48,186 nucleotides of DNA. Origin: Pseudobdellovibrionaceae bacterium (GTDB lineage: Bacteria > Bdellovibrionota > Bdellovibrionia > Bdellovibrionales > UBA1609). The stretch is from assembly GCA_030591685.1 (NCBI GenBank), contig JAUVAX010000016.1, forward strand, positions 1-48,186, written 5' to 3'. A model generated the notes under the pieces. The model was not told where the DNA came from. It saw nothing but the letters and a program-made list of their open reading frames with translations, and made no database searches. This document shows positions 1 to 48,186 of the stretch, piece after piece; the stretch's first letter is position 1; every line of letters starts with the position of its first letter. The position numbers and the translations under genes were made by a program.

Positions 1-1402
1 GAGCATTTTCTTTAGGGACATACTGATATAACACTCCATGCTTGCCTTGATAAAAATTACCCCTAAATATAAGTTCAAGCTCAACATCCTTACCCACAGT
101 AAAAATTTGACCCACATTTTTGGGTATGGCACTTGTTGAAATAATTTTTTTCTCAGATTTTTCAACGCCCGATAGGTTGTGCCGCCCGACCTCTAAGCCT
201 AACTTGGCGTCTATAGCTGAAGGTGGCTTTGTGGGCTTAATTTGACTAAACTGGTTGTTTGCATAATAAATACCTTCACGAACACCGGCCACAAAGGCTT
301 CTACCCCTAAGTCTAAATCATGCCACGCTTGAGTCCCGTAGCGCAAATCAGGGGCTAGCCCGTATTTTTCTAATAGTTTATTTTTAAAGCCCTTTGTAAC
401 GCGGCCATTACCATCTTTACCAGCATGTATATAAACCATAGCGATTTGTATCAAAGCGGCGATTTCAACAGGGTCTCTAGCGCCAGGCCTTTGGTTGTCA
501 AATTTGTACATTTCATCGTTAGCCCATTTAAAAATACTATCCATGGCTTCGGGCACTATTTTAGGGCTGGGGTAGCTCATAACAACGTCGTAGGTGCCAT
601 TGCCATTTTTACTCGGGTTTTTATGCCCGGTAGACCAATGGGTTCTTAAAATAGAGTAGGCTTTAAGTTTTTTGCCTTTGGCCTCTGGGAAAAACCCAAG
701 CTCGATGAGGCTATCTCGAACACTCATGATCCCTTCAATTTGAGCCATAGTTAAGTTGTCATCATATAAGCGGCTTCTGGCGTGGCGGTAGTTGCCCCCG
801 CCCATGTATAAGAGGTTATAGAGTTTAGAGTCTTTGCTTTTAAAAAAGGGCTCTAAAAACCGGGCGGCTTTTTGAGCGCCAGGCATGGCTGATTTGCCGC
901 CTAAGCGGTGGGCTTCTTTCCAGATGTCTATGTTTAATTCAAACTTATCATTTGGGTAGCGGTTCAAGAGCCTTTTCATTTCTAAAAAATCAATAACAGT
1001 CTGGGCATTATAGACTTCAGAATAATGCTGACCATTTTGTTTAGACTGCTCGATTTGAGCCCTGTTTATTAATAGCGAGGCGGTGTAAGCATTAGGATCA
1101 GTAGGCGTGCCCCACTCGTAATTAATTTTACCATTTTTTTGAAAGTCCTCTCGTAAGCGGACGGTGTCTAAATCGCCAGGCTTTACTTGGGCGCCAAAGT
1201 CTTTTAAGGCCGTGGGTTGATAGGATTTCTCTTGAGCCCTTAACTGTGCTGGGGTTGAAAACACACCCGTGTACGTACTGGCTTCAAACAGAAGTGTACA
1301 AGTGTTTTTTAACGAACCCCTTGAGGCAAAGGTGGTTTGAAAAAGAGTAAGGGTTAATAAAACGGCCCCATATTTTTTGCTGGCGTGTAAAAACTTTGAC
1401 AT
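1..1402 (-). CDS. Secreted Fic-domain protein (C-terminus outside window)
   Basis: The minus strand is open from an ATG at 1402 to the window edge, about 467 codons with no stop, so the gene is partial. The first 26 residues form a signal peptide (basic start, hydrophobic core, ending TTFAS). Around residue 326 is the sequence IHAGKDGNGRVTK, which matches the Fic core HxxxDGNGR: H326 would be the catalytic base and G331-R334 the phosphate-binding anion hole. It is preceded by a helix like the one before the motif in the family. Fic enzymes usually transfer AMP or another nucleotide-derived group to hydroxyl side chains of target proteins. The usual P and F after the His are A and G here. Most Fic proteins are cytosolic or injected, so a Sec-type signal peptide is unusual. 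A further domain of about 90 residues follows the Fic core and is cut by the window edge. Confidence 0.72.
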   Translation of the reverse strand, partial: MSKFLHASKKYGAVLLTLTLFQTTFASRGSLKNTCTLLFEASTYTGVFSTPAQLRAQEKSYQPTALKDFGAQVKPGDLDTVRLREDFQKNGKINYEWGTPTDPNAYTASLLINRAQIEQSKQNGQHYSEVYNAQTVIDFLEMKRLLNRYPNDKFELNIDIWKEAHRLGGKSAMPGAQKAARFLEPFFKSKDSKLYNLLYMGGGNYRHARSRLYDDNLTMAQIEGIMSVRDSLIELGFFPEAKGKKLKAYSILRTHWSTGHKNPSKNGNGTYDVVMSYPSPKIVPEAMDSIFKWANDEMYKFDNQRPGARDPVEIAALIQIAMVYIHAGKDGNGRVTKGFKNKLLEKYGLAPDLRYGTQAWHDLDLGVEAFVAGVREGIYYANNQFSQIKPTKPPSAIDAKLGLEVGRHNLSGVEKSEKKIISTSAIPKNVGQIFTVGKDVELELIFRGNFYQGKHGVLYQYVPKENA

Positions 1403-1666
1403 TTTAGTTAAGTCCTTTTTTTAATTTTATATGGTAGGTATATGGCTTAAATTTTAATATAAATAAGAAATAGCATATAGAGGGGGTCTGCTCTATATGA
1501 ATTCATTTTTTTGAAAAAAAGTTAGTAGTGTTAAAAAGTTATACGGTAAGTAAAAGTGCTAATAATTACTAAACATTTAGAGTGCGGCGAGGGTTTTTTA
1601 GTTAAAACTGTGAACAGTATTTACACCTAAAACTCACTATAGAATTATTTTAAAACTGTAAATCTT

Positions 1667-1697
1667 TGATATAATTAATAATTAAGTAGAGAGGTCC
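1667..1697 (+). promoter_or_regulatory. Extended -10 promoter and ribosome binding site
   Basis: TGATATAAT (1667-1675) is a perfect extended -10 element in an AT-rich stretch. It is followed 15 bases later by AGAGG (1690-1694) and an ATG at 1699. No good -35 is visible, as is usual for extended -10 promoters. Confidence 0.35.
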
Positions 1698-1698
1698 A

Positions 1699-1776
1699 AT
1701 GTCTGTCAAAACATGGGGGGGGGGATGGTCCAGTGGAATCAGGGGACTTGTGGGTATAATTAAGTTTTATTTTTAA
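1699..1776 (+). CDS. Possible 25-residue peptide with a G10 tract in its coding sequence
   Basis: An ATG four bases after AGAGG opens a 25-codon frame that runs through ten consecutive G residues (1715-1724). As read here it gives a W/G-rich start and a hydrophobic tail (GIRGLVGIIKFYF). One more or one fewer G switches the tail to an unrelated short peptide. A promoter-like TGATATAAT lies just upstream. No family is recognised. Short frames arise by chance, so the only support is the promoter, ribosome binding site and ATG spacing. Confidence 0.22.
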   Translation: MSVKTWGGGWSSGIRGLVGIIKFYF

Positions 1777-1917
1777 AGCTTAAAAGGTCTAGGGTGTGTT
1801 AGCTCACTAGTGGAGCGGCGGACTAATGCGCGGCGCTAATAGCTTTAAAACATGCTGCCCCCTTAGACATTAGCCCTGCTCATTAGGTTTTAAGCGCTCT
1901 TCAAGGCTAGTTTTTTT
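1755..1917 (+). ncRNA. Possible small structured RNA
   Basis: A TATAAT at 1755-1760 is followed by a short hairpin, GCTC/GAGC (1802-1816). A long imperfect hairpin follows, with arms at 1823-1840 and 1869-1886 that pair at about 16 of 18 positions including one G-U. A weak stem and seven T residues (1911-1917) come next. Together these look like a transcription unit of about 150 bases with a terminator-like end. There is no open frame of note. The first hairpin resembles a tRNA D-arm, but no anticodon or T arm follows. Confidence 0.22.
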
Positions 1918-2035
1918 GTACAAATTAAAGTCACCCTATAGGCTCACCGATTTATTATTTACTACATTAAGTATATTAGCCAGGACGGCTACTTTATTAA
2001 GCTAAGGATGGTGATGCCAAGGAAAGGGTATTCAC

Positions 2036-2581
2036 ATGTTAATAAAAGTCGCCAAGGGTTTAATCGTTACTCTCATTAGTCTTTCGAGTTTATATACGCA
2101 GGCCGCGGATATACAGATCTTTGAAGTTAAAAAAACCTTACCACTTACAAATGACGAACCTGTTTATCATGATTTTTATATCAATGCAGGCAATGAGTCC
2201 GGCTTGAAGCCAGGGATGCTCATCACTGTTTTTAGGAGAGAGGCTCTTTATGACACCTATCGAAGTCGCTCCCCCGGAGAGTTAAAAGTCCCCGTGGGCC
2301 GAATTAAGGTGATTCATGTGCAGAAGGGCTTAAGTGTTGCCAGAGTCTTCTCAAAGATAAGCCGTAAAAACACACCCATATTAGATTATAATTATATAAT
2401 GATTGGTGATCAGTTGGATTTAAGCACGGCTAAAATGGCGCCCAAAAAGTCACGCACTCGAAAGTCAGCACAAGTGGCCCCTTCTCAAGTTAATAGACCG
2501 TCAGAATCTTTTTTAAGTACTCTAGAAATGGCTTCTCAGTCCGAGAAGTCCCCAGTAGTCCCTGTGAGTCAGCAGCTTTGA
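2036..2581 (+). CDS. Exported protein with FlgT C-terminal-like domain
   Basis: The product has 181 residues and a clear signal peptide (cleavage near TQAA-D, residue 24). The mature part is a small beta-rich domain. The stretch INAGNESGLKPGMLITVFRR (about residues 49-68), followed by PVGRIKVIHVQKGLSVARV, resembles the FlgT C-terminal and related domains, in which a glycine-containing loop (GLKPG) precedes beta strands. The C-terminal 45 residues are S/P/K-rich and probably disordered. A strong ribosome binding site (AAGGAAAGGG) precedes the ATG. It stands alone after a long gap, and its role is unknown. FlgT-type proteins bind around the flagellar basal body in vibrios, but this domain also occurs in unrelated secreted proteins. 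Confidence 0.55.
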   Translation: MLIKVAKGLIVTLISLSSLYTQAADIQIFEVKKTLPLTNDEPVYHDFYINAGNESGLKPGMLITVFRREALYDTYRSRSPGELKVPVGRIKVIHVQKGLSVARVFSKISRKNTPILDYNYIMIGDQLDLSTAKMAPKKSRTRKSAQVAPSQVNRPSESFLSTLEMASQSEKSPVVPVSQQL

Positions 2582-2748
2582 GCACAGGGTCAGGTTTTGA
2601 GAGCCTGGCCACAGGATATATCTTCAAATAAAATCACCCCAAGTTTAACCCCTCTCAAAGTTATTTTTTGAGGCTAAAATTATCAGGTAAAAGCTTCAAT
2701 TGTGAGGGTGGGGGCTTGTATTTTATTGGGGTTTTGGTCATATAAAGC

Positions 2749-3642
2749 ATGAAAAGTCATTATCACTGTTTAACAGTTCAAAATGTAAAACGAGACGAAG
2801 AGGACCTTCTAACGACACAATTGTTTGAGTTAGGGGCCAGTGGTGTCAGTGAGGACCTTGAGTTTGTTCAAACAAACGATATCTATGAGCCTGAAACTAT
2901 AGAGAGTGATATTTTTAATTTAAAAGCCTATTTTGAAAACGAAGTTCATTTTGATGAAATTAAAAGTGTACTCTCTCAGTACGAGAGCATGACCTATGTG
3001 TTAAGTAAAGAGCCCGTAAAAGATTGGCTCGTAGAGTGGAAAAAGGGTTTTCACCCCTTTGAGCTTGTAAATAATATTTGGGTTGTGCCGACTTGGTTAG
3101 AGGCGCCATCAACATCAAGGGCCAATATATTTATTGATCCAGGTATGGCTTTTGGTACTGGCACTCATGCGACAACACAACTTGCAGCTCAGGCTATTTT
3201 TGAACTTAAAAGTAATAATACTCAATTAAAAACGGCTATTGATGTGGGTACTGGTACGGCTATTTTAGCTATGCTTTGTGAGGTGTTAGGTTTTAGAACT
3301 ATTCAGGGCACTGAAATTGATGAAACCGCAAGAGTCGTGGGTCAAGAAAATATGACCGCCAACAAAATGAAACACATTACAATATTAGATAAGCAAATAG
3401 AGCATGTAGAAAATAAATTTGATTTAGTCATAGCCAATATTATTGACGGCGTGTTGTTAAAAATTCAAACCTCTCTTAAGCGCGCCTGTAAGCCTGGAGG
3501 GTTCATACTTTTAACAGGCGTTTTAAGTGAAAGAAAACCCCATTTTTTAAAAAACTTCACCCTTGATAATGAATTTGATTTAATAAAAACATATGAAAAA
3601 GAAGAGTGGTTAGGTTTTTTATTTAAACGAAGGGAAACGTGA
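2749..3642 (+). CDS. prmA: Ribosomal protein L11 methyltransferase
   Basis: This enzyme uses S-adenosylmethionine (SAM) to trimethylate amino groups of ribosomal protein L11 in the cytoplasm. The 297-residue length is typical of PrmA. The N-terminal substrate-binding domain (about 1-115) contains the family's LFELGASGVSEDLE stretch. The family signature DPGMAFGTGTHATT starts near residue 130. SAM motif I, DVGTGTAIL, starts at D165, and the catalytic-loop region IANIIDGVLL is near 228. No strong ribosome binding site is visible before the ATG. It is followed after six bases by rsmE, so the two rRNA/ribosome modification genes are probably cotranscribed. Confidence 0.93.
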   Translation: MKSHYHCLTVQNVKRDEEDLLTTQLFELGASGVSEDLEFVQTNDIYEPETIESDIFNLKAYFENEVHFDEIKSVLSQYESMTYVLSKEPVKDWLVEWKKGFHPFELVNNIWVVPTWLEAPSTSRANIFIDPGMAFGTGTHATTQLAAQAIFELKSNNTQLKTAIDVGTGTAILAMLCEVLGFRTIQGTEIDETARVVGQENMTANKMKHITILDKQIEHVENKFDLVIANIIDGVLLKIQTSLKRACKPGGFILLTGVLSERKPHFLKNFTLDNEFDLIKTYEKEEWLGFLFKRRET

Positions 3643-3648
3643 CTTTTT

Positions 3649-4407
3649 ATGCGTCGATATTGGGTAGGTAAAAAGGCCATAAAAGATAACCTTGTTACAC
3701 TTGAGGGGGATGTGCTTCATCATATCGTTGATGTGTGTCGACAGACGTCAGGTAGTCAGTTTGAGGTTCTTAATGGTGACGGTCAGGCTTATTTTGTTGA
3801 GCTTATATCGGCCCACAAAAAACAGGCTCTCTGTAAGGTTTTAAATCAACGCAAGGTAATCCCATTGCCAAAGCCCTTTATTACGCTTTTTGTATCTATG
3901 CCTAAATTTAGTAAATTTGATTTAATACTTCAAAAGTGTGTTGAACTAGGGGTTTTTGCTGTTCAGCCCTTTGTGTCTCAGTTTAGTTATGTTCGTACAA
4001 AAGATAAAATCTCAGATAACAAAGTGAAACGTTGGGGTAAGATTATCCATTCGGCAACAGAGCAGTGCGGGCGAGGTGACTTTATGGAGTTACGCCCCTT
4101 AAAGACCTTTGACGAAATCGTAAATGAATTTAACCCTTCAGAGGACGGCAAGGGTCTATTTGCTTATGAGGGTGAGTGTGATAAGAATTTAAAACAGGCC
4201 TTAAGAGAACTCCCTCATGTGCCAGAGCATTTATGGGTTTTTGTGGGTAGCGAAGGCGGGTTTTCTAAGGATGAAGTGTTGAAATTTAAACAAATTAACC
4301 TTGAGCCCATCACTTTAGGAGAACATGTGCTACGAGTCGAAACCGCTTGTTTAGCCCTTGTCAGCATGATTAAGTACGAAATGTTGCTAAATGGGCCTAA
4401 TACGTAA
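3649..4407 (+). CDS. rsmE: 16S rRNA (uracil-1498-N3) methyltransferase
   Basis: This SPOUT-class enzyme methylates U1498 of 16S rRNA. Its 252 residues match the family. An N-terminal PUA-like RNA-binding part (1-70) contains LEGDVLHHIVDVCRQ. The C-terminal knot domain carries the cofactor-binding signatures VFVGSEGGFSKDE (about 196-208) and LGEHVLRVETACL (about 222-234). The ATG lies six bases after the prmA stop. Both the signatures and the genetic context (prmA-rsmE is a common pair) support the call. Confidence 0.93.
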   Translation: MRRYWVGKKAIKDNLVTLEGDVLHHIVDVCRQTSGSQFEVLNGDGQAYFVELISAHKKQALCKVLNQRKVIPLPKPFITLFVSMPKFSKFDLILQKCVELGVFAVQPFVSQFSYVRTKDKISDNKVKRWGKIIHSATEQCGRGDFMELRPLKTFDEIVNEFNPSEDGKGLFAYEGECDKNLKQALRELPHVPEHLWVFVGSEGGFSKDEVLKFKQINLEPITLGEHVLRVETACLALVSMIKYEMLLNGPNT

Positions 4408-4498
4408 AAAAACGCACAGCAACATGGTCTCGCTCATTTTCATTTGGGCAATTATTTGATTAAATATAAGCTTAGATAAGTAATTATTGGGGGATACC

Positions 4499-5437
4499 TT
4501 GGATAGTGACAAAAATTTTTTAGATGATGACTTTGAATTTCGACCAATTACAAAGGGTTTAGGGTTTCATAAAAAGCCCATCTCTCTTAAAGAAGAAGTG
4601 GTTAAAACGGAACTAATAAACAAAGCTTTGCCTAAAAGCGTTCCACATAGGCCTGCAGCACGTTTTTTACAACAAGAGGCCTCTGTAGATGAGGCATTAA
4701 CCTATGAGGATATTTTACTTTCCCTCGGCGAGTCAGAGCCGGTTAGAGCCTTGGACTCCATGGCGGACTCCATTGAGTATGATGTGCACTCAACAGAGTC
4801 TGTTTTAGAGGATCTTGATTTATCTAAAACATTTCAAAGGGAGCAACAGGCCTCGCCAGATATTCAACCCTCTGAGGTGTCAATGCCCACCATGCCCCTT
4901 AGGGATATTGACCAGAACATTGAGAGAAAGCCCTTTTCAACCCCTCGGCCGACTATTATGCCCAGGCCGGGCACTAATGTTCGGAGAAGCTCTTCAAATG
5001 CGCCCGAATCTAAACTAGAAAAAGCCCCTATTTGTGTGGGTTCAATGGTTTTAGATTCAGTTTTAGTTACAAGTTTAAGTTTAATTTTTACTGTGAGTCT
5101 GCTTTACGTCACACAGGTGAGTGTGCCGTTATTTTTATCAAACTTAAAATCAGATTTGCCCACTCAGTTAAGTTTTGGAGTTTTATATTTATCCCTTTAC
5201 CAAATGTATGTCGTTGTTACGCGGAGCTTTTTTGGGAGCACTTTAGGTGAGTGGACCTTTGAGCATCAGCTCGGTAACGAAAAGGACCAAAAAAGAGGTC
5301 TGTACCCCCTTAAAGTTGTTTGGAGATCCTTAATTATTGTTATGACTGGGTTTGTAGTATTACCACTCCTTTCGTTTATCTTTAGAAAAGATATTATAGG
5401 TTTCTTTTCTGGACTCGATCTTTACAAACGCAGATGA
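4499..5437 (+). CDS. RDD-family membrane protein with long cytoplasmic N-terminus
   Basis: The preferred start is TTG 4499, because GGGGGA (4489-4494) sits just before it. An in-frame TTG at 4487 overlaps that site and is less likely. The first 180 residues or so are acidic and proline-rich, probably disordered. The C-terminal 130 residues form an RDD-like module: [14 protein letters not shown] (the family's D in the first membrane helix), a second hydrophobic segment, a loop with [14 protein letters not shown], and a final membrane segment near [20 protein letters not shown] proteins are small membrane proteins of mostly unknown or transport-related function. The stop codon overlaps the start of rfaE2, so the two are translationally coupled. 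Confidence 0.7.
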
Positions 5438-5916
5438 AAAATTTGAAGGGTTATTATACAAGCTACCAAGAAATCTCTAATGATTTATCAATCGTTCGCA
5501 AGGACAAGAAAATAGTATTTACAAATGGTTGTTTTGACCTTTTGCATGTGGGTCATGTGAGGTATTTGGCTGAGGCCAAAGCTCAAGGGGATATACTTGT
5601 CATAGGGCTTAACTCTGACAAGAGCATTCAAGAACTAAAGGGCCCTGAAAGGCCCATTGTAGAGGAAGTATCGCGAGCAGAGATTTTGCTTGGGCTTCGG
5701 TCAGTAGACTATGTTTGTGTTTTTAACGAACCCACTCCTATTGATTTAATCACAGCCCTTGCGCCAGATGTTTTAGTAAAGGGTGGGGATTGGCCGGTGA
5801 GTGAAATCGTAGGGTCTGAGATAGTGTTAAATGGCGGTGGCCAAGTGAAGTCGCTACAGTTTGTTGTTGGAAACTCAACTACAAATATTGTTGAAAAAAT
5901 AAAAGCTCTTAAATAG
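5434..5916 (+). CDS. rfaE2: D-glycero-beta-D-manno-heptose 1-phosphate adenylyltransferase
   Basis: The enzyme adenylates heptose 1-phosphate to make the ADP-heptose precursor of lipopolysaccharide inner core, and of protein heptosylation where that occurs. The 160-residue protein is the nucleotidyltransferase domain alone. In enterobacteria it is fused behind the kinase domain (HldE), so this is the split form. The HxGH nucleotide-binding motif is seen in [12 protein letters not shown] (residues 30-41), and [11 protein letters not shown] near the C-terminus is typical. It overlaps the RDD gene by four bases (ATGA). The kinase partner is not in the window. ADP-heptose is the usual donor for the GT9 enzymes encoded at 25891 and 27504. 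Confidence 0.9.
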
Positions 5917-5955
5917 TGCTAACGCACTTTGATTATAATTTATAATAATATTGTT

Positions 5956-6055
5956 TTACTGATTACTGATTACTGATTACTGATTACTGATTACTGATTA
6001 CTGATTACTGATTACTGATTACTGATTACTGATTACTGATTACTGATTACTGATT
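5956..6055. repeat. Perfect tandem heptamer (TTACTGA) x 14
   Basis: Fourteen uninterrupted copies of TTACTGA run from 5956 to 6053, followed by TT. The array fills the space between the convergent rfaE2 and outer-membrane protein genes, and its last bases touch the stop codon of the minus-strand gene. A seven-base unit would change frame if coding, but no gene crosses it. Confidence 0.97.
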
Positions 6056-6774
6056 TAAAATCGAAGACCAACCTTTGTACTGTACACGGGTTCTTTATAG
6101 CGATCTACCTGCGCACTTACAAACACCTTTGAGTAAGCATAGGTAAATCCAATAAGAGAATGAATGTGCGTAACGGAGAGGCTCTCTGCAAGGCCTGTGT
6201 CTGTAAAATTACTCCCCTCTCGAACTCCGACAAACTTACTAATCGTTTTAACTTGCCCCACGCCGGCATAAAAAGAAGCCCTTTCAAAACTAAACCCTGC
6301 TGTGACTTCAACCCCTGTGGAGTTTGAAGTGATGCTGTCATCAACATTACTTGTATTATTGTGAACAAGCAGGGACCAAACAATGGGGAGAAACTTTCCT
6401 TGAAAAAAGCTCCACTTTAAAAGTATTCCGTATTGAGAAATAGTGGTTTGTCGCAAAGGGGGGGTAAAGTCAAAGTACAAATCCATATCATTAAAAAGAC
6501 CCTTCGCAAAAGAAAACTTAGGGTACCTTAGCTTTGAGGGCTGAATAAGTAGGGTAGAGCTTGAAAGGTCAATTTCTTCGACGTTAATGCCAATTTCATA
6601 CCCGGGGAACCCTCCTAGGGGGAAGGGGGCGGAGAGGAGCTTTGTTGAAAGGTTCATCCCTAGGGTGTGCACAAGCTTTTCGCGCTCTTGGGCGTTGAGT
6701 CCTGAAGCCAGTAAAACTTTAGCATAGGAGGGGTTAATAGGTAAAAGTATAAAAATAATGAGTAAAAAACGCAT
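6055..6774 (-). CDS. Predicted outer-membrane beta-barrel protein
   Basis: The product has 239 residues with a signal peptide (hydrophobic LLIIFILLPI, cleavage near SYA-K at residue 19). The mature protein alternates polar and hydrophobic residues, as in amphipathic beta strands, and ends in KVGLRF. A terminal aromatic residue after such a strand is the usual signal for the BAM outer-membrane assembly machinery. The first 60 residues after the signal (ASGLNAQEREKLVHTLGMNL) look helical and may be a small periplasmic part. No family is recognised. It lies between the heptamer array and the flagellin cluster on the same strand as two flagellins, but is separated from them by a terminator. Confidence 0.55.
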   Translation of the reverse strand: MRFLLIIFILLPINPSYAKVLLASGLNAQEREKLVHTLGMNLSTKLLSAPFPLGGFPGYEIGINVEEIDLSSSTLLIQPSKLRYPKFSFAKGLFNDMDLYFDFTPPLRQTTISQYGILLKWSFFQGKFLPIVWSLLVHNNTSNVDDSITSNSTGVEVTAGFSFERASFYAGVGQVKTISKFVGVREGSNFTDTGLAESLSVTHIHSLIGFTYAYSKVFVSAQVDRYKEPVYSTKVGLRF

Positions 6775-6818
6775 GATTTATATTATAAAAGACCAGTCAT
6801 TAAGCCAAGTAAAAGTCT

Positions 6819-6849
6819 AAAAAAAAACCCTGGAACAAAAGTTCCAGGG
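6819..6849 (-). terminator. Intrinsic terminator of flagellin gene D
   Basis: On the minus strand a perfect 9-bp stem (CCCTGGAAC / GTTCCAGGG) with a four-base loop is followed by nine T residues. It lies 138 bases after the stop of the flagellin ending at 6987. Confidence 0.9.
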
Positions 6850-6986
6850 CGGGCTTAAGAGTCGAAGTAAAGTAAAAAACTCTACAACGGGCTACTCATC
6901 TAAACTTAAAGTTAGAAAATTAAATAATAAGCTTAAATCAAAAGCCGGGAGCCAAAGCTGTTGGCCCCCAGTTCTTTAAAATTATA

Positions 6987-7811
6987 CTAAATCAGTCTCA
7001 GTGCGCTTTGTCCGTTTTGGTTAGCACTAGCTAAGACCCCAATGGCTGCGCTTTGTAAAATACTAGCAGATGCGAGCTCAGAGGTTTCGTGAGCAATATC
7101 AGCATCTTGTATTCTCGATTGTGCCGCAGAGAGGTTTTCGTTTTGTATGTCCAGATTACTTACAGTAACTTGTAATCTAGATTGAACAGCACCAAAGTCG
7201 GCTCGCATTTTACTGAGCTTCTCAATGGCGCTATCTACAGCTGAGAGTGTGTCCCTCGACCCGCTTTTATCAGTGATGTCGAGCCCATCAATACCGAGTT
7301 CTCCGGTTGTGGCGTCGGCATTCATCTCATATCTAATAATGTTTTCTTCTCCAGCAAATGGTCCAACATGGTACTCAAGTTCACCACCTGAGCCATTTAA
7401 AAGCTGTTTATTCCCAAACCTTGTGGATTGTGAAATACGCTCAGACTCTTTTATAAGTTGCTGTGCTTCTTGGTTTAAAAATTCTCGTTCTATATTACTG
7501 ACCGTATCACTGGCCCCCTGCACCCCAAGCTCTCTAAGCCTTATCAGGATGTTATTAATTTCATTCAACCCACCCTCACTAACTTGTATCAGTGACTGTG
7601 CGTTGTATGCATTGCTTCGAGCCATTCGGATCCCTTTAACTTGGCCCTTTATATTTTGTGATATCGCAAGGCCGGCGGCATCGTCGGCAGCGTTAACGAT
7701 TCGGCTCCCAGAAGCCAGAGCTGATTGTGCATGCTCTAATCGCCGTTGGTTTTTTGATAATTGCCTTTGTGCATTTATAGATGCTGTGTTTGTATTGATT
7801 CTTAAGCCCAT
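6987..7811 (-). CDS. fliC: Flagellin (copy D)
   Basis: Filament subunit, exported by the flagellar type III apparatus. The ATG at 7811 (MGLRINTNTASINAQ) is chosen because AGGGGG sits nine bases before it and the N-terminus then aligns with other flagellins. An ATG at 7850 would add 13 residues and lacks a good ribosome binding site. The 274 residues contain only the conserved coiled-coil ends D0/D1: GSRIVNAADDAAGLAIS near residue 47, LRELGVQGASDT near 105, and the C-terminal QSALRLI. There is almost no variable middle domain, so the filament would be thin-walled and smooth. It is a single unit with its own FliA-type promoter (8155-8181) and terminator. Confidence 0.95.
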   Translation of the reverse strand: MGLRINTNTASINAQRQLSKNQRRLEHAQSALASGSRIVNAADDAAGLAISQNIKGQVKGIRMARSNAYNAQSLIQVSEGGLNEINNILIRLRELGVQGASDTVSNIEREFLNQEAQQLIKESERISQSTRFGNKQLLNGSGGELEYHVGPFAGEENIIRYEMNADATTGELGIDGLDITDKSGSRDTLSAVDSAIEKLSKMRADFGAVQSRLQVTVSNLDIQNENLSAAQSRIQDADIAHETSELASASILQSAAIGVLASANQNGQSALRLI

Positions 7812-8039
7812 TGGTAAGCCCCCTAGTAGTATTGTTTTTTGCTCATCCATGTATTTTTCTTGCCACTTAAGACAGAGAGCTTACAAAAAAAGAAGGTTTT
7901 AATTAAAAAAAACTATAGTGGCTATAAAAATAGCACACAGCTTTTTTTAGATTAAAAAACTTCTAGTTATGGGCTTCTTTGCTTAATAGCAAGGACCACG
8001 TCCTAGTCTTTATTAAGTTGTTACTTGGAGACGCTCTAA

Positions 8040-8205
8040 ATTCAAGAGGGGTGACTGACCCTCTTAAAATTTAAAGACTTATTAGAAAGGCTTATTTCAG
8101 TGACTGCTAAAACAAACGTTCTCTTTTAAGGTGCTCCAACATGTTCTGATAACCTCATCGACCAAGGTCCAGGAAACTTTAGTACTTTGGTCTAGTTTTA
8201 TTTGC
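8040..8205 (+). ncRNA. Leader-like element, inverted relative to flagellin D; possible antisense RNA
   Basis: Read on the plus strand this carries AGTGACTGCT (8099-8108), then GCTCCAACATGTTC (8133-8146). The same two words occur in the same order in the leader of flagellin A (18896); the leader of B has partial matches in that order. A 9-bp stem GACCAAGGT/ACTTTGGTC (8159-8190) follows, with TAGTTTTATTT after it, so it could end as an intrinsic terminator. No promoter is obvious on this strand. The same bases on the minus strand form the promoter and early leader of flagellin D, so this may instead be a shared DNA-binding site. Confidence 0.25.
8155..8181 (-). promoter_or_regulatory. FliA (sigma28)-type promoter of flagellin D
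   Basis: On the minus strand TAAAGTTT (8181-8174) is an exact -35 match to the sigma28 consensus. It is followed by 11 bases and GTCGATGA (8162-8155), six of eight matching the -10 GCCGATAA. The predicted start of transcription near 8148 gives a leader of about 340 bases. Confidence 0.7.
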
Positions 8206-8281
8206 CGCAGCGCGTCTAGTCATTGAAATCACAGGAAATAGAAAATAAAAAAACTTATATAAAAAATGAAAAGACTAAAGT

Positions 8282-8322
8282 CACAATAAATAAAGCCCTT
8301 AAAAGGTTTACTTTTAAGGGCT
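8282..8322 (-). terminator. Intrinsic terminator of flagellin E
   Basis: An 11-bp perfect stem (AGCCCTTAAAA / TTTTAAGGGCT, 8294-8322) with a seven-base loop lies 29 bases after the stop of flagellin E. On the minus strand it is followed by TTATTTATTGTG. The plus strand also has a T-rich run after the stem, so it could act in both directions. Confidence 0.8.
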
Positions 8323-8350
8323 GTTTTTGTTTTTTTGGGTGCCCGCCCTT

Positions 8351-9178
8351 TTATCCAATAAGCTTTCTGACTAATGTGGGGGCCTGATTGGCCTGTGCTA
8401 AGACGCTTGTAGAGAGCTCTTCAAGGATTCGAGCCCTTGTTAATTGAGCCATTTCACCAGCAACATCCACATCGGCAATAATTGAGCGAGCCTCTGAAAT
8501 GTTTTGGTGTTGAGAGGAAAGAGCGTCGATACTAAATTGAAACCGGCTTTGAGCTGAGCCAAACGTCGCTCGAGCCCTTAAGACCTGACCGAGGGCCCCA
8601 TCTAATTTTTCAATAGAATCTACGGCATCATCTTGGTCTGATATATTGAGGCCATCTATTTCAACCTCACTTGAGGTGGTGTTTGCATCTAGCTTAAATT
8701 TAATAATATTTTCGCTGCCGGCATTTGCCCCAACATGAAACGAAAACTCTTCATTATCGCCAACTAAAAGGTACTTTTGCCCGTACCTTGCCGACCGTGC
8801 AATACGGTCAAACTCCTGATTGAGGGATTGAAACTCCATGTCTAAGAACTCTCGTTCGTCTTTACCGACAGTATCAGAGGCGGCTTGAACGCCAATTTCT
8901 CTCATTCTTAAAAGGACATTGCTTTGCTCATTCAGGCTGCCTTCAGCTGTTTGTATAAAGGCCACGGCACTTTCGGCGTTAAGTTTGGCTTGTTTTAAGC
9001 CACTTATTTGAGACCTAAGGCCTTCGCTAATGGCAAAGCCGGCCACATCGCGACTGCCCTCGCCAACTCGCGAGCCAGAGGCCAGGGATTTTAGAGAGAT
9101 ATTAGTTTGTCTCTGCGATTTGTCCAAAAACCGTTGTGCCGTGAGAGACCCAACGTTTGTATTGATCCGAAAACTCAT
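8351..9178 (-). CDS. fliC: Divergent flagellin (copy E)
   Basis: The ATG at 9178 (MSFRINTNVGSLTAQ) is chosen over a GTG at 9184 because AGGGG lies seven bases before it and the N-terminus aligns with other flagellins. The 275-residue protein has only the D0/D1 ends. It differs from the other four copies at positions that are nearly invariant in this family: GEGSRDVAGFAIS where the others have KA(A/S)DDAAGLSIS or similar, MREIGVQAASDT instead of LRELGVQAASDT, and a C-terminus APTLVRKLIG instead of MPQSALRLIG. It may be a specialised subunit, for example at the base or tip of the filament. It has its own FliA-type promoter (9270-9296). Confidence 0.93.
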   Translation of the reverse strand: MSFRINTNVGSLTAQRFLDKSQRQTNISLKSLASGSRVGEGSRDVAGFAISEGLRSQISGLKQAKLNAESAVAFIQTAEGSLNEQSNVLLRMREIGVQAASDTVGKDEREFLDMEFQSLNQEFDRIARSARYGQKYLLVGDNEEFSFHVGANAGSENIIKFKLDANTTSSEVEIDGLNISDQDDAVDSIEKLDGALGQVLRARATFGSAQSRFQFSIDALSSQHQNISEARSIIADVDVAGEMAQLTRARILEELSTSVLAQANQAPTLVRKLIG

Positions 9179-9269
9179 TTTCACACCCCTATCTTACTTT
9201 TCCTTTCTTAAGCCCTAAAAAAAGAAGAGTAGCCCAGTTGTAGAGATGTTGTTTTAGCAGTCAGGGGGC

Positions 9270-9296
9270 TCTTCGGTGCTGTGCGTCAGAACTTTA
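9270..9296 (-). promoter_or_regulatory. FliA (sigma28)-type promoter of flagellin E
   Basis: On the minus strand TAAAGTTC (9296-9289), an 11-base spacer and ACCGAAGA (9277-9270). Transcription would start near 9263, giving an 85-base leader that begins at TGACTGCTAAAACAA, a word also found on the plus strand at 8101. Confidence 0.75.
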
Positions 9297-9555
9297 GATA
9301 AAAATAATGCAATACGTTAAGTGCTTGTTATAAAATACCTTTTTAGTAACATTTTTATAAACAGGCTCACCCTCAAGCTTCAGGTAAATGACTCCGTCCC
9401 TAGTTGGTGCTTTTGCAGCCCAGCTTCTGGCCTTCAGGCTTATAAGTCAAAATGAGATTCGCGGGGTCCAAATAAGAGGAGGGGTCGGCGATAAAAAAGT
9501 GGGGGGACAGAACATAAGGAGCTAGAAAGTAAAGGGACTAAAGAGAGAGTGTGCC
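9297..9555. other. Intergenic stretch upstream of flagellin E
   Basis: Part of the 377-base gap between flagellin E and the small gene at 9556. Apart from the promoter, I see only several short CTTCAGG/CTTCTGG words (9379-9450). No gene, hairpin with a T run or other element could be supported. Confidence 0.5.
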
Positions 9556-9864
9556 TCAGGCGACCTCATCGTAGTTTTGAGCCTTACGAGTAAGAGTAAA
9601 CTCAAGCTCATCTAATTGAGCATATTTTTTAAGAGCCATTTTTAACTTAAAGTTGTGAGTAAATTTAGATTTATTTCGCTTCACAAACTCATCTAAGCGC
9701 TTTAAGGCCTCTTTAGATTCATCATAATGGGTCTTAACCGGCGGCTCGCCAGGTAAATCAGTATTAATAGGGGCCACTTTAAGGGGGGTGCCTTGAGGGG
9801 TGAGATGCTTGTCAGCCTCTTGGTCCTCCACAACAATAAATGGTTTCATAGCCTTAATTTGCAT
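9556..9864 (-). CDS. Small hypothetical protein
   Basis: The product has 102 residues. ATG 9864 is preceded at a good distance by AAGGGG. There is no signal peptide or membrane segment. The N-terminal half is acidic and proline-rich (about residues 12-45), and the C-terminal half is lysine-rich and helical (SKEALKRLDEFVKRNKSK, then a second helix to about 95). No family is recognised. It stands alone on the minus strand between the flagellins and the divergent secreted-protein cluster. The ribosome binding site and codon usage like the neighbours suggest a real gene. Confidence 0.55.
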   Translation of the reverse strand: MQIKAMKPFIVVEDQEADKHLTPQGTPLKVAPINTDLPGEPPVKTHYDESKEALKRLDEFVKRNKSKFTHNFKLKMALKKYAQLDELEFTLTRKAQNYDEVA

Positions 9865-10275
9865 TAAACTACCCCTTGGTCTAGCCTATCGGTAGTAAAC
9901 TCAAATACTTAATGCTTCGCGTTACTTATGAGGCAGGCTCCTTGAGTTAAGCCGGGCAAGCTGGCCTAACCCGTCCTAGAGCAGGCAGAAGTGTCCCTGG
10001 CCTTCATAGATTTAGCCCGCGAGGCTCAAATAACAGCCTATAAACAAAGCCTAGCCACAAATTGTCGGTAGTGTGTGTACACACGCAAGGGCGGTAACTC
10101 ATTAATTATACTTAACTTTTCACTTGTGGTAGGGGCAGTTGTTAGTTTTGCCTACAGGGCCCTTACTGAGTGGTCCCAAGTGATTAAAAATCTATTGTAA
10201 TAACAGATAGTTAGCCTGCTTCAATTTGGCACATTACGTGCCTTATACATATATATAGGATAAGGAGCAGGCAAA
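9865..10275. other. Divergent intergenic region with palindromes
   Basis: A 411-base region between divergent genes. It holds a 12-base palindrome GTGTGTACACAC (10073-10084), a hairpin or operator-like GGCAC-ATTAC-GTGCC (10228-10242) just upstream of the ribosome binding site of the next gene, and an imperfect inverted repeat around GTTAAGCC (about 9945-9971). No gene is seen. The palindromes could bind a regulator of the 10276 cluster. Confidence 0.35.
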
Positions 10276-11376
10276 ATGAACACTAAAAACACTTTCTACA
10301 TGGTTATCGTATTAATAGGTCTACTGTTTGTGTTTAATTATGGCGGTGGCAAGAACCCTTTTTTAAACGTAAAGGCAACTCAAAAAGTTTTTATGGATTT
10401 TCAAGATGAGGTTGATTTTAAAATCTCTAGGCCGTCCATAAAAATAACTCACCAAAATATGAGGCGCAAAATTCAGCAATTAAAAACGCGTAAGGTTTCG
10501 TTGAGAACAAAAAAACAACAGCTCTCAAAGAAAAAGGCGACTAAGGTTGTAAAAAAGAAAGATAAAAAGAAAAAGAAAAAAACTGAAGCTCAAAAAACTT
10601 TAGCTAACAAAAAAACTGTAAAAGATAAAAAATCACGAGCTAAATTGGAAGACTCTAACGTGCCTAATATCATTAGCTCAGCCCCTAAGGACGATGTAAA
10701 GGAAGCTTCAGAGGAGACAAATGAATGGATCGAAAGGTTTAAACAATTCCCAAATGTAAACACCTTAAAACAGTTTTTATCAGATCATCAGTTGGCTAAT
10801 ATTTCAGATCAGGTTTTTTATGCCGTTGTTGAAAGTTTATTAGAGGGGACAAATATAATTTTAAAAAAACTAGCCCTAACAGCCCTTGATGCTTCGCAAA
10901 CAGTGAGAAGCTTTCATTTACTAGTAGAGAAAGAATCAAGCCCAGAGTTTTTAGAATTAAAAGTAATGATCGAGCAAGCCCTTAATCGATACACCTTTGA
11001 GGGGCGCCTCTTTGTACTAAAGCAAGTTATTGGTAGCTCACAGTCTATTGCCTCTGTCGTTCGAGCAGGAGGTTTACTCTCTGAGCTTGTGAAGAAACTC
11101 ACTCAGGGTCAAAACGAAAAGGGAGAAATTCAAACCTTAGCACTCACAGAGAAGCGACGTAATCAAATGTTGGGCTTGCAGGAATTATTGAACCGAGCTA
11201 TAGGTGATTCGACTAATAATGATGTCAACGAGCAGTTGACAAGCACCTTAAGTGTTATAGAGGGTGTTTTAAAAGACACAACAAAGGTCGCCGAAAACTT
11301 AGATGACGACACTTTCGCCGAAGAGGGCGAGCCGGGTTTAGAAGAGGTTGGTTTGTCCTCTATAAGTACGTTTTAA
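10276..11376 (+). CDS. Membrane-anchored lysine-rich protein of unknown function
   Basis: The product has 366 residues. One hydrophobic segment (about 8-22, MVIVLIGLLFVF) with few positive residues before it probably anchors the protein in the inner membrane with the bulk outside. Residues about 65-125 are strongly lysine-rich (runs of K with T and A), like a spacer or a nucleic-acid- or wall-binding linker. The rest is alpha-helical (about 145-330), ending in an acidic tail (about 335-366). The ribosome binding site is AAGGAG. It is the first of four co-directional genes (to 16850), all exported or membrane-anchored. No family is recognised. Confidence 0.6.
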   Translation: MNTKNTFYMVIVLIGLLFVFNYGGGKNPFLNVKATQKVFMDFQDEVDFKISRPSIKITHQNMRRKIQQLKTRKVSLRTKKQQLSKKKATKVVKKKDKKKKKKTEAQKTLANKKTVKDKKSRAKLEDSNVPNIISSAPKDDVKEASEETNEWIERFKQFPNVNTLKQFLSDHQLANISDQVFYAVVESLLEGTNIILKKLALTALDASQTVRSFHLLVEKESSPEFLELKVMIEQALNRYTFEGRLFVLKQVIGSSQSIASVVRAGGLLSELVKKLTQGQNEKGEIQTLALTEKRRNQMLGLQELLNRAIGDSTNNDVNEQLTSTLSVIEGVLKDTTKVAENLDDDTFAEEGEPGLEEVGLSSISTF

Positions 11377-11392
11377 TTAAAGGATAGTTTTT

Positions 11393-12511
11393 TTGAAGTT
11401 ATATTTTTATATACTAGCATTAATCTTCAGCTTTATAGGGAGTGCTGAGGCCTCCACGTGTAGACAGGTGTTTTCACCACATAAAATCCAATTAAAAACT
11501 ACTTATCAAAAAAGTGAATTTTTGGGTCAAGTGGCCGAAAACACAGGGAACAAGTCATTAAAAAAAATACGACTCAAAGTAGGTCAAGATCCGGAGCTTA
11601 AAGCTAGGTACAATAAACTTGTTGAAAAAATAGATTTAAACTCAGGGGCCTCAGCGGTTAAATTAGAAGTACTTTCGCAAAAGCTTATAGAGCTTATTAA
11701 GGTAAAAAATGAGGGGTATTTTAGAATCTTAAAAAAGGCGCTCTCGCCAAAGTCAGAGCCCCATGTTAAGGAGCTCGTTAGGCAGCGCCTACTTGTTCTG
11801 ACCCTTTCAAGGGATATTTCTTTAGAGTTAAAAAAATATGGCCTCTATCAAAAAAGCACTTGGCGCACGCGAGCACAAAGAAAACTCAAAAAATACATAC
11901 TACAAAGAAAACTTGTACAAGCCATTTTAATCAATGGCCTCAGTATTCATTTTTTAGGCTGGCCTGTTTATATACCTAATGTTGACTTTATTTCCCATAC
12001 CTACTTTTCACCCTCAGTATTGAAAATGGTCGAAAAGGAGGGCTTTGGGCCCACCTATAAGGATATTAAAAATCAATTTTCATTAAGGGTAGGGGCTCAA
12101 AAAGCCACCCATACAATTACAAAGGTTCTAACAGCAACGTTTTTGGCGACTTACTTGGCTTATTTTTCTTATGGGACTTATAAAGCAGGTAAACTTACTT
12201 ATGGTACCTATGAGATTCTACAAGACGTAGAGTACAGTCATACTTATTTTTTACTCAGCTCAGTACCTAAAGAAAATAAAATTTATGACAGTTGGGCTGA
12301 TCTATTTTATCAAATGAATGCTAGAGAGCCCGATATTAATAACAATCAATTTGACCGTTCTGATTGGAAAACTTACCTAATAGACATAAACACATCTTGG
12401 GCAAGCGCCATAGAGCAAGAGTATGGGCGCAGACCTAATATGAAAGAAAGCCTTGAAGACCGTAAAGCTTGGATAGAGTTTGTAAAAATTCCCTTTGATA
12501 GTGGTTTATAG
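11393..12511 (+). CDS. Exported protein of unknown function
   Basis: The product has 372 residues and starts at a TTG with AAAGGA upstream. It has a signal peptide (LALIFSFIGSAEA-S, about residue 20). The mature end begins STCRQVF, similar in layout to the Cys-x(2)-[LV]-F at the mature ends of the proteins at 1 and 14394. The middle is basic and helical (SLKKIRLKVGQDPELKARY and similar). A short hydrophobic patch near 240-260 (FLATYLAYFSYGTYKAG) could associate with a membrane. It begins 16 bases after the 10276 gene, so the two are very likely cotranscribed. No family is recognised. Confidence 0.6.
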   Translation: MKLYFYILALIFSFIGSAEASTCRQVFSPHKIQLKTTYQKSEFLGQVAENTGNKSLKKIRLKVGQDPELKARYNKLVEKIDLNSGASAVKLEVLSQKLIELIKVKNEGYFRILKKALSPKSEPHVKELVRQRLLVLTLSRDISLELKKYGLYQKSTWRTRAQRKLKKYILQRKLVQAILINGLSIHFLGWPVYIPNVDFISHTYFSPSVLKMVEKEGFGPTYKDIKNQFSLRVGAQKATHTITKVLTATFLATYLAYFSYGTYKAGKLTYGTYEILQDVEYSHTYFLLSSVPKENKIYDSWADLFYQMNAREPDINNNQFDRSDWKTYLIDINTSWASAIEQEYGRRPNMKESLEDRKAWIEFVKIPFDSGL

Positions 12512-12742
12512 GAGGGGGTTGGGTGTTGCTCGAGCGGGTCCTTTGCCTGCTACAGCTGATCTGCTAAATTGTCTGAGTTGTATAATAAAATCAGCTGAGC
12601 GTTAAGGCCAGTAGTGCACTAGGTGCATAGATCTATAGGTATGTAGAAATTTCACTATTTTGATTTACTAAGGCCAGCAGGCTTTAATTATAGTACTCTC
12701 GGTTAAAGTTTTACTTAGGTAAATACAAATAAAGGGGCTCTT

Positions 12743-14317
12743 ATGCTTATTAGAAATTTAGCATTGATTGTATCGGTGATTATTTGTGTAGGTTCAATTG
12801 TCGAGGCCAATGTGCTTCAGAAAAAATTACCAGAAGCAGATCTATATTCTCAAACTGATGTTGAGGCACTTAGTTTTCAATTTGTACAGGGCTCGCCGCC
12901 GGTTTTTTATAATGTCCCTCCCGGCCAAGTCGACCAAGAGATTTTAATAATAAATGATTTAAAAAAAATAGCCAAAGACGACCATGTCATTCAGTCCATA
13001 GTGGGCAATGAAGTATGGACGCTGCTCCCCCTCAGAGACAAAATACTAAATGAACAAAGATCTAAAGCCTTTGAAACCAGTATTAAGGTAGGTAAAAAAG
13101 TTGTTGGTGAATGGCTGCTTGAGGCGGCAAAACAAAGAGGGTTAGTTAAAAACGATAAAGAGGCCACAGCCCTACTAGAGGCACTAAATATAATTGAAAC
13201 CAAATCAGATGAGGAAATCACGGCCTACATTAATGAACATAAGCTAAAACCAATGCCGACTAAGGCAGACATTATTGATCGTGTTCAGGGAGGGATGGCG
13301 ATTCGTGACTCACAAAATCGAAAAGCTGAGTATGTAACAGAGATAGAGGCGCTTATCCGTGAAATTGACAGCAAAGAAAACACTTTTAAAATGCCCGATA
13401 ATTCAAGTTTTAGCCTTCAGGGTTTATATAAAAATGTAACAACACCTTCGGCATACATATTTACAGCTGGTATAAAGCTACCTAAGTCTAACATGGGTCC
13501 ACAAAATAATATATTCAGTTCGTCTGGTGTCGTTGGGCCTCTTGGTAATCTTTTTGTAAGGTCTGTTCAAATTATTTATAAGCTTTTATCAGGCAACTCA
13601 GTCACTTTTACTTCAATAAATCGCCCATGGGCAAAGCATGTTAGAAATTTAGATACAAATGAAATTACTGTCTCGACCTCTGACCCCTCAACATGGCACT
13701 GGGAGAAATCAGCTCAAGTTTGGGTGCAGATTGATGAGATGTTTAAGAAAAATAAAAAAGCTCCGGTCGCACCTTTTATGGGTCCTTTTTTAGAGGGTAA
13801 AGGTCCAACGCTGCTACCATTCCCCAAATATAGAGTGGGTGGTGGTTTCCTTTGGGCTAGAGACATGAAGACCCTTGCTGAAATAAAAGGTGGGTTTGTT
13901 GGCGGGTCATTTACAGTGACAGCAAAAAACCAAGTGAATAGGTATAAGCCGATTTCAGGTAATGTTAAAGTCGGGGTTGTTCTGCCAATGGAGAATATTA
14001 CATCCGGTAGTATCCCAAAACTTTTTGACTACGTATATGCTATGGCGTTTATTCAAAAAGGAGTTCAAGTTTCAAAGGCCATCAAAGCAACGACTAATGT
14101 TGGGTACATAATGAGCTTGTCAGAAATGTTCAATGCACAGCCTGTTTTTACTCAGCCCTATCCTGTGCAAACTCAACCAGGGAGCGTTGGTACTCCTGGT
14201 AACCCTGGTGGAGGGCCGATTGGTATATTCCCTCAGCCGCGTGATGACTCACGGTTAAACCCACCTATTGGGTTTATGCCGCGAGAGCAAGAGACGATCA
14301 TTTCGCCCCCGAAGTGA
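12743..14317 (+). CDS. Exported protein with proline/glutamine/glycine-rich tail
   Basis: The product has 524 residues with a signal peptide (ALIVSVIICVGSIVEA-N, about residue 22). The mature N-terminal half is helical (about 60-200), and the second half looks beta-rich. The last 60 residues are low-complexity and rich in P, Q, G and N (QPYPVQTQPGSVGTPGNP), ending in ISPPK. The ribosome binding site AAAGGGG precedes the ATG. It is third in the 10276-16850 cluster, after a 231-base gap that could hold its own promoter. No known domain is recognised. Confidence 0.58.
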   Translation: MLIRNLALIVSVIICVGSIVEANVLQKKLPEADLYSQTDVEALSFQFVQGSPPVFYNVPPGQVDQEILIINDLKKIAKDDHVIQSIVGNEVWTLLPLRDKILNEQRSKAFETSIKVGKKVVGEWLLEAAKQRGLVKNDKEATALLEALNIIETKSDEEITAYINEHKLKPMPTKADIIDRVQGGMAIRDSQNRKAEYVTEIEALIREIDSKENTFKMPDNSSFSLQGLYKNVTTPSAYIFTAGIKLPKSNMGPQNNIFSSSGVVGPLGNLFVRSVQIIYKLLSGNSVTFTSINRPWAKHVRNLDTNEITVSTSDPSTWHWEKSAQVWVQIDEMFKKNKKAPVAPFMGPFLEGKGPTLLPFPKYRVGGGFLWARDMKTLAEIKGGFVGGSFTVTAKNQVNRYKPISGNVKVGVVLPMENITSGSIPKLFDYVYAMAFIQKGVQVSKAIKATTNVGYIMSLSEMFNAQPVFTQPYPVQTQPGSVGTPGNPGGGPIGIFPQPRDDSRLNPPIGFMPREQETIISPPK

Positions 14318-14393
14318 GTATTACTAAGTCATTTATTAAGAGATATAGAGTTTTTTAAGTAAAAAAATAAATTGCGCGTAAAGGTAAAAAAAT

Positions 14394-16850
14394 ATGTTTA
14401 AATTTAAGGTTTTATTGGCGCCTGTTTTGTTAACAATGCTGGCCTCGTTTTCCCACGCGGCACCTAACATGTGTCATCTTCTTTTTAAGGCCTCTTACGA
14501 GGGCTTAACCAAGGCCGATCAATTAAGGTTAGATAATAGTAAAATTAAGATTGATCAAACCATAGATTTGAATTTTGATTTAGATTTTGTAAAAAACGCC
14601 GCAATACCTGAAAAAAAATATAATGAGTATGTCCATAAGTTTTATTACCATAAAAACTTTAACCCTTTAAGTTGGAGTTGGTACACGTTAAATCATTTGG
14701 GCCGTTGGACTTATATGACTTACCGAGGCGCCCCATCGGCTAGTTTTTATCAAAAAGCCCGACAAGACGCCCTATTTTTTGCAAGCCCTGAAATTCGACA
14801 AAAAATGAGTCGATTAAAAGAGGTTGTAGAGGGGTATGTAGAGCAAATTGTAAAAGTTAAAAATGAAATATCTGAACTAGAGTTAGAGGTTGATCATCTC
14901 AAGCAATATATTACCGAAAGCAAAAAAGAAAAAATCTTAGACCTACAGATGCAAATTGAGAGCCAGCGGTTAAAGCTTGAGTCCTATGAAGAAAAGCAAA
15001 AAAATAAAAATGATATTTTAGATAAAATTTCAAAAAATAGTGAGTTTAGAAAATCAAAAACAAGAATAAAAAGGCTGGTTAGGCAACTTAATACTTATGA
15101 CGCTCGAATTAATGAAACAATTAAGCTAGCCACCGCGACTCGATTAAGAGCCTACATGTACTGGAAGGCATTTCTTAGTTCGAGAATATTTTTTTATGAC
15201 AAGGTAAAGTATACACATCTCGTTATTGGCAAAAAAAATACAAGTAACGGAAAGTACTTTGAGGTCGTAGGGGCTCCTAGAGTTAGGGATTACCTTATTC
15301 GAGTCAAGGTCCCCGTGTATAATACTAAACTTAAGCAGTTCGAGTTTGAGGACGAATATTTTAAAACCAAATGGCACTTGTTTCATTCAGCCCGCGTAGA
15401 GCTAAGCAATGCCGTTAGGTATTCAGCCAAGGTCCCTGTTTTAAGTAGCTTGTTTTCGCAGCGTGAGGTTTTAAAACTAGAGAGGCAACAGGCTGAAACT
15501 CGGGGTGAACTTGAGGCTGTATATGTTGTTCTTGAGCGATTGAGATTAAAAAACAAGCTCAACCCAGAGACGACTGAGGAGCTAGATAAAATCGACACAG
15601 CTCTTAGAGAGCATGAGCGTACAGTCAGCCGCAGGGCAAAATTTTGGTTGAGCTCAAAGATATTTTGGGCCGAACACAAAAGCTTTTACAACCGCAGCTA
15701 TAATGCGACAGCACAATTTATTGACAAATACTTTAACCGCGACGGCGGTGCTGAAATTAGTCAAAATGAATTTACAGTACTCCTTAAGGACGCCGGTATT
15801 GCTGAAAAAACGAGAAGTTCTTTGCCAGTTACAGTGATGACCAGAAGCCTCATGGCCGTGCTCTTGAGTTCATCAGGGTATAAGTATCATCAAAACCTCT
15901 TTGAGTACGTACAGAAGTCTTATGACACTATAGATGCTACTGTCATGAATACCGCTTATAGGTATTATGGCGTTGATTTTAATATTAAAGCCATCACTCA
16001 TAAAGACTATAATTCAACAGGTAGCCGCACCGCTGAAGAGAAGTACGGAGCAGCTAGAAATAAACAGTTATACTTAGCCTTTGGGTCTAGGTATAAGAAA
16101 TTTTCAGAGGGAAAGCTAGAAGGCCTATCCTCTGAGGATATAACCACCTATGTAACCGCCGTAAATGAATTTAGAAAAGAGAGGGCGCTATACCTTTTAT
16201 CTAAAAAATTAAAGAGTATTGATGTGAGTAAAGATAAAAGTTTAATTTCTGTTCAATCTAAGTTAGTAGATAAGCTTTCAGAAGTTTCTTTTTTCGAAGC
16301 CGAAGCCATTGTAGAGGCTGCAAAAATAGTGGATAACAACGCATTTTCCCGTGTAGCCGCTGAACTATTGGGTGAAGTAACAAGAAAATACGATAACAAT
16401 AAAGAGATCTCAGACAGGGCGCCTGTCGATTTTGATAGCTATAAGGTCCAGAGATATATACTTAATATACTTCATGCCCTTAATTTAAGTGAAAAAGTAG
16501 ACTTTGCAACAGCACATAAGCTAATAGACGATTTAATGCTTGGAGAGCGAGGTTCAATGACCCTCAGGGCTTTAATCGAGGACAAGTACGAATTTGACAA
16601 TTTTAGGGCTAAAAAATTCTCCTTTCAAACAGAGTACAGCATTGAAAAGAACCTGCTCGAGGCTAGAAAGGCAGAGGTGAGTGTTTACTTTTTTAATAAA
16701 TTTATTAAAGACCATAACGGGGACGCAATAGATATTCTCAGTCGGGCGTTAGAGTTAGAGCAAGAGGCTTATAATCAGTACCTAAATGAAAATCCGGTAT
16801 TAAAGCGTGAAGTTATAAATGATAAGAGGTCTGTAGAGCTTGAGGATTAG
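14394..16850 (+). CDS. Large exported helical protein of unknown function
   Basis: The product has 818 residues with a signal peptide (LLAPVLLTMLASFSHA-A, about residue 22). The mature start APNMCHLLFKAS closely resembles NTCTLLFEAS at the mature end of the Fic protein at 1-1402. Residues about 140-250 form a coiled coil (charged heptads, for example VKNEISELELEVDHLKQYI), with a further helical hairpin about 355-420. The C-terminal third is helical and charged. There is no catalytic motif that I recognise. It is last in the cluster, followed by a perfect terminator. A structural or effector role is possible but unproven. Confidence 0.6.
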   Translation: MFKFKVLLAPVLLTMLASFSHAAPNMCHLLFKASYEGLTKADQLRLDNSKIKIDQTIDLNFDLDFVKNAAIPEKKYNEYVHKFYYHKNFNPLSWSWYTLNHLGRWTYMTYRGAPSASFYQKARQDALFFASPEIRQKMSRLKEVVEGYVEQIVKVKNEISELELEVDHLKQYITESKKEKILDLQMQIESQRLKLESYEEKQKNKNDILDKISKNSEFRKSKTRIKRLVRQLNTYDARINETIKLATATRLRAYMYWKAFLSSRIFFYDKVKYTHLVIGKKNTSNGKYFEVVGAPRVRDYLIRVKVPVYNTKLKQFEFEDEYFKTKWHLFHSARVELSNAVRYSAKVPVLSSLFSQREVLKLERQQAETRGELEAVYVVLERLRLKNKLNPETTEELDKIDTALREHERTVSRRAKFWLSSKIFWAEHKSFYNRSYNATAQFIDKYFNRDGGAEISQNEFTVLLKDAGIAEKTRSSLPVTVMTRSLMAVLLSSSGYKYHQNLFEYVQKSYDTIDATVMNTAYRYYGVDFNIKAITHKDYNSTGSRTAEEKYGAARNKQLYLAFGSRYKKFSEGKLEGLSSEDITTYVTAVNEFRKERALYLLSKKLKSIDVSKDKSLISVQSKLVDKLSEVSFFEAEAIVEAAKIVDNNAFSRVAAELLGEVTRKYDNNKEISDRAPVDFDSYKVQRYILNILHALNLSEKVDFATAHKLIDDLMLGERGSMTLRALIEDKYEFDNFRAKKFSFQTEYSIEKNLLEARKAEVSVYFFNKFIKDHNGDAIDILSRALELEQEAYNQYLNENPVLKREVINDKRSVELED

Positions 16851-16885
16851 TTTACTATAGTCTTAATATGTTAGTCCTAAAATCT

Positions 16886-16916
16886 AAAGCCCAGTCGAGC
16901 TCGACTGGGCTTTTTT
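16886..16916 (+). terminator. Intrinsic terminator of the 10276-16850 cluster
   Basis: A 28-base perfect palindrome (16886-16913, AAAGCCCAGTCGAG and its complement) ends in six T residues (16911-16916). It follows the stop at 16850 by 35 bases. Confidence 0.92.
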
Positions 16917-16960
16917 CTATTTGCCCACAAGTCGATAAAAACTTAGTCGAGTATTCTTTA

Positions 16961-17050
16961 GTCTGTAGGGGTATAAAGGTCTGTATAATTTTAATTCTAT
17001 AGTCTTGGTTTTTATTTCTTTAGTCTAGAATGAGCAACACCTAAATCTAG
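16961..17050 (+). promoter_or_regulatory. Phased GTCTAG-like array upstream of flagellin C
   Basis: GTCTGT (16961), GTCTGT (16979), GTCTTG (17002), GTCTAG (17023) and ATCTAG (17045) lead up to the -35 box at 17067. The last three steps are 21, 22 and 22 bases, two helical turns each. The same spacing is found before flagellins A and B. This fits repeated binding sites for an activator on one face of the DNA. The regulator is not known. Confidence 0.55.
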
Positions 17051-17066
17051 TTTCACTCGACTGGGC

Positions 17067-17093
17067 TTAAGCAATGACTAGCCTCGCCGAAGG
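17067..17093 (+). promoter_or_regulatory. FliA (sigma28)-type promoter of flagellin C
   Basis: TTAAGCAA (17067-17074), an 11-base spacer and GCCGAAGG (17086-17093). The -10 is good, and the -35 is the weakest of the five. Predicted start near 17100, leader about 185 bases, with a small GTGTC/GACAC hairpin near 17213-17226. Confidence 0.6.
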
Positions 17094-17285
17094 GTAAGTT
17101 GTAAGCGGCACTGGCCTAGACTTAAAAAATGAAGAGAGATTTATAGTTTTAAAAGTAGACATAAACCTCGCTAAAAGTTTTAAGTACAAGGTCTGGTGTA
17201 AAAAATAAACCGTGTCGATAGACACCACAATCTGTAAGTAGCGGTAGGTCGTGAAAGTAAATTGTGAAAAATAAGGAGAACACAC

Positions 17286-18119
17286 ATGGCACTAGTTATA
17301 TCAACAAACATACCCTCAATAAATGCTCAAAAATCAATGAGTCAAACACAAAGAACACTACAAAAAACCATGGCCCAACTTTCATCGGGGTCAAGAATAA
17401 CAAAGGCCGCAGATGATGCCGCAGGCTTATCAATAAGTGAAAACTTAAAGTCTAACATAAGAGGCTACACACAGGCTCGTAGAAACGCCAACGACGGGAT
17501 CTCAATGATTCAAGTGGCTGAGGGTGGCCTTGCTGAGGTTTCAAATATATTAACGAGGCTCAGGGAGCTAGGCGTTCAGGCTGCTTCTGATACGATCGGA
17601 GATACAGAACGTGGATTTGTGAACAAAGAAGTTCAGCAATTAAAAAACGAAGTTCAACGTATTGCTAGTTCGACAAGGTTTAATGGCGCTCAGTTATTAG
17701 ATGGATCTGGGGGCGAGTTTTCCTTTCAGGTAGACATAGGTAATGATGATTTTAAAGATAGAATAACATTTGATACCTCAGAGCAGTCGGTGAACCTTTC
17801 TGATTTAAGTATTGATGGTTTTGATTTTTCATCCAACGATGGAGCCAGAGAGGCCCTAGAGCAACTCGATGCAAGCCAATCACAAGTGAACGGGCATAGA
17901 GCGAATTTAGGAGCCCTACAAAACAGACTCATATCTACAACAGAAAACCTAAGCACAGCAATTGAGAACTTTTCATCTGCAAACTCACGAATCAGAGACA
18001 CAGATGTTGCAGAATCAAGTGCAGCCCTTGCCTCAGCACAAATATTAGCTCAGGCTTCTGTGGGTGTTTTGGCTCAAGCCAATCAAATGCCTCAATCGGC
18101 ACTAAGGCTAATAGCTTAA
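17286..18119 (+). CDS. fliC: Flagellin (copy C)
   Basis: A 277-residue filament subunit with a strong ribosome binding site (AAGGAG) before the ATG. The N-terminus ISTNIPSINAQKSMSQTQ and the GSRITKAADDAAGLSISENL stretch (about 37-56) are standard D0/D1. LRELGVQAASDT is near 100. The middle (about 140-200) is short and acidic. The C-terminus MPQSALRLIA is typical. It is close to copies A and B but with a different middle. It is monocistronic with a FliA-type promoter and a terminator at 18178-18207. Confidence 0.96.
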   Translation: MALVISTNIPSINAQKSMSQTQRTLQKTMAQLSSGSRITKAADDAAGLSISENLKSNIRGYTQARRNANDGISMIQVAEGGLAEVSNILTRLRELGVQAASDTIGDTERGFVNKEVQQLKNEVQRIASSTRFNGAQLLDGSGGEFSFQVDIGNDDFKDRITFDTSEQSVNLSDLSIDGFDFSSNDGAREALEQLDASQSQVNGHRANLGALQNRLISTTENLSTAIENFSSANSRIRDTDVAESSAALASAQILAQASVGVLAQANQMPQSALRLIA

Positions 18120-18177
18120 TAGTAATTATTTATAGATTTTATGTTTGGGGGGTGGTTCTCCGTCCCCGGAACTGACC

Positions 18178-18207
18178 TACCCGGGGGGCTTGTCTCCCGG
18201 GGTTCTT
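18178..18207 (+). terminator. Intrinsic terminator of flagellin C
   Basis: A GC-rich stem CCCGGGGG / CTCCCGGG (G-U allowed) with a six-base loop, followed by GTTCTTTT. It lies about 60 bases after the stop. Confidence 0.7.
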
Positions 18208-18589
18208 TTAGTAAATAATATTATTACTGAAAGAAAGGTAAATGAATGGCTCACATGAGCCTCTAGTTTATAAAACCTCCTAAAGGTAAAAGCTAACTTA
18301 AAATTCACCCCTTTAAAGGTAAAAGTTATAGCTTAAGTCCACCTTTTTACTTCAAAATTAATTTATCACAATGGGTTTAAATATTAAGATAATAAAAATC
18401 TAATTTACCTTAATGCCCTCATTTAATATTGCTTATTTATTTTTGTTATATAGATAGTAGAAGTTAATTGTGTACAGGTAATTAATAACTCAGTGAGGTT
18501 GGGAACTTAATATATATAGACTCCACCAAGTAACAAAACATTAATTAACTTAAAAATATCATTGAAAACATTTTAGTAATTTTGATTTT
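18208..18589. other. AT-rich stretch between flagellins C and A
   Basis: Nothing coding is seen. A 12-base word TAAAGGTAAAAG occurs twice, 33 bases apart (18281 and 18314), in similar surroundings. The rest is simple AT-rich sequence upstream of the phased array of flagellin A. Confidence 0.4.
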
Positions 18590-18637
18590 TCCTAGAAGGG
18601 CCATACGTTAGTCTAGTTAGTCAATACGTTGGTCTAG
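18590..18637 (+). promoter_or_regulatory. Phased GTCTAG array upstream of flagellin A
   Basis: TCCTAG (18590), GTCTAG (18611) and GTCTAG (18632) step by 21 bases, and the -35 box begins 22 bases after the last. The two GTCTAG words lie inside a 21-base direct repeat (ATACGTTRGTCTAGTT at 18603 and 18624). ACTCGAC directly precedes the -35 box, as in flagellin B. Confidence 0.6.
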
Positions 18638-18653
18638 TTTGCCTAGACTCGAC

Positions 18654-18680
18654 TAAAGTTCACCCAGACTCGACCGAAGT
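18654..18680 (+). promoter_or_regulatory. FliA (sigma28)-type promoter of flagellin A
   Basis: TAAAGTTC (18654-18661), an 11-base spacer and ACCGAAGT (18673-18680). Predicted start near 18687, giving a leader of about 209 bases. Confidence 0.78.
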
Positions 18681-18686
18681 AGTGGT

Positions 18687-18895
18687 ATACAAAGCAGCAG
18701 ACCTTGGACGGTCAGAACTTAGTTAAGCTTTTGAGTGACTGCTTAAGCTTAATTAAAAAAACTAAGTTCATTTCCTCAAGTTTCTTCTGCTCCAACATGT
18801 TCAACCAAGCCTATGATGGGCTGTTCTTGGCGGGCGGTTAGGGTCCGCCAAGAGCAGGGAAGATGGAATCTTTCTTAAAAAACGAGGAGAGTCTA
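18687..18895 (+). promoter_or_regulatory. Structured leader of flagellin A
   Basis: In order, the leader holds AGTGACTGCT (18734-18743), the palindromic word AACATGTT (18794-18801), a small hairpin AGCC/GGCT (18808-18822) around ATGAT, a 9-10 bp hairpin (18824-18854) whose loop contains GGTTAGG, and the ribosome binding site GAGGAG (18884-18889). The same order is found before flagellin B with compensating changes in the small hairpin. It could control translation or stability; the function is inferred. Confidence 0.45.
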
Positions 18896-19729
18896 ATGTC
18901 ACTCAACATCACAACAAACATAGCGTCTATAAACGCTCAAAAAACAATGGCCACGTCGCAACGAAGTTTAGAAAAGAGTTTTGCTCAACTTTCGTCGGGT
19001 TCAAGAATAACAAAGGCTTCAGATGATGCCGCTGGGTTATCTATAAGCGAAAACTTAAAATCAACAATCAGAGGCTACTATCAGGCCCAACGAAATGCTA
19101 ACGATGGTATTTCAATGATTCAAGTAGCAGAAGGGGGCTTGGCTGAAACCTCTAATATATTAACTCGTTTAAGAGAATTAGGAGTACAAGCCGCGTCAGA
19201 TACAGTTGGTGACACAGAGAGAGGCTTTATTAATCAAGAAGTTCAACAGTTAAAAAGTGAAGTTCAGCGTATTGCCGAATCTACCAGGTATAACGGAACA
19301 AACCTACTTGATGGTAGCGGTGAGGAGTTTTCATTTCAAATAGATATAGGCAATGATGAGTTCAGAGATCGAATTTCATTTGATGCTTCAGCTCAAGAGG
19401 TCACCCTGGGTGCACTTGATATATCTAACTTTGATTATGCTGAAAAAGACGGAGCCAGAGATGCGCTTTCTGTTTTAGAAGATGCTCAAACAAGCGTCAA
19501 CGGGCACAGGGCAACTCTTGGAGCACTTCAGAATCGCCTTATTTCGACTTCAGAGAATTTAAACAATGCTATTGAAAACTTTTCGGCAGCTAACTCTCGA
19601 ATTAGAGATACTGACGTAGCTCAATCTAGCGCCGACTTAGCAAAGGGCCAGGTTTTAAATGCAGCCTCTATTAGTGTCCTGGCTCAGGCCAATCAAATGC
19701 CGCAATCAGCACTTCGCTTAATAGGTTAA
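18896..19729 (+). CDS. fliC: Flagellin (copy A)
   Basis: The ATG at 18896 (MSLNITTNIASINAQ) is preferred to one at 18863: GAGGAG lies six bases before it, and the paralogue at 20205 starts at the same residue. The 277 residues have the D0/D1 ends (GSRITKASDDAAGLSIS near 37, LRELGVQAASDT near 100, MPQSALRLIG at the end) and a short middle. The protein is nearly identical to copy B. At DNA level the first 180 bases or so match B almost perfectly, while later parts differ at many silent sites. It is monocistronic with its own FliA-type promoter and terminator. Confidence 0.96.
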   Translation: MSLNITTNIASINAQKTMATSQRSLEKSFAQLSSGSRITKASDDAAGLSISENLKSTIRGYYQAQRNANDGISMIQVAEGGLAETSNILTRLRELGVQAASDTVGDTERGFINQEVQQLKSEVQRIAESTRYNGTNLLDGSGEEFSFQIDIGNDEFRDRISFDASAQEVTLGALDISNFDYAEKDGARDALSVLEDAQTSVNGHRATLGALQNRLISTSENLNNAIENFSAANSRIRDTDVAQSSADLAKGQVLNAASISVLAQANQMPQSALRLIG

Positions 19730-19762
19730 TACTTTAAAAAAAATGATATTAAAGACGTCTAG

Positions 19763-19796
19763 ACCAAGGCCCAGAAACTGGCCTTGGTTTTTTTTT
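19763..19796 (+). terminator. Intrinsic terminator of flagellin A
   Basis: A stem ACCAAGG / CCTTGGT continues into CCAG-AAA-CTGG with one bulged C and is followed by about nine T residues. It is 34 bases after the stop. Confidence 0.9.
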
Positions 19797-19919
19797 GAAC
19801 TTAAATATAGTTAGACATTATTTTTTAAAAACATAACTTCAGTTTATACCTCTGCTTTTAAAATTTACCTTCTATAAATAGTAAAAATATAAATATACCC
19901 TTAAAGCCTATGGACGAAT

Positions 19920-19947
19920 GTCTAGATCAAGTAACACCTTCGTCTAG
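19920..19947 (+). promoter_or_regulatory. Phased GTCTAG pair upstream of flagellin B
   Basis: GTCTAG at 19920 and 19942 are 22 bases apart, and the -35 box starts another 22 bases on (19964). This is the same geometry as for flagellins A and C. Confidence 0.58.
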
Positions 19948-19963
19948 TTATGCTCGACTCGAC

Positions 19964-19990
19964 TTAAGTTCGCCCGGACTAGACCGAAGG
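19964..19990 (+). promoter_or_regulatory. FliA (sigma28)-type promoter of flagellin B
   Basis: TTAAGTTC (19964-19971), an 11-base spacer and ACCGAAGG (19983-19990). Predicted start near 19997, leader about 208 bases, the same length as that of flagellin A. Confidence 0.76.
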
Positions 19991-19996
19991 GTTGTT

Positions 19997-20204
19997 ATAA
20001 CAAGCAGCAAGACTTTCGGCGGTCAGACTTTAGTAAGCCTTTATGTGACTGTATCGGTTTAAATAGAGCTAAAGTCAGACAAAGAAAAATTTGCAGCTCT
20101 AACATGTTCAACCCAATCCATGATGGATATCTGACGTGCGGGAGGTTAGGCCCGTTCATTAGGATTAAGAGCAAAGAGGCTCTTAAAAACCAAAGGAGAG
20201 TACT
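19997..20204 (+). promoter_or_regulatory. Structured leader of flagellin B
   Basis: It contains the same series as the flagellin A leader: GTGACTG near 20055, AACATGTT (20101-20108), a hairpin ATCC/GGAT (20116-20128) with loop ATGAT, and a stem GCGGG/CCCGT (20138-20155, one G-U) with loop AGGTTAGG. AAAGGAGAG precedes the ATG. Relative to A, the small hairpin changed on both sides (G-C to T-A) so that pairing is kept. Confidence 0.45.
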
Positions 20205-21038
20205 ATGTCACTCAATATAACAACAAACATAGCGTCTATAAACGCTCAAAAAACAATGGCCACGTCGCAAAGAAATTTAGAAAAGAGCTTTGCTCAACTT
20301 TCGTCGGGTTCAAGAATAACAAAGGCTTCAGATGATGCTGCGGGGCTATCTATAAGCGAAAACTTAAAATCAACAATCAGAGGCTACTATCAAGCACAGC
20401 GTAACGCGAGTGATGGTATTTCAATGATTCAAGTAGCTGAAGGAGGTTTGGCTGAAACCTCTAATATATTAACCCGTTTAAGGGAGCTAGGAGTTCAGGC
20501 CGCATCAGATACCGTTGGCAATACTGAACGAGGATTTATAAATAAAGAAGTTCAGCAGCTAAAAAGTGAGATTCAACGTATTTCTCAAGCAACAAGATAT
20601 AATGGTACAAACCTTTTAGATGGTAGCGGTGAAGAGTTTTCATTTCAGGTAGATATCGGTAATGATGATTTTAGAGATCGAATTTCATTCGATGCATCAG
20701 CACAAGAAAGCACATTAAGTGCTCTTGATGTAGGAAGCTTTGACTATTCAGATAAAGATGGCGCCAGGGAGGCACTTTCAGTTTTAGAGGACGCACAAAC
20801 TACTGTTAACGGTCACCGAGCAACGCTTGGTGCACTTCAAAATCGATTAATTTCAACCTCTGAGAACTTAAATAACGCCATTGAAAATTTCTCGGCGGCC
20901 AATTCTCGAATTAGAGATACAGATGTAGCTCAATCTAGTGCAGATTTAGCAAAGGGACAGGTTTTAAATGCAGCCGCAATTAGTGTTCTTTCGCAGGCCA
21001 ATCAAATGCCACAATCAGCACTTAGATTAATTGGATAA
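20205..21038 (+). CDS. fliC: Flagellin (copy B)
   Basis: A 277-residue filament subunit starting MSLNITTNIASINAQ, with AAAGGAGAG before the ATG. It has the same conserved parts as copy A (GSRITKASDDAAGLSIS, LRELGVQAASDT, MPQSALRLIG), and the main differences are in residues about 155-185. It is monocistronic, with a FliA-type promoter at 19964 and a terminator at 21105. It is the last filament gene before flaG-fliD-fliS. Confidence 0.96.
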   Translation: MSLNITTNIASINAQKTMATSQRNLEKSFAQLSSGSRITKASDDAAGLSISENLKSTIRGYYQAQRNASDGISMIQVAEGGLAETSNILTRLRELGVQAASDTVGNTERGFINKEVQQLKSEIQRISQATRYNGTNLLDGSGEEFSFQVDIGNDDFRDRISFDASAQESTLSALDVGSFDYSDKDGAREALSVLEDAQTTVNGHRATLGALQNRLISTSENLNNAIENFSAANSRIRDTDVAQSSADLAKGQVLNAAAISVLSQANQMPQSALRLIG

Positions 21039-21104
21039 TAAATTTTAAGAGTTAAAATTTGGCAGGGGAGAACTCTCCATTCCGGCCAGATCTAACCTAA
21101 CCTA

Positions 21105-21134
21105 CCTAAGGGCTCCGCAGCCCTTAGGTTTTTC
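21105..21134 (+). terminator. Intrinsic terminator of flagellin B
   Basis: A 10-bp perfect stem CCTAAGGGCT / AGCCCTTAGG with loop CCGC is followed by TTTTTCT. Confidence 0.92.
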
Positions 21135-21149
21135 TAGTTATATGTCCTA

Positions 21150-21177
21150 TAAAGAAGACCGCTTATAATACCGATCC
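21150..21177 (+). promoter_or_regulatory. Possible FliA-type promoter of flaG-fliD-fliS
   Basis: TAAAGAAG (21150-21157), 12 bases, then ACCGATCC (21170-21177). The spacer is one base longer than in the flagellin promoters. The predicted start (about 21184) is only a few bases before the flaG ATG at 21188, so the transcript would be nearly leaderless. Confidence 0.4.
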
Positions 21178-21187
21178 TCACCTTAAG

Positions 21188-21559
21188 ATGAATATAAAAT
21201 CACTTTCGAACATTATAACGCCCACAGATACGTTAACTCGAGTGGATAAAAAAGCTGAGGTTAAGGCCGAGCAAAGTGGTGAACGAGATGCAGATGGACG
21301 ACGACAACAGGACTCAGGTCCTGAAAAGCATTCTATAAATGATGAGGAGCTTCAAATAATTTTAGAAGCCTTAAAATCAATACCCGGAGTGATGGAACAT
21401 GATTTGATAATCCGTCCTCAAGAGATAAATAATTCATACTTTTTCTTTATTGAGGATAATAAGGGCAAAGTAATTCGTCGACTTAACACTAAAGAGGCGT
21501 GGGCCGTTCACCTTAGTAATGATCAGCCTAAAGGGCAGCTTTTAGACAAATCAATGTAG
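21188..21559 (+). CDS. flaG: FlaG-family flagellar protein
   Basis: The product has 123 residues. FlaG proteins are small and lie between flagellin and fliD in many flagellar clusters, where they influence filament length. Here the position is exactly that. The N-terminal 55 residues are polar and probably disordered. The C-terminal part has the family's pattern of a helix followed by two beta strands (SYFFFIEDNKGKVIRRLN, about 81-98). No ribosome binding site is visible before the ATG, which fits the very short predicted leader. The call rests on size, position and the strand pattern, not on a long match. Confidence 0.6.
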   Translation: MNIKSLSNIITPTDTLTRVDKKAEVKAEQSGERDADGRRQQDSGPEKHSINDEELQIILEALKSIPGVMEHDLIIRPQEINNSYFFFIEDNKGKVIRRLNTKEAWAVHLSNDQPKGQLLDKSM

Positions 21560-21677
21560 GGCTCTATCGGTAGTTCTTACCTATGTATTTGGTCTATGAC
21601 ATTCAATTGACTCACATAAATAATTAAATATTTGCAATAATTAAGTAAGGGTAATGACCTTTTTTAGGAGGATGATA

Positions 21678-23042
21678 GTGCCTATTACTTTCGGGGGAAT
21701 GGCTTCGGGATTACCGCCCAACATTGTTGAGCAGTTAATGGAGGCCGAAAAAATGCCCATAAGAAATATGGAAGTTAAAAAAGCTAAATCTGAAAGCAGA
21801 TTAAAGCTTGTTAACGAATTGGATGAAAAATTATCATCTATTGGTGACTCTATAGGCACTCTTGCCTCTGTTCATGGATTTAATGATTATAAAGTTTTAT
21901 CAGGTGATCCTAATATTATTCAAGGTTCCGTGGACCCGTTAACTTCACGGCCCGGAAATTGGAATATCGAAGTAAAGCAATTGGCCAGAAAGGCCGCTGC
22001 AATAACAAATGGGTTTCCTGATAAAGATAGAACTGAAATCGGGACGGGGTACTTTAAATTTGAAACCCCTGATGGTGAACGAGAGGTATACATAAAAGGC
22101 GAAAACAGTACTCTTCAAGGGGCTGTGCACGCGATTAATAATGCGAATATAGGGGTGAGGGCCTCGGTAATTAATGATCGTAAGTATCCAGAAAATCCAT
22201 ATAAAATTATGATCTCCGGAGATAACGTTGGCGACGACAACAGTGTGAAATATCCAACATTATATTTTCTCGATGGGGATCAAGATTTATATTTTGACCA
22301 AGAAAGAGAGGCTCAAAATGGCCTTATTAAAGTCGATGGATTTGAATTTGAAATTTCTGACAACTCAGTAGAGGACCTTATACCCGGTGTGGTTTTAGAG
22401 CTAAAGCAGGCCGCCCCTGATAGGCAAGTTAATGTAACGGTCACAGAAGATAGGGAAGTGGTCGCAGGTAAAGTAAAAGAATTTGTAGATGCGATTAACG
22501 GGGTTCTGGGGTTTATACAAACTCAAAACAGATTGTCAAAAGACGTCGACACTTCAAAGACCCTTGGCGGGGATGGCATGATCAGGGGTATAGAGACAAG
22601 GATGCGCCGACTTATTCAAGGGGCACAAATGGGAGTTCAGGGCCCGATAAAACGACTCAGTCAAATTGGTATTCAGTTTAATCGGGGGGGCACACTCGAC
22701 TATAAAGAAGAAACTTTTAATGCTGTGTTGGCAAAAGATCCAGATGCAGTCCAAAAATTTCTAGCCGGCGATGGGTTTTCTGTAGGGTTTATACCAAGCA
22801 TGAAAAATACACTTTCCATTGTTCAAGATAAAGTCTTTGGCCCAGTAGGTTCTAGGAGAAAGTCCCTACAGGGAAAAATCCGAAGAATAGACGACCAAAT
22901 AACGAGAAAGGAAGACCAGCTTGAAAAAAAAGAACAAACACTCAGGCGAAAGTTTGCAAACTTAGAAACGCAAATGTCAAAGCTTAAGTCCCAAGGGGGC
23001 CAGGTTGCAGCAATTGCCAGCATTGGAATGCAAACAGGATAA
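21678..23042 (+). CDS. fliD: Flagellar hook-associated protein 2 (filament cap)
   Basis: FliD forms the cap at the filament tip and folds incoming flagellins. The GTG at 21678 is chosen because a perfect AGGAGG (21666-21671) lies six bases before it. An ATG at 21672 touches that site and so cannot use it. The protein then starts PITFGGMASGLPPNIVEQLM, matching the FliD N-terminal domain. The C-terminal domain has a helical coiled-coil end (RRIDDQITRKEDQLEKKEQ, about 410-428) and the typical motif near FANLETQMSKLKSQG. The length (454) is normal. It is followed by fliS after 53 bases. Confidence 0.93.
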   Translation: MPITFGGMASGLPPNIVEQLMEAEKMPIRNMEVKKAKSESRLKLVNELDEKLSSIGDSIGTLASVHGFNDYKVLSGDPNIIQGSVDPLTSRPGNWNIEVKQLARKAAAITNGFPDKDRTEIGTGYFKFETPDGEREVYIKGENSTLQGAVHAINNANIGVRASVINDRKYPENPYKIMISGDNVGDDNSVKYPTLYFLDGDQDLYFDQEREAQNGLIKVDGFEFEISDNSVEDLIPGVVLELKQAAPDRQVNVTVTEDREVVAGKVKEFVDAINGVLGFIQTQNRLSKDVDTSKTLGGDGMIRGIETRMRRLIQGAQMGVQGPIKRLSQIGIQFNRGGTLDYKEETFNAVLAKDPDAVQKFLAGDGFSVGFIPSMKNTLSIVQDKVFGPVGSRRKSLQGKIRRIDDQITRKEDQLEKKEQTLRRKFANLETQMSKLKSQGGQVAAIASIGMQTG

Positions 23043-23095
23043 ACATTTATGAATATGAGCCGATATATAAACATAAGTAAAGGAAGTAATGATTA

Positions 23096-23506
23096 ATGAA
23101 AAACCCATACCAGCAGTACAAAAAAACATCTATAGAAAGTGCCAGTCGAGAAAAGCTTCTTCTAATGATGTATGAAGGGGCCATTAGGTTTGTAAAAAAA
23201 GCAATGATAGCTATAGATAATAAAGACATTGCACAACGTGGTTATAATATTGGCCGTGCCTTTGATGTGATAATGGAACTAAATAACACCCTAGATCATC
23301 AGGTGGGTGGAGAAATTGCTGTTAACTTAGAGTCGTTATATATGTTTATGACCGATAAGCTCACTCAAGCAAATATTAATAATGATAAACAGGGCCTTGA
23401 AGAGGTATTAAAACCACTGACAACACTTTATGACGGTTGGAAAGTGGCTATTGAGCAACTTAAAAAAAATGAAATTAAACATACTCAATCTATGGAGGGA
23501 AAATGA
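23096..23506 (+). CDS. fliS: Flagellin export chaperone FliS
   Basis: A 136-residue cytoplasmic chaperone that holds flagellin before export. The N-terminus NPYQQYKKTSIESASREKLL followed by LMMYEGAIRFVKKA is diagnostic of FliS, and the rest is all-helical, ending in a charged tail. AAAGGAAG precedes the ATG. The stop overlaps the next start (ATGA), so the two genes are translationally coupled. With five flagellins nearby, it presumably serves them all. Confidence 0.93.
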   Translation: MKNPYQQYKKTSIESASREKLLLMMYEGAIRFVKKAMIAIDNKDIAQRGYNIGRAFDVIMELNNTLDHQVGGEIAVNLESLYMFMTDKLTQANINNDKQGLEEVLKPLTTLYDGWKVAIEQLKKNEIKHTQSMEGK

Positions 23507-23934
23507 GTCAAATATCAAACCTACTAAGCGAAAAAAACGAGTACCTAGATAAATTTTATGCTTTAAATTCTGCGGAATTAGTAAGAATTTTAGATGGTGA
23601 TTTTGAAAATTTAGATACTTTTTATAATGCTAGGGATTGTATTCTGAATATGATAAACAGTGTTGATAAAAGAATTAATGATTTAAACAGAGGGTTACTA
23701 ACTCCTGAAAAACTAAGCGTTCAGGATAGAAAAGTAGTATTACGCGCACTTGATAAAAAAAATGACATGGTTCAACAAATTTTATCACTTGATCTACAGA
23801 TTTTAAGTGCAATTGAAGACAAAAAATCATCCATAATTAAGGAATTGGGCCAAACACGAATCACAAAACGTGCAATGGGGTCATATAAATCGGGTAAGTC
23901 TCGATCAAAAACCTCTTTTGATGAAAACGTATAA
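23503..23934 (+). CDS. Small helical protein, FliT/FlgN-like
   Basis: The product has 143 residues, all-helical and charged, with no signal peptide. Its position directly after fliS with a four-base overlap is where FliT or FlgN-type export chaperones usually sit, and its size and helical hairpin layout (about 10-110) fit. The C-terminal 25 residues are basic and serine-rich. No signature motif is visible, so the function rests on position and secondary structure alone. Confidence 0.5.
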   Translation: MSQISNLLSEKNEYLDKFYALNSAELVRILDGDFENLDTFYNARDCILNMINSVDKRINDLNRGLLTPEKLSVQDRKVVLRALDKKNDMVQQILSLDLQILSAIEDKKSSIIKELGQTRITKRAMGSYKSGKSRSKTSFDENV

Positions 23935-23941
23935 ATAATTA

Positions 23942-23967
23942 GTTTCTGCCGCATACGCGGCAGAAAC
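23942..23967 (+). terminator. Strong hairpin after the fliS operon
   Basis: An 11-bp perfect stem GTTTCTGCCGC / GCGGCAGAAAC with loop ATAC starts eight bases after the stop at 23934. It has no T run, so it may stabilise the messenger 3' end rather than terminate on its own. Confidence 0.55.
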
Positions 23968-24206
23968 AGCACTCTGAAAAATTAGTTCAACGGGTCTCTG
24001 CGTATCACGTAGGTTTCGCTCAATCCTGATTTTTTCTGAATCACAGTTCACTTCGCCTCACCCTAAGTCCGGTCAAAAAAATGCTTACTTTTATCAGACT
24101 CGACAGTCTTATGACTCAATTTGGGACTCAAATACAAATTGGTTGTCCCCAATCATTGGCATTCATGTTGCTTATATAACTAACTTAGTAGAAAGGTGCG
24201 TGAGTC

Positions 24207-25301
24207 ATGGAATTATATAAAAAGTCAAAGTATCCAAAATCAGTCGATGGTCCAGGGTCTGATAAAGAGCAAGAACAGTATGAGGGTTTAAATTGTTACC
24301 CAATAGAACACACGGATATTGTCCTTGAAGAGTTTGATAAAGAGGCCTCTGAAACTGAAATTAGATATGGAATTAATAAAGTCCTATCAAGTGCTGAAGC
24401 TCAAGAGGATCTGCTTTTACAAAACGCAGACATACTTATTTTAAATGCTGAATATGAGCTAGCCCTTACCCTTCTAAAAGAAGCCATTCATTTAAATCCG
24501 CAGCAGGACGTAACTATTAAAAAAATGGGACAGTGTTTTATGGGGCTTGGCCGTGTTGAAAAAGCCATTGAGTGCTTTAAGTCAGCTACAGTTAGATCAA
24601 AAACACCATCAAACCTAGCTCTTCTAGCAAAAGCTTATTATTCATCAGGTAGTGATGAGCAGGCTTTAGAGTTTTACCTGTTATCACTGGAGAGCAAAGG
24701 ATTAATTCCCTCGGTAGAATTTGAAGTTTATAAAAATATTGGAAATATTTATGTTCGAGCAGGCGAATTAGACTTAGCAGAGCAAAATTACAATAGGGCT
24801 TACACATTAAACCCAAAATCTGACATTTTATTGGTTAACTATGGGACTCTTGAAATGCAAAAGCAAAATTTTGATCTTGCACTTGAAAACTTTAGAAAGG
24901 CAATAGGGTTAAATAAAAATAATGACAAGGCCTGGGTGGGGTTGGCACTTATACACCGTGAGTATGGAGATCATGTGCTGTCGTGGGCAAACTTAGAGAG
25001 AGCTTTAGATCTAAATTCAAAAAACCCAATAGCACTACAAATATATATAGATTGGGGGATGAAGGACTCGTGTGAACACAGAGTTATCGCTTGGCTTGAA
25101 AATTATTTAATTAAAAACCCAAAAGATTCAAACGTCAGCTCTGTTTTAGCACAATTACTCTTTAGAATGGAGCGATTTAAACACTGCGAATTTGAGCTTA
25201 AGCGAACGTTAAGCCTCGACCCGAGTAATATAGAAGCTCTAAAGTTGAAACCCTTGGCGCATGCAAGCCGCATTAAAAAACTTAATGGAGACTTTCGTTG
25301 A
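24207..25301 (+). CDS. TPR-repeat protein
   Basis: The product has 364 residues with no signal peptide. After an acidic start, the region about 70-350 is a run of tetratricopeptide repeats, with ALTLLKEAIHLNPQQDVTIK, KAIECFKSATVRSK and DLAEQNYNRAYTLNPKSDIL as examples, each with the usual small residue, aromatic and proline pattern. AAAGGTG precedes the ATG. It overlaps the next gene at TTGA and heads a run of overlapping genes that includes a Maf-like domain and two glycosyltransferases. TPR proteins are common partners of flagellin glycosylation enzymes, so it may dock substrate or enzyme. Confidence 0.8.
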   Translation: MELYKKSKYPKSVDGPGSDKEQEQYEGLNCYPIEHTDIVLEEFDKEASETEIRYGINKVLSSAEAQEDLLLQNADILILNAEYELALTLLKEAIHLNPQQDVTIKKMGQCFMGLGRVEKAIECFKSATVRSKTPSNLALLAKAYYSSGSDEQALEFYLLSLESKGLIPSVEFEVYKNIGNIYVRAGELDLAEQNYNRAYTLNPKSDILLVNYGTLEMQKQNFDLALENFRKAIGLNKNNDKAWVGLALIHREYGDHVLSWANLERALDLNSKNPIALQIYIDWGMKDSCEHRVIAWLENYLIKNPKDSNVSSVLAQLLFRMERFKHCEFELKRTLSLDPSNIEALKLKPLAHASRIKKLNGDFR

Positions 25302-25894
25302 TTAAAATTGGTCAGGCAAAAAATAATTTAAAAATTATTATTCAAGATGGTATGCCCATGTGCTCGGAGTATGACCCTGAGAAGGAATCCCAGCGATGGG
25401 CGAGCCGACAAAATGTTAAAAGTTACGAGGCTATAATATTTATAGGTGCTGGGAGTGGATATAAAATAGCTGAAGTGGCAAGTCTTAATGTGAGTGCTAA
25501 AATAGTTGTTATTGAGCCCAGCATGAGAACGATTACTTTAATTAAATCTATTCACGGAGCAAGAGTCGAGGGGGTAAATTTTGTAAATGCCTCAACATCA
25601 GAGTGTGTCTTTTCAAATAGTGAGGTTCAGTCAGCTCTGATGTTAAAATACAAAGTGATGAATTTGTTGTATTCGCATATGTCTAATGGGATTAAGGATC
25701 ATGAAGAACTCTATAATGATCTACTTGGTCGAACACAAGTTGGATTAAGAAAAATCCTCTCCCTCAGGTCAGTTAGAGACATAAACTTAAACTTATCAAT
25801 TAGCAGTGAGCTTTTAAGTATAAAACATTATAAGCACACTTCAAGTACAAGCATGAATAATAAAATTCAACTTTTAAATGAGCTAATTAAATGA
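25298..25894 (+). CDS. Maf-like N-terminal domain protein (flagellin glycosylation)
   Basis: The product has 198 residues from a TTG with GGAGA seven bases upstream. The N-terminal 90 residues match the N-terminal part of the motility-associated factor (Maf) family: YDPEKESQRWA, then a Rossmann-like FIGAGSGYKIAEVA and KIVVIEPSMRT. Maf proteins transfer nonulosonic acids to flagellin. The central DUF115 catalytic domain (about 300 further residues) is absent, so this is a stand-alone or shortened form. The frame is intact and both ends overlap neighbours, so it does not look like a decayed gene. Confidence 0.55.
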   Translation: MIKIGQAKNNLKIIIQDGMPMCSEYDPEKESQRWASRQNVKSYEAIIFIGAGSGYKIAEVASLNVSAKIVVIEPSMRTITLIKSIHGARVEGVNFVNASTSECVFSNSEVQSALMLKYKVMNLLYSHMSNGIKDHEELYNDLLGRTQVGLRKILSLRSVRDINLNLSISSELLSIKHYKHTSSTSMNNKIQLLNELIK

Positions 25895-27378
25895 ATATTA
25901 TCGATGGCGAAAAAAGTAAAAAAAGAATTTTAGTCATAGCACTTTTAAGAATTGGAGATAATATAGCCTTGTCTCCAGCCTTGGATTGCCTTAAAAAAAA
26001 ATATAATGATAGTGAAATTGACATAATTATAAATGAAAACTTCAAATCTATGTCAGATATGCTCCCATTTATTAATTCAGTACATACGTTTCCAAGAAAA
26101 GAGCTGCAACATTTAATCTCAAACCCCGATTCGAGTTTTTTTGAAAGCATAGATGTGCTAACAAAATTCATTGATACTATAAATTTAAAAGGTGAATATG
26201 ATGTCATATATAATTTCACACACAATAAGCTCTCGGCATGCGTGACAGGACTAGTTCAATCGAGAGCCATCATTGGTATGTCGACTGATTTACGCGGAAA
26301 TTATAAAATTAAAGATCCATGGATGAACTATTTAAATGAAACGCCCGAAATGGACAATGGCTCGATCTTCCACTACAGCGATATTTATGCTAGCTCAGTA
26401 TTAGAAACAAAAAGTAAGTCCTTTAACTTAGTTGAATCTAAAACAGCGAGGGACAGGGCTTTTGATTTGATAGATCATAAAGAATATGTTGTGTTTCAGC
26501 CACTTTCTAGTGACAAAAAGAAAAATGTTAATATATCAGTAGCAGCTAATTTTTTAAAGAACTACTCAAAATCAACTGACTCTTTAACTGTATATTTGTT
26601 GGGGGCTCCGTTTGAGCAAGAGGCATTGCAAAAATTAGTGGAGTGCTCTGGTGCTCATAAAGGCTGTGTAAAAATAATTATATGCGATTTGCAGGAGGCT
26701 TTTAGTATTATTAAAAAAGCCAGCCTTGTTATTTCAGTAGACACTTCAATAAAGCATATGGCCTGTGCTGCGGGGGTAAAAGTCATTGAGTTAAGTTTAG
26801 GCTCTAGCTGTGTAGAGAAGACAGGTGCCTACTCCATGGGTAGCATTATATTGCGACCCACGGTGGAGTGCTTCCCGTGTGATCATAGACTAGAGTGCAC
26901 TCAATTAGAGTACCTATGCCAGCAGCAAATAGGCACTGACCTCATATTGAGAGTCACTCAGTCCGTATTAATAAACACAGAGCCACTAACAAAAATTGCT
27001 GAAGATTTTTTTGGTAAAAGTGAAATAATAGTGGCAGAGCGATCTCGTGTTGGATTTTGGTATGCTCGACCTGTTGAGCCAACAATGAATTATAAACATA
27101 TTTTAAATTTTATTAAAAAATATGCCATTCAGTTTTACCTCAACGGGTATTCAGAAGTCGTAGTGCCTCCATATATGAGTTGGACTCAGGATTTAAGTTT
27201 AGATTTAAATCATATTGTTACTAAAAAATGTGAAAATAAGATACGTGACCTGCTTTTAAGAGAACAAGAGGGTACTCTTAGTGAACATAGCATCGTTGAA
27301 AAAATATATTATAAATTTATAGAGTTGTTACTAACTCATCATTATAGGAGAAGCGATGAAGCCTTACAAATCAGATAA
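25891..27378 (+). CDS. Glycosyltransferase family 9 (heptosyltransferase-like)
   Basis: GT9 enzymes transfer heptose from ADP-heptose, usually to lipopolysaccharide but in some bacteria to proteins. The N-terminal domain begins LVIALLRIGDNIALSPALDCL (about 14-33), with the family's RxGD. The donor-binding part has VISVDTSIKHMACAAGVKVI (about 281-300). A Cys cluster CFPCDHRLEC...C (C327, C330, C336, C343) is the metal-site pattern of heptosyltransferases. The 495 residues exceed the usual 350, with about 130 extra at the C-terminus. It overlaps the Maf-like gene (ATGA). Confidence 0.82.
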   Translation: MNIIDGEKSKKRILVIALLRIGDNIALSPALDCLKKKYNDSEIDIIINENFKSMSDMLPFINSVHTFPRKELQHLISNPDSSFFESIDVLTKFIDTINLKGEYDVIYNFTHNKLSACVTGLVQSRAIIGMSTDLRGNYKIKDPWMNYLNETPEMDNGSIFHYSDIYASSVLETKSKSFNLVESKTARDRAFDLIDHKEYVVFQPLSSDKKKNVNISVAANFLKNYSKSTDSLTVYLLGAPFEQEALQKLVECSGAHKGCVKIIICDLQEAFSIIKKASLVISVDTSIKHMACAAGVKVIELSLGSSCVEKTGAYSMGSIILRPTVECFPCDHRLECTQLEYLCQQQIGTDLILRVTQSVLINTEPLTKIAEDFFGKSEIIVAERSRVGFWYARPVEPTMNYKHILNFIKKYAIQFYLNGYSEVVVPPYMSWTQDLSLDLNHIVTKKCENKIRDLLLREQEGTLSEHSIVEKIYYKFIELLLTHHYRRSDEALQIR

Positions 27379-27532
27379 ATGTTTAAAAAAAGTGTTACGC
27401 ACTTTAGATGAGACAGCGAGGAGACTTGTTAATGCGCGAGGATACACGAATGAGGTCCAAAACGTAAAACTCTTAGAGGAGCTATTAAAGGAGCAACTTA
27501 TTAATGAAAATTCTCGTACTACAACTCGCTAG
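27356..27532 (+). CDS. Small 58-residue protein between two glycosyltransferase genes
   Basis: ATG 27356 has AGGAG (27346-27350) five bases upstream. The frame ends at TAG 27530-27532 and overlaps the end of the first glycosyltransferase (27378) and the start of the second (27504), each in a different frame. The product is basic and helical (KCLKKVLRTLDETARRLVNA, then KLLEELLKEQLINEN). No family is recognised. A frame that fits exactly into the gap between two overlapping genes, with a good ribosome binding site, is likely translated. The ribosome binding site of the second glycosyltransferase (AAGGAG near 27488) lies inside it, so it could couple their translation. Confidence 0.6.
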   Translation: MKPYKSDKCLKKVLRTLDETARRLVNARGYTNEVQNVKLLEELLKEQLINENSRTTTR

Positions 27533-28976
27533 ATACGGCGATGTTCTTCAATCACTACCGTCGTTAAATGCACTTAAAAGGCTGAACCCCTCAGCTGAAA
27601 TTCACTTACTTGTTCGTGAGCGATTTAAAGAGGTGGCAGAGCTGTGTAGTACCGTCGATGTTATGCATACTGTGCCCACGGCAAAAATTATTGACCCAAT
27701 ACTTAGAGACATAGAAGGTGGTGAAAACGGCTCAATGGATATTCTCTTGGAGTTCGTAGACCAACTAAAACAACAGGGTTTTACTAAAATTGTAAATTTA
27801 AGTTTCTCGCCGTTTTCTAGCTATTTAGTTCGTGCAATAAGTGTGGGTGAGCCTGAGGTGTCCGGGTATACTCGCTATGAGGATGGGTTTTTATCAATAC
27901 CAGACGATATGAGTGCTTACTTTTATGCTCAAGTCGGCGTGGGCCGATGCAATAGAATCCACATGACAGATATTTTTTCAACTCTAATGGGTGTTGATGT
28001 ATTGCCTGAGGACTTTCGTGTAGATTTAGACCTTGCAGCATCAGGGTGTCAAGCCCCTCTTGCTCCCCATGTTATTTTACATATAGGAGCCAGTGAGGTT
28101 GAAAAATCCTTTAGTGTATTTAAGTGGAAACAGCTCCTTAGAAAATTTGTTAAATCTAACCCTGAGATAAACTACTATATGGTAGGGTCAAAAAGTGAAG
28201 TTCAAAAATCTATAGATATATTAGATGGTGAGGACTTTAGTAACACATATAATATTGTGGGTCAGACAACCTTTAAGCAAGCGTTTACAATTGCCAGAGA
28301 GGCTCGTGCAATTGTTGGTGCCGATAGTGTTTTTATGCATATAGGGTCACTACTAAATATCCCATGTATTAACTTTTCATTTGGCCCTGTTAATTTGTGG
28401 GAGACAGGGCCTTTAAGTAACGGCAGTCGTATACTTTATTCTGATTCTGAAGAGGGCATACCTTCTGATCTCGTTTCTTCAGAGTTGAACTCCCTACTCA
28501 ATGGTGAAGAGGGCAGTACTGAGGTTTATAGGCGAAAAGATAATGGAACGTGCCGATATATTGCACCTAAAAGATGTGACGTGGGTGAGTTTGAGTGGAA
28601 GCTCATACAGTCTCTCTATATAGGTGGGGATTTTCCCGAGATCAATAGCAGCACTGTAAACCATGCATTAATAAGATGTATGGAGGTGACAGATTTAGCT
28701 ATGGAAAGAATTCAATTACGTATTGATGGACAATCCTTAGATCATGGCACTGATGTCGTTTTTGAACAAATTGACCCATTGTTGCTAGCGATTGGTAAAA
28801 TGTCTCCCGTATTGACGCCATTATTAAATTGGTTTGAAACTGAGCGAATTCGTATAGGCCCTGGGACATTAAATACAGTACTCAGTGAGACTCTAGAGGT
28901 ATTCACTCGTTTTAAGATGGTGCTTTCAGCAATTTTAATTAATCAAGAACAATCAACCTATGAGGTTAACCCATAA
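27504..28976 (+). CDS. Glycosyltransferase family 9 (heptosyltransferase-like), second copy
   Basis: The product has 490 residues. The N-terminal domain starts MKILVLQLARYGDVLQSLPS, the GT9 N-terminal motif (RxGD). The donor side has IVGADSVFMHIGSLLNIPCI (about 271-290). The classic four-Cys cluster of the first copy is not present, and only two Cys (TCRYIAPKRC) remain. The last 120 residues are a helical extension not typical of lipopolysaccharide enzymes. The ATG follows AAGGAG. The two copies share the family fold but are clearly diverged, so they probably act on different acceptors or sequential steps. Confidence 0.8.
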   Translation: MKILVLQLARYGDVLQSLPSLNALKRLNPSAEIHLLVRERFKEVAELCSTVDVMHTVPTAKIIDPILRDIEGGENGSMDILLEFVDQLKQQGFTKIVNLSFSPFSSYLVRAISVGEPEVSGYTRYEDGFLSIPDDMSAYFYAQVGVGRCNRIHMTDIFSTLMGVDVLPEDFRVDLDLAASGCQAPLAPHVILHIGASEVEKSFSVFKWKQLLRKFVKSNPEINYYMVGSKSEVQKSIDILDGEDFSNTYNIVGQTTFKQAFTIAREARAIVGADSVFMHIGSLLNIPCINFSFGPVNLWETGPLSNGSRILYSDSEEGIPSDLVSSELNSLLNGEEGSTEVYRRKDNGTCRYIAPKRCDVGEFEWKLIQSLYIGGDFPEINSSTVNHALIRCMEVTDLAMERIQLRIDGQSLDHGTDVVFEQIDPLLLAIGKMSPVLTPLLNWFETERIRIGPGTLNTVLSETLEVFTRFKMVLSAILINQEQSTYEVNP

Positions 28977-28988
28977 AAGGATCAGGTC

Positions 28989-29612
28989 ATGGAAACAGTA
29001 AAGCTAAGTAAATTAGAAATAGAGAATCAATACCCTCGTTGTGGATCGCTGGCTGAGGTGATTACCCGAGTTGAGGCCAAATTATGGGATGATCTCAAGG
29101 TTATATATCAAATAAAGCTAAATGATGTATGGCTTACAGCAATAGATGAGGAGAAAATAGCTGTAACAAATCTTAATGAGGTTTCTGATCTAACAATTCG
29201 CGCTAAGCCGTTAAATGCATTAGTTTCAGAAAATTTGACCGCTGTGATTACTTGGATTTCAAATGCACGCATAGCACTAGATAAATCCGTTGAGCACATA
29301 GATCAAAAAGATTATAAGAGCTTTAGCACAGTACTTGTCCCTGTTTTTGATGGTTGTAAGTGGTTCTCAGAGAGCTTGCTTTTGCTTCAGGAGCCCATTA
29401 AAAAAATATCCTGTGAGGTTGCTGATCCGCCGCAATGGGCTGTGCTTCAAATAGAGCTCACAAAAATAATTCAAAAGATGGTTCCGGGATATCAGGATAA
29501 AAACTATCAATTACTTTCAGATTTAATTAGCTTTGAACTTATGGTTATTTTTGAAAAATGGCTTGAGCTTTTGACTCAGCAGGATAAACTAATCAAGAAA
29601 GTCTACTCATAA
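28989..29612 (+). CDS. Hypothetical protein in glycosylation cluster
   Basis: The product has 207 residues with no signal peptide or membrane segment. It begins 12 bases after the second GT9 gene, with AAAGGATCAGG upstream. The N-terminal 75 residues look beta-rich, and the rest (about 78-207) is helical. No family is recognised. Co-transcription with the glycosyltransferases is likely. Its stop codon lies in arm 1 of the three-armed hairpin described at 29603. Confidence 0.55.
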   Translation: METVKLSKLEIENQYPRCGSLAEVITRVEAKLWDDLKVIYQIKLNDVWLTAIDEEKIAVTNLNEVSDLTIRAKPLNALVSENLTAVITWISNARIALDKSVEHIDQKDYKSFSTVLVPVFDGCKWFSESLLLLQEPIKKISCEVADPPQWAVLQIELTKIIQKMVPGYQDKNYQLLSDLISFELMVIFEKWLELLTQQDKLIKKVYS

Positions 29613-29654
29613 AGTACCGCTTATGAGTAGTTCGAATCAACTACTTATAGGGGG
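29603..29654 (+). promoter_or_regulatory. Three-armed alternative hairpin over the histidine kinase ribosome binding site
   Basis: Arm 1 CTACTCATAA (29603-29612, containing the upstream stop codon), arm 2 TTATGAGTAG (29621-29630) and arm 3 CTACTTATAG (29641-29650). Arms 1 and 2 pair perfectly over 10 bp. Arms 2 and 3 pair over 10 bp with two G-U, or 12 bp with the flanking TT/AA. Arm 3 runs into AGGGGG (29649-29654), the ribosome binding site of the next gene. The two structures exclude each other. Confidence 0.5.
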
Positions 29655-29659
29655 TCTGT

Positions 29660-31633
29660 ATTAAAGAAATTAAAAGCCCTTTTATTTTAGTTGCAGGGTC
29701 GGTGCCCAGTGTTTTTGAAACCCCAGAATTTCAAAATTACATCGTAGTGGCTGTTACCACAATAGATGAATTAAAAAACTTTGTAGTTAATGATTTGTGC
29801 CAGGTTGTCATCGTAGATTTTAATACATTTAAATGCGATGAGAACGAGGCTCTTGGGCTATGCAAAACACTGAACCCTAAGGCTACACGAATAGTTTCAA
29901 AAGAAACAAAAGATGCAGCTGATATCGCCGATGCAGTTAACAAATATAAAGTATTTAAATACATAAATTCAACTGATGATAAAAATATAGGTAAGTACAT
30001 TTATGAAGTCAGTGATCAGTTTTTCAACTTCAAGGGGCAACAAATACAATTAGCAGATGTTAAAAAACAAAACCTGCTTCTTGAAGAAATGACAATGAGT
30101 TTAGAGAAAACAATTGACGATAGGACTCATGATCTAGAAAAAGCCAAAAAAGCTGTAGAAGAGCATGTCCAAACCATAAGGGGGATTAATAAGTTTCTTT
30201 TGGACCTGTCAAGCCTGGTGTCTGTAGAAGAAATCTTACTAGTTTTAAAAAATGAATTTAAGAAATTTCATAAAATTTTACCACCTATATTAGCGATTCA
30301 AGCAACGAATGATACTCCGAAGTTGATTTATTTTAATGGTGGAAATATTCACACTCATATAATATCAAAATTATGGCCAGACGTTATTGATATTCGAAAA
30401 AATAATATATTAGACCAAGAGTTTCTTGCAAATGAGCTAGGACGACCCCTTGGCCCTGTATTGAGTGTGCCATTAAACAGTGAGCATGGTAATTATGTGT
30501 TATTTATTGAATCCACCTTGAATGAAGACGAGATGCAGTCATTATTTGCTTTTTTAGGAGATCGGCTGAAGGCTGTAACTATGACTCTAGAGCGGATCGT
30601 ACTGGATCAAGAGATTAGGTCGGCATCTTATATGTGGGAGGCAACGTTTGATGGCATTGAGGCTCCAATTGCTATCATTGACAAAAGTTTTCAAGTCTTA
30701 AGAGGTAACAGGTACTTTTCGGCAGACAAAAAAATATGTTATCGCTCACTTGGGGGAGAAAATAAGGTTTGCAAAGGGTGTCCCGTAAACGAGCCCAGCT
30801 CTCTGGCTGTTAAATCTGCAAAAATTTCGTTAAATCAGCGGACTTATTTTGTGCACTCATACCCCATCTCAGAGGCTGGTGATGCTTCTGAGCACTTTGT
30901 AAATCATTACGTAGACACCACAAGGTCTGAAAAATTAGCGGGCCAGATCATACAAAATGAAAAAATGTCAGCGGTGGGGCATTTGGCCGATCACATTGCA
31001 CACGAATTAAACAACCCCTTAACCGGAATAAGGTCTTTATCTCAGGTTCTTATTGGTGAAGTGAGCGAAGAGGGGACCTTAAAGTCTGACTTAATTGAGG
31101 TCGAGAAGGCCTCTATGCGTTGCCAACGAATAATAAATAACCTTTTAGACTTTTCAAAAGGAAGCGAGCCATCAAGCCACCAGAGTATATCAATAAGCGA
31201 AGTTATAAATAAGACCTTACCATTTTTAAAGGCTGTGACCGGCTACTTTGAGCAAGAAATTGATTTAATCGATGATGATACAGTATTTATGGACTCTCAG
31301 CTGCTACAGCAGGTTGTATTTAATTTAATTAACAACGCCTGCCAGTCCATGGGCGAAAAAGGTAAGTTAGTCATTCAAACTAAAAAATATAGTAGAGACT
31401 CTGACGTATGGATTGAGTTGTCAGTTAAAGATACGGGTTCTGGTATATCAGGTGATAATTTAAAAAAAGTATTTGCCCCTTTTTACACGACAAAAAAAGA
31501 GGGCGAGGGCACGGGCCTTGGCCTCAGTGTTTGCAAAAGCATTATCGAAAAGTATGGTGGTATTATTGATGTTAAAAGTCGTCTAGGTGTGGGGTCGACA
31601 TTTTACGTTCACTTAAAAAGTGAAGAGCAGTAG
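29660..31633 (+). CDS. Sensor histidine kinase with pseudo-receiver N-terminus
   Basis: The chosen start is ATT 29660: AGGGGG lies five bases before it, and the added residues (KEIKSPFILVAGSVPSVF) supply the first strand of a receiver domain. The first standard codon is GTG 29702, which cuts that strand. Counting from ATT: receiver-like domain about 8-125, with the strand-3 Asp (VVIVDFN) but without the acidic pair; coiled coil about 130-170; a GAF-like stretch about 175-310; a PAS-type part with CYRSLGG...CKGCP about 350-370; HisKA with phosphorylated His in HIAHELNNPL (about H448); then the ATPase domain with NLINNACQ, DTGSGIS and GEGTGLGLSV. It is a cytoplasmic sensor. Its partner is probably the next gene. 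Confidence 0.85.
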   Translation: MKEIKSPFILVAGSVPSVFETPEFQNYIVVAVTTIDELKNFVVNDLCQVVIVDFNTFKCDENEALGLCKTLNPKATRIVSKETKDAADIADAVNKYKVFKYINSTDDKNIGKYIYEVSDQFFNFKGQQIQLADVKKQNLLLEEMTMSLEKTIDDRTHDLEKAKKAVEEHVQTIRGINKFLLDLSSLVSVEEILLVLKNEFKKFHKILPPILAIQATNDTPKLIYFNGGNIHTHIISKLWPDVIDIRKNNILDQEFLANELGRPLGPVLSVPLNSEHGNYVLFIESTLNEDEMQSLFAFLGDRLKAVTMTLERIVLDQEIRSASYMWEATFDGIEAPIAIIDKSFQVLRGNRYFSADKKICYRSLGGENKVCKGCPVNEPSSLAVKSAKISLNQRTYFVHSYPISEAGDASEHFVNHYVDTTRSEKLAGQIIQNEKMSAVGHLADHIAHELNNPLTGIRSLSQVLIGEVSEEGTLKSDLIEVEKASMRCQRIINNLLDFSKGSEPSSHQSISISEVINKTLPFLKAVTGYFEQEIDLIDDDTVFMDSQLLQQVVFNLINNACQSMGEKGKLVIQTKKYSRDSDVWIELSVKDTGSGISGDNLKKVFAPFYTTKKEGEGTGLGLSVCKSIIEKYGGIIDVKSRLGVGSTFYVHLKSEEQ

Positions 31634-31770
31634 TTTCGAGGTGTAAATATTAAGTCCCACAGAGCTTGTTTTTATTATCCAAAAATTAAACATTACATGA
31701 GATTTAAAGTGCGAAGACTTAACTTACACTCACGCCTAGACCATGGTCGAATAGAGTAAAGGTTTTATTT

Positions 31771-31818
31771 ATGACTAATTTAGTGTTCGATGAAAATCTA
31801 ATAAAAAATATAGCTTGA
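31771..31818 (+). CDS. Possible 15-residue leader peptide
   Basis: An ATG with AAAGG upstream opens a 15-codon frame (MTNLVFDENLIKNIA) whose TGA stop (31816-31818) lies inside the terminator hairpin 31811-31829. This is the arrangement of an attenuator. The peptide has no run of one amino acid. Confidence 0.2.
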   Translation: MTNLVFDENLIKNIA

Positions 31819-31838
31819 GTGCTAAGCTACTTTTTTTT
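31811..31838 (+). terminator. Intrinsic terminator or attenuator before the response regulator gene
   Basis: Stem TAGCTT / AAGCTA (6 bp) with a seven-base loop, then C and eight T residues. It lies only 14 bases before the ATG at 31853, so transcripts reaching that gene must pass it unless they start within those few bases. Confidence 0.6.
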
Positions 31839-31852
31839 ACTATGTATGGGGT

Positions 31853-32209
31853 ATGAATGTACTGGTTGTTGATGATGAATCTATTGTGCGGTTGGCATTA
31901 AAAAGAGCCTTAGTTAACCTTGGAGATACTGTTTTCGAGGCAGCTAACGGCGAAGAGGCCATTGAGATTTGGGGTGCTTCAAGCATTGACCTGGTTTTTT
32001 TAGATGTATTGATGCCACGGTTGACTGGGCCTCAGGTTTTAGAGGAAATCGGTGAGCATAGTGCCAAGGTAGTGTTAATATCTGCCTATACAGGAGAGTA
32101 TAACATGCAGCGGGCAAAAAATTTAGGAGCCAATTTATTTATTGCTAAGCCCTTTGCTGATATTTTTGAGGTCGTAAATCAAGGTAGGGGGTTAGTCATT
32201 GGGAAATAA
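31853..32209 (+). CDS. Single-domain response regulator (CheY-like)
   Basis: A 118-residue receiver domain alone. It shows the acidic pair in VLVVDDES (D7, D8), the phosphorylated D51 in LVFLDVLMP, the switch Ser/Thr in LISAYTGE and the conserved Lys in IAKPF. With no output domain it must act by protein contact, as CheY does, or as a phosphate relay. It follows the histidine kinase at 29660 and overlaps the PilZ-like gene at 32199, which suggests it links sensing to that protein. The start at 31853 has GGGG immediately upstream. Confidence 0.9.
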   Translation: MNVLVVDDESIVRLALKRALVNLGDTVFEAANGEEAIEIWGASSIDLVFLDVLMPRLTGPQVLEEIGEHSAKVVLISAYTGEYNMQRAKNLGANLFIAKPFADIFEVVNQGRGLVIGK

Positions 32210-32606
32210 TAATGATGAAGTTATTGTAAAAAAAATCAAACCCTACCCTATATTGGTGAAGATGGAGGCCAACATGGCAGCCTTCCATGCTAATATTGTC
32301 AAACTTACGGAGGTAGGCTTTTTGGTTGAACTGTGTGATATTTTTGTACGCGTTAATGATCAATATGATGTGAGCTTTGAGCTCCCGGTCATGGGCAAAT
32401 ATGTCATCGCTCAAACTAAGATTGTGAAGACTTATGATCGGCTTGAAAAGCCCGTTGCACCCCCTGTCACGGCGAATGGAGAGCTGGCTACGGGTAAGAA
32501 TTCTCAGACTGTAAGAATTGCAGAGTTTCACTTTAAAAGGCTTCCTGCAGAGCAATTAAGTAGAATAAAAAAATTTTTGGTAGCAATTAATCAGGTGTCA
32601 CGTTAA
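32199..32606 (+). CDS. PilZ-like domain protein
   Basis: The product has 135 residues from TTG 32199, with AGGGGG seven bases upstream, overlapping the response regulator by 11 bases. The pattern HANIVKLTEVGFLVEL (about 28-43), followed by YDVSFELPVMGKYVIAQ and a final FHFKRLPAEQLSRIKKFL, is like PilZ domains: a beta-barrel with G-F/L-x-V-E after the second strand, and a C-terminal helix. The RxxxR motif that binds cyclic di-GMP is not clearly present, so it may be a non-binding PilZ. Confidence 0.5.
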   Translation: MGNNNDEVIVKKIKPYPILVKMEANMAAFHANIVKLTEVGFLVELCDIFVRVNDQYDVSFELPVMGKYVIAQTKIVKTYDRLEKPVAPPVTANGELATGKNSQTVRIAEFHFKRLPAEQLSRIKKFLVAINQVSR

Positions 32607-32614
32607 AAGCCCTT

Positions 32615-33166
32615 ATGCGTATAATATCTGGGTCCTTAGGGGGACGAAAATTAAAAAATTTCAAATCTAAGCATATACGGCCCACGACGGACAGGGTAAA
32701 GGAAAGTGTTTTTAATAAGCTCACCCCCTATATTTTAGACGCTCAAGTTTTAGATTTATTTTCAGGCACTGGAAACTTGGCAATAGAGTCCTACTCAAGA
32801 GGTGCTAAAAGAGTTGTTGCTGTGGAAAATTCAAAAAAATCGCTGGAAATCATTAATGACAATTTGAGGGAGTTGAAAATTTCAAATGGAATTAAGCTGA
32901 TCCCTAAAGAAGTCCTTTCGTTCTTAAAAACCTATGAAGGTGAGCCCTTTGATATTGTACTTATAGACCCCCCGTTTACAAAAAAAATGGCTCACGAGAC
33001 GATGATTCAGGTTTCTAAATCAAAAATATTAAATCCTGGTGGTATTATTATGATAGAGTCTAGCTCACATGAGCAAATGGATGAGAGCTACGAGGGATTA
33101 GATTTGTGGGAAAGAAAATCCTACGGGGATAAAAATGTGAGTTTCTTTACAAAAGGCAACGAATGA
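32615..33166 (+). CDS. rsmD: 16S rRNA (guanine-966-N2) methyltransferase
   Basis: This SAM-dependent enzyme methylates G966 of 16S rRNA. Its 183 residues are typical. It begins RIISGSLGGRKLKNF and has RPTTDRVKESVFNKL (about 22-36), SAM motif VLDLFSGTGNLAIES (about 45-59) and the catalytic IDPPF (about 117). The stop overlaps coaD (ATGA). The rsmD-coaD pair is very common in bacteria. Confidence 0.95.
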   Translation: MRIISGSLGGRKLKNFKSKHIRPTTDRVKESVFNKLTPYILDAQVLDLFSGTGNLAIESYSRGAKRVVAVENSKKSLEIINDNLRELKISNGIKLIPKEVLSFLKTYEGEPFDIVLIDPPFTKKMAHETMIQVSKSKILNPGGIIMIESSSHEQMDESYEGLDLWERKSYGDKNVSFFTKGNE

Positions 33167-33651
33167 AAAAAGCAGTTTATCCGGGTAGTTTTGACCCCAT
33201 AACTTATGGACATATTAATATTATTAAACGATTAAAAAATGTGTGTGACGAGCTGACTGTTCTCGTCGCCAATTCGCCTAAAAAGCCTTATTTATTTAGT
33301 TCTGAGGAGCGCCTTGAGATGGCCACTCAAAGTTTACAAGGCCTAGAAAACATAAAGGTCGACGTGTATGATGGACTAACGGTGAACTACTCTATAGAAA
33401 ATGAAATTAATTTTATAATTAGAGGTGTTCGCGGAGCTGCTGATTTAGAATATGAAATGACCATGTCCGCCATTAATAAAAAATTAGCTCCAGATATTGA
33501 AACCCTGATTGTCCCGGCGGACCCGGAGTATAGTTTTCTAGCTTCTCGATTTGTTAAAGAAATTTCTTTTTTTGGTGGGGCGTTAACGGCCTTGGTCCCT
33601 CCTTGTGTTGAAGAGGCTTTAAGTAAAAAATTTATAAAAGGAGAAAAGTAA
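33163..33651 (+). CDS. coaD: Phosphopantetheine adenylyltransferase
   Basis: This enzyme carries out the fourth step of coenzyme A synthesis, forming dephospho-CoA from 4'-phosphopantetheine and ATP. Its 162 residues include YPGSFDPITYGH (5-16, with the TxGH-type motif), RGVRGAADLEYE (about 86-97) and the C-terminal EYSFLASRFVKEISFFGG. It overlaps rsmD by four bases, and its stop overlaps the aminotransferase start. Confidence 0.96.
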   Translation: MKKAVYPGSFDPITYGHINIIKRLKNVCDELTVLVANSPKKPYLFSSEERLEMATQSLQGLENIKVDVYDGLTVNYSIENEINFIIRGVRGAADLEYEMTMSAINKKLAPDIETLIVPADPEYSFLASRFVKEISFFGGALTALVPPCVEEALSKKFIKGEK

Positions 33652-34847
33652 TGTTATCGGAAAGAGCGAAAAGTTTAAAACCTTCTCCCACTTTGGCTTT
33701 GGCGGCAAAGGCAAAAGAGTTAAAAGCAGAGGGTAAGGATGTTATTTCGTTATCTGTAGGTGAACCCGATTGGGATACCTTTCAAAGTATCAAAAGAGTA
33801 GGTATTGAAGCTATTGAGTCTGGCTGTACAAAGTATTCTCCGGCTAACGGCCTCCCCGAGCTAAGGTCGGCTATTGCTAAGCAAACAAATTCTGATTTTG
33901 GTATGGATTACAACCCTAATGACGTAACTGTTACTACCGGCGGTAAGTTTGTGATTTTTAGTGCTCTTCAGGTTCTTTGTAACCCTCAAGATGAGGTGAT
34001 TATACCGGCTCCTTACTGGGTGAGTTACCCAACAATGGTTGAGTTAGCAGACGGTTTACCGAGGGTTGTGTTATGTGATAAGGCCTCAGGTTTTAAGCTC
34101 ACACCTAAACTTTTAAGAGAGAATATAAATGAAAAAACAAAAATTTTAATTTTAAACTCACCAAGTAACCCAACGGGTTGCATGTACACAGAAGCAGAGC
34201 TGAAGGCTCTTAGTGAGGTTTTACTAGAACATCCAAAAATTGTAATTTTATCGGACGATATATATAATCGCTTGGTGTTTAATGGGGAAGGCTTGGCACC
34301 ACATATTTTAAAAGTTGAGCCTCGTTTAAAGGATCGAACACTTGTTTTAAATGGAGCTTCTAAGACATACTCAATGACGGGGTGGAGAGTGGGATGGGCC
34401 GTTGGGCCGAATGAAATCATATCAGCGATGACTAAATTTCAAAGTCAATCGGTGAGCTGCGCTTGTACCTTTTCTCAAAAAGCAACTCTGCAAGCTATTG
34501 AAAATGGTACAAAGGAGCTTGAGGAGGCTAAGAGACTTTTAAAATTTAGGCGTGATTTTGTTTATGAACAGATAAATACGCTACCAAATATAAAATCGGC
34601 TGAGCCAGAAGGGGCTTTTTATGTTTGGCCCGATATAAGTTTTTATTTAGGTAAGCAGTTTAAGGGTAAAAAATTAAAGACATCTAGAGATTTTTGCCAG
34701 GCTTTATTAGAGGACCAAATGGTAGCAGCGGTCCCCGGCATTGAATTTGGTTTAGATGGTTATTTAAGAATCAGCTATGCCCTTAATGAGGATCGTATGA
34801 GCGAAGCCATAAAGCGTATAGAGTGCTTTATTGAGAAAATCCAGTAA
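33651..34847 (+). CDS. aspC: Aspartate aminotransferase (class I)
   Basis: A pyridoxal-phosphate aminotransferase of 398 residues, of the type Ib group by sequence. It has SVGEPDWDT near 35, the substrate-side SPSNPTGCMYTEAEL (about 167-181), and the cofactor Lys K238 in GASKTYSMTGWRVGW. The C-terminal Arg lies in YLRISYALNEDRM. It starts at the last base of the coaD stop, so the genes are coupled. It could also be a related broad-specificity aminotransferase, so the substrate is inferred. Confidence 0.85.
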   Translation: MLSERAKSLKPSPTLALAAKAKELKAEGKDVISLSVGEPDWDTFQSIKRVGIEAIESGCTKYSPANGLPELRSAIAKQTNSDFGMDYNPNDVTVTTGGKFVIFSALQVLCNPQDEVIIPAPYWVSYPTMVELADGLPRVVLCDKASGFKLTPKLLRENINEKTKILILNSPSNPTGCMYTEAELKALSEVLLEHPKIVILSDDIYNRLVFNGEGLAPHILKVEPRLKDRTLVLNGASKTYSMTGWRVGWAVGPNEIISAMTKFQSQSVSCACTFSQKATLQAIENGTKELEEAKRLLKFRRDFVYEQINTLPNIKSAEPEGAFYVWPDISFYLGKQFKGKKLKTSRDFCQALLEDQMVAAVPGIEFGLDGYLRISYALNEDRMSEAIKRIECFIEKIQ

Positions 34848-35030
34848 GACGGTCCCAAGGGCCTCAAAAAAAATAAATTAGCCCTGCTTGGCCCTTAATG
34901 GGTCTAGTTAAGTGGGGTTGGCATTTATTTGCCTAGCCCTAAGTCTGGCGTTACTGGATATTTTGGTCAGTAATATTATATACTTGAGCCAGGATTTTTA
35001 GGTTTAAACCTTAATCAAGGGGGCTACGGC
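34848..35030. promoter_or_regulatory. Gap with palindrome before the coiled-coil gene
   Basis: It holds a 12-base palindrome AGGTTTAAACCT (35000-35011) and AAGGGGG before the next ATG. An AAGGGCC/GGCCCTT pair with a large loop (about 34858-34898) has no T run, so I do not call it a terminator. Confidence 0.3.
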
Positions 35031-36236
35031 ATGGGTGTATTGGGGATGATTCAAATCATTTTAAATGTATTTTTGCTTTTAGGAGTTTTTATTCTATGGG
35101 TGAAATTAAGTAAGAGGCCTAAAGATGACCCTCGATTAAGTCGTGGCCTTCAATTACTACAAAGTAAAATTTCAGTATTAGAGGATTTATCAGATAGAAC
35201 AGACGTTCAAGTAAAGCAGCTAATGGAGTTACTCGACGGTAAGGCTAAACAATTACAAAGTAAAATTTTTGAATCTGAAAAACAGGTTCAGCGCATTGAG
35301 CAATCTATGCATAAGAGCTTAGAGGTGGCAGATATTTTTCAAGACAAAATCCCTCATGAAGAAATTATTGAAAGGCAAACATCAGTAAAGTATATACAGG
35401 CGGCACAATTAGCGCATCAAGGTAAGTCTGTAGATGAGGTTGTAAAATTAGTGGGTCTGCCTAAAGGTGAAGTTGAATTTATTGTTAAGGTAAATAAGGA
35501 CCAATTGATGTTTGATAACGAGAAGCTACCGGCTTGGGCGCAGAAAAAGGCACAAAATATAAAAGCCACCTCTGACGATGCATATAGCGTTGAGCGAGTG
35601 ATTGGAAACATCGAGGGTGTATTTGAGCCCTCTGGTGTGGACTTAGGAAGTCTAGAAAAACTCGGCAAGGATTTTCGTAAAGCCTGTAGTGATCATGACT
35701 TTGAAGAAAAAAAATATGAGGATTCAAGAATTGACCTTTCACCCGCAATTGACAGAGCCAAAGTATGGACTAAAAAGACCGTTGGTCAGGCTGGAGGCAT
35801 TATAAATGATACGGCCCATAGAGTTGCTGGTCAGGCCAGTGCACTTCAAGAAGTGGCACAAGTCATGGGACAAAAGGTAAAAGGAGGCATTCAAAAAAAC
35901 TTTGATCTAGATGGTTTGCCTAAAGAGAGTATAGATGTTGAGACGTCTGTGCCCTCGGACCCATACCCTGTAGCCTTTGAGATGAACGGGCCTAATGAGT
36001 CGGCAGAGTTTATAGAGAGCACTCAGGCAGAGAAAAAAGAATTCACATTGTCGAACGATATAAACACAGACATGAGCATTCAAGGGATCTTGGATCAGGC
36101 TCATAAGACGGCGCTAAAAGTATCCGAAAATAACAAGACCGAGGTTGCTGAAAAAATTAAAGAAAATGTAAAACCAACGGAAGCGCCCGTTAAAAAGGTT
36201 ATCTTTCCGCGAATTGACGAAGGGCCACTGTTTTGA
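35031..36236 (+). CDS. Membrane-anchored coiled-coil protein, DUF2802-like
   Basis: The product has 401 residues. One membrane helix (IQIILNVFLLLGVFILWV, about 7-24) is followed by a coiled coil (about 40-95) and a small helix-turn-helix-like unit YIQAAQLAHQGKSVDEVVKL (about 124-143) then GLPKGEVEFIVK. This matches the layout of DUF2802 proteins, which often lie next to flagellar or chemotaxis genes. The remaining 250 residues are charged and mostly disordered, ending in KVIFPRIDEGPLF. AAGGGGG precedes the ATG. The next gene begins at its stop. Confidence 0.6.
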   Translation: MGVLGMIQIILNVFLLLGVFILWVKLSKRPKDDPRLSRGLQLLQSKISVLEDLSDRTDVQVKQLMELLDGKAKQLQSKIFESEKQVQRIEQSMHKSLEVADIFQDKIPHEEIIERQTSVKYIQAAQLAHQGKSVDEVVKLVGLPKGEVEFIVKVNKDQLMFDNEKLPAWAQKKAQNIKATSDDAYSVERVIGNIEGVFEPSGVDLGSLEKLGKDFRKACSDHDFEEKKYEDSRIDLSPAIDRAKVWTKKTVGQAGGIINDTAHRVAGQASALQEVAQVMGQKVKGGIQKNFDLDGLPKESIDVETSVPSDPYPVAFEMNGPNESAEFIESTQAEKKEFTLSNDINTDMSIQGILDQAHKTALKVSENNKTEVAEKIKENVKPTEAPVKKVIFPRIDEGPLF

Positions 36237-36475
36237 AGAACACACTATCAAAGGTATTTGTTGGTGAGAGGCTTAAGGCAAGGGTTATAGAGATCGTGGG
36301 AAATAGAGAGTTCATAGTTAATTTTTGTGGAGATCTAATTAGGGTCGTAAACAATTCAGAAAAGAATTTAAAAATCGGGAGCCAGGTGGAGCTTGTTGTG
36401 ACAACTATAAGCCCGCTGGGTTTCCGATTAATGGGTCGAAGCTCTTTAGCAAGAGGGCTGTCGGTGAGTGTTTAA
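36233..36475 (+). CDS. Small beta-rich hypothetical protein
   Basis: The product has 80 residues from TTG 36233 overlapping the previous stop, with AAGGG upstream. The sequence LKARVIEIVGNREFIVNFCG and IGSQVELVVTTISPLGFRL alternate hydrophobic and polar residues as in a small OB-like or S1-like barrel. No family is certain. Coupled translation with the coiled-coil gene suggests the two work together. Confidence 0.5.
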   Translation: MKNTLSKVFVGERLKARVIEIVGNREFIVNFCGDLIRVVNNSEKNLKIGSQVELVVTTISPLGFRLMGRSSLARGLSVSV

Positions 36476-36491
36476 AAAACAATTTATATAA

Positions 36492-37388
36492 TTAAAGTAA
36501 AGTCAGTTCGGCTTCAAGAGCTTTATGGTCTGAGCCCTGAAGGTTCGCCCAAACTTTTGAGGTCTTTACGCTTAAGCCTCGTACAAAAATGTAATCGATG
36601 TACCGGCCAAAAACTTGAGTTCTTTGATCGTTTGAAAATTTAACTTCTTGAAGGTTTAGTGTTGAAGAAATGTTTTTTAAGAGCTCGATTTTTCTCTCGG
36701 ACCAGGTGTTAAAGTCTCCGGCAAAAATCACAGGGCCGGAGTGAGCCTCAATTTTTTTTGCAGCAGCACTCAGCTGGCTCGAAAGAGCGGCCACCGTGAC
36801 AAAATTAACAGCATGTATATTAATAGTGAGGAGCTCAGAAGGGGAGTTCTCAATGGGGTAATAATTGAGTAGCGTCACCTTTGGAGTGTTCACAATGGGT
36901 TCAACATTTTTACTGCGTAAATAATGAGTCTCAAGGGGAGCCACTTTGGAGGCGTTAGATACGCCCGTTCTGATCCCCTTACTTTTATAAATAAAAGAGG
37001 TTGCTGTTTTATGCATATACCCATCAAGTTTGCTAAGAGTTTGCTTCATTTTTGGCCCTAGGTAGACCTCTTGAAGTAACAATATTTCCTTTCCTTGGGA
37101 GGCTCGTTTAAAATCTCGAGACCAAGAGGCATTTTTGCCCTTATATAAATTCCAGACTAAAATTTTAATGCTCTCGGGGTTGAGCCTCTCTATAGAGCTT
37201 TGACCGTAGGAGGTGAGCACGTCGTTATCTTGAGGGACCTCATAGTCAAAGCGTAAAGGGTCAACAAGGGGCTCTGAATTTGTGCTGGCGAAAACACTCA
37301 TGTTGGATGTTCCAAGTAGAGCAATAATGGGCGCTATAAGTACTGAAAAATGAGAAACTTTCATAATATATAAAACCTTTGTTTTCAT
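36492..37388 (-). CDS. Exported endonuclease/exonuclease/phosphatase-family protein
   Basis: The product has 298 residues (274 or so if the ATG at 37364 is used; both give a signal peptide ending near MSVFAS). It has all motifs of the EEP fold: VWNLYKG, the metal-binding Glu in LLQEVYLG, NIHAVNF, GDFNTWSERK, IDYIFVRG and the final SDHKALEAEL. These enzymes cut phosphodiester or phosphate bonds; the substrate could be DNA, RNA, lipid or phosphoinositide. As an exported enzyme in a putative predator it could degrade host nucleic acid, but this is only inference. It is monocistronic. Confidence 0.82.
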   Translation of the reverse strand: MKTKVLYIMKVSHFSVLIAPIIALLGTSNMSVFASTNSEPLVDPLRFDYEVPQDNDVLTSYGQSSIERLNPESIKILVWNLYKGKNASWSRDFKRASQGKEILLLQEVYLGPKMKQTLSKLDGYMHKTATSFIYKSKGIRTGVSNASKVAPLETHYLRSKNVEPIVNTPKVTLLNYYPIENSPSELLTINIHAVNFVTVAALSSQLSAAAKKIEAHSGPVIFAGDFNTWSERKIELLKNISSTLNLQEVKFSNDQRTQVFGRYIDYIFVRGLSVKTSKVWANLQGSDHKALEAELTLL

Positions 37389-37489
37389 AAACTTTATGTC
37401 ACCTTTTGTTCGAATACAAAACTAAATTTTCAACAATCTAAAGCTAATACGTCATAAATACGTAACTATTTGAATTATATTAGGAATAT

Positions 37490-37519
37490 CTAAAAATATA
37501 AATCACTTTTTAGTGATTT
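37490..37519 (-). terminator. Intrinsic terminator of the 37535 gene
   Basis: On the minus strand an 8-bp perfect stem (AAATCACT / AGTGATTT) with a four-base loop is followed by TTATATTTTT. It begins 15 bases past the stop at 37535. Confidence 0.6.
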
Positions 37520-37534
37520 GAGTTCAGCTCAAAA

Positions 37535-38122
37535 CTACCGAGCGCTCTCTTTAACAAAACGACTCATATAGTACCGTACGAGGTGGTCCATGTTGACTTT
37601 GTGGTCTTTGTACTTCCAAACAAGCTGCGCATAGGCGCCCCATTCGGCGGTAATAATGTCGGTGTCTAATGAGGTCTCTTCAGCGGCTTTTTGCCCAGGG
37701 ATGTAGGAGTTTCCAATGTGATTAAAGCGTATGGCGATTTCACCCGGCGCTTGAGCTGAGAAAATAAGCTTATAGGCGTTTCTAAAAAGCATAAAGTCAG
37801 CCGGAGTTTTGGATATGCCATAAATTTTAATTTTACCCATAGGTGAGCCTTTAAGCTGGTTAAAGGCCGAGGAGAGTTCGACGAATGTGGTTTTAAGGTC
37901 GATTAAAAAGTCTAAGGTTTCGTCTTTAAGGTGTTTGTCTGTATCAAAGTCTGAGGAGAGGTCTACAATGCCTGACTCTTCCATTTGTTGTTCGGCTAAG
38001 ACTAATTGTTTAATCCACTGTAACTTATCCATACTTAAAATCCCCCTTAGTACATACAGTGCTGGCTTTACAGGGCGCATTACACTAAATATATCTTCAT
38101 TCTCAGGGGGCAATTGTGTCAA
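37535..38122 (-). CDS. Hypothetical protein
   Basis: The product has 195 residues from TTG 38122. An ATG at 38080 (MRPVKPALYVLRG) would give 181 residues, and neither has a clear ribosome binding site. There is no signal peptide or membrane helix. The sequence is helical and ends VNMDHLVRYYMSRFVKES. No family is recognised. It is divergent from pal across a 110-base region. Confidence 0.5.
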   Translation of the reverse strand: MTQLPPENEDIFSVMRPVKPALYVLRGILSMDKLQWIKQLVLAEQQMEESGIVDLSSDFDTDKHLKDETLDFLIDLKTTFVELSSAFNQLKGSPMGKIKIYGISKTPADFMLFRNAYKLIFSAQAPGEIAIRFNHIGNSYIPGQKAAEETSLDTDIITAEWGAYAQLVWKYKDHKVNMDHLVRYYMSRFVKESAR

Positions 38123-38233
38123 TAGTAATCATCATTGCGCTGCACGACAAATAATTATCTTTGGGCTTCACAGCGGCGTACAATTGCGTAGAATGGTGTG
38201 TAGATTAACTCTATAAAATTAAAGGGGAAAAGC

Positions 38234-38734
38234 ATGTTTAAAAAATTTATCTACGGGATCATAGTGTGCTCTTTAGCATCTCTAGTGGCTTGTGATTCTG
38301 CAGAGAAAAAAGTATCACCTGGTGATGTTGAAGCTGACGGTTCTGTTATCTCAAAAGACATTAATTTTGACTCTATGGGGAGTGACAGCGGTAAAATCGT
38401 AGGTCTGAGTACAGTTAACTTTGAGTACGATAAAGCTCGGTTAACTTCAGAGTCTAGAAAAAACATTGCTGGTAATGCTGAGTGGATCCGTAAAAACACA
38501 AAGATCACTGTGCAAATCGAGGGTCATTGTGATAGCCGAGGGTCTGTTGAGTACAACTTAGCTTTAGGTGAAAGACGGGCCAAGTCTGTTATGAACTACT
38601 TAGTAAGTCTTGGTATACCCGCAAAGCGAATGACTATAATTAGCTATGGTAAAGAGAAGCTCATCTCTAATGGGGACTCAGTAAGTGACCATAACCAAAA
38701 TAGAAGAGCTAATTTTGTACCATTACCTAATTAA
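38234..38734 (+). CDS. pal: Peptidoglycan-associated lipoprotein
   Basis: An OmpA-family outer-membrane lipoprotein that ties the outer membrane to the wall as part of the Tol-Pal system. It has a lipobox LVAC (cleavage before C20), a short linker, and an OmpA-like domain (about 60-166) with VNFEYDKARLTSES, the peptidoglycan-binding IEGHCDSRGSVEYNLALG and ERRAKSVMNYL, ending NRRANFVPL. AAAGGGG precedes the ATG. It is followed by two lipoprotein genes, the second like cpoB, which fits Tol-Pal. tolQRAB are not in the window. Confidence 0.93.
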   Translation: MFKKFIYGIIVCSLASLVACDSAEKKVSPGDVEADGSVISKDINFDSMGSDSGKIVGLSTVNFEYDKARLTSESRKNIAGNAEWIRKNTKITVQIEGHCDSRGSVEYNLALGERRAKSVMNYLVSLGIPAKRMTIISYGKEKLISNGDSVSDHNQNRRANFVPLPN

Positions 38735-38737
38735 TTT

Positions 38738-39040
38738 ATGAAATTACGTAACCTAACTGGGCCCTTTTTTTTAATTTTGGCGTCGTGTGTAGGGCCGGCG
38801 CCGGTGAGTGAGTACAATTTTTCTAATATTGCTATTGAAGAGGCCAAAAGTGCTGGCGCATTAACATACTCACCAGGGCTTTTAAATAAGGCTGAGGATG
38901 CTTACAAGCAGGCCAAAGATTATTATAATGAAAAAAATTACAGCCAAGCCGCAAAATTTTTTAACAAAGCTCAAAAATATGCTGAAAAAGCAGAGCTAAG
39001 AGCAAAAGTTAAAAAGTTTGATAAAGGAGAGTCCCTGTGA
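38738..39040 (+). CDS. Small lipoprotein, DUF4398-like
   Basis: The product has 100 residues. A signal peptide ends in LILASC (lipobox, Cys near 17). The mature part has a helical hairpin typical of DUF4398-like lipoproteins: NIAIEEAKSAGALTYSPGL, then KAEDAYKQAKDYYNEKNYS. These often accompany pal and ompA. It starts four bases after pal, and its stop overlaps the next start. Confidence 0.7.
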   Translation: MKLRNLTGPFFLILASCVGPAPVSEYNFSNIAIEEAKSAGALTYSPGLLNKAEDAYKQAKDYYNEKNYSQAAKFFNKAQKYAEKAELRAKVKKFDKGESL

Positions 39041-39702
39041 AGGCTATTAAAATCATAAGTTCACTCATTTTATGTGTCGCGGTGTCGGGGTGTATTCGCA
39101 CTCGATCCGAAATAGAAGAGGTGGCGGATCAAAAACAAGTGAGGTCATTACAAGAAGAGAAGGCGACGTTGCAGATGCAGGTCAATGATGTTCAGGCCGA
39201 CTTGCGACAAACCGTGGGCCGAATTGATTTATTAGAGCGCTTTATTGAAGAGTCGGCACAAAAAAAACAACAGCCCGAGGATGAGGGTACCGTTTCTCAA
39301 AAAGACCGACTCAAAGCCTACGAGGAGTCCCTTGCAAGCATAGAGGCCCAGGTCAAAGAAATGACCATTGAAGTCGCCGCATTAAAGAAAATGGTCATTA
39401 GCGGATCTGGTGTTTCAAAGTCAGGGACCAAAGTAAAGAGTAAAAAAAACCACCTCTCAGAAGCAGAGGCTTTGTTTGCAAAAAAAGACTGGCAAAAAGC
39501 TATTTTAGGGTTTCAGAACTACCGTGAAAAATACCCCAAGGGTAAATTTTATAAAGTGGCGACATATAAAATAGGCGTTTGCTTTCAAGAACTAGGGATG
39601 CTATCTGAGGCTAAATCTTTTTTTGATGAAGTGATTGATAGATACTCTAAGTCAAGAGAGGCTAGGAAGTCTCGAAAAAGGTTAAAAACACTTCGTAAAT
39701 AA
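39037..39702 (+). CDS. CpoB/YbgF-like lipoprotein
   Basis: The product has 221 residues from a GTG overlapping the previous gene. A lipoprotein signal has VSGC (lipobox near 19). A coiled coil follows (about 30-130), then TPR-like repeats (about 145-215: EAEALFAKKDWQKAILGFQN, KVATYKIGVCFQELGMLSEA). This is the CpoB (YbgF) layout, which coordinates wall synthesis and outer-membrane constriction with Tol-Pal. Here it is a lipoprotein, whereas the enterobacterial protein is soluble in the periplasm. Confidence 0.72.
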   Translation: MKAIKIISSLILCVAVSGCIRTRSEIEEVADQKQVRSLQEEKATLQMQVNDVQADLRQTVGRIDLLERFIEESAQKKQQPEDEGTVSQKDRLKAYEESLASIEAQVKEMTIEVAALKKMVISGSGVSKSGTKVKSKKNHLSEAEALFAKKDWQKAILGFQNYREKYPKGKFYKVATYKIGVCFQELGMLSEAKSFFDEVIDRYSKSREARKSRKRLKTLRK

Positions 39703-39755
39703 TTGAATAGTCGTTCTGGATACGTTTTTTAATAATACAAATGGTGAAAACTCTA

Positions 39756-40805
39756 ATGATAAAAAATGTTTTAGCTATTGAGACAAGCTGTGATGACACT
39801 TCGGCGGCAATTGTTACCCACGAAGGTTTTGTGCGTTCGGTTATATCGGCTAATCAAGATAAATATCATGCTGTGTTTGGTGGGGTGGTACCTGAGGTCG
39901 CTGGGCGTGCACACACTCAAATGGTTTTACCTATTGTTGAGGAGTGCTTTAAAGGGTCAAATATTTCTTGGTCAGAGATAGATGGTGTCGTTGTAACAAA
40001 CAGGCCGGGCCTTGTGGGGTCGTTACTCGTTGGGGTTGTGACGGCTAAAGCTTTGGCACAGGCTTACGGTAAGCCTTTTATAGGAGTGAACCACTTAGAG
40101 GCTCATTTACTGGCCCCTTTTTTAAGCGACGACTCTTATTCGCCTCCTGAGGATTTCACATACCCCTATATTGCTTTAGCAATTAGCGGGGGGCATACTC
40201 AGCTTTATTTAGTGGAGCAGTTGGGGCGGTATAGGGTTCTTGGATCTACGTTAGACGATGCTGCCGGCGAAGCCTTTGATAAGTTTGCCAAAATGTTAGG
40301 GTTGGGGTTTCCCGGAGGGGTACAAGTCGACCAGAGGGCCCTTAGTGGTGACCCTAAGGCCTACGACTTTCCGAGAAGTTTAATTCACGAGGATAATTTT
40401 AATTTTTCATTTTCTGGCCTTAAATCAGCAGGGCAAAGAACCCTTCAGGCGTTAACTCAAAAACAGAGGCAACAAAACGTAGCGGACCTGTGTGCGAGTT
40501 ATCAAGAGGCCATTGTAGAAGTACTTTTAGCTAAACTTAACAAAGCTTGTGCCCACTTTAATTTAAAAAAGGCAGTTCTTACTGGTGGGGTGAGCGCTAA
40601 CTCAAGGCTTCGAAAATTAGGTCAGCTATGGGCGGATAAAAATAATATACAGCTCGTTATACCGCCCCTTCGCTACTGCACTGATAATGCGGCGATGGTT
40701 GGCTTTGCTGGTATTCAACGTATGAACCTTGGTGAGCGATCGGATCAAGGTTTAGGCCCTTCACCTAGAGTCTTAGAGACGGATTTTATTTATGAAAACT
40801 CTTAA
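39756..40805 (+). CDS. tsaD: tRNA N6-adenosine threonylcarbamoyltransferase
   Basis: This enzyme makes the t6A37 modification of ANN-decoding tRNAs together with TsaB/E/C. The start MIKNVLAIETSCDD (39756) is preferred over ATG 39741 because it matches family members. It shows IETSCDDTSAA, the metal-binding pair in NHLEAHLLAP, AISGGHTQLYLVE, DDAAGEAFDKFAKMLGL and the C-terminal TDNAAMVGFAG. It overlaps rsmA by 14 bases. Confidence 0.95.
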   Translation: MIKNVLAIETSCDDTSAAIVTHEGFVRSVISANQDKYHAVFGGVVPEVAGRAHTQMVLPIVEECFKGSNISWSEIDGVVVTNRPGLVGSLLVGVVTAKALAQAYGKPFIGVNHLEAHLLAPFLSDDSYSPPEDFTYPYIALAISGGHTQLYLVEQLGRYRVLGSTLDDAAGEAFDKFAKMLGLGFPGGVQVDQRALSGDPKAYDFPRSLIHEDNFNFSFSGLKSAGQRTLQALTQKQRQQNVADLCASYQEAIVEVLLAKLNKACAHFNLKKAVLTGGVSANSRLRKLGQLWADKNNIQLVIPPLRYCTDNAAMVGFAGIQRMNLGERSDQGLGPSPRVLETDFIYENS

Positions 40806-41622
40806 AGAGCAGGTTAAAGAACGCTTAAAAGAATTTGAAATAAGCCCCAAGAGGTCTTTAGGGCAGAACTTTTTGATTAATGGAGGGGTGATCTCTAAGA
40901 TCATCGCAACCTTAGACTTAAGCTACCCTCTAACGATAGAGGTGGGCCCTGGTTTGGGGGCAATAACTGAAGATCTAAAAGTAGAAAACAAATTTAAGCT
41001 CATTGAGTTAGACCGCAAACTCTCTGCATACTGGGCTAGAGAGGGGTATGATGTTTTAGAGGCGGATGCCTTAAAGGTAAATTGGTTTGAGCTTTGTGAA
41101 AATAAAAAAACACAGCTTGTGAGTAATTTGCCTTATCAAATTTCATCAAGCTTACTGGTTCAATTATGCAGTGGGCCTGATAATTTAGACCAAATGACTT
41201 TAATGTACCAAAAAGAGGTCGCCGAACGAATTGCCAGTGAGCCGGGGAGTAAGCAGTATGGTCTGTTGAGCGTGATGGCTCAAGTTTTTTGGACCATCCA
41301 GTTTGTGCTGGATGCCGGCCCCACAGACTTTTACCCTCGGCCTAATATAGCCAGCCGAGTGTTAAAATTTACCAGAAAGCCCCTAAACACCCATGATTTA
41401 GACCTTGAGGGCCGAACACGTTTTTTAAAGTTCGTAAAAGCCGCTTTTCAGCAGCGCAGAAAATTTTTAATGAAAAATGTTTCAAACTATATTAAAGGTA
41501 GTGAGAGTAAAAGGGCTCAAGTTTTAGAGCTTTTTTCTCAGTGGGGCTTTGATGAAAAGGTGAGAGCAGAAAGATTATCTCCCCAGCAATTTTTAGATTT
41601 TTATAAGGTTTTTAATATATGA
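40792..41622 (+). CDS. rsmA: 16S rRNA dimethyladenosine transferase
   Basis: This enzyme dimethylates A1518 and A1519 of 16S rRNA late in small-subunit assembly. It has KRSLGQNFLINGG (about 19-31), the SAM motif EVGPGLGAITEDL (about 50-62) and the catalytic NLPYQISSSLL (about 114-124). Its 276 residues are normal. It overlaps tsaD and smpB, so the three are one transcription unit. Confidence 0.95.
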   Translation: MKTLKEQVKERLKEFEISPKRSLGQNFLINGGVISKIIATLDLSYPLTIEVGPGLGAITEDLKVENKFKLIELDRKLSAYWAREGYDVLEADALKVNWFELCENKKTQLVSNLPYQISSSLLVQLCSGPDNLDQMTLMYQKEVAERIASEPGSKQYGLLSVMAQVFWTIQFVLDAGPTDFYPRPNIASRVLKFTRKPLNTHDLDLEGRTRFLKFVKAAFQQRRKFLMKNVSNYIKGSESKRAQVLELFSQWGFDEKVRAERLSPQQFLDFYKVFNI

Positions 41623-42074
41623 GTGGGATTAAAATCATTGCTCTTAATAAAAAGGCCCGATTTGACTATCATATTGATGATACGTTAGAGGCCGGTTTGC
41701 AGTTAACGGGGAGTGAGGTCAAGTCGCTCCGAGACGGTCAGTGCAATTTAAAAGACTCGTATGTGTCCTTTAGAAACGGCGAGGCGTTTTTACAAAACGC
41801 TCACATATCCCCTTACAAAGCGAGCAGCTATAACAACCATGAGCCGGAACGACTAAGAAAGCTACTGCTTCATAAAATAGAAATTGAACGCTTAGATGAC
41901 CAGGTCTGTAAAAAGGGCCTAACAATTGTGCCGTTAAAGCTTTATTTTAAAAAAGGTAAAGTAAAACTAGAAATCGGAATCGCTAAGGGTAAAACTAAAG
42001 GCGACAAGAGACAGACAGACAAAAAACGTGACGCTGATCGTGAGATAGCCTCACGCCTAAAGCATTCCAAGTAA
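41619..42074 (+). CDS. smpB: SsrA-binding protein
   Basis: SmpB delivers tmRNA to stalled ribosomes. It shows the NKKARFDYHIDDTLEAGLQL and TGSEVKSLRDGQCNLKDSYV stretches, then SPYKASSYNNHEPERLRKLL and a basic C-terminal tail (KKRDADREIASRLKHSK). Its 151 residues are normal. It overlaps rsmA by four bases. No tmRNA gene was found in the following gap. Confidence 0.95.
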   Translation: MSGIKIIALNKKARFDYHIDDTLEAGLQLTGSEVKSLRDGQCNLKDSYVSFRNGEAFLQNAHISPYKASSYNNHEPERLRKLLLHKIEIERLDDQVCKKGLTIVPLKLYFKKGKVKLEIGIAKGKTKGDKRQTDKKRDADREIASRLKHSK

Positions 42075-42414
42075 CTCACCCCTATTTTTAAAATCATACT
42101 AAGCGCAGAAGCCTCTTTTGGAGCCCAGCATGGGAGTGGTTTGTCCGGTCGGTGTATGTGTCTTATTTTTTTAAGGCTACGGGTGCTTTTCTAGCTCAAA
42201 ATAAAGCCATAGTACTAAAATAATCTACTCTTTAGTTTAGATTTATTAAAACTAAAAAAGACTTACGCGTGGTTTCTGAATCTAAGCAGCATCGTGTTAA
42301 ATGCTCAGCAGAGCTATTAACTGCCCCTTTGGTTTATAATAACTCTTGTGACAAAGGAGCAATAGAGGATAGAATTGTCTTAGTTAATAAAAACCATAAC
42401 TCTTAAGATAATCT
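42075..42414. other. Intergenic region before the pseudopilin genes
   Basis: A 340-base gap. I see no tRNA, tmRNA or strong hairpin. An open frame of 45 codons from GTG 42269 lacks a ribosome binding site and is not called. It probably holds the promoter of the pseudopilin pair. Confidence 0.4.
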
Positions 42415-43260
42415 ATGAGCTTTAACGTTATAAAAAATAATTTCAATAAATCTTTTTTTTGTATTTTTAGTCAAAAAAATGCTGGGTTTACATTGGTTGA
42501 AATACTAATGGTCATAATACTGGTGGGTATTTTAAGTGCTGTGTCGGTGAGTGTTCTTAATGACTCTGTTGACGATGGTCGATTTGATGAAACATTAAGT
42601 GAAATGCGCACAATTCGTGATGCTGTTATTGGCAATCAAAAATTACGAGAGGGCGGCACTCGAACTTCATTTGGTTACTTTGGTGATGTGGGGGCTATGC
42701 CTGCAGTAATAGGTGATTTAACAACGATCCCAGCGGGGGTGACAGCGTGGGTTGTAGACTCAGCTGAGCGGACGTCCTACGGTTGGAACGGCCCCTATTT
42801 GTCGGGTGGTGATTCGGGCGCTGACTATACAACCGATGCCTGGGGGACGGCCTATGTTTATACTCCAGGGGCGGTGCCACCGACTCTTGTGAGTCTGGGG
42901 GCCGACCGTGCTGTGGGCGGTACAGAGCTAAATCAAGATATAACTATTAATATGCCAGCCACAGAAAGGCTGGCCACTGTTGAGGGGTTTGTCTCTGACA
43001 GTGGAGGGCCTTACACCGGGGACTTGCAAATAGAATTAAACTATTCAAGCGGCACTGGTGGGCTCAACCAGGCCATGGTGACAAAGGCTTCACCCAGTGA
43101 TGGGCATTTTAGTTTTGCCAGTGTCCCTTTTGGGGTGAGGTCTATTACTGTGTACCAAGGCACAAAAGCTGTGCCTATTAGTACCGTGGGGCCTGTAGTA
43201 ATAACAGTAGATCGACCAAATGTTATGGTGCCCGCCAACCAGTTAGACATAAACCCCTAG
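42415..43260 (+). CDS. GspG-like pseudopilin with extra domain
   Basis: The product has 281 residues. A prepilin peptidase site G-F after residue 24 is followed by TLVEILMVIILVGILSAV, with Glu at mature position 5. The head has the GspG signature: GWNGPYLSGGD, DYTTDAWGTAYVYTPGA and VSLGADRAVGG. A small beta domain (about 185-281, carboxypeptidase-regulatory type, with EGFVSDSGGPYTGDLQIELN) is appended. The 24-residue leader is long and the ribosome binding site is poor. It is distant from any pilus or type II secretion assembly genes seen here. Confidence 0.82.
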   Translation: MSFNVIKNNFNKSFFCIFSQKNAGFTLVEILMVIILVGILSAVSVSVLNDSVDDGRFDETLSEMRTIRDAVIGNQKLREGGTRTSFGYFGDVGAMPAVIGDLTTIPAGVTAWVVDSAERTSYGWNGPYLSGGDSGADYTTDAWGTAYVYTPGAVPPTLVSLGADRAVGGTELNQDITINMPATERLATVEGFVSDSGGPYTGDLQIELNYSSGTGGLNQAMVTKASPSDGHFSFASVPFGVRSITVYQGTKAVPISTVGPVVITVDRPNVMVPANQLDINP

Positions 43261-43272
43261 GGAGGTTTCGCT

Positions 43273-46212
43273 ATAGGCTTACCGGATAAAAAATCAAAAA
43301 GGCTCAGCGGATTTACATTAATTGAGCTATTAATGATTATTATTTTAACGAGCATTTTAGCGACCGTTTCTGTAACCTTTCTTGTGGGGTCGCTCAGTGA
43401 GAGTCAATTTGAGGGGACAGTGTCTGAGATGCAAGCCCTTCGAAGCGCAATGGTGGGTCATGTAGGTTTAAAAGTAAGAGGGATTAGATCTCAATTTGGG
43501 TATGTTGGGGATGTAGGCGGTTTGCCGGCAACCATTGCAGACTTGCTCACTTTGCCAGCGGGGGTTTCAGCATGGGTTATAGATACAACAAATAGATTAG
43601 GGCATGGCTGGAATGGTCCTTACCTTAAAGGTGGGGACTCTGGCGGTGATTACACGACAGACGAATGGGGCAATGCCTATGTTTATACCCCGGGTGCGGC
43701 GCCGCCCACCCTTGTAAGCCTCGGTGCTGATGGTGTTGTTGGGGGCACGGGCTTAGATCAAGATATTACTTTTGAAATCCCACTCAATCACAGAGAGTCA
43801 ACGGTACAAGGTTTTATTGTCAACGGAGGCGCGGGGAACCCTATTGGGACGGCGGCTGATGTGACCTTGTATTACCCCGATGGTTCTGGTGGGCTGACAA
43901 CTAATTTACAAACCATACTTGCTGCAGCCAATGGCTTTTTTAGTTTTCCTAATATACCGGTTGGGGTGCGGTCAGTATTATTAAATGTTTCAGGGGTGGA
44001 TTATGGCCCTTATATATTTACAGTAGATAAAAATAATTATGTCATACCTGTAAGTTTAACTGACATAGCAACCCCTGCCCCTGATTGCACAGGTATAACT
44101 ATATATTTTCAATCACAGACCTCTAATGGTTCAGAAACAATAACAGCTGTTAATTTAATTGTAGAGGCCAGTGGGATTTGTGGTGCCGATATGACAGTCG
44201 ATTATGTGCTCGCCGACGGCACAGCTGTTTCATCTCCACCTAGTCAGAGAGACTATTTTGCAGACACAGGGACAGTGACTATTTTAGCAGGGACCACGAC
44301 AGCTAATGTGCCCGTAAAACTTAAAAATGATAACAATGCTGAGCTGAGTGAGTTTCTCACAGCCACTATCTCTAACCCAACCCCTCTCGGAGAGGCCACT
44401 TTAGGTTTGTTTACGGTTCACACCTTTACGATTAACGATGACGAAAACCCCCTTGTTTATTATGTGAGAAAAACAGGCAACGATGTGAACTCTGGCATTG
44501 TGCCGTCAGACGCATGGTTAACAATAGACTTTGCGGCCTCAACATTAATAGCCGGTAAGACCGTATACGTGGGTGCGGGTACTTATGTAGAGCAAGTAGT
44601 AATGGATAACTCAGGGACTGTTGGTAGCCCCATAATTTTTAAAGCTGACACGGATGGTACAAATACAGGCGATGCCGGAGATGTGTTTGTGCAACAGGCC
44701 GGACAGGATGTTTTTTACGCCACTGGTAAATCATATGTCACTGTGGATGGCTTTTATATTAATTCAGGGGCACGGGCGTTTAACTTTGAAACCTCAGGTA
44801 CTGGCAATAGTATTGTTAATAATACTATTGATGGCATGACAAATGAAGGCCTTCGCTTGGATAACCAAACAGGTGCCAAAGTAGATAGTAATGTTATTTT
44901 TAACTGCACAACTGAGGCCATTTATTTATCGGCAAATGCGACGGGTTGTGAGGTGAATAATAATTTAATGTACTCAAATAACATAGGTGTATATTCGATT
45001 AATAATACAGGCAGTGAGTTAGTCAGAAACAATACCATTTATAACAACACAAGTGACGGCATTGTAACCTCGACAGGGTCAACACTTGTTGCCAATAATA
45101 ATATTATTGTTAATAACGGTACCGGGTTAAATCAAAGTGCCGGGTCATTAACTTCTGATTATAATGATGTTTGGAACAATACAACAAACTACACCTCTGT
45201 GGCCGTTGGAGCTAATGATTTAAGTACAGACGCACAGTTTGTAAACGCGGCGGCTTTTGATTTTCATGTTAATAATTTAAATGCCACTATAGATGCCGGC
45301 AATGCTGCGGCCACTACGATAGTAATGGCTGACGGGGTGGACCTTTCTTTCAAATCCACCCGTGCGGATGAGGGGCCTGATGGGACCTCTGATGGGGCCA
45401 CTGTAAACATGGGCTTTCATTATTATACAAGTATTTTGCCACCACCATCAGGGTGCACCGCTGGTAGCTACACGGCCACCGTTGACGAAGTTTTTACGGT
45501 TCCCGTATTGTGTACGTCACTTATAATTAAAGCCTGGGGCGGCGGCGGCGGTGCGGGCTCAAACAGTAATGTTCGTGCCGGAGATGGCGGGGGGGCTGGC
45601 TATGCCTACTCAAATACTTTAACCGTAATCCCAGGCGATACCTATACGGTCACAATTGGTAAAGGTGGCAACGGCGGGGCTGCCGCGTGCGTTGCTGGTG
45701 GCACCGGTGGTTATGGTGGCGGAGCTAAGGGATCACTCTCAGTAGGCGGCGCTGGTGCTGGTGGAGGTGCTGGTGGTGCTGCAGGGGCTGCAGGCTCTTA
45801 CGCTGGTGGCGCTGGTGGTTACGGTGGCGGTGGCGGTGGCGGTGGAAGTACCGCTATTGGTATTGGCGGCCAAGGTGGTGCGGCCACAGTGATCGTTGAT
45901 GACCAAACAACCACAGAAATTATTATTGCCGGTGGTGGTGGTGCCGGTGGTGGTGGAGCTAGCGCTGGTGGTGGTGGTAATGCCGGGGCAGGCGGCCCGG
46001 GATGCTCTCAAAATGGGGGCGCCAGTGCTGATGTACAAAGGGGCGGCGGCGGCGGCGGCGGCGCCTGCTTGGGGGATAACTCGGGCAATGGCGCCGGGAC
46101 GACTCCGTCAAATTCAGGTCAAGCCGCAGGCGGCGGTGAAGGGGGCTCGCCCAGTGGGAGTTGCAACAATGCTAACGGTACAGATGGTTTAGTTACTTTT
46201 GAATTCAGTTAA
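43273..46212 (+). CDS. Giant pseudopilin-adhesin (GspG head, Calx-beta, beta-helix, glycine-rich)
   Basis: The chosen start is ATA 43273, giving 979 residues, because GGGAGG (43260-43265) lies seven bases before it. The first ATG, at 43333, falls inside the prepilin helix and would remove the cleavage site. From ATA there is a 13-residue basic leader, then G-F-TLIELLMIIILTSIL (E at mature 5) and a GspG-like head (HGWNGPYLKGGD, TTDEWGNAYVYTPGA, SLGADGVVGG). A regulatory-type beta domain (about 185-260), a Calx-beta domain (about 270-395, ending FTINDDE), a right-handed beta-helix (about 396-700, with repeated NNTI/NNNLM rungs), and a glycine-rich C-terminal domain (about 720-979, runs of G with A and S) follow. 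It is probably a surface adhesin carried on a pseudopilus. Confidence 0.75.
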   Translation: MGLPDKKSKRLSGFTLIELLMIIILTSILATVSVTFLVGSLSESQFEGTVSEMQALRSAMVGHVGLKVRGIRSQFGYVGDVGGLPATIADLLTLPAGVSAWVIDTTNRLGHGWNGPYLKGGDSGGDYTTDEWGNAYVYTPGAAPPTLVSLGADGVVGGTGLDQDITFEIPLNHRESTVQGFIVNGGAGNPIGTAADVTLYYPDGSGGLTTNLQTILAAANGFFSFPNIPVGVRSVLLNVSGVDYGPYIFTVDKNNYVIPVSLTDIATPAPDCTGITIYFQSQTSNGSETITAVNLIVEASGICGADMTVDYVLADGTAVSSPPSQRDYFADTGTVTILAGTTTANVPVKLKNDNNAELSEFLTATISNPTPLGEATLGLFTVHTFTINDDENPLVYYVRKTGNDVNSGIVPSDAWLTIDFAASTLIAGKTVYVGAGTYVEQVVMDNSGTVGSPIIFKADTDGTNTGDAGDVFVQQAGQDVFYATGKSYVTVDGFYINSGARAFNFETSGTGNSIVNNTIDGMTNEGLRLDNQTGAKVDSNVIFNCTTEAIYLSANATGCEVNNNLMYSNNIGVYSINNTGSELVRNNTIYNNTSDGIVTSTGSTLVANNNIIVNNGTGLNQSAGSLTSDYNDVWNNTTNYTSVAVGANDLSTDAQFVNAAAFDFHVNNLNATIDAGNAAATTIVMADGVDLSFKSTRADEGPDGTSDGATVNMGFHYYTSILPPPSGCTAGSYTATVDEVFTVPVLCTSLIIKAWGGGGGAGSNSNVRAGDGGGAGYAYSNTLTVIPGDTYTVTIGKGGNGGAAACVAGGTGGYGGGAKGSLSVGGAGAGGGAGGAAGAAGSYAGGAGGYGGGGGGGGSTAIGIGGQGGAATVIVDDQTTTEIIIAGGGGAGGGGASAGGGGNAGAGGPGCSQNGGASADVQRGGGGGGGACLGDNSGNGAGTTPSNSGQAAGGGEGGSPSGSCNNANGTDGLVTFEFS

Positions 46213-46354
46213 GTTATTCATAAAAAATAAAAGTTAAAATAATGCAGGGATTTTTAAACAAATATGAGCTTAAAAATTACTTAGAGTTCGATATTTTTTT
46301 TAAAAAAAGTGTCAGATCACTCAGGCTGCTGAAGCTAAGCGGAGTGAAAATTAC

Positions 46355-46377
46355 AGACCCCTTTGCCAAAGGGGACC
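46355..46377. other. Hairpin between convergent genes
   Basis: CCCCTTT / AAAGGGG (7 bp, three-base loop) lies between the convergent pseudopilin and phosphatase genes without a T run on either strand. It may be a weak bidirectional terminator. Confidence 0.3.
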
Positions 46378-46407
46378 CTTGGGGCCGGTATCACTTTTAA
46401 TTCATAT

Positions 46408-47610
46408 TTAATGTAAAGTGGCGCTGTCAATAAGCTCATTGTAACTGTAGGCTTCGAAGTCAGCCCCAAACTCTGTCAGCTCTGCGAACCAAACATGTCT
46501 ATACTCGCCAACAAAATCCAGGTACCACCTTTCAGGTTGGGCTTCTCGGTAGCCTGCGCCCCAACACCCATCACCAAAGTAAACAGTCCCTTCGGGGTCT
46601 TTTTTATTATTTTTAAGTGGATAGGTTCGTTTAGCCACATGATCATGGTTTTCAAAAGCGGCTGTTAAGTTATATTTATCAAATAGACCCATCCAGTGTT
46701 TTCTTCCCTTTTTTGATCCACGAGTTTCAAATTTTCTGTGGCCAGGGTAGAGGGGCACATGATACATGGCTAATTTATTTTTCATATGTTTGTAGGTCTC
46801 AAACTGTTGAGTGAGCCATTCTACTTGAGAACGGTGCGAGTATATATGTCCTGTATCTAAAACAATTAACACACTATGGGCTCCAAGTTTACGAGTGAAA
46901 AATGTTTTATCACCATTTTGCGGGAACAGCTGAAAGTAAAATGGAGCCTTAGTTTTTTTACTCAATCCGAACTTAGTGACCTCATGGTTACCAATGGCAA
47001 CAATAAGTGGTATGACTCTCTGATCATCTGTAATCATCACAGGCTCCATGGCTTTAAACCAATCATCCCACTTATCAAGGTTTGTTAGTTTACCGTTGGC
47101 GTAAGAAATATCTCCGCCAATGAGTATAACGTCAGGGTCTTTTTTAAGGGCTCCTTCGGCAACATCGGCCAGTATATTTTTAGACCTCAGGTCGCCACCT
47201 TGAATAACTTTTACCGGTGCGCCACCATTTGGAAGGGTTTTAAAATAATGCATGGGCAATATAATTTCGTCGTTTTCGTTTCTAATTTCAAAAAAATGTT
47301 TTGTACCAGCAGAGAGGTTTTTAAATGAATAAGAGTACTTTGTTTTTAATACACCTTTAAACTCCATTATTTCAGTGGGCACATTGCTCCACGAAATTTG
47401 GTGCTCAGATTTATAAAACAAGTTTAGGGGTTCAGTTGTATGTTCAGACACAAGGTAGTTAACGACCATAGAGCGAGACGTATCAGGGTTATCAAAGGTT
47501 AAGTAAACAAACGGGTCTTTACTGTCGCCGACAATAGTGCCAAGGAGTTTACACGAGCTCAAAGATACGGATATGGTGAATACTAAAAGTAGAGTTTTTA
47601 GGTGTTTCAA
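46408..47610 (-). CDS. Lipoprotein metallophosphoesterase, purple acid phosphatase-like
   Basis: The product has 400 residues. A lipobox SLSSC (Cys near 20) marks an outer-membrane or periplasmic lipoprotein. A fibronectin-like N-terminal part (about 30-125, ending HYFKTLPNG) is followed by the metallophosphoesterase domain with GGDLRS, LIGGDISYANG, IVAIGNHEVTK, MYHVPLYPGH and FENHDHVAKRTYP. This order (GD, GD-x-x-Y, GNHE, H, H-x-H) is that of purple acid phosphatases. The first motif lacks the usual x-G after D, and the last has N instead of G. It is likely to remove phosphate from an exported substrate. Confidence 0.85.
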   Translation of the reverse strand: MKHLKTLLLVFTISVSLSSCKLLGTIVGDSKDPFVYLTFDNPDTSRSMVVNYLVSEHTTEPLNLFYKSEHQISWSNVPTEIMEFKGVLKTKYSYSFKNLSAGTKHFFEIRNENDEIILPMHYFKTLPNGGAPVKVIQGGDLRSKNILADVAEGALKKDPDVILIGGDISYANGKLTNLDKWDDWFKAMEPVMITDDQRVIPLIVAIGNHEVTKFGLSKKTKAPFYFQLFPQNGDKTFFTRKLGAHSVLIVLDTGHIYSHRSQVEWLTQQFETYKHMKNKLAMYHVPLYPGHRKFETRGSKKGRKHWMGLFDKYNLTAAFENHDHVAKRTYPLKNNKKDPEGTVYFGDGCWGAGYREAQPERWYLDFVGEYRHVWFAELTEFGADFEAYSYNELIDSATLH

Positions 47611-47844
47611 AGTAATCCCCTCGCTCGAATAAATGCTGACTTAGATGCCAGCTCGTCTAGACACTCATCATGCGTGTTTAAACTATAAATTCGAACCCTA
47701 ATTCCCCTACATACCCAGGATCAGGACTAAAGCCCCCCCCTCTCAAGTGATAGGTCATTTTTTGGTTTTGCGATAGGCTCGCTACTAGAGTGCTAAGTAA
47801 AAGGGTTGAGGCTATGTTTTCAATGAGCCCTAATAGTTAGTGGC
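47611..47844. other. Gap with a C8 tract
   Basis: There is no gene here. It includes eight consecutive C residues (47733-47740), a homopolymer that can slip. No clear terminator for the minus-strand penicillin-binding protein is seen. Confidence 0.4.
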
Positions 47845-48186
47845 TTACCTGTAAATAAGTTCAGCGTCTTGGATTTTCTCTTCGTCCAGTTGGGGGGAGA
47901 GGTTGAGTAGGTCCTCTTTGTAGACATAATTTTTTGTTGTGCCCTCTGGCCAAATAAAATCTTCGGGCTCGCCTTGGGGGGTCAGGCCTTTCATAAAAAG
48001 GCTCCAAATAGGTAGGGCTGCGCTAGCGCCTGTGAGGTTATGAGAGGTGTTATCATCGTAACCCACCCAAACAATAGTGAGAGCATCAGGGGTGAACCCT
48101 GCAAACCAAGCATCTTTAGAGTCACTTGTTGTCCCTGTTTTACCAGCAGCAATGCCTTTATATCCCCAGGCTTTTGCACTTTTTGC
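47845..48186 (-). CDS. Class A penicillin-binding protein (C-terminal end only)
   Basis: The minus strand is open from the window edge to TAA 47845. The partial protein (about 113 residues) has the transpeptidase KTG motif in GIAAGKTGTTSDSKDAWFAG, then GFTPDALTIVWVGYDDNTSH and ASAALPIWSLFMKG, all typical of the end of PBP1-type bifunctional enzymes. These build the peptidoglycan wall from the inner membrane. The glycosyltransferase domain and the active-site Ser lie outside the window. Confidence 0.9.
   Translation of the reverse strand, partial: AKSAKAWGYKGIAAGKTGTTSDSKDAWFAGFTPDALTIVWVGYDDNTSHNLTGASAALPIWSLFMKGLTPQGEPEDFIWPEGTTKNYVYKEDLLNLSPQLDEEKIQDAELIYR

Follow-up and report, generated by a model that had tools for sequence, protein, structure and literature searches.

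A Bdellovibrio-related bacterium encodes a 979-residue modular pilin with putative adhesin cargo and a probable link to an MSHA-type pilus

Modular pilins are common: more than 1,200 such proteins with diverse architectures are known, and the most extreme multi-domain example in the 2021 survey has 860 residues (PMC8179133). In S. sanguinis, the modular pilins PilB and PilC carry a vWA and a lectin module, respectively, and these grafted modules mediate adhesion (PMC8179133). The MSH class of pili, to which the Vibrio MSHA pilus belongs, has mshA, mshE, mshG, mshL and mshM as mandatory genes, and the survey of this class names gamma- and epsilonproteobacteria and Chrysiogenetes, not the Bdellovibrio-related lineage (PMC6668835). 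The Kil pilus of Myxococcus has several tip paralogues per genome, linked to prey killing by the analysis of mutants (PMC12075869).

The gene described here (43273-46212, forward strand, as are all its features) lies in a 48,186-nucleotide stretch of contig JAUVAX010000016.1 from a Pseudobdellovibrionaceae bacterium (the window, the whole stretch of DNA analysed). Its product has 979 residues and so exceeds the 860-residue extreme of the 2021 survey (PMC8179133). It is like the S. sanguinis modular type IV pilins in uniting a small pilin module with a grafted putative binding domain in what is probably a low-abundance subunit, and unlike them in the Ig-like domain added to its carrier, the bare paralogue that often accompanies it, its cargo of about 710 residues and its link to an MSHA-type system (PMC8179133). 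The Myxococcus Kil/Tad pilus is similar in that its tip is customised by large minor pilins whose C-terminal domains vary, but both its machine (Tad) and its pilin type differ (PMC12075869). The modular pilin is therefore already known as a kind; the new details are the carrier family, the size, the MSHA link in this lineage and the ATA start. No paper on the carrier family was found in a literature search excluding most subscription journals. The large MshQ protein of Vibrio is not known as a pilin.

The giant gene lies in one uninterrupted frame of 983 codons that starts at 43261 and closes with the stop codon at 46210-46212; with its predicted ATA start, the gene itself comprises 979 codons and the stop. 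A preliminary description of this DNA had proposed a pilin front with an intact prepilin peptidase site, followed by a Calx-beta domain, a right-handed beta-helix and a glycine-rich end, about 980 residues in all. The reading frame and a Pfam search bore out both the layout and the site, with Gly_rich_2 just under its cut-off. The type III signal leader IGLPDKKSKRLSG (43273-43311, residues 1-13) ends within the motif KRLSG/FTLIE, which has Gly-1, Phe+1 and Glu+5; cleavage is predicted between the G and the F, after Gly13. Pfam N_methyl matched residues 10-32 with 18.5 bits on the product (cut-off 21.2) and with 24 bits, above cut-off, in the genome search. The pilin module (43312-43782, residues 14-170) comprises, according to Pfam and AlphaFold, a long N-terminal helix and a T2SSG-type head (Pfam T2SSG, residues 97-166, 43561-43770; 32.9 bits, cut-off 21). 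The next domain, absent from the preliminary list, is a prealbumin/CarboxypepD_reg-like (Ig-like) domain (43783-44067, residues ~171-265). It forms part of the constant carrier, is conserved in A1 and A2, and in a relative (L042) matches CarboxypepD_reg and SpaA.

Beyond a linker (44068-44094), a low-confidence stretch of the model with residues 270-278 at or just past it, lies a cargo of at least three modules. These are the Calx-beta domain (44095-44442, residues 275-390; Pfam 36.6 bits, cut-off 27), the right-handed beta-helix module (44449-45426, residues ~393-720; Pfam Beta_helix at residues 509-649, 44797-45219, 56.3 bits, cut-off 25.9) and the glycine-rich C-terminal module (45433-46209, residues ~721-979, 36% Gly; Gly_rich_2 at residues 740-977, 21.1 bits, cut-off 24.3). 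Calx-beta and Beta_helix, the non-pilus domains joined through this linker, are modules that also occur on non-pilins. The domain-wise structure prediction was confident for the front of the protein and weak for its end. AlphaFold modelled residues 14-392 (379 mature residues, 76 sequences) with a mean pLDDT of 87 as a 47-residue N-terminal helix, a pilin head, the Ig-like domain, the linker and the Calx-beta domain. In a Foldseek search the modelled Calx-beta domain resembled those of CALX (CBD1), NCX and integrin beta4 (TM ~0.78 by target length). The full-length prediction had a mean pLDDT of 57 and was low across the cargo past Calx-beta, no homologues being aligned for the beta-helix and glycine-rich parts, so the fold assignments of these two parts rest on Pfam.

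The frame shows no break upstream, in keeping with the preliminary description, but translation of the prepilin segment, with its class III signal, Gly-1 and hydrophobic helix, depends on the non-standard ATA start. A sequence scan found no ATG, GTG or TTG in any frame between the TAG at 43258-43260 and the prepilin motif. The first canonical in-frame start, the ATG at 43333, lies within the pilin transmembrane helix, and translation from it would therefore lose the prepilin signal. On sequence grounds, ATA 43273 is the sole plausible initiator of the giant pilin. A Shine-Dalgarno-like GGAGGT (43261-43266) lies immediately 3' of the upstream stop codon, with a 6-nt spacer to the ATA. In sampled DNA of the same genome this hexamer has a frequency of about one per 9,500 bases, so its ideal placement before the ATA is unlikely to be due to chance, and a ribosome site with at least six matching bases was found for 12 of 92 sampled ORFs. 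The best explanation for translation of the giant pilin appears to be initiation directed by this GGAGGT. AUA and AUU starts combined with an extended Shine-Dalgarno sequence reach ~10% of AUG expression in S. aureus, and in one case up to 30%, so a minor pilin with such a weak start is plausible (PMC13009471).

The missing canonical start ahead of the prepilin motif could also mean that the ATA is not a real start: either an ATG-to-ATA mutation silenced a decaying gene, or a consensus error in the draft assembly hides an ordinary ATG. The ATG starts of the giants in the relatives G018 and G007 would agree with this. Decay or error is nevertheless unlikely, as all 979 codons are still open with every domain intact, the strong GGAGGT is retained at the ideal distance, and AUA starts with a strong Shine-Dalgarno sequence have been demonstrated in S. 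aureus (PMC13009471). Moreover, the error version of this explanation leaves the modular-pilin reading unaffected.

The gene upstream (42415-43260, forward strand) encodes a bare paralogue, a 281-residue carrier without cargo that is 51% identical to the giant. It ends at the TAG at 43258-43260 in the giant's frame and is probably its operon partner; no convincing terminator was found between the two genes. The common frame with one stop between the ORFs would permit read-through of TAG 43258 into a fusion of both pilins of ~1,265 residues. Such a product is extremely improbable: the ribosome site follows directly after the stop, the second prepilin helix would end up internal, and the fusion is absent from all relatives inspected. 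The carrier pair is set among housekeeping genes, away from the pilus cluster of this genome. No Rfam RNA, tRNA or tmRNA was found in the window, which also carries five flagellin genes on both strands (6987-7850, 8351-9184, 17286-18119, 18863-19729 and 20205-21038).

The giant shares its T2SSG-type head with the GspG/PulG pseudopilins and is unlike them in size, Ig-like extension, cargo and a score far under the equivalog cut-off. The preliminary description had named it a GspG-type pseudopilin, and this assignment did not survive comparison with the equivalog model TIGR01710 (cut-off 88.85 bits): the giant scored 43.9 bits, about half of the cut-off. The T2SSG match and the presence of a type II secretion system in the same genome would suit a pseudopilin of that system. 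However, its operon, on contig C6, already encodes a GspG of its own (102.5 bits), and the carrier tracks an MshM-like ATPase and sits in MSHA-type clusters, so membership of the type II system is very unlikely.

The pilus system with which the carrier is associated, on contigs C69 and C47, is MSHA-type as judged by its gene content. The two contigs encode an MshEN-type ATPase, a secretin, an MshM-like AAA ATPase, a GspF-type protein, GspG-like pilins and a pilin without Glu5. In relatives, the cluster additionally contains TPR MshN-like, PilM, PilN and PilO-like genes, the TPR proteins adjoining mshM/pilM at L029:3686-4450 (G018) and L024:18215-18982 (G007). The TPR MshN-like gene was not seen in the genome under study, where contig C69 ends at mshM. 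The clustering of MshM-like, TPR MshN-like and PilM/N/O-like genes with a secretin, an MshEN ATPase, a platform protein and several pilins is like that of the Vibrio MSHA pilus, a member of the MSH class (PMC6668835). Unlike the Vibrio system, the cluster here missed the curated MshL score (118 against 250), and the PilQ cut-off was likewise not reached; the term MSHA-type, rather than MSHA, is used for this reason. Among the pilins on C69 and C47, no single one was marked out as MshA. As in the Vibrio system, a prepilin peptidase was not seen in the MSHA-type clusters that were read; the genome has two prepilin-peptidase (A24) genes.

The association itself is one of co-occurrence and position. 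The MshM-like ATPase was found in 5 of 47 genomes of the same family, and all five are among the six that bear the carrier (3.9e-6 if the genomes were independent). The sixth, G017, is a fragmented genome with a carrier and no MshM match. In G007, G037 and G020 the carrier is situated inside the pilus cluster. Secretin co-occurrence was less useful, since other secretins match too, and PilY1 was unmatched here, but the control genomes were equally silent. Glu5 is invariant among the carriers, and the giant itself is therefore not a usual Glu5-less (GspK-type) cap pilin. A small pilin-like protein without Glu5 is present in the Bdellovibrionota clusters examined (L028:4376-4882, with relatives in L023, L024, L025, L027 and L032) and is a candidate tip cap; the copy at L028:4376-4882, from the genome under study, matched no family in Pfam or NCBIfam scans. 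The 5' end of the MshM-like gene, ~125 bases of it, recurs at three contig ends (L028/L030; C69, C47), which suggests that this gene is duplicated and broke the assembly; G020 likewise has two MshM-like copies. On contig C64, two adjacent ATPases look like the PilB/PilT pair of a T4a pilus, judging by adjacency and frame lengths only.

The carrier, the first ~265 residues of the giant, occurs in 6 of the 47 family genomes, often as a bare copy together with a cargo-bearing one. Among Bdellovibrionota relatives the first ~256 residues past the leader are 40-54% conserved. A scan of GTDB contigs yielded 77 carrier loci, mostly in Zixiibacteriota and at ~30-38% identity, with at least two copies at 51 of them and ORF lengths grouping near 245, near 385-420, and above. 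In the preliminary description the domain order was to be sought in relatives; the pilin/Ig-like carrier is conserved there, but the cargo behind it differs. In G018 and G007 the cargo consists of Calx-beta, Fn3 and a 350-residue domain, in G037 and G017 of tails of 140-220 residues, and G020 has none; more distant carrier loci have LamG lectin or Fn3 cargo.

The histories of carrier and cargo also differ. In the carrier tree the giant of the genome under study pairs with that of G018 (99/97), although past Calx-beta the two differ in cargo; a second pair is formed by the carriers of G007 and G017 (99/98). Between G018 and G007 the cargo is 60% identical and the carriers are 44% identical. The modules recur on proteins other than the carrier pilins: the 350-residue domain of G018 and G007 is also found on a lipoprotein of the genome under study (40%), the beta-helix module is 38% identical to the C-terminal module of a protein with 17 Calx-beta repeats in G010, and the glycine-rich end is ~50% identical to lipoprotein ends in G007 and to secreted proteins of G150 and G168. 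No cargo relative was found in the viral contigs searched. The variation of the cargo, the mismatch between G018 and G007 and the presence of the modules on lipoproteins and surface proteins together are what is expected of an exchangeable display module. By these comparisons, cargo and carrier move independently of each other, and the family is a clear natural example of a constant carrier on which cargo has been exchanged, the bare paralogue serving as a built-in control. Two secreted proteins with the same glycine-rich module (L118:1367-2386 and L119:1055-2143) each adjoin a gene with fibre-like 'GDxMTGT' repeats, which may have a connection with the chimeric fibres known from Bdellovibrio.

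The cargo had been suggested to be either a presented adhesin or a fibre-bound enzyme. Presentation of the cargo by a filament is supported, and an adhesin is favoured by the Fn3 and LamG lectin modules, both of a binding type, that this carrier bears in relatives. Right-handed beta-helices are frequent in polysaccharide lyases and hydrolases, and ~54 residues of the product resemble a GH120 xylosidase, as might be expected of a fibre-borne polysaccharidase. This match takes in only the first part of the beta-helix region, and catalytic residues therefore cannot be compared; the Pfam search of the product found no glycosidase or lyase family, and sister carriers have lectin, Fn3 or no cargo. 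An enzymatic cargo is thus improbable.

The reading favoured here, which we regard as fairly likely, is that the giant is a low-abundance modular minor pilin that presents a putative adhesin on an MSHA-type pilus, probably close to its tip. Its leader would be cut by one of the two A24 prepilin peptidases, and the MSHA-type assembly machine (MshE-, MshG- and MshL-like; C69, C47) would incorporate it as a rare subunit. The filament would then carry the bulky C-terminal end outward as a surface adhesin directed at a surface, prey or matrix. Of the two placements in the preliminary description, at a tip or sparsely distributed, the likelier would be one at or near the tip, alongside the bare paralogue and the small Glu5-less pilin encoded by the cluster, although either may hold. 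The weak ATA start combined with the strong ribosome site may keep the giant subunit scarce, and a low amount fits the expectation for a minor or tip subunit. Counting against this reading are the distance of the pair from the pilus cluster, the G017 carrier without an MshM match, the MSHA scores under the curated cut-offs, the Glu5 that a usual cap would lack, the non-standard start codon and the low-confidence model of the cargo. Modular pilins in a Bdellovibrio-related lineage may bear very large multi-domain cargo and be linked to an MSHA-type system, and they are candidates for recognising surfaces or prey in a group whose adhesion is poorly understood.

A broader reading is tentative and on balance doubtful. 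The carrier family common to Bdellovibrionota and Zixiibacteriota would be a general display platform, in which a constant pilin and Ig-like base takes up exchangeable adhesins derived from surface lipoproteins of the same cell. The giant, the bare paralogue and the Glu5-less cap would together make up an MSHA-type tip of three parts, with the AUA start limiting the dose of the giant. If so, swapped tips would set the choice of prey or surface in predatory lineages. A second large prepilin is encoded elsewhere in the same genome, on contig C73 (L005:10352-12595); its product has 747 residues with three Calx-beta domains, and the gene begins at a TTG codon and stands in a row of minor-pilin-like genes.
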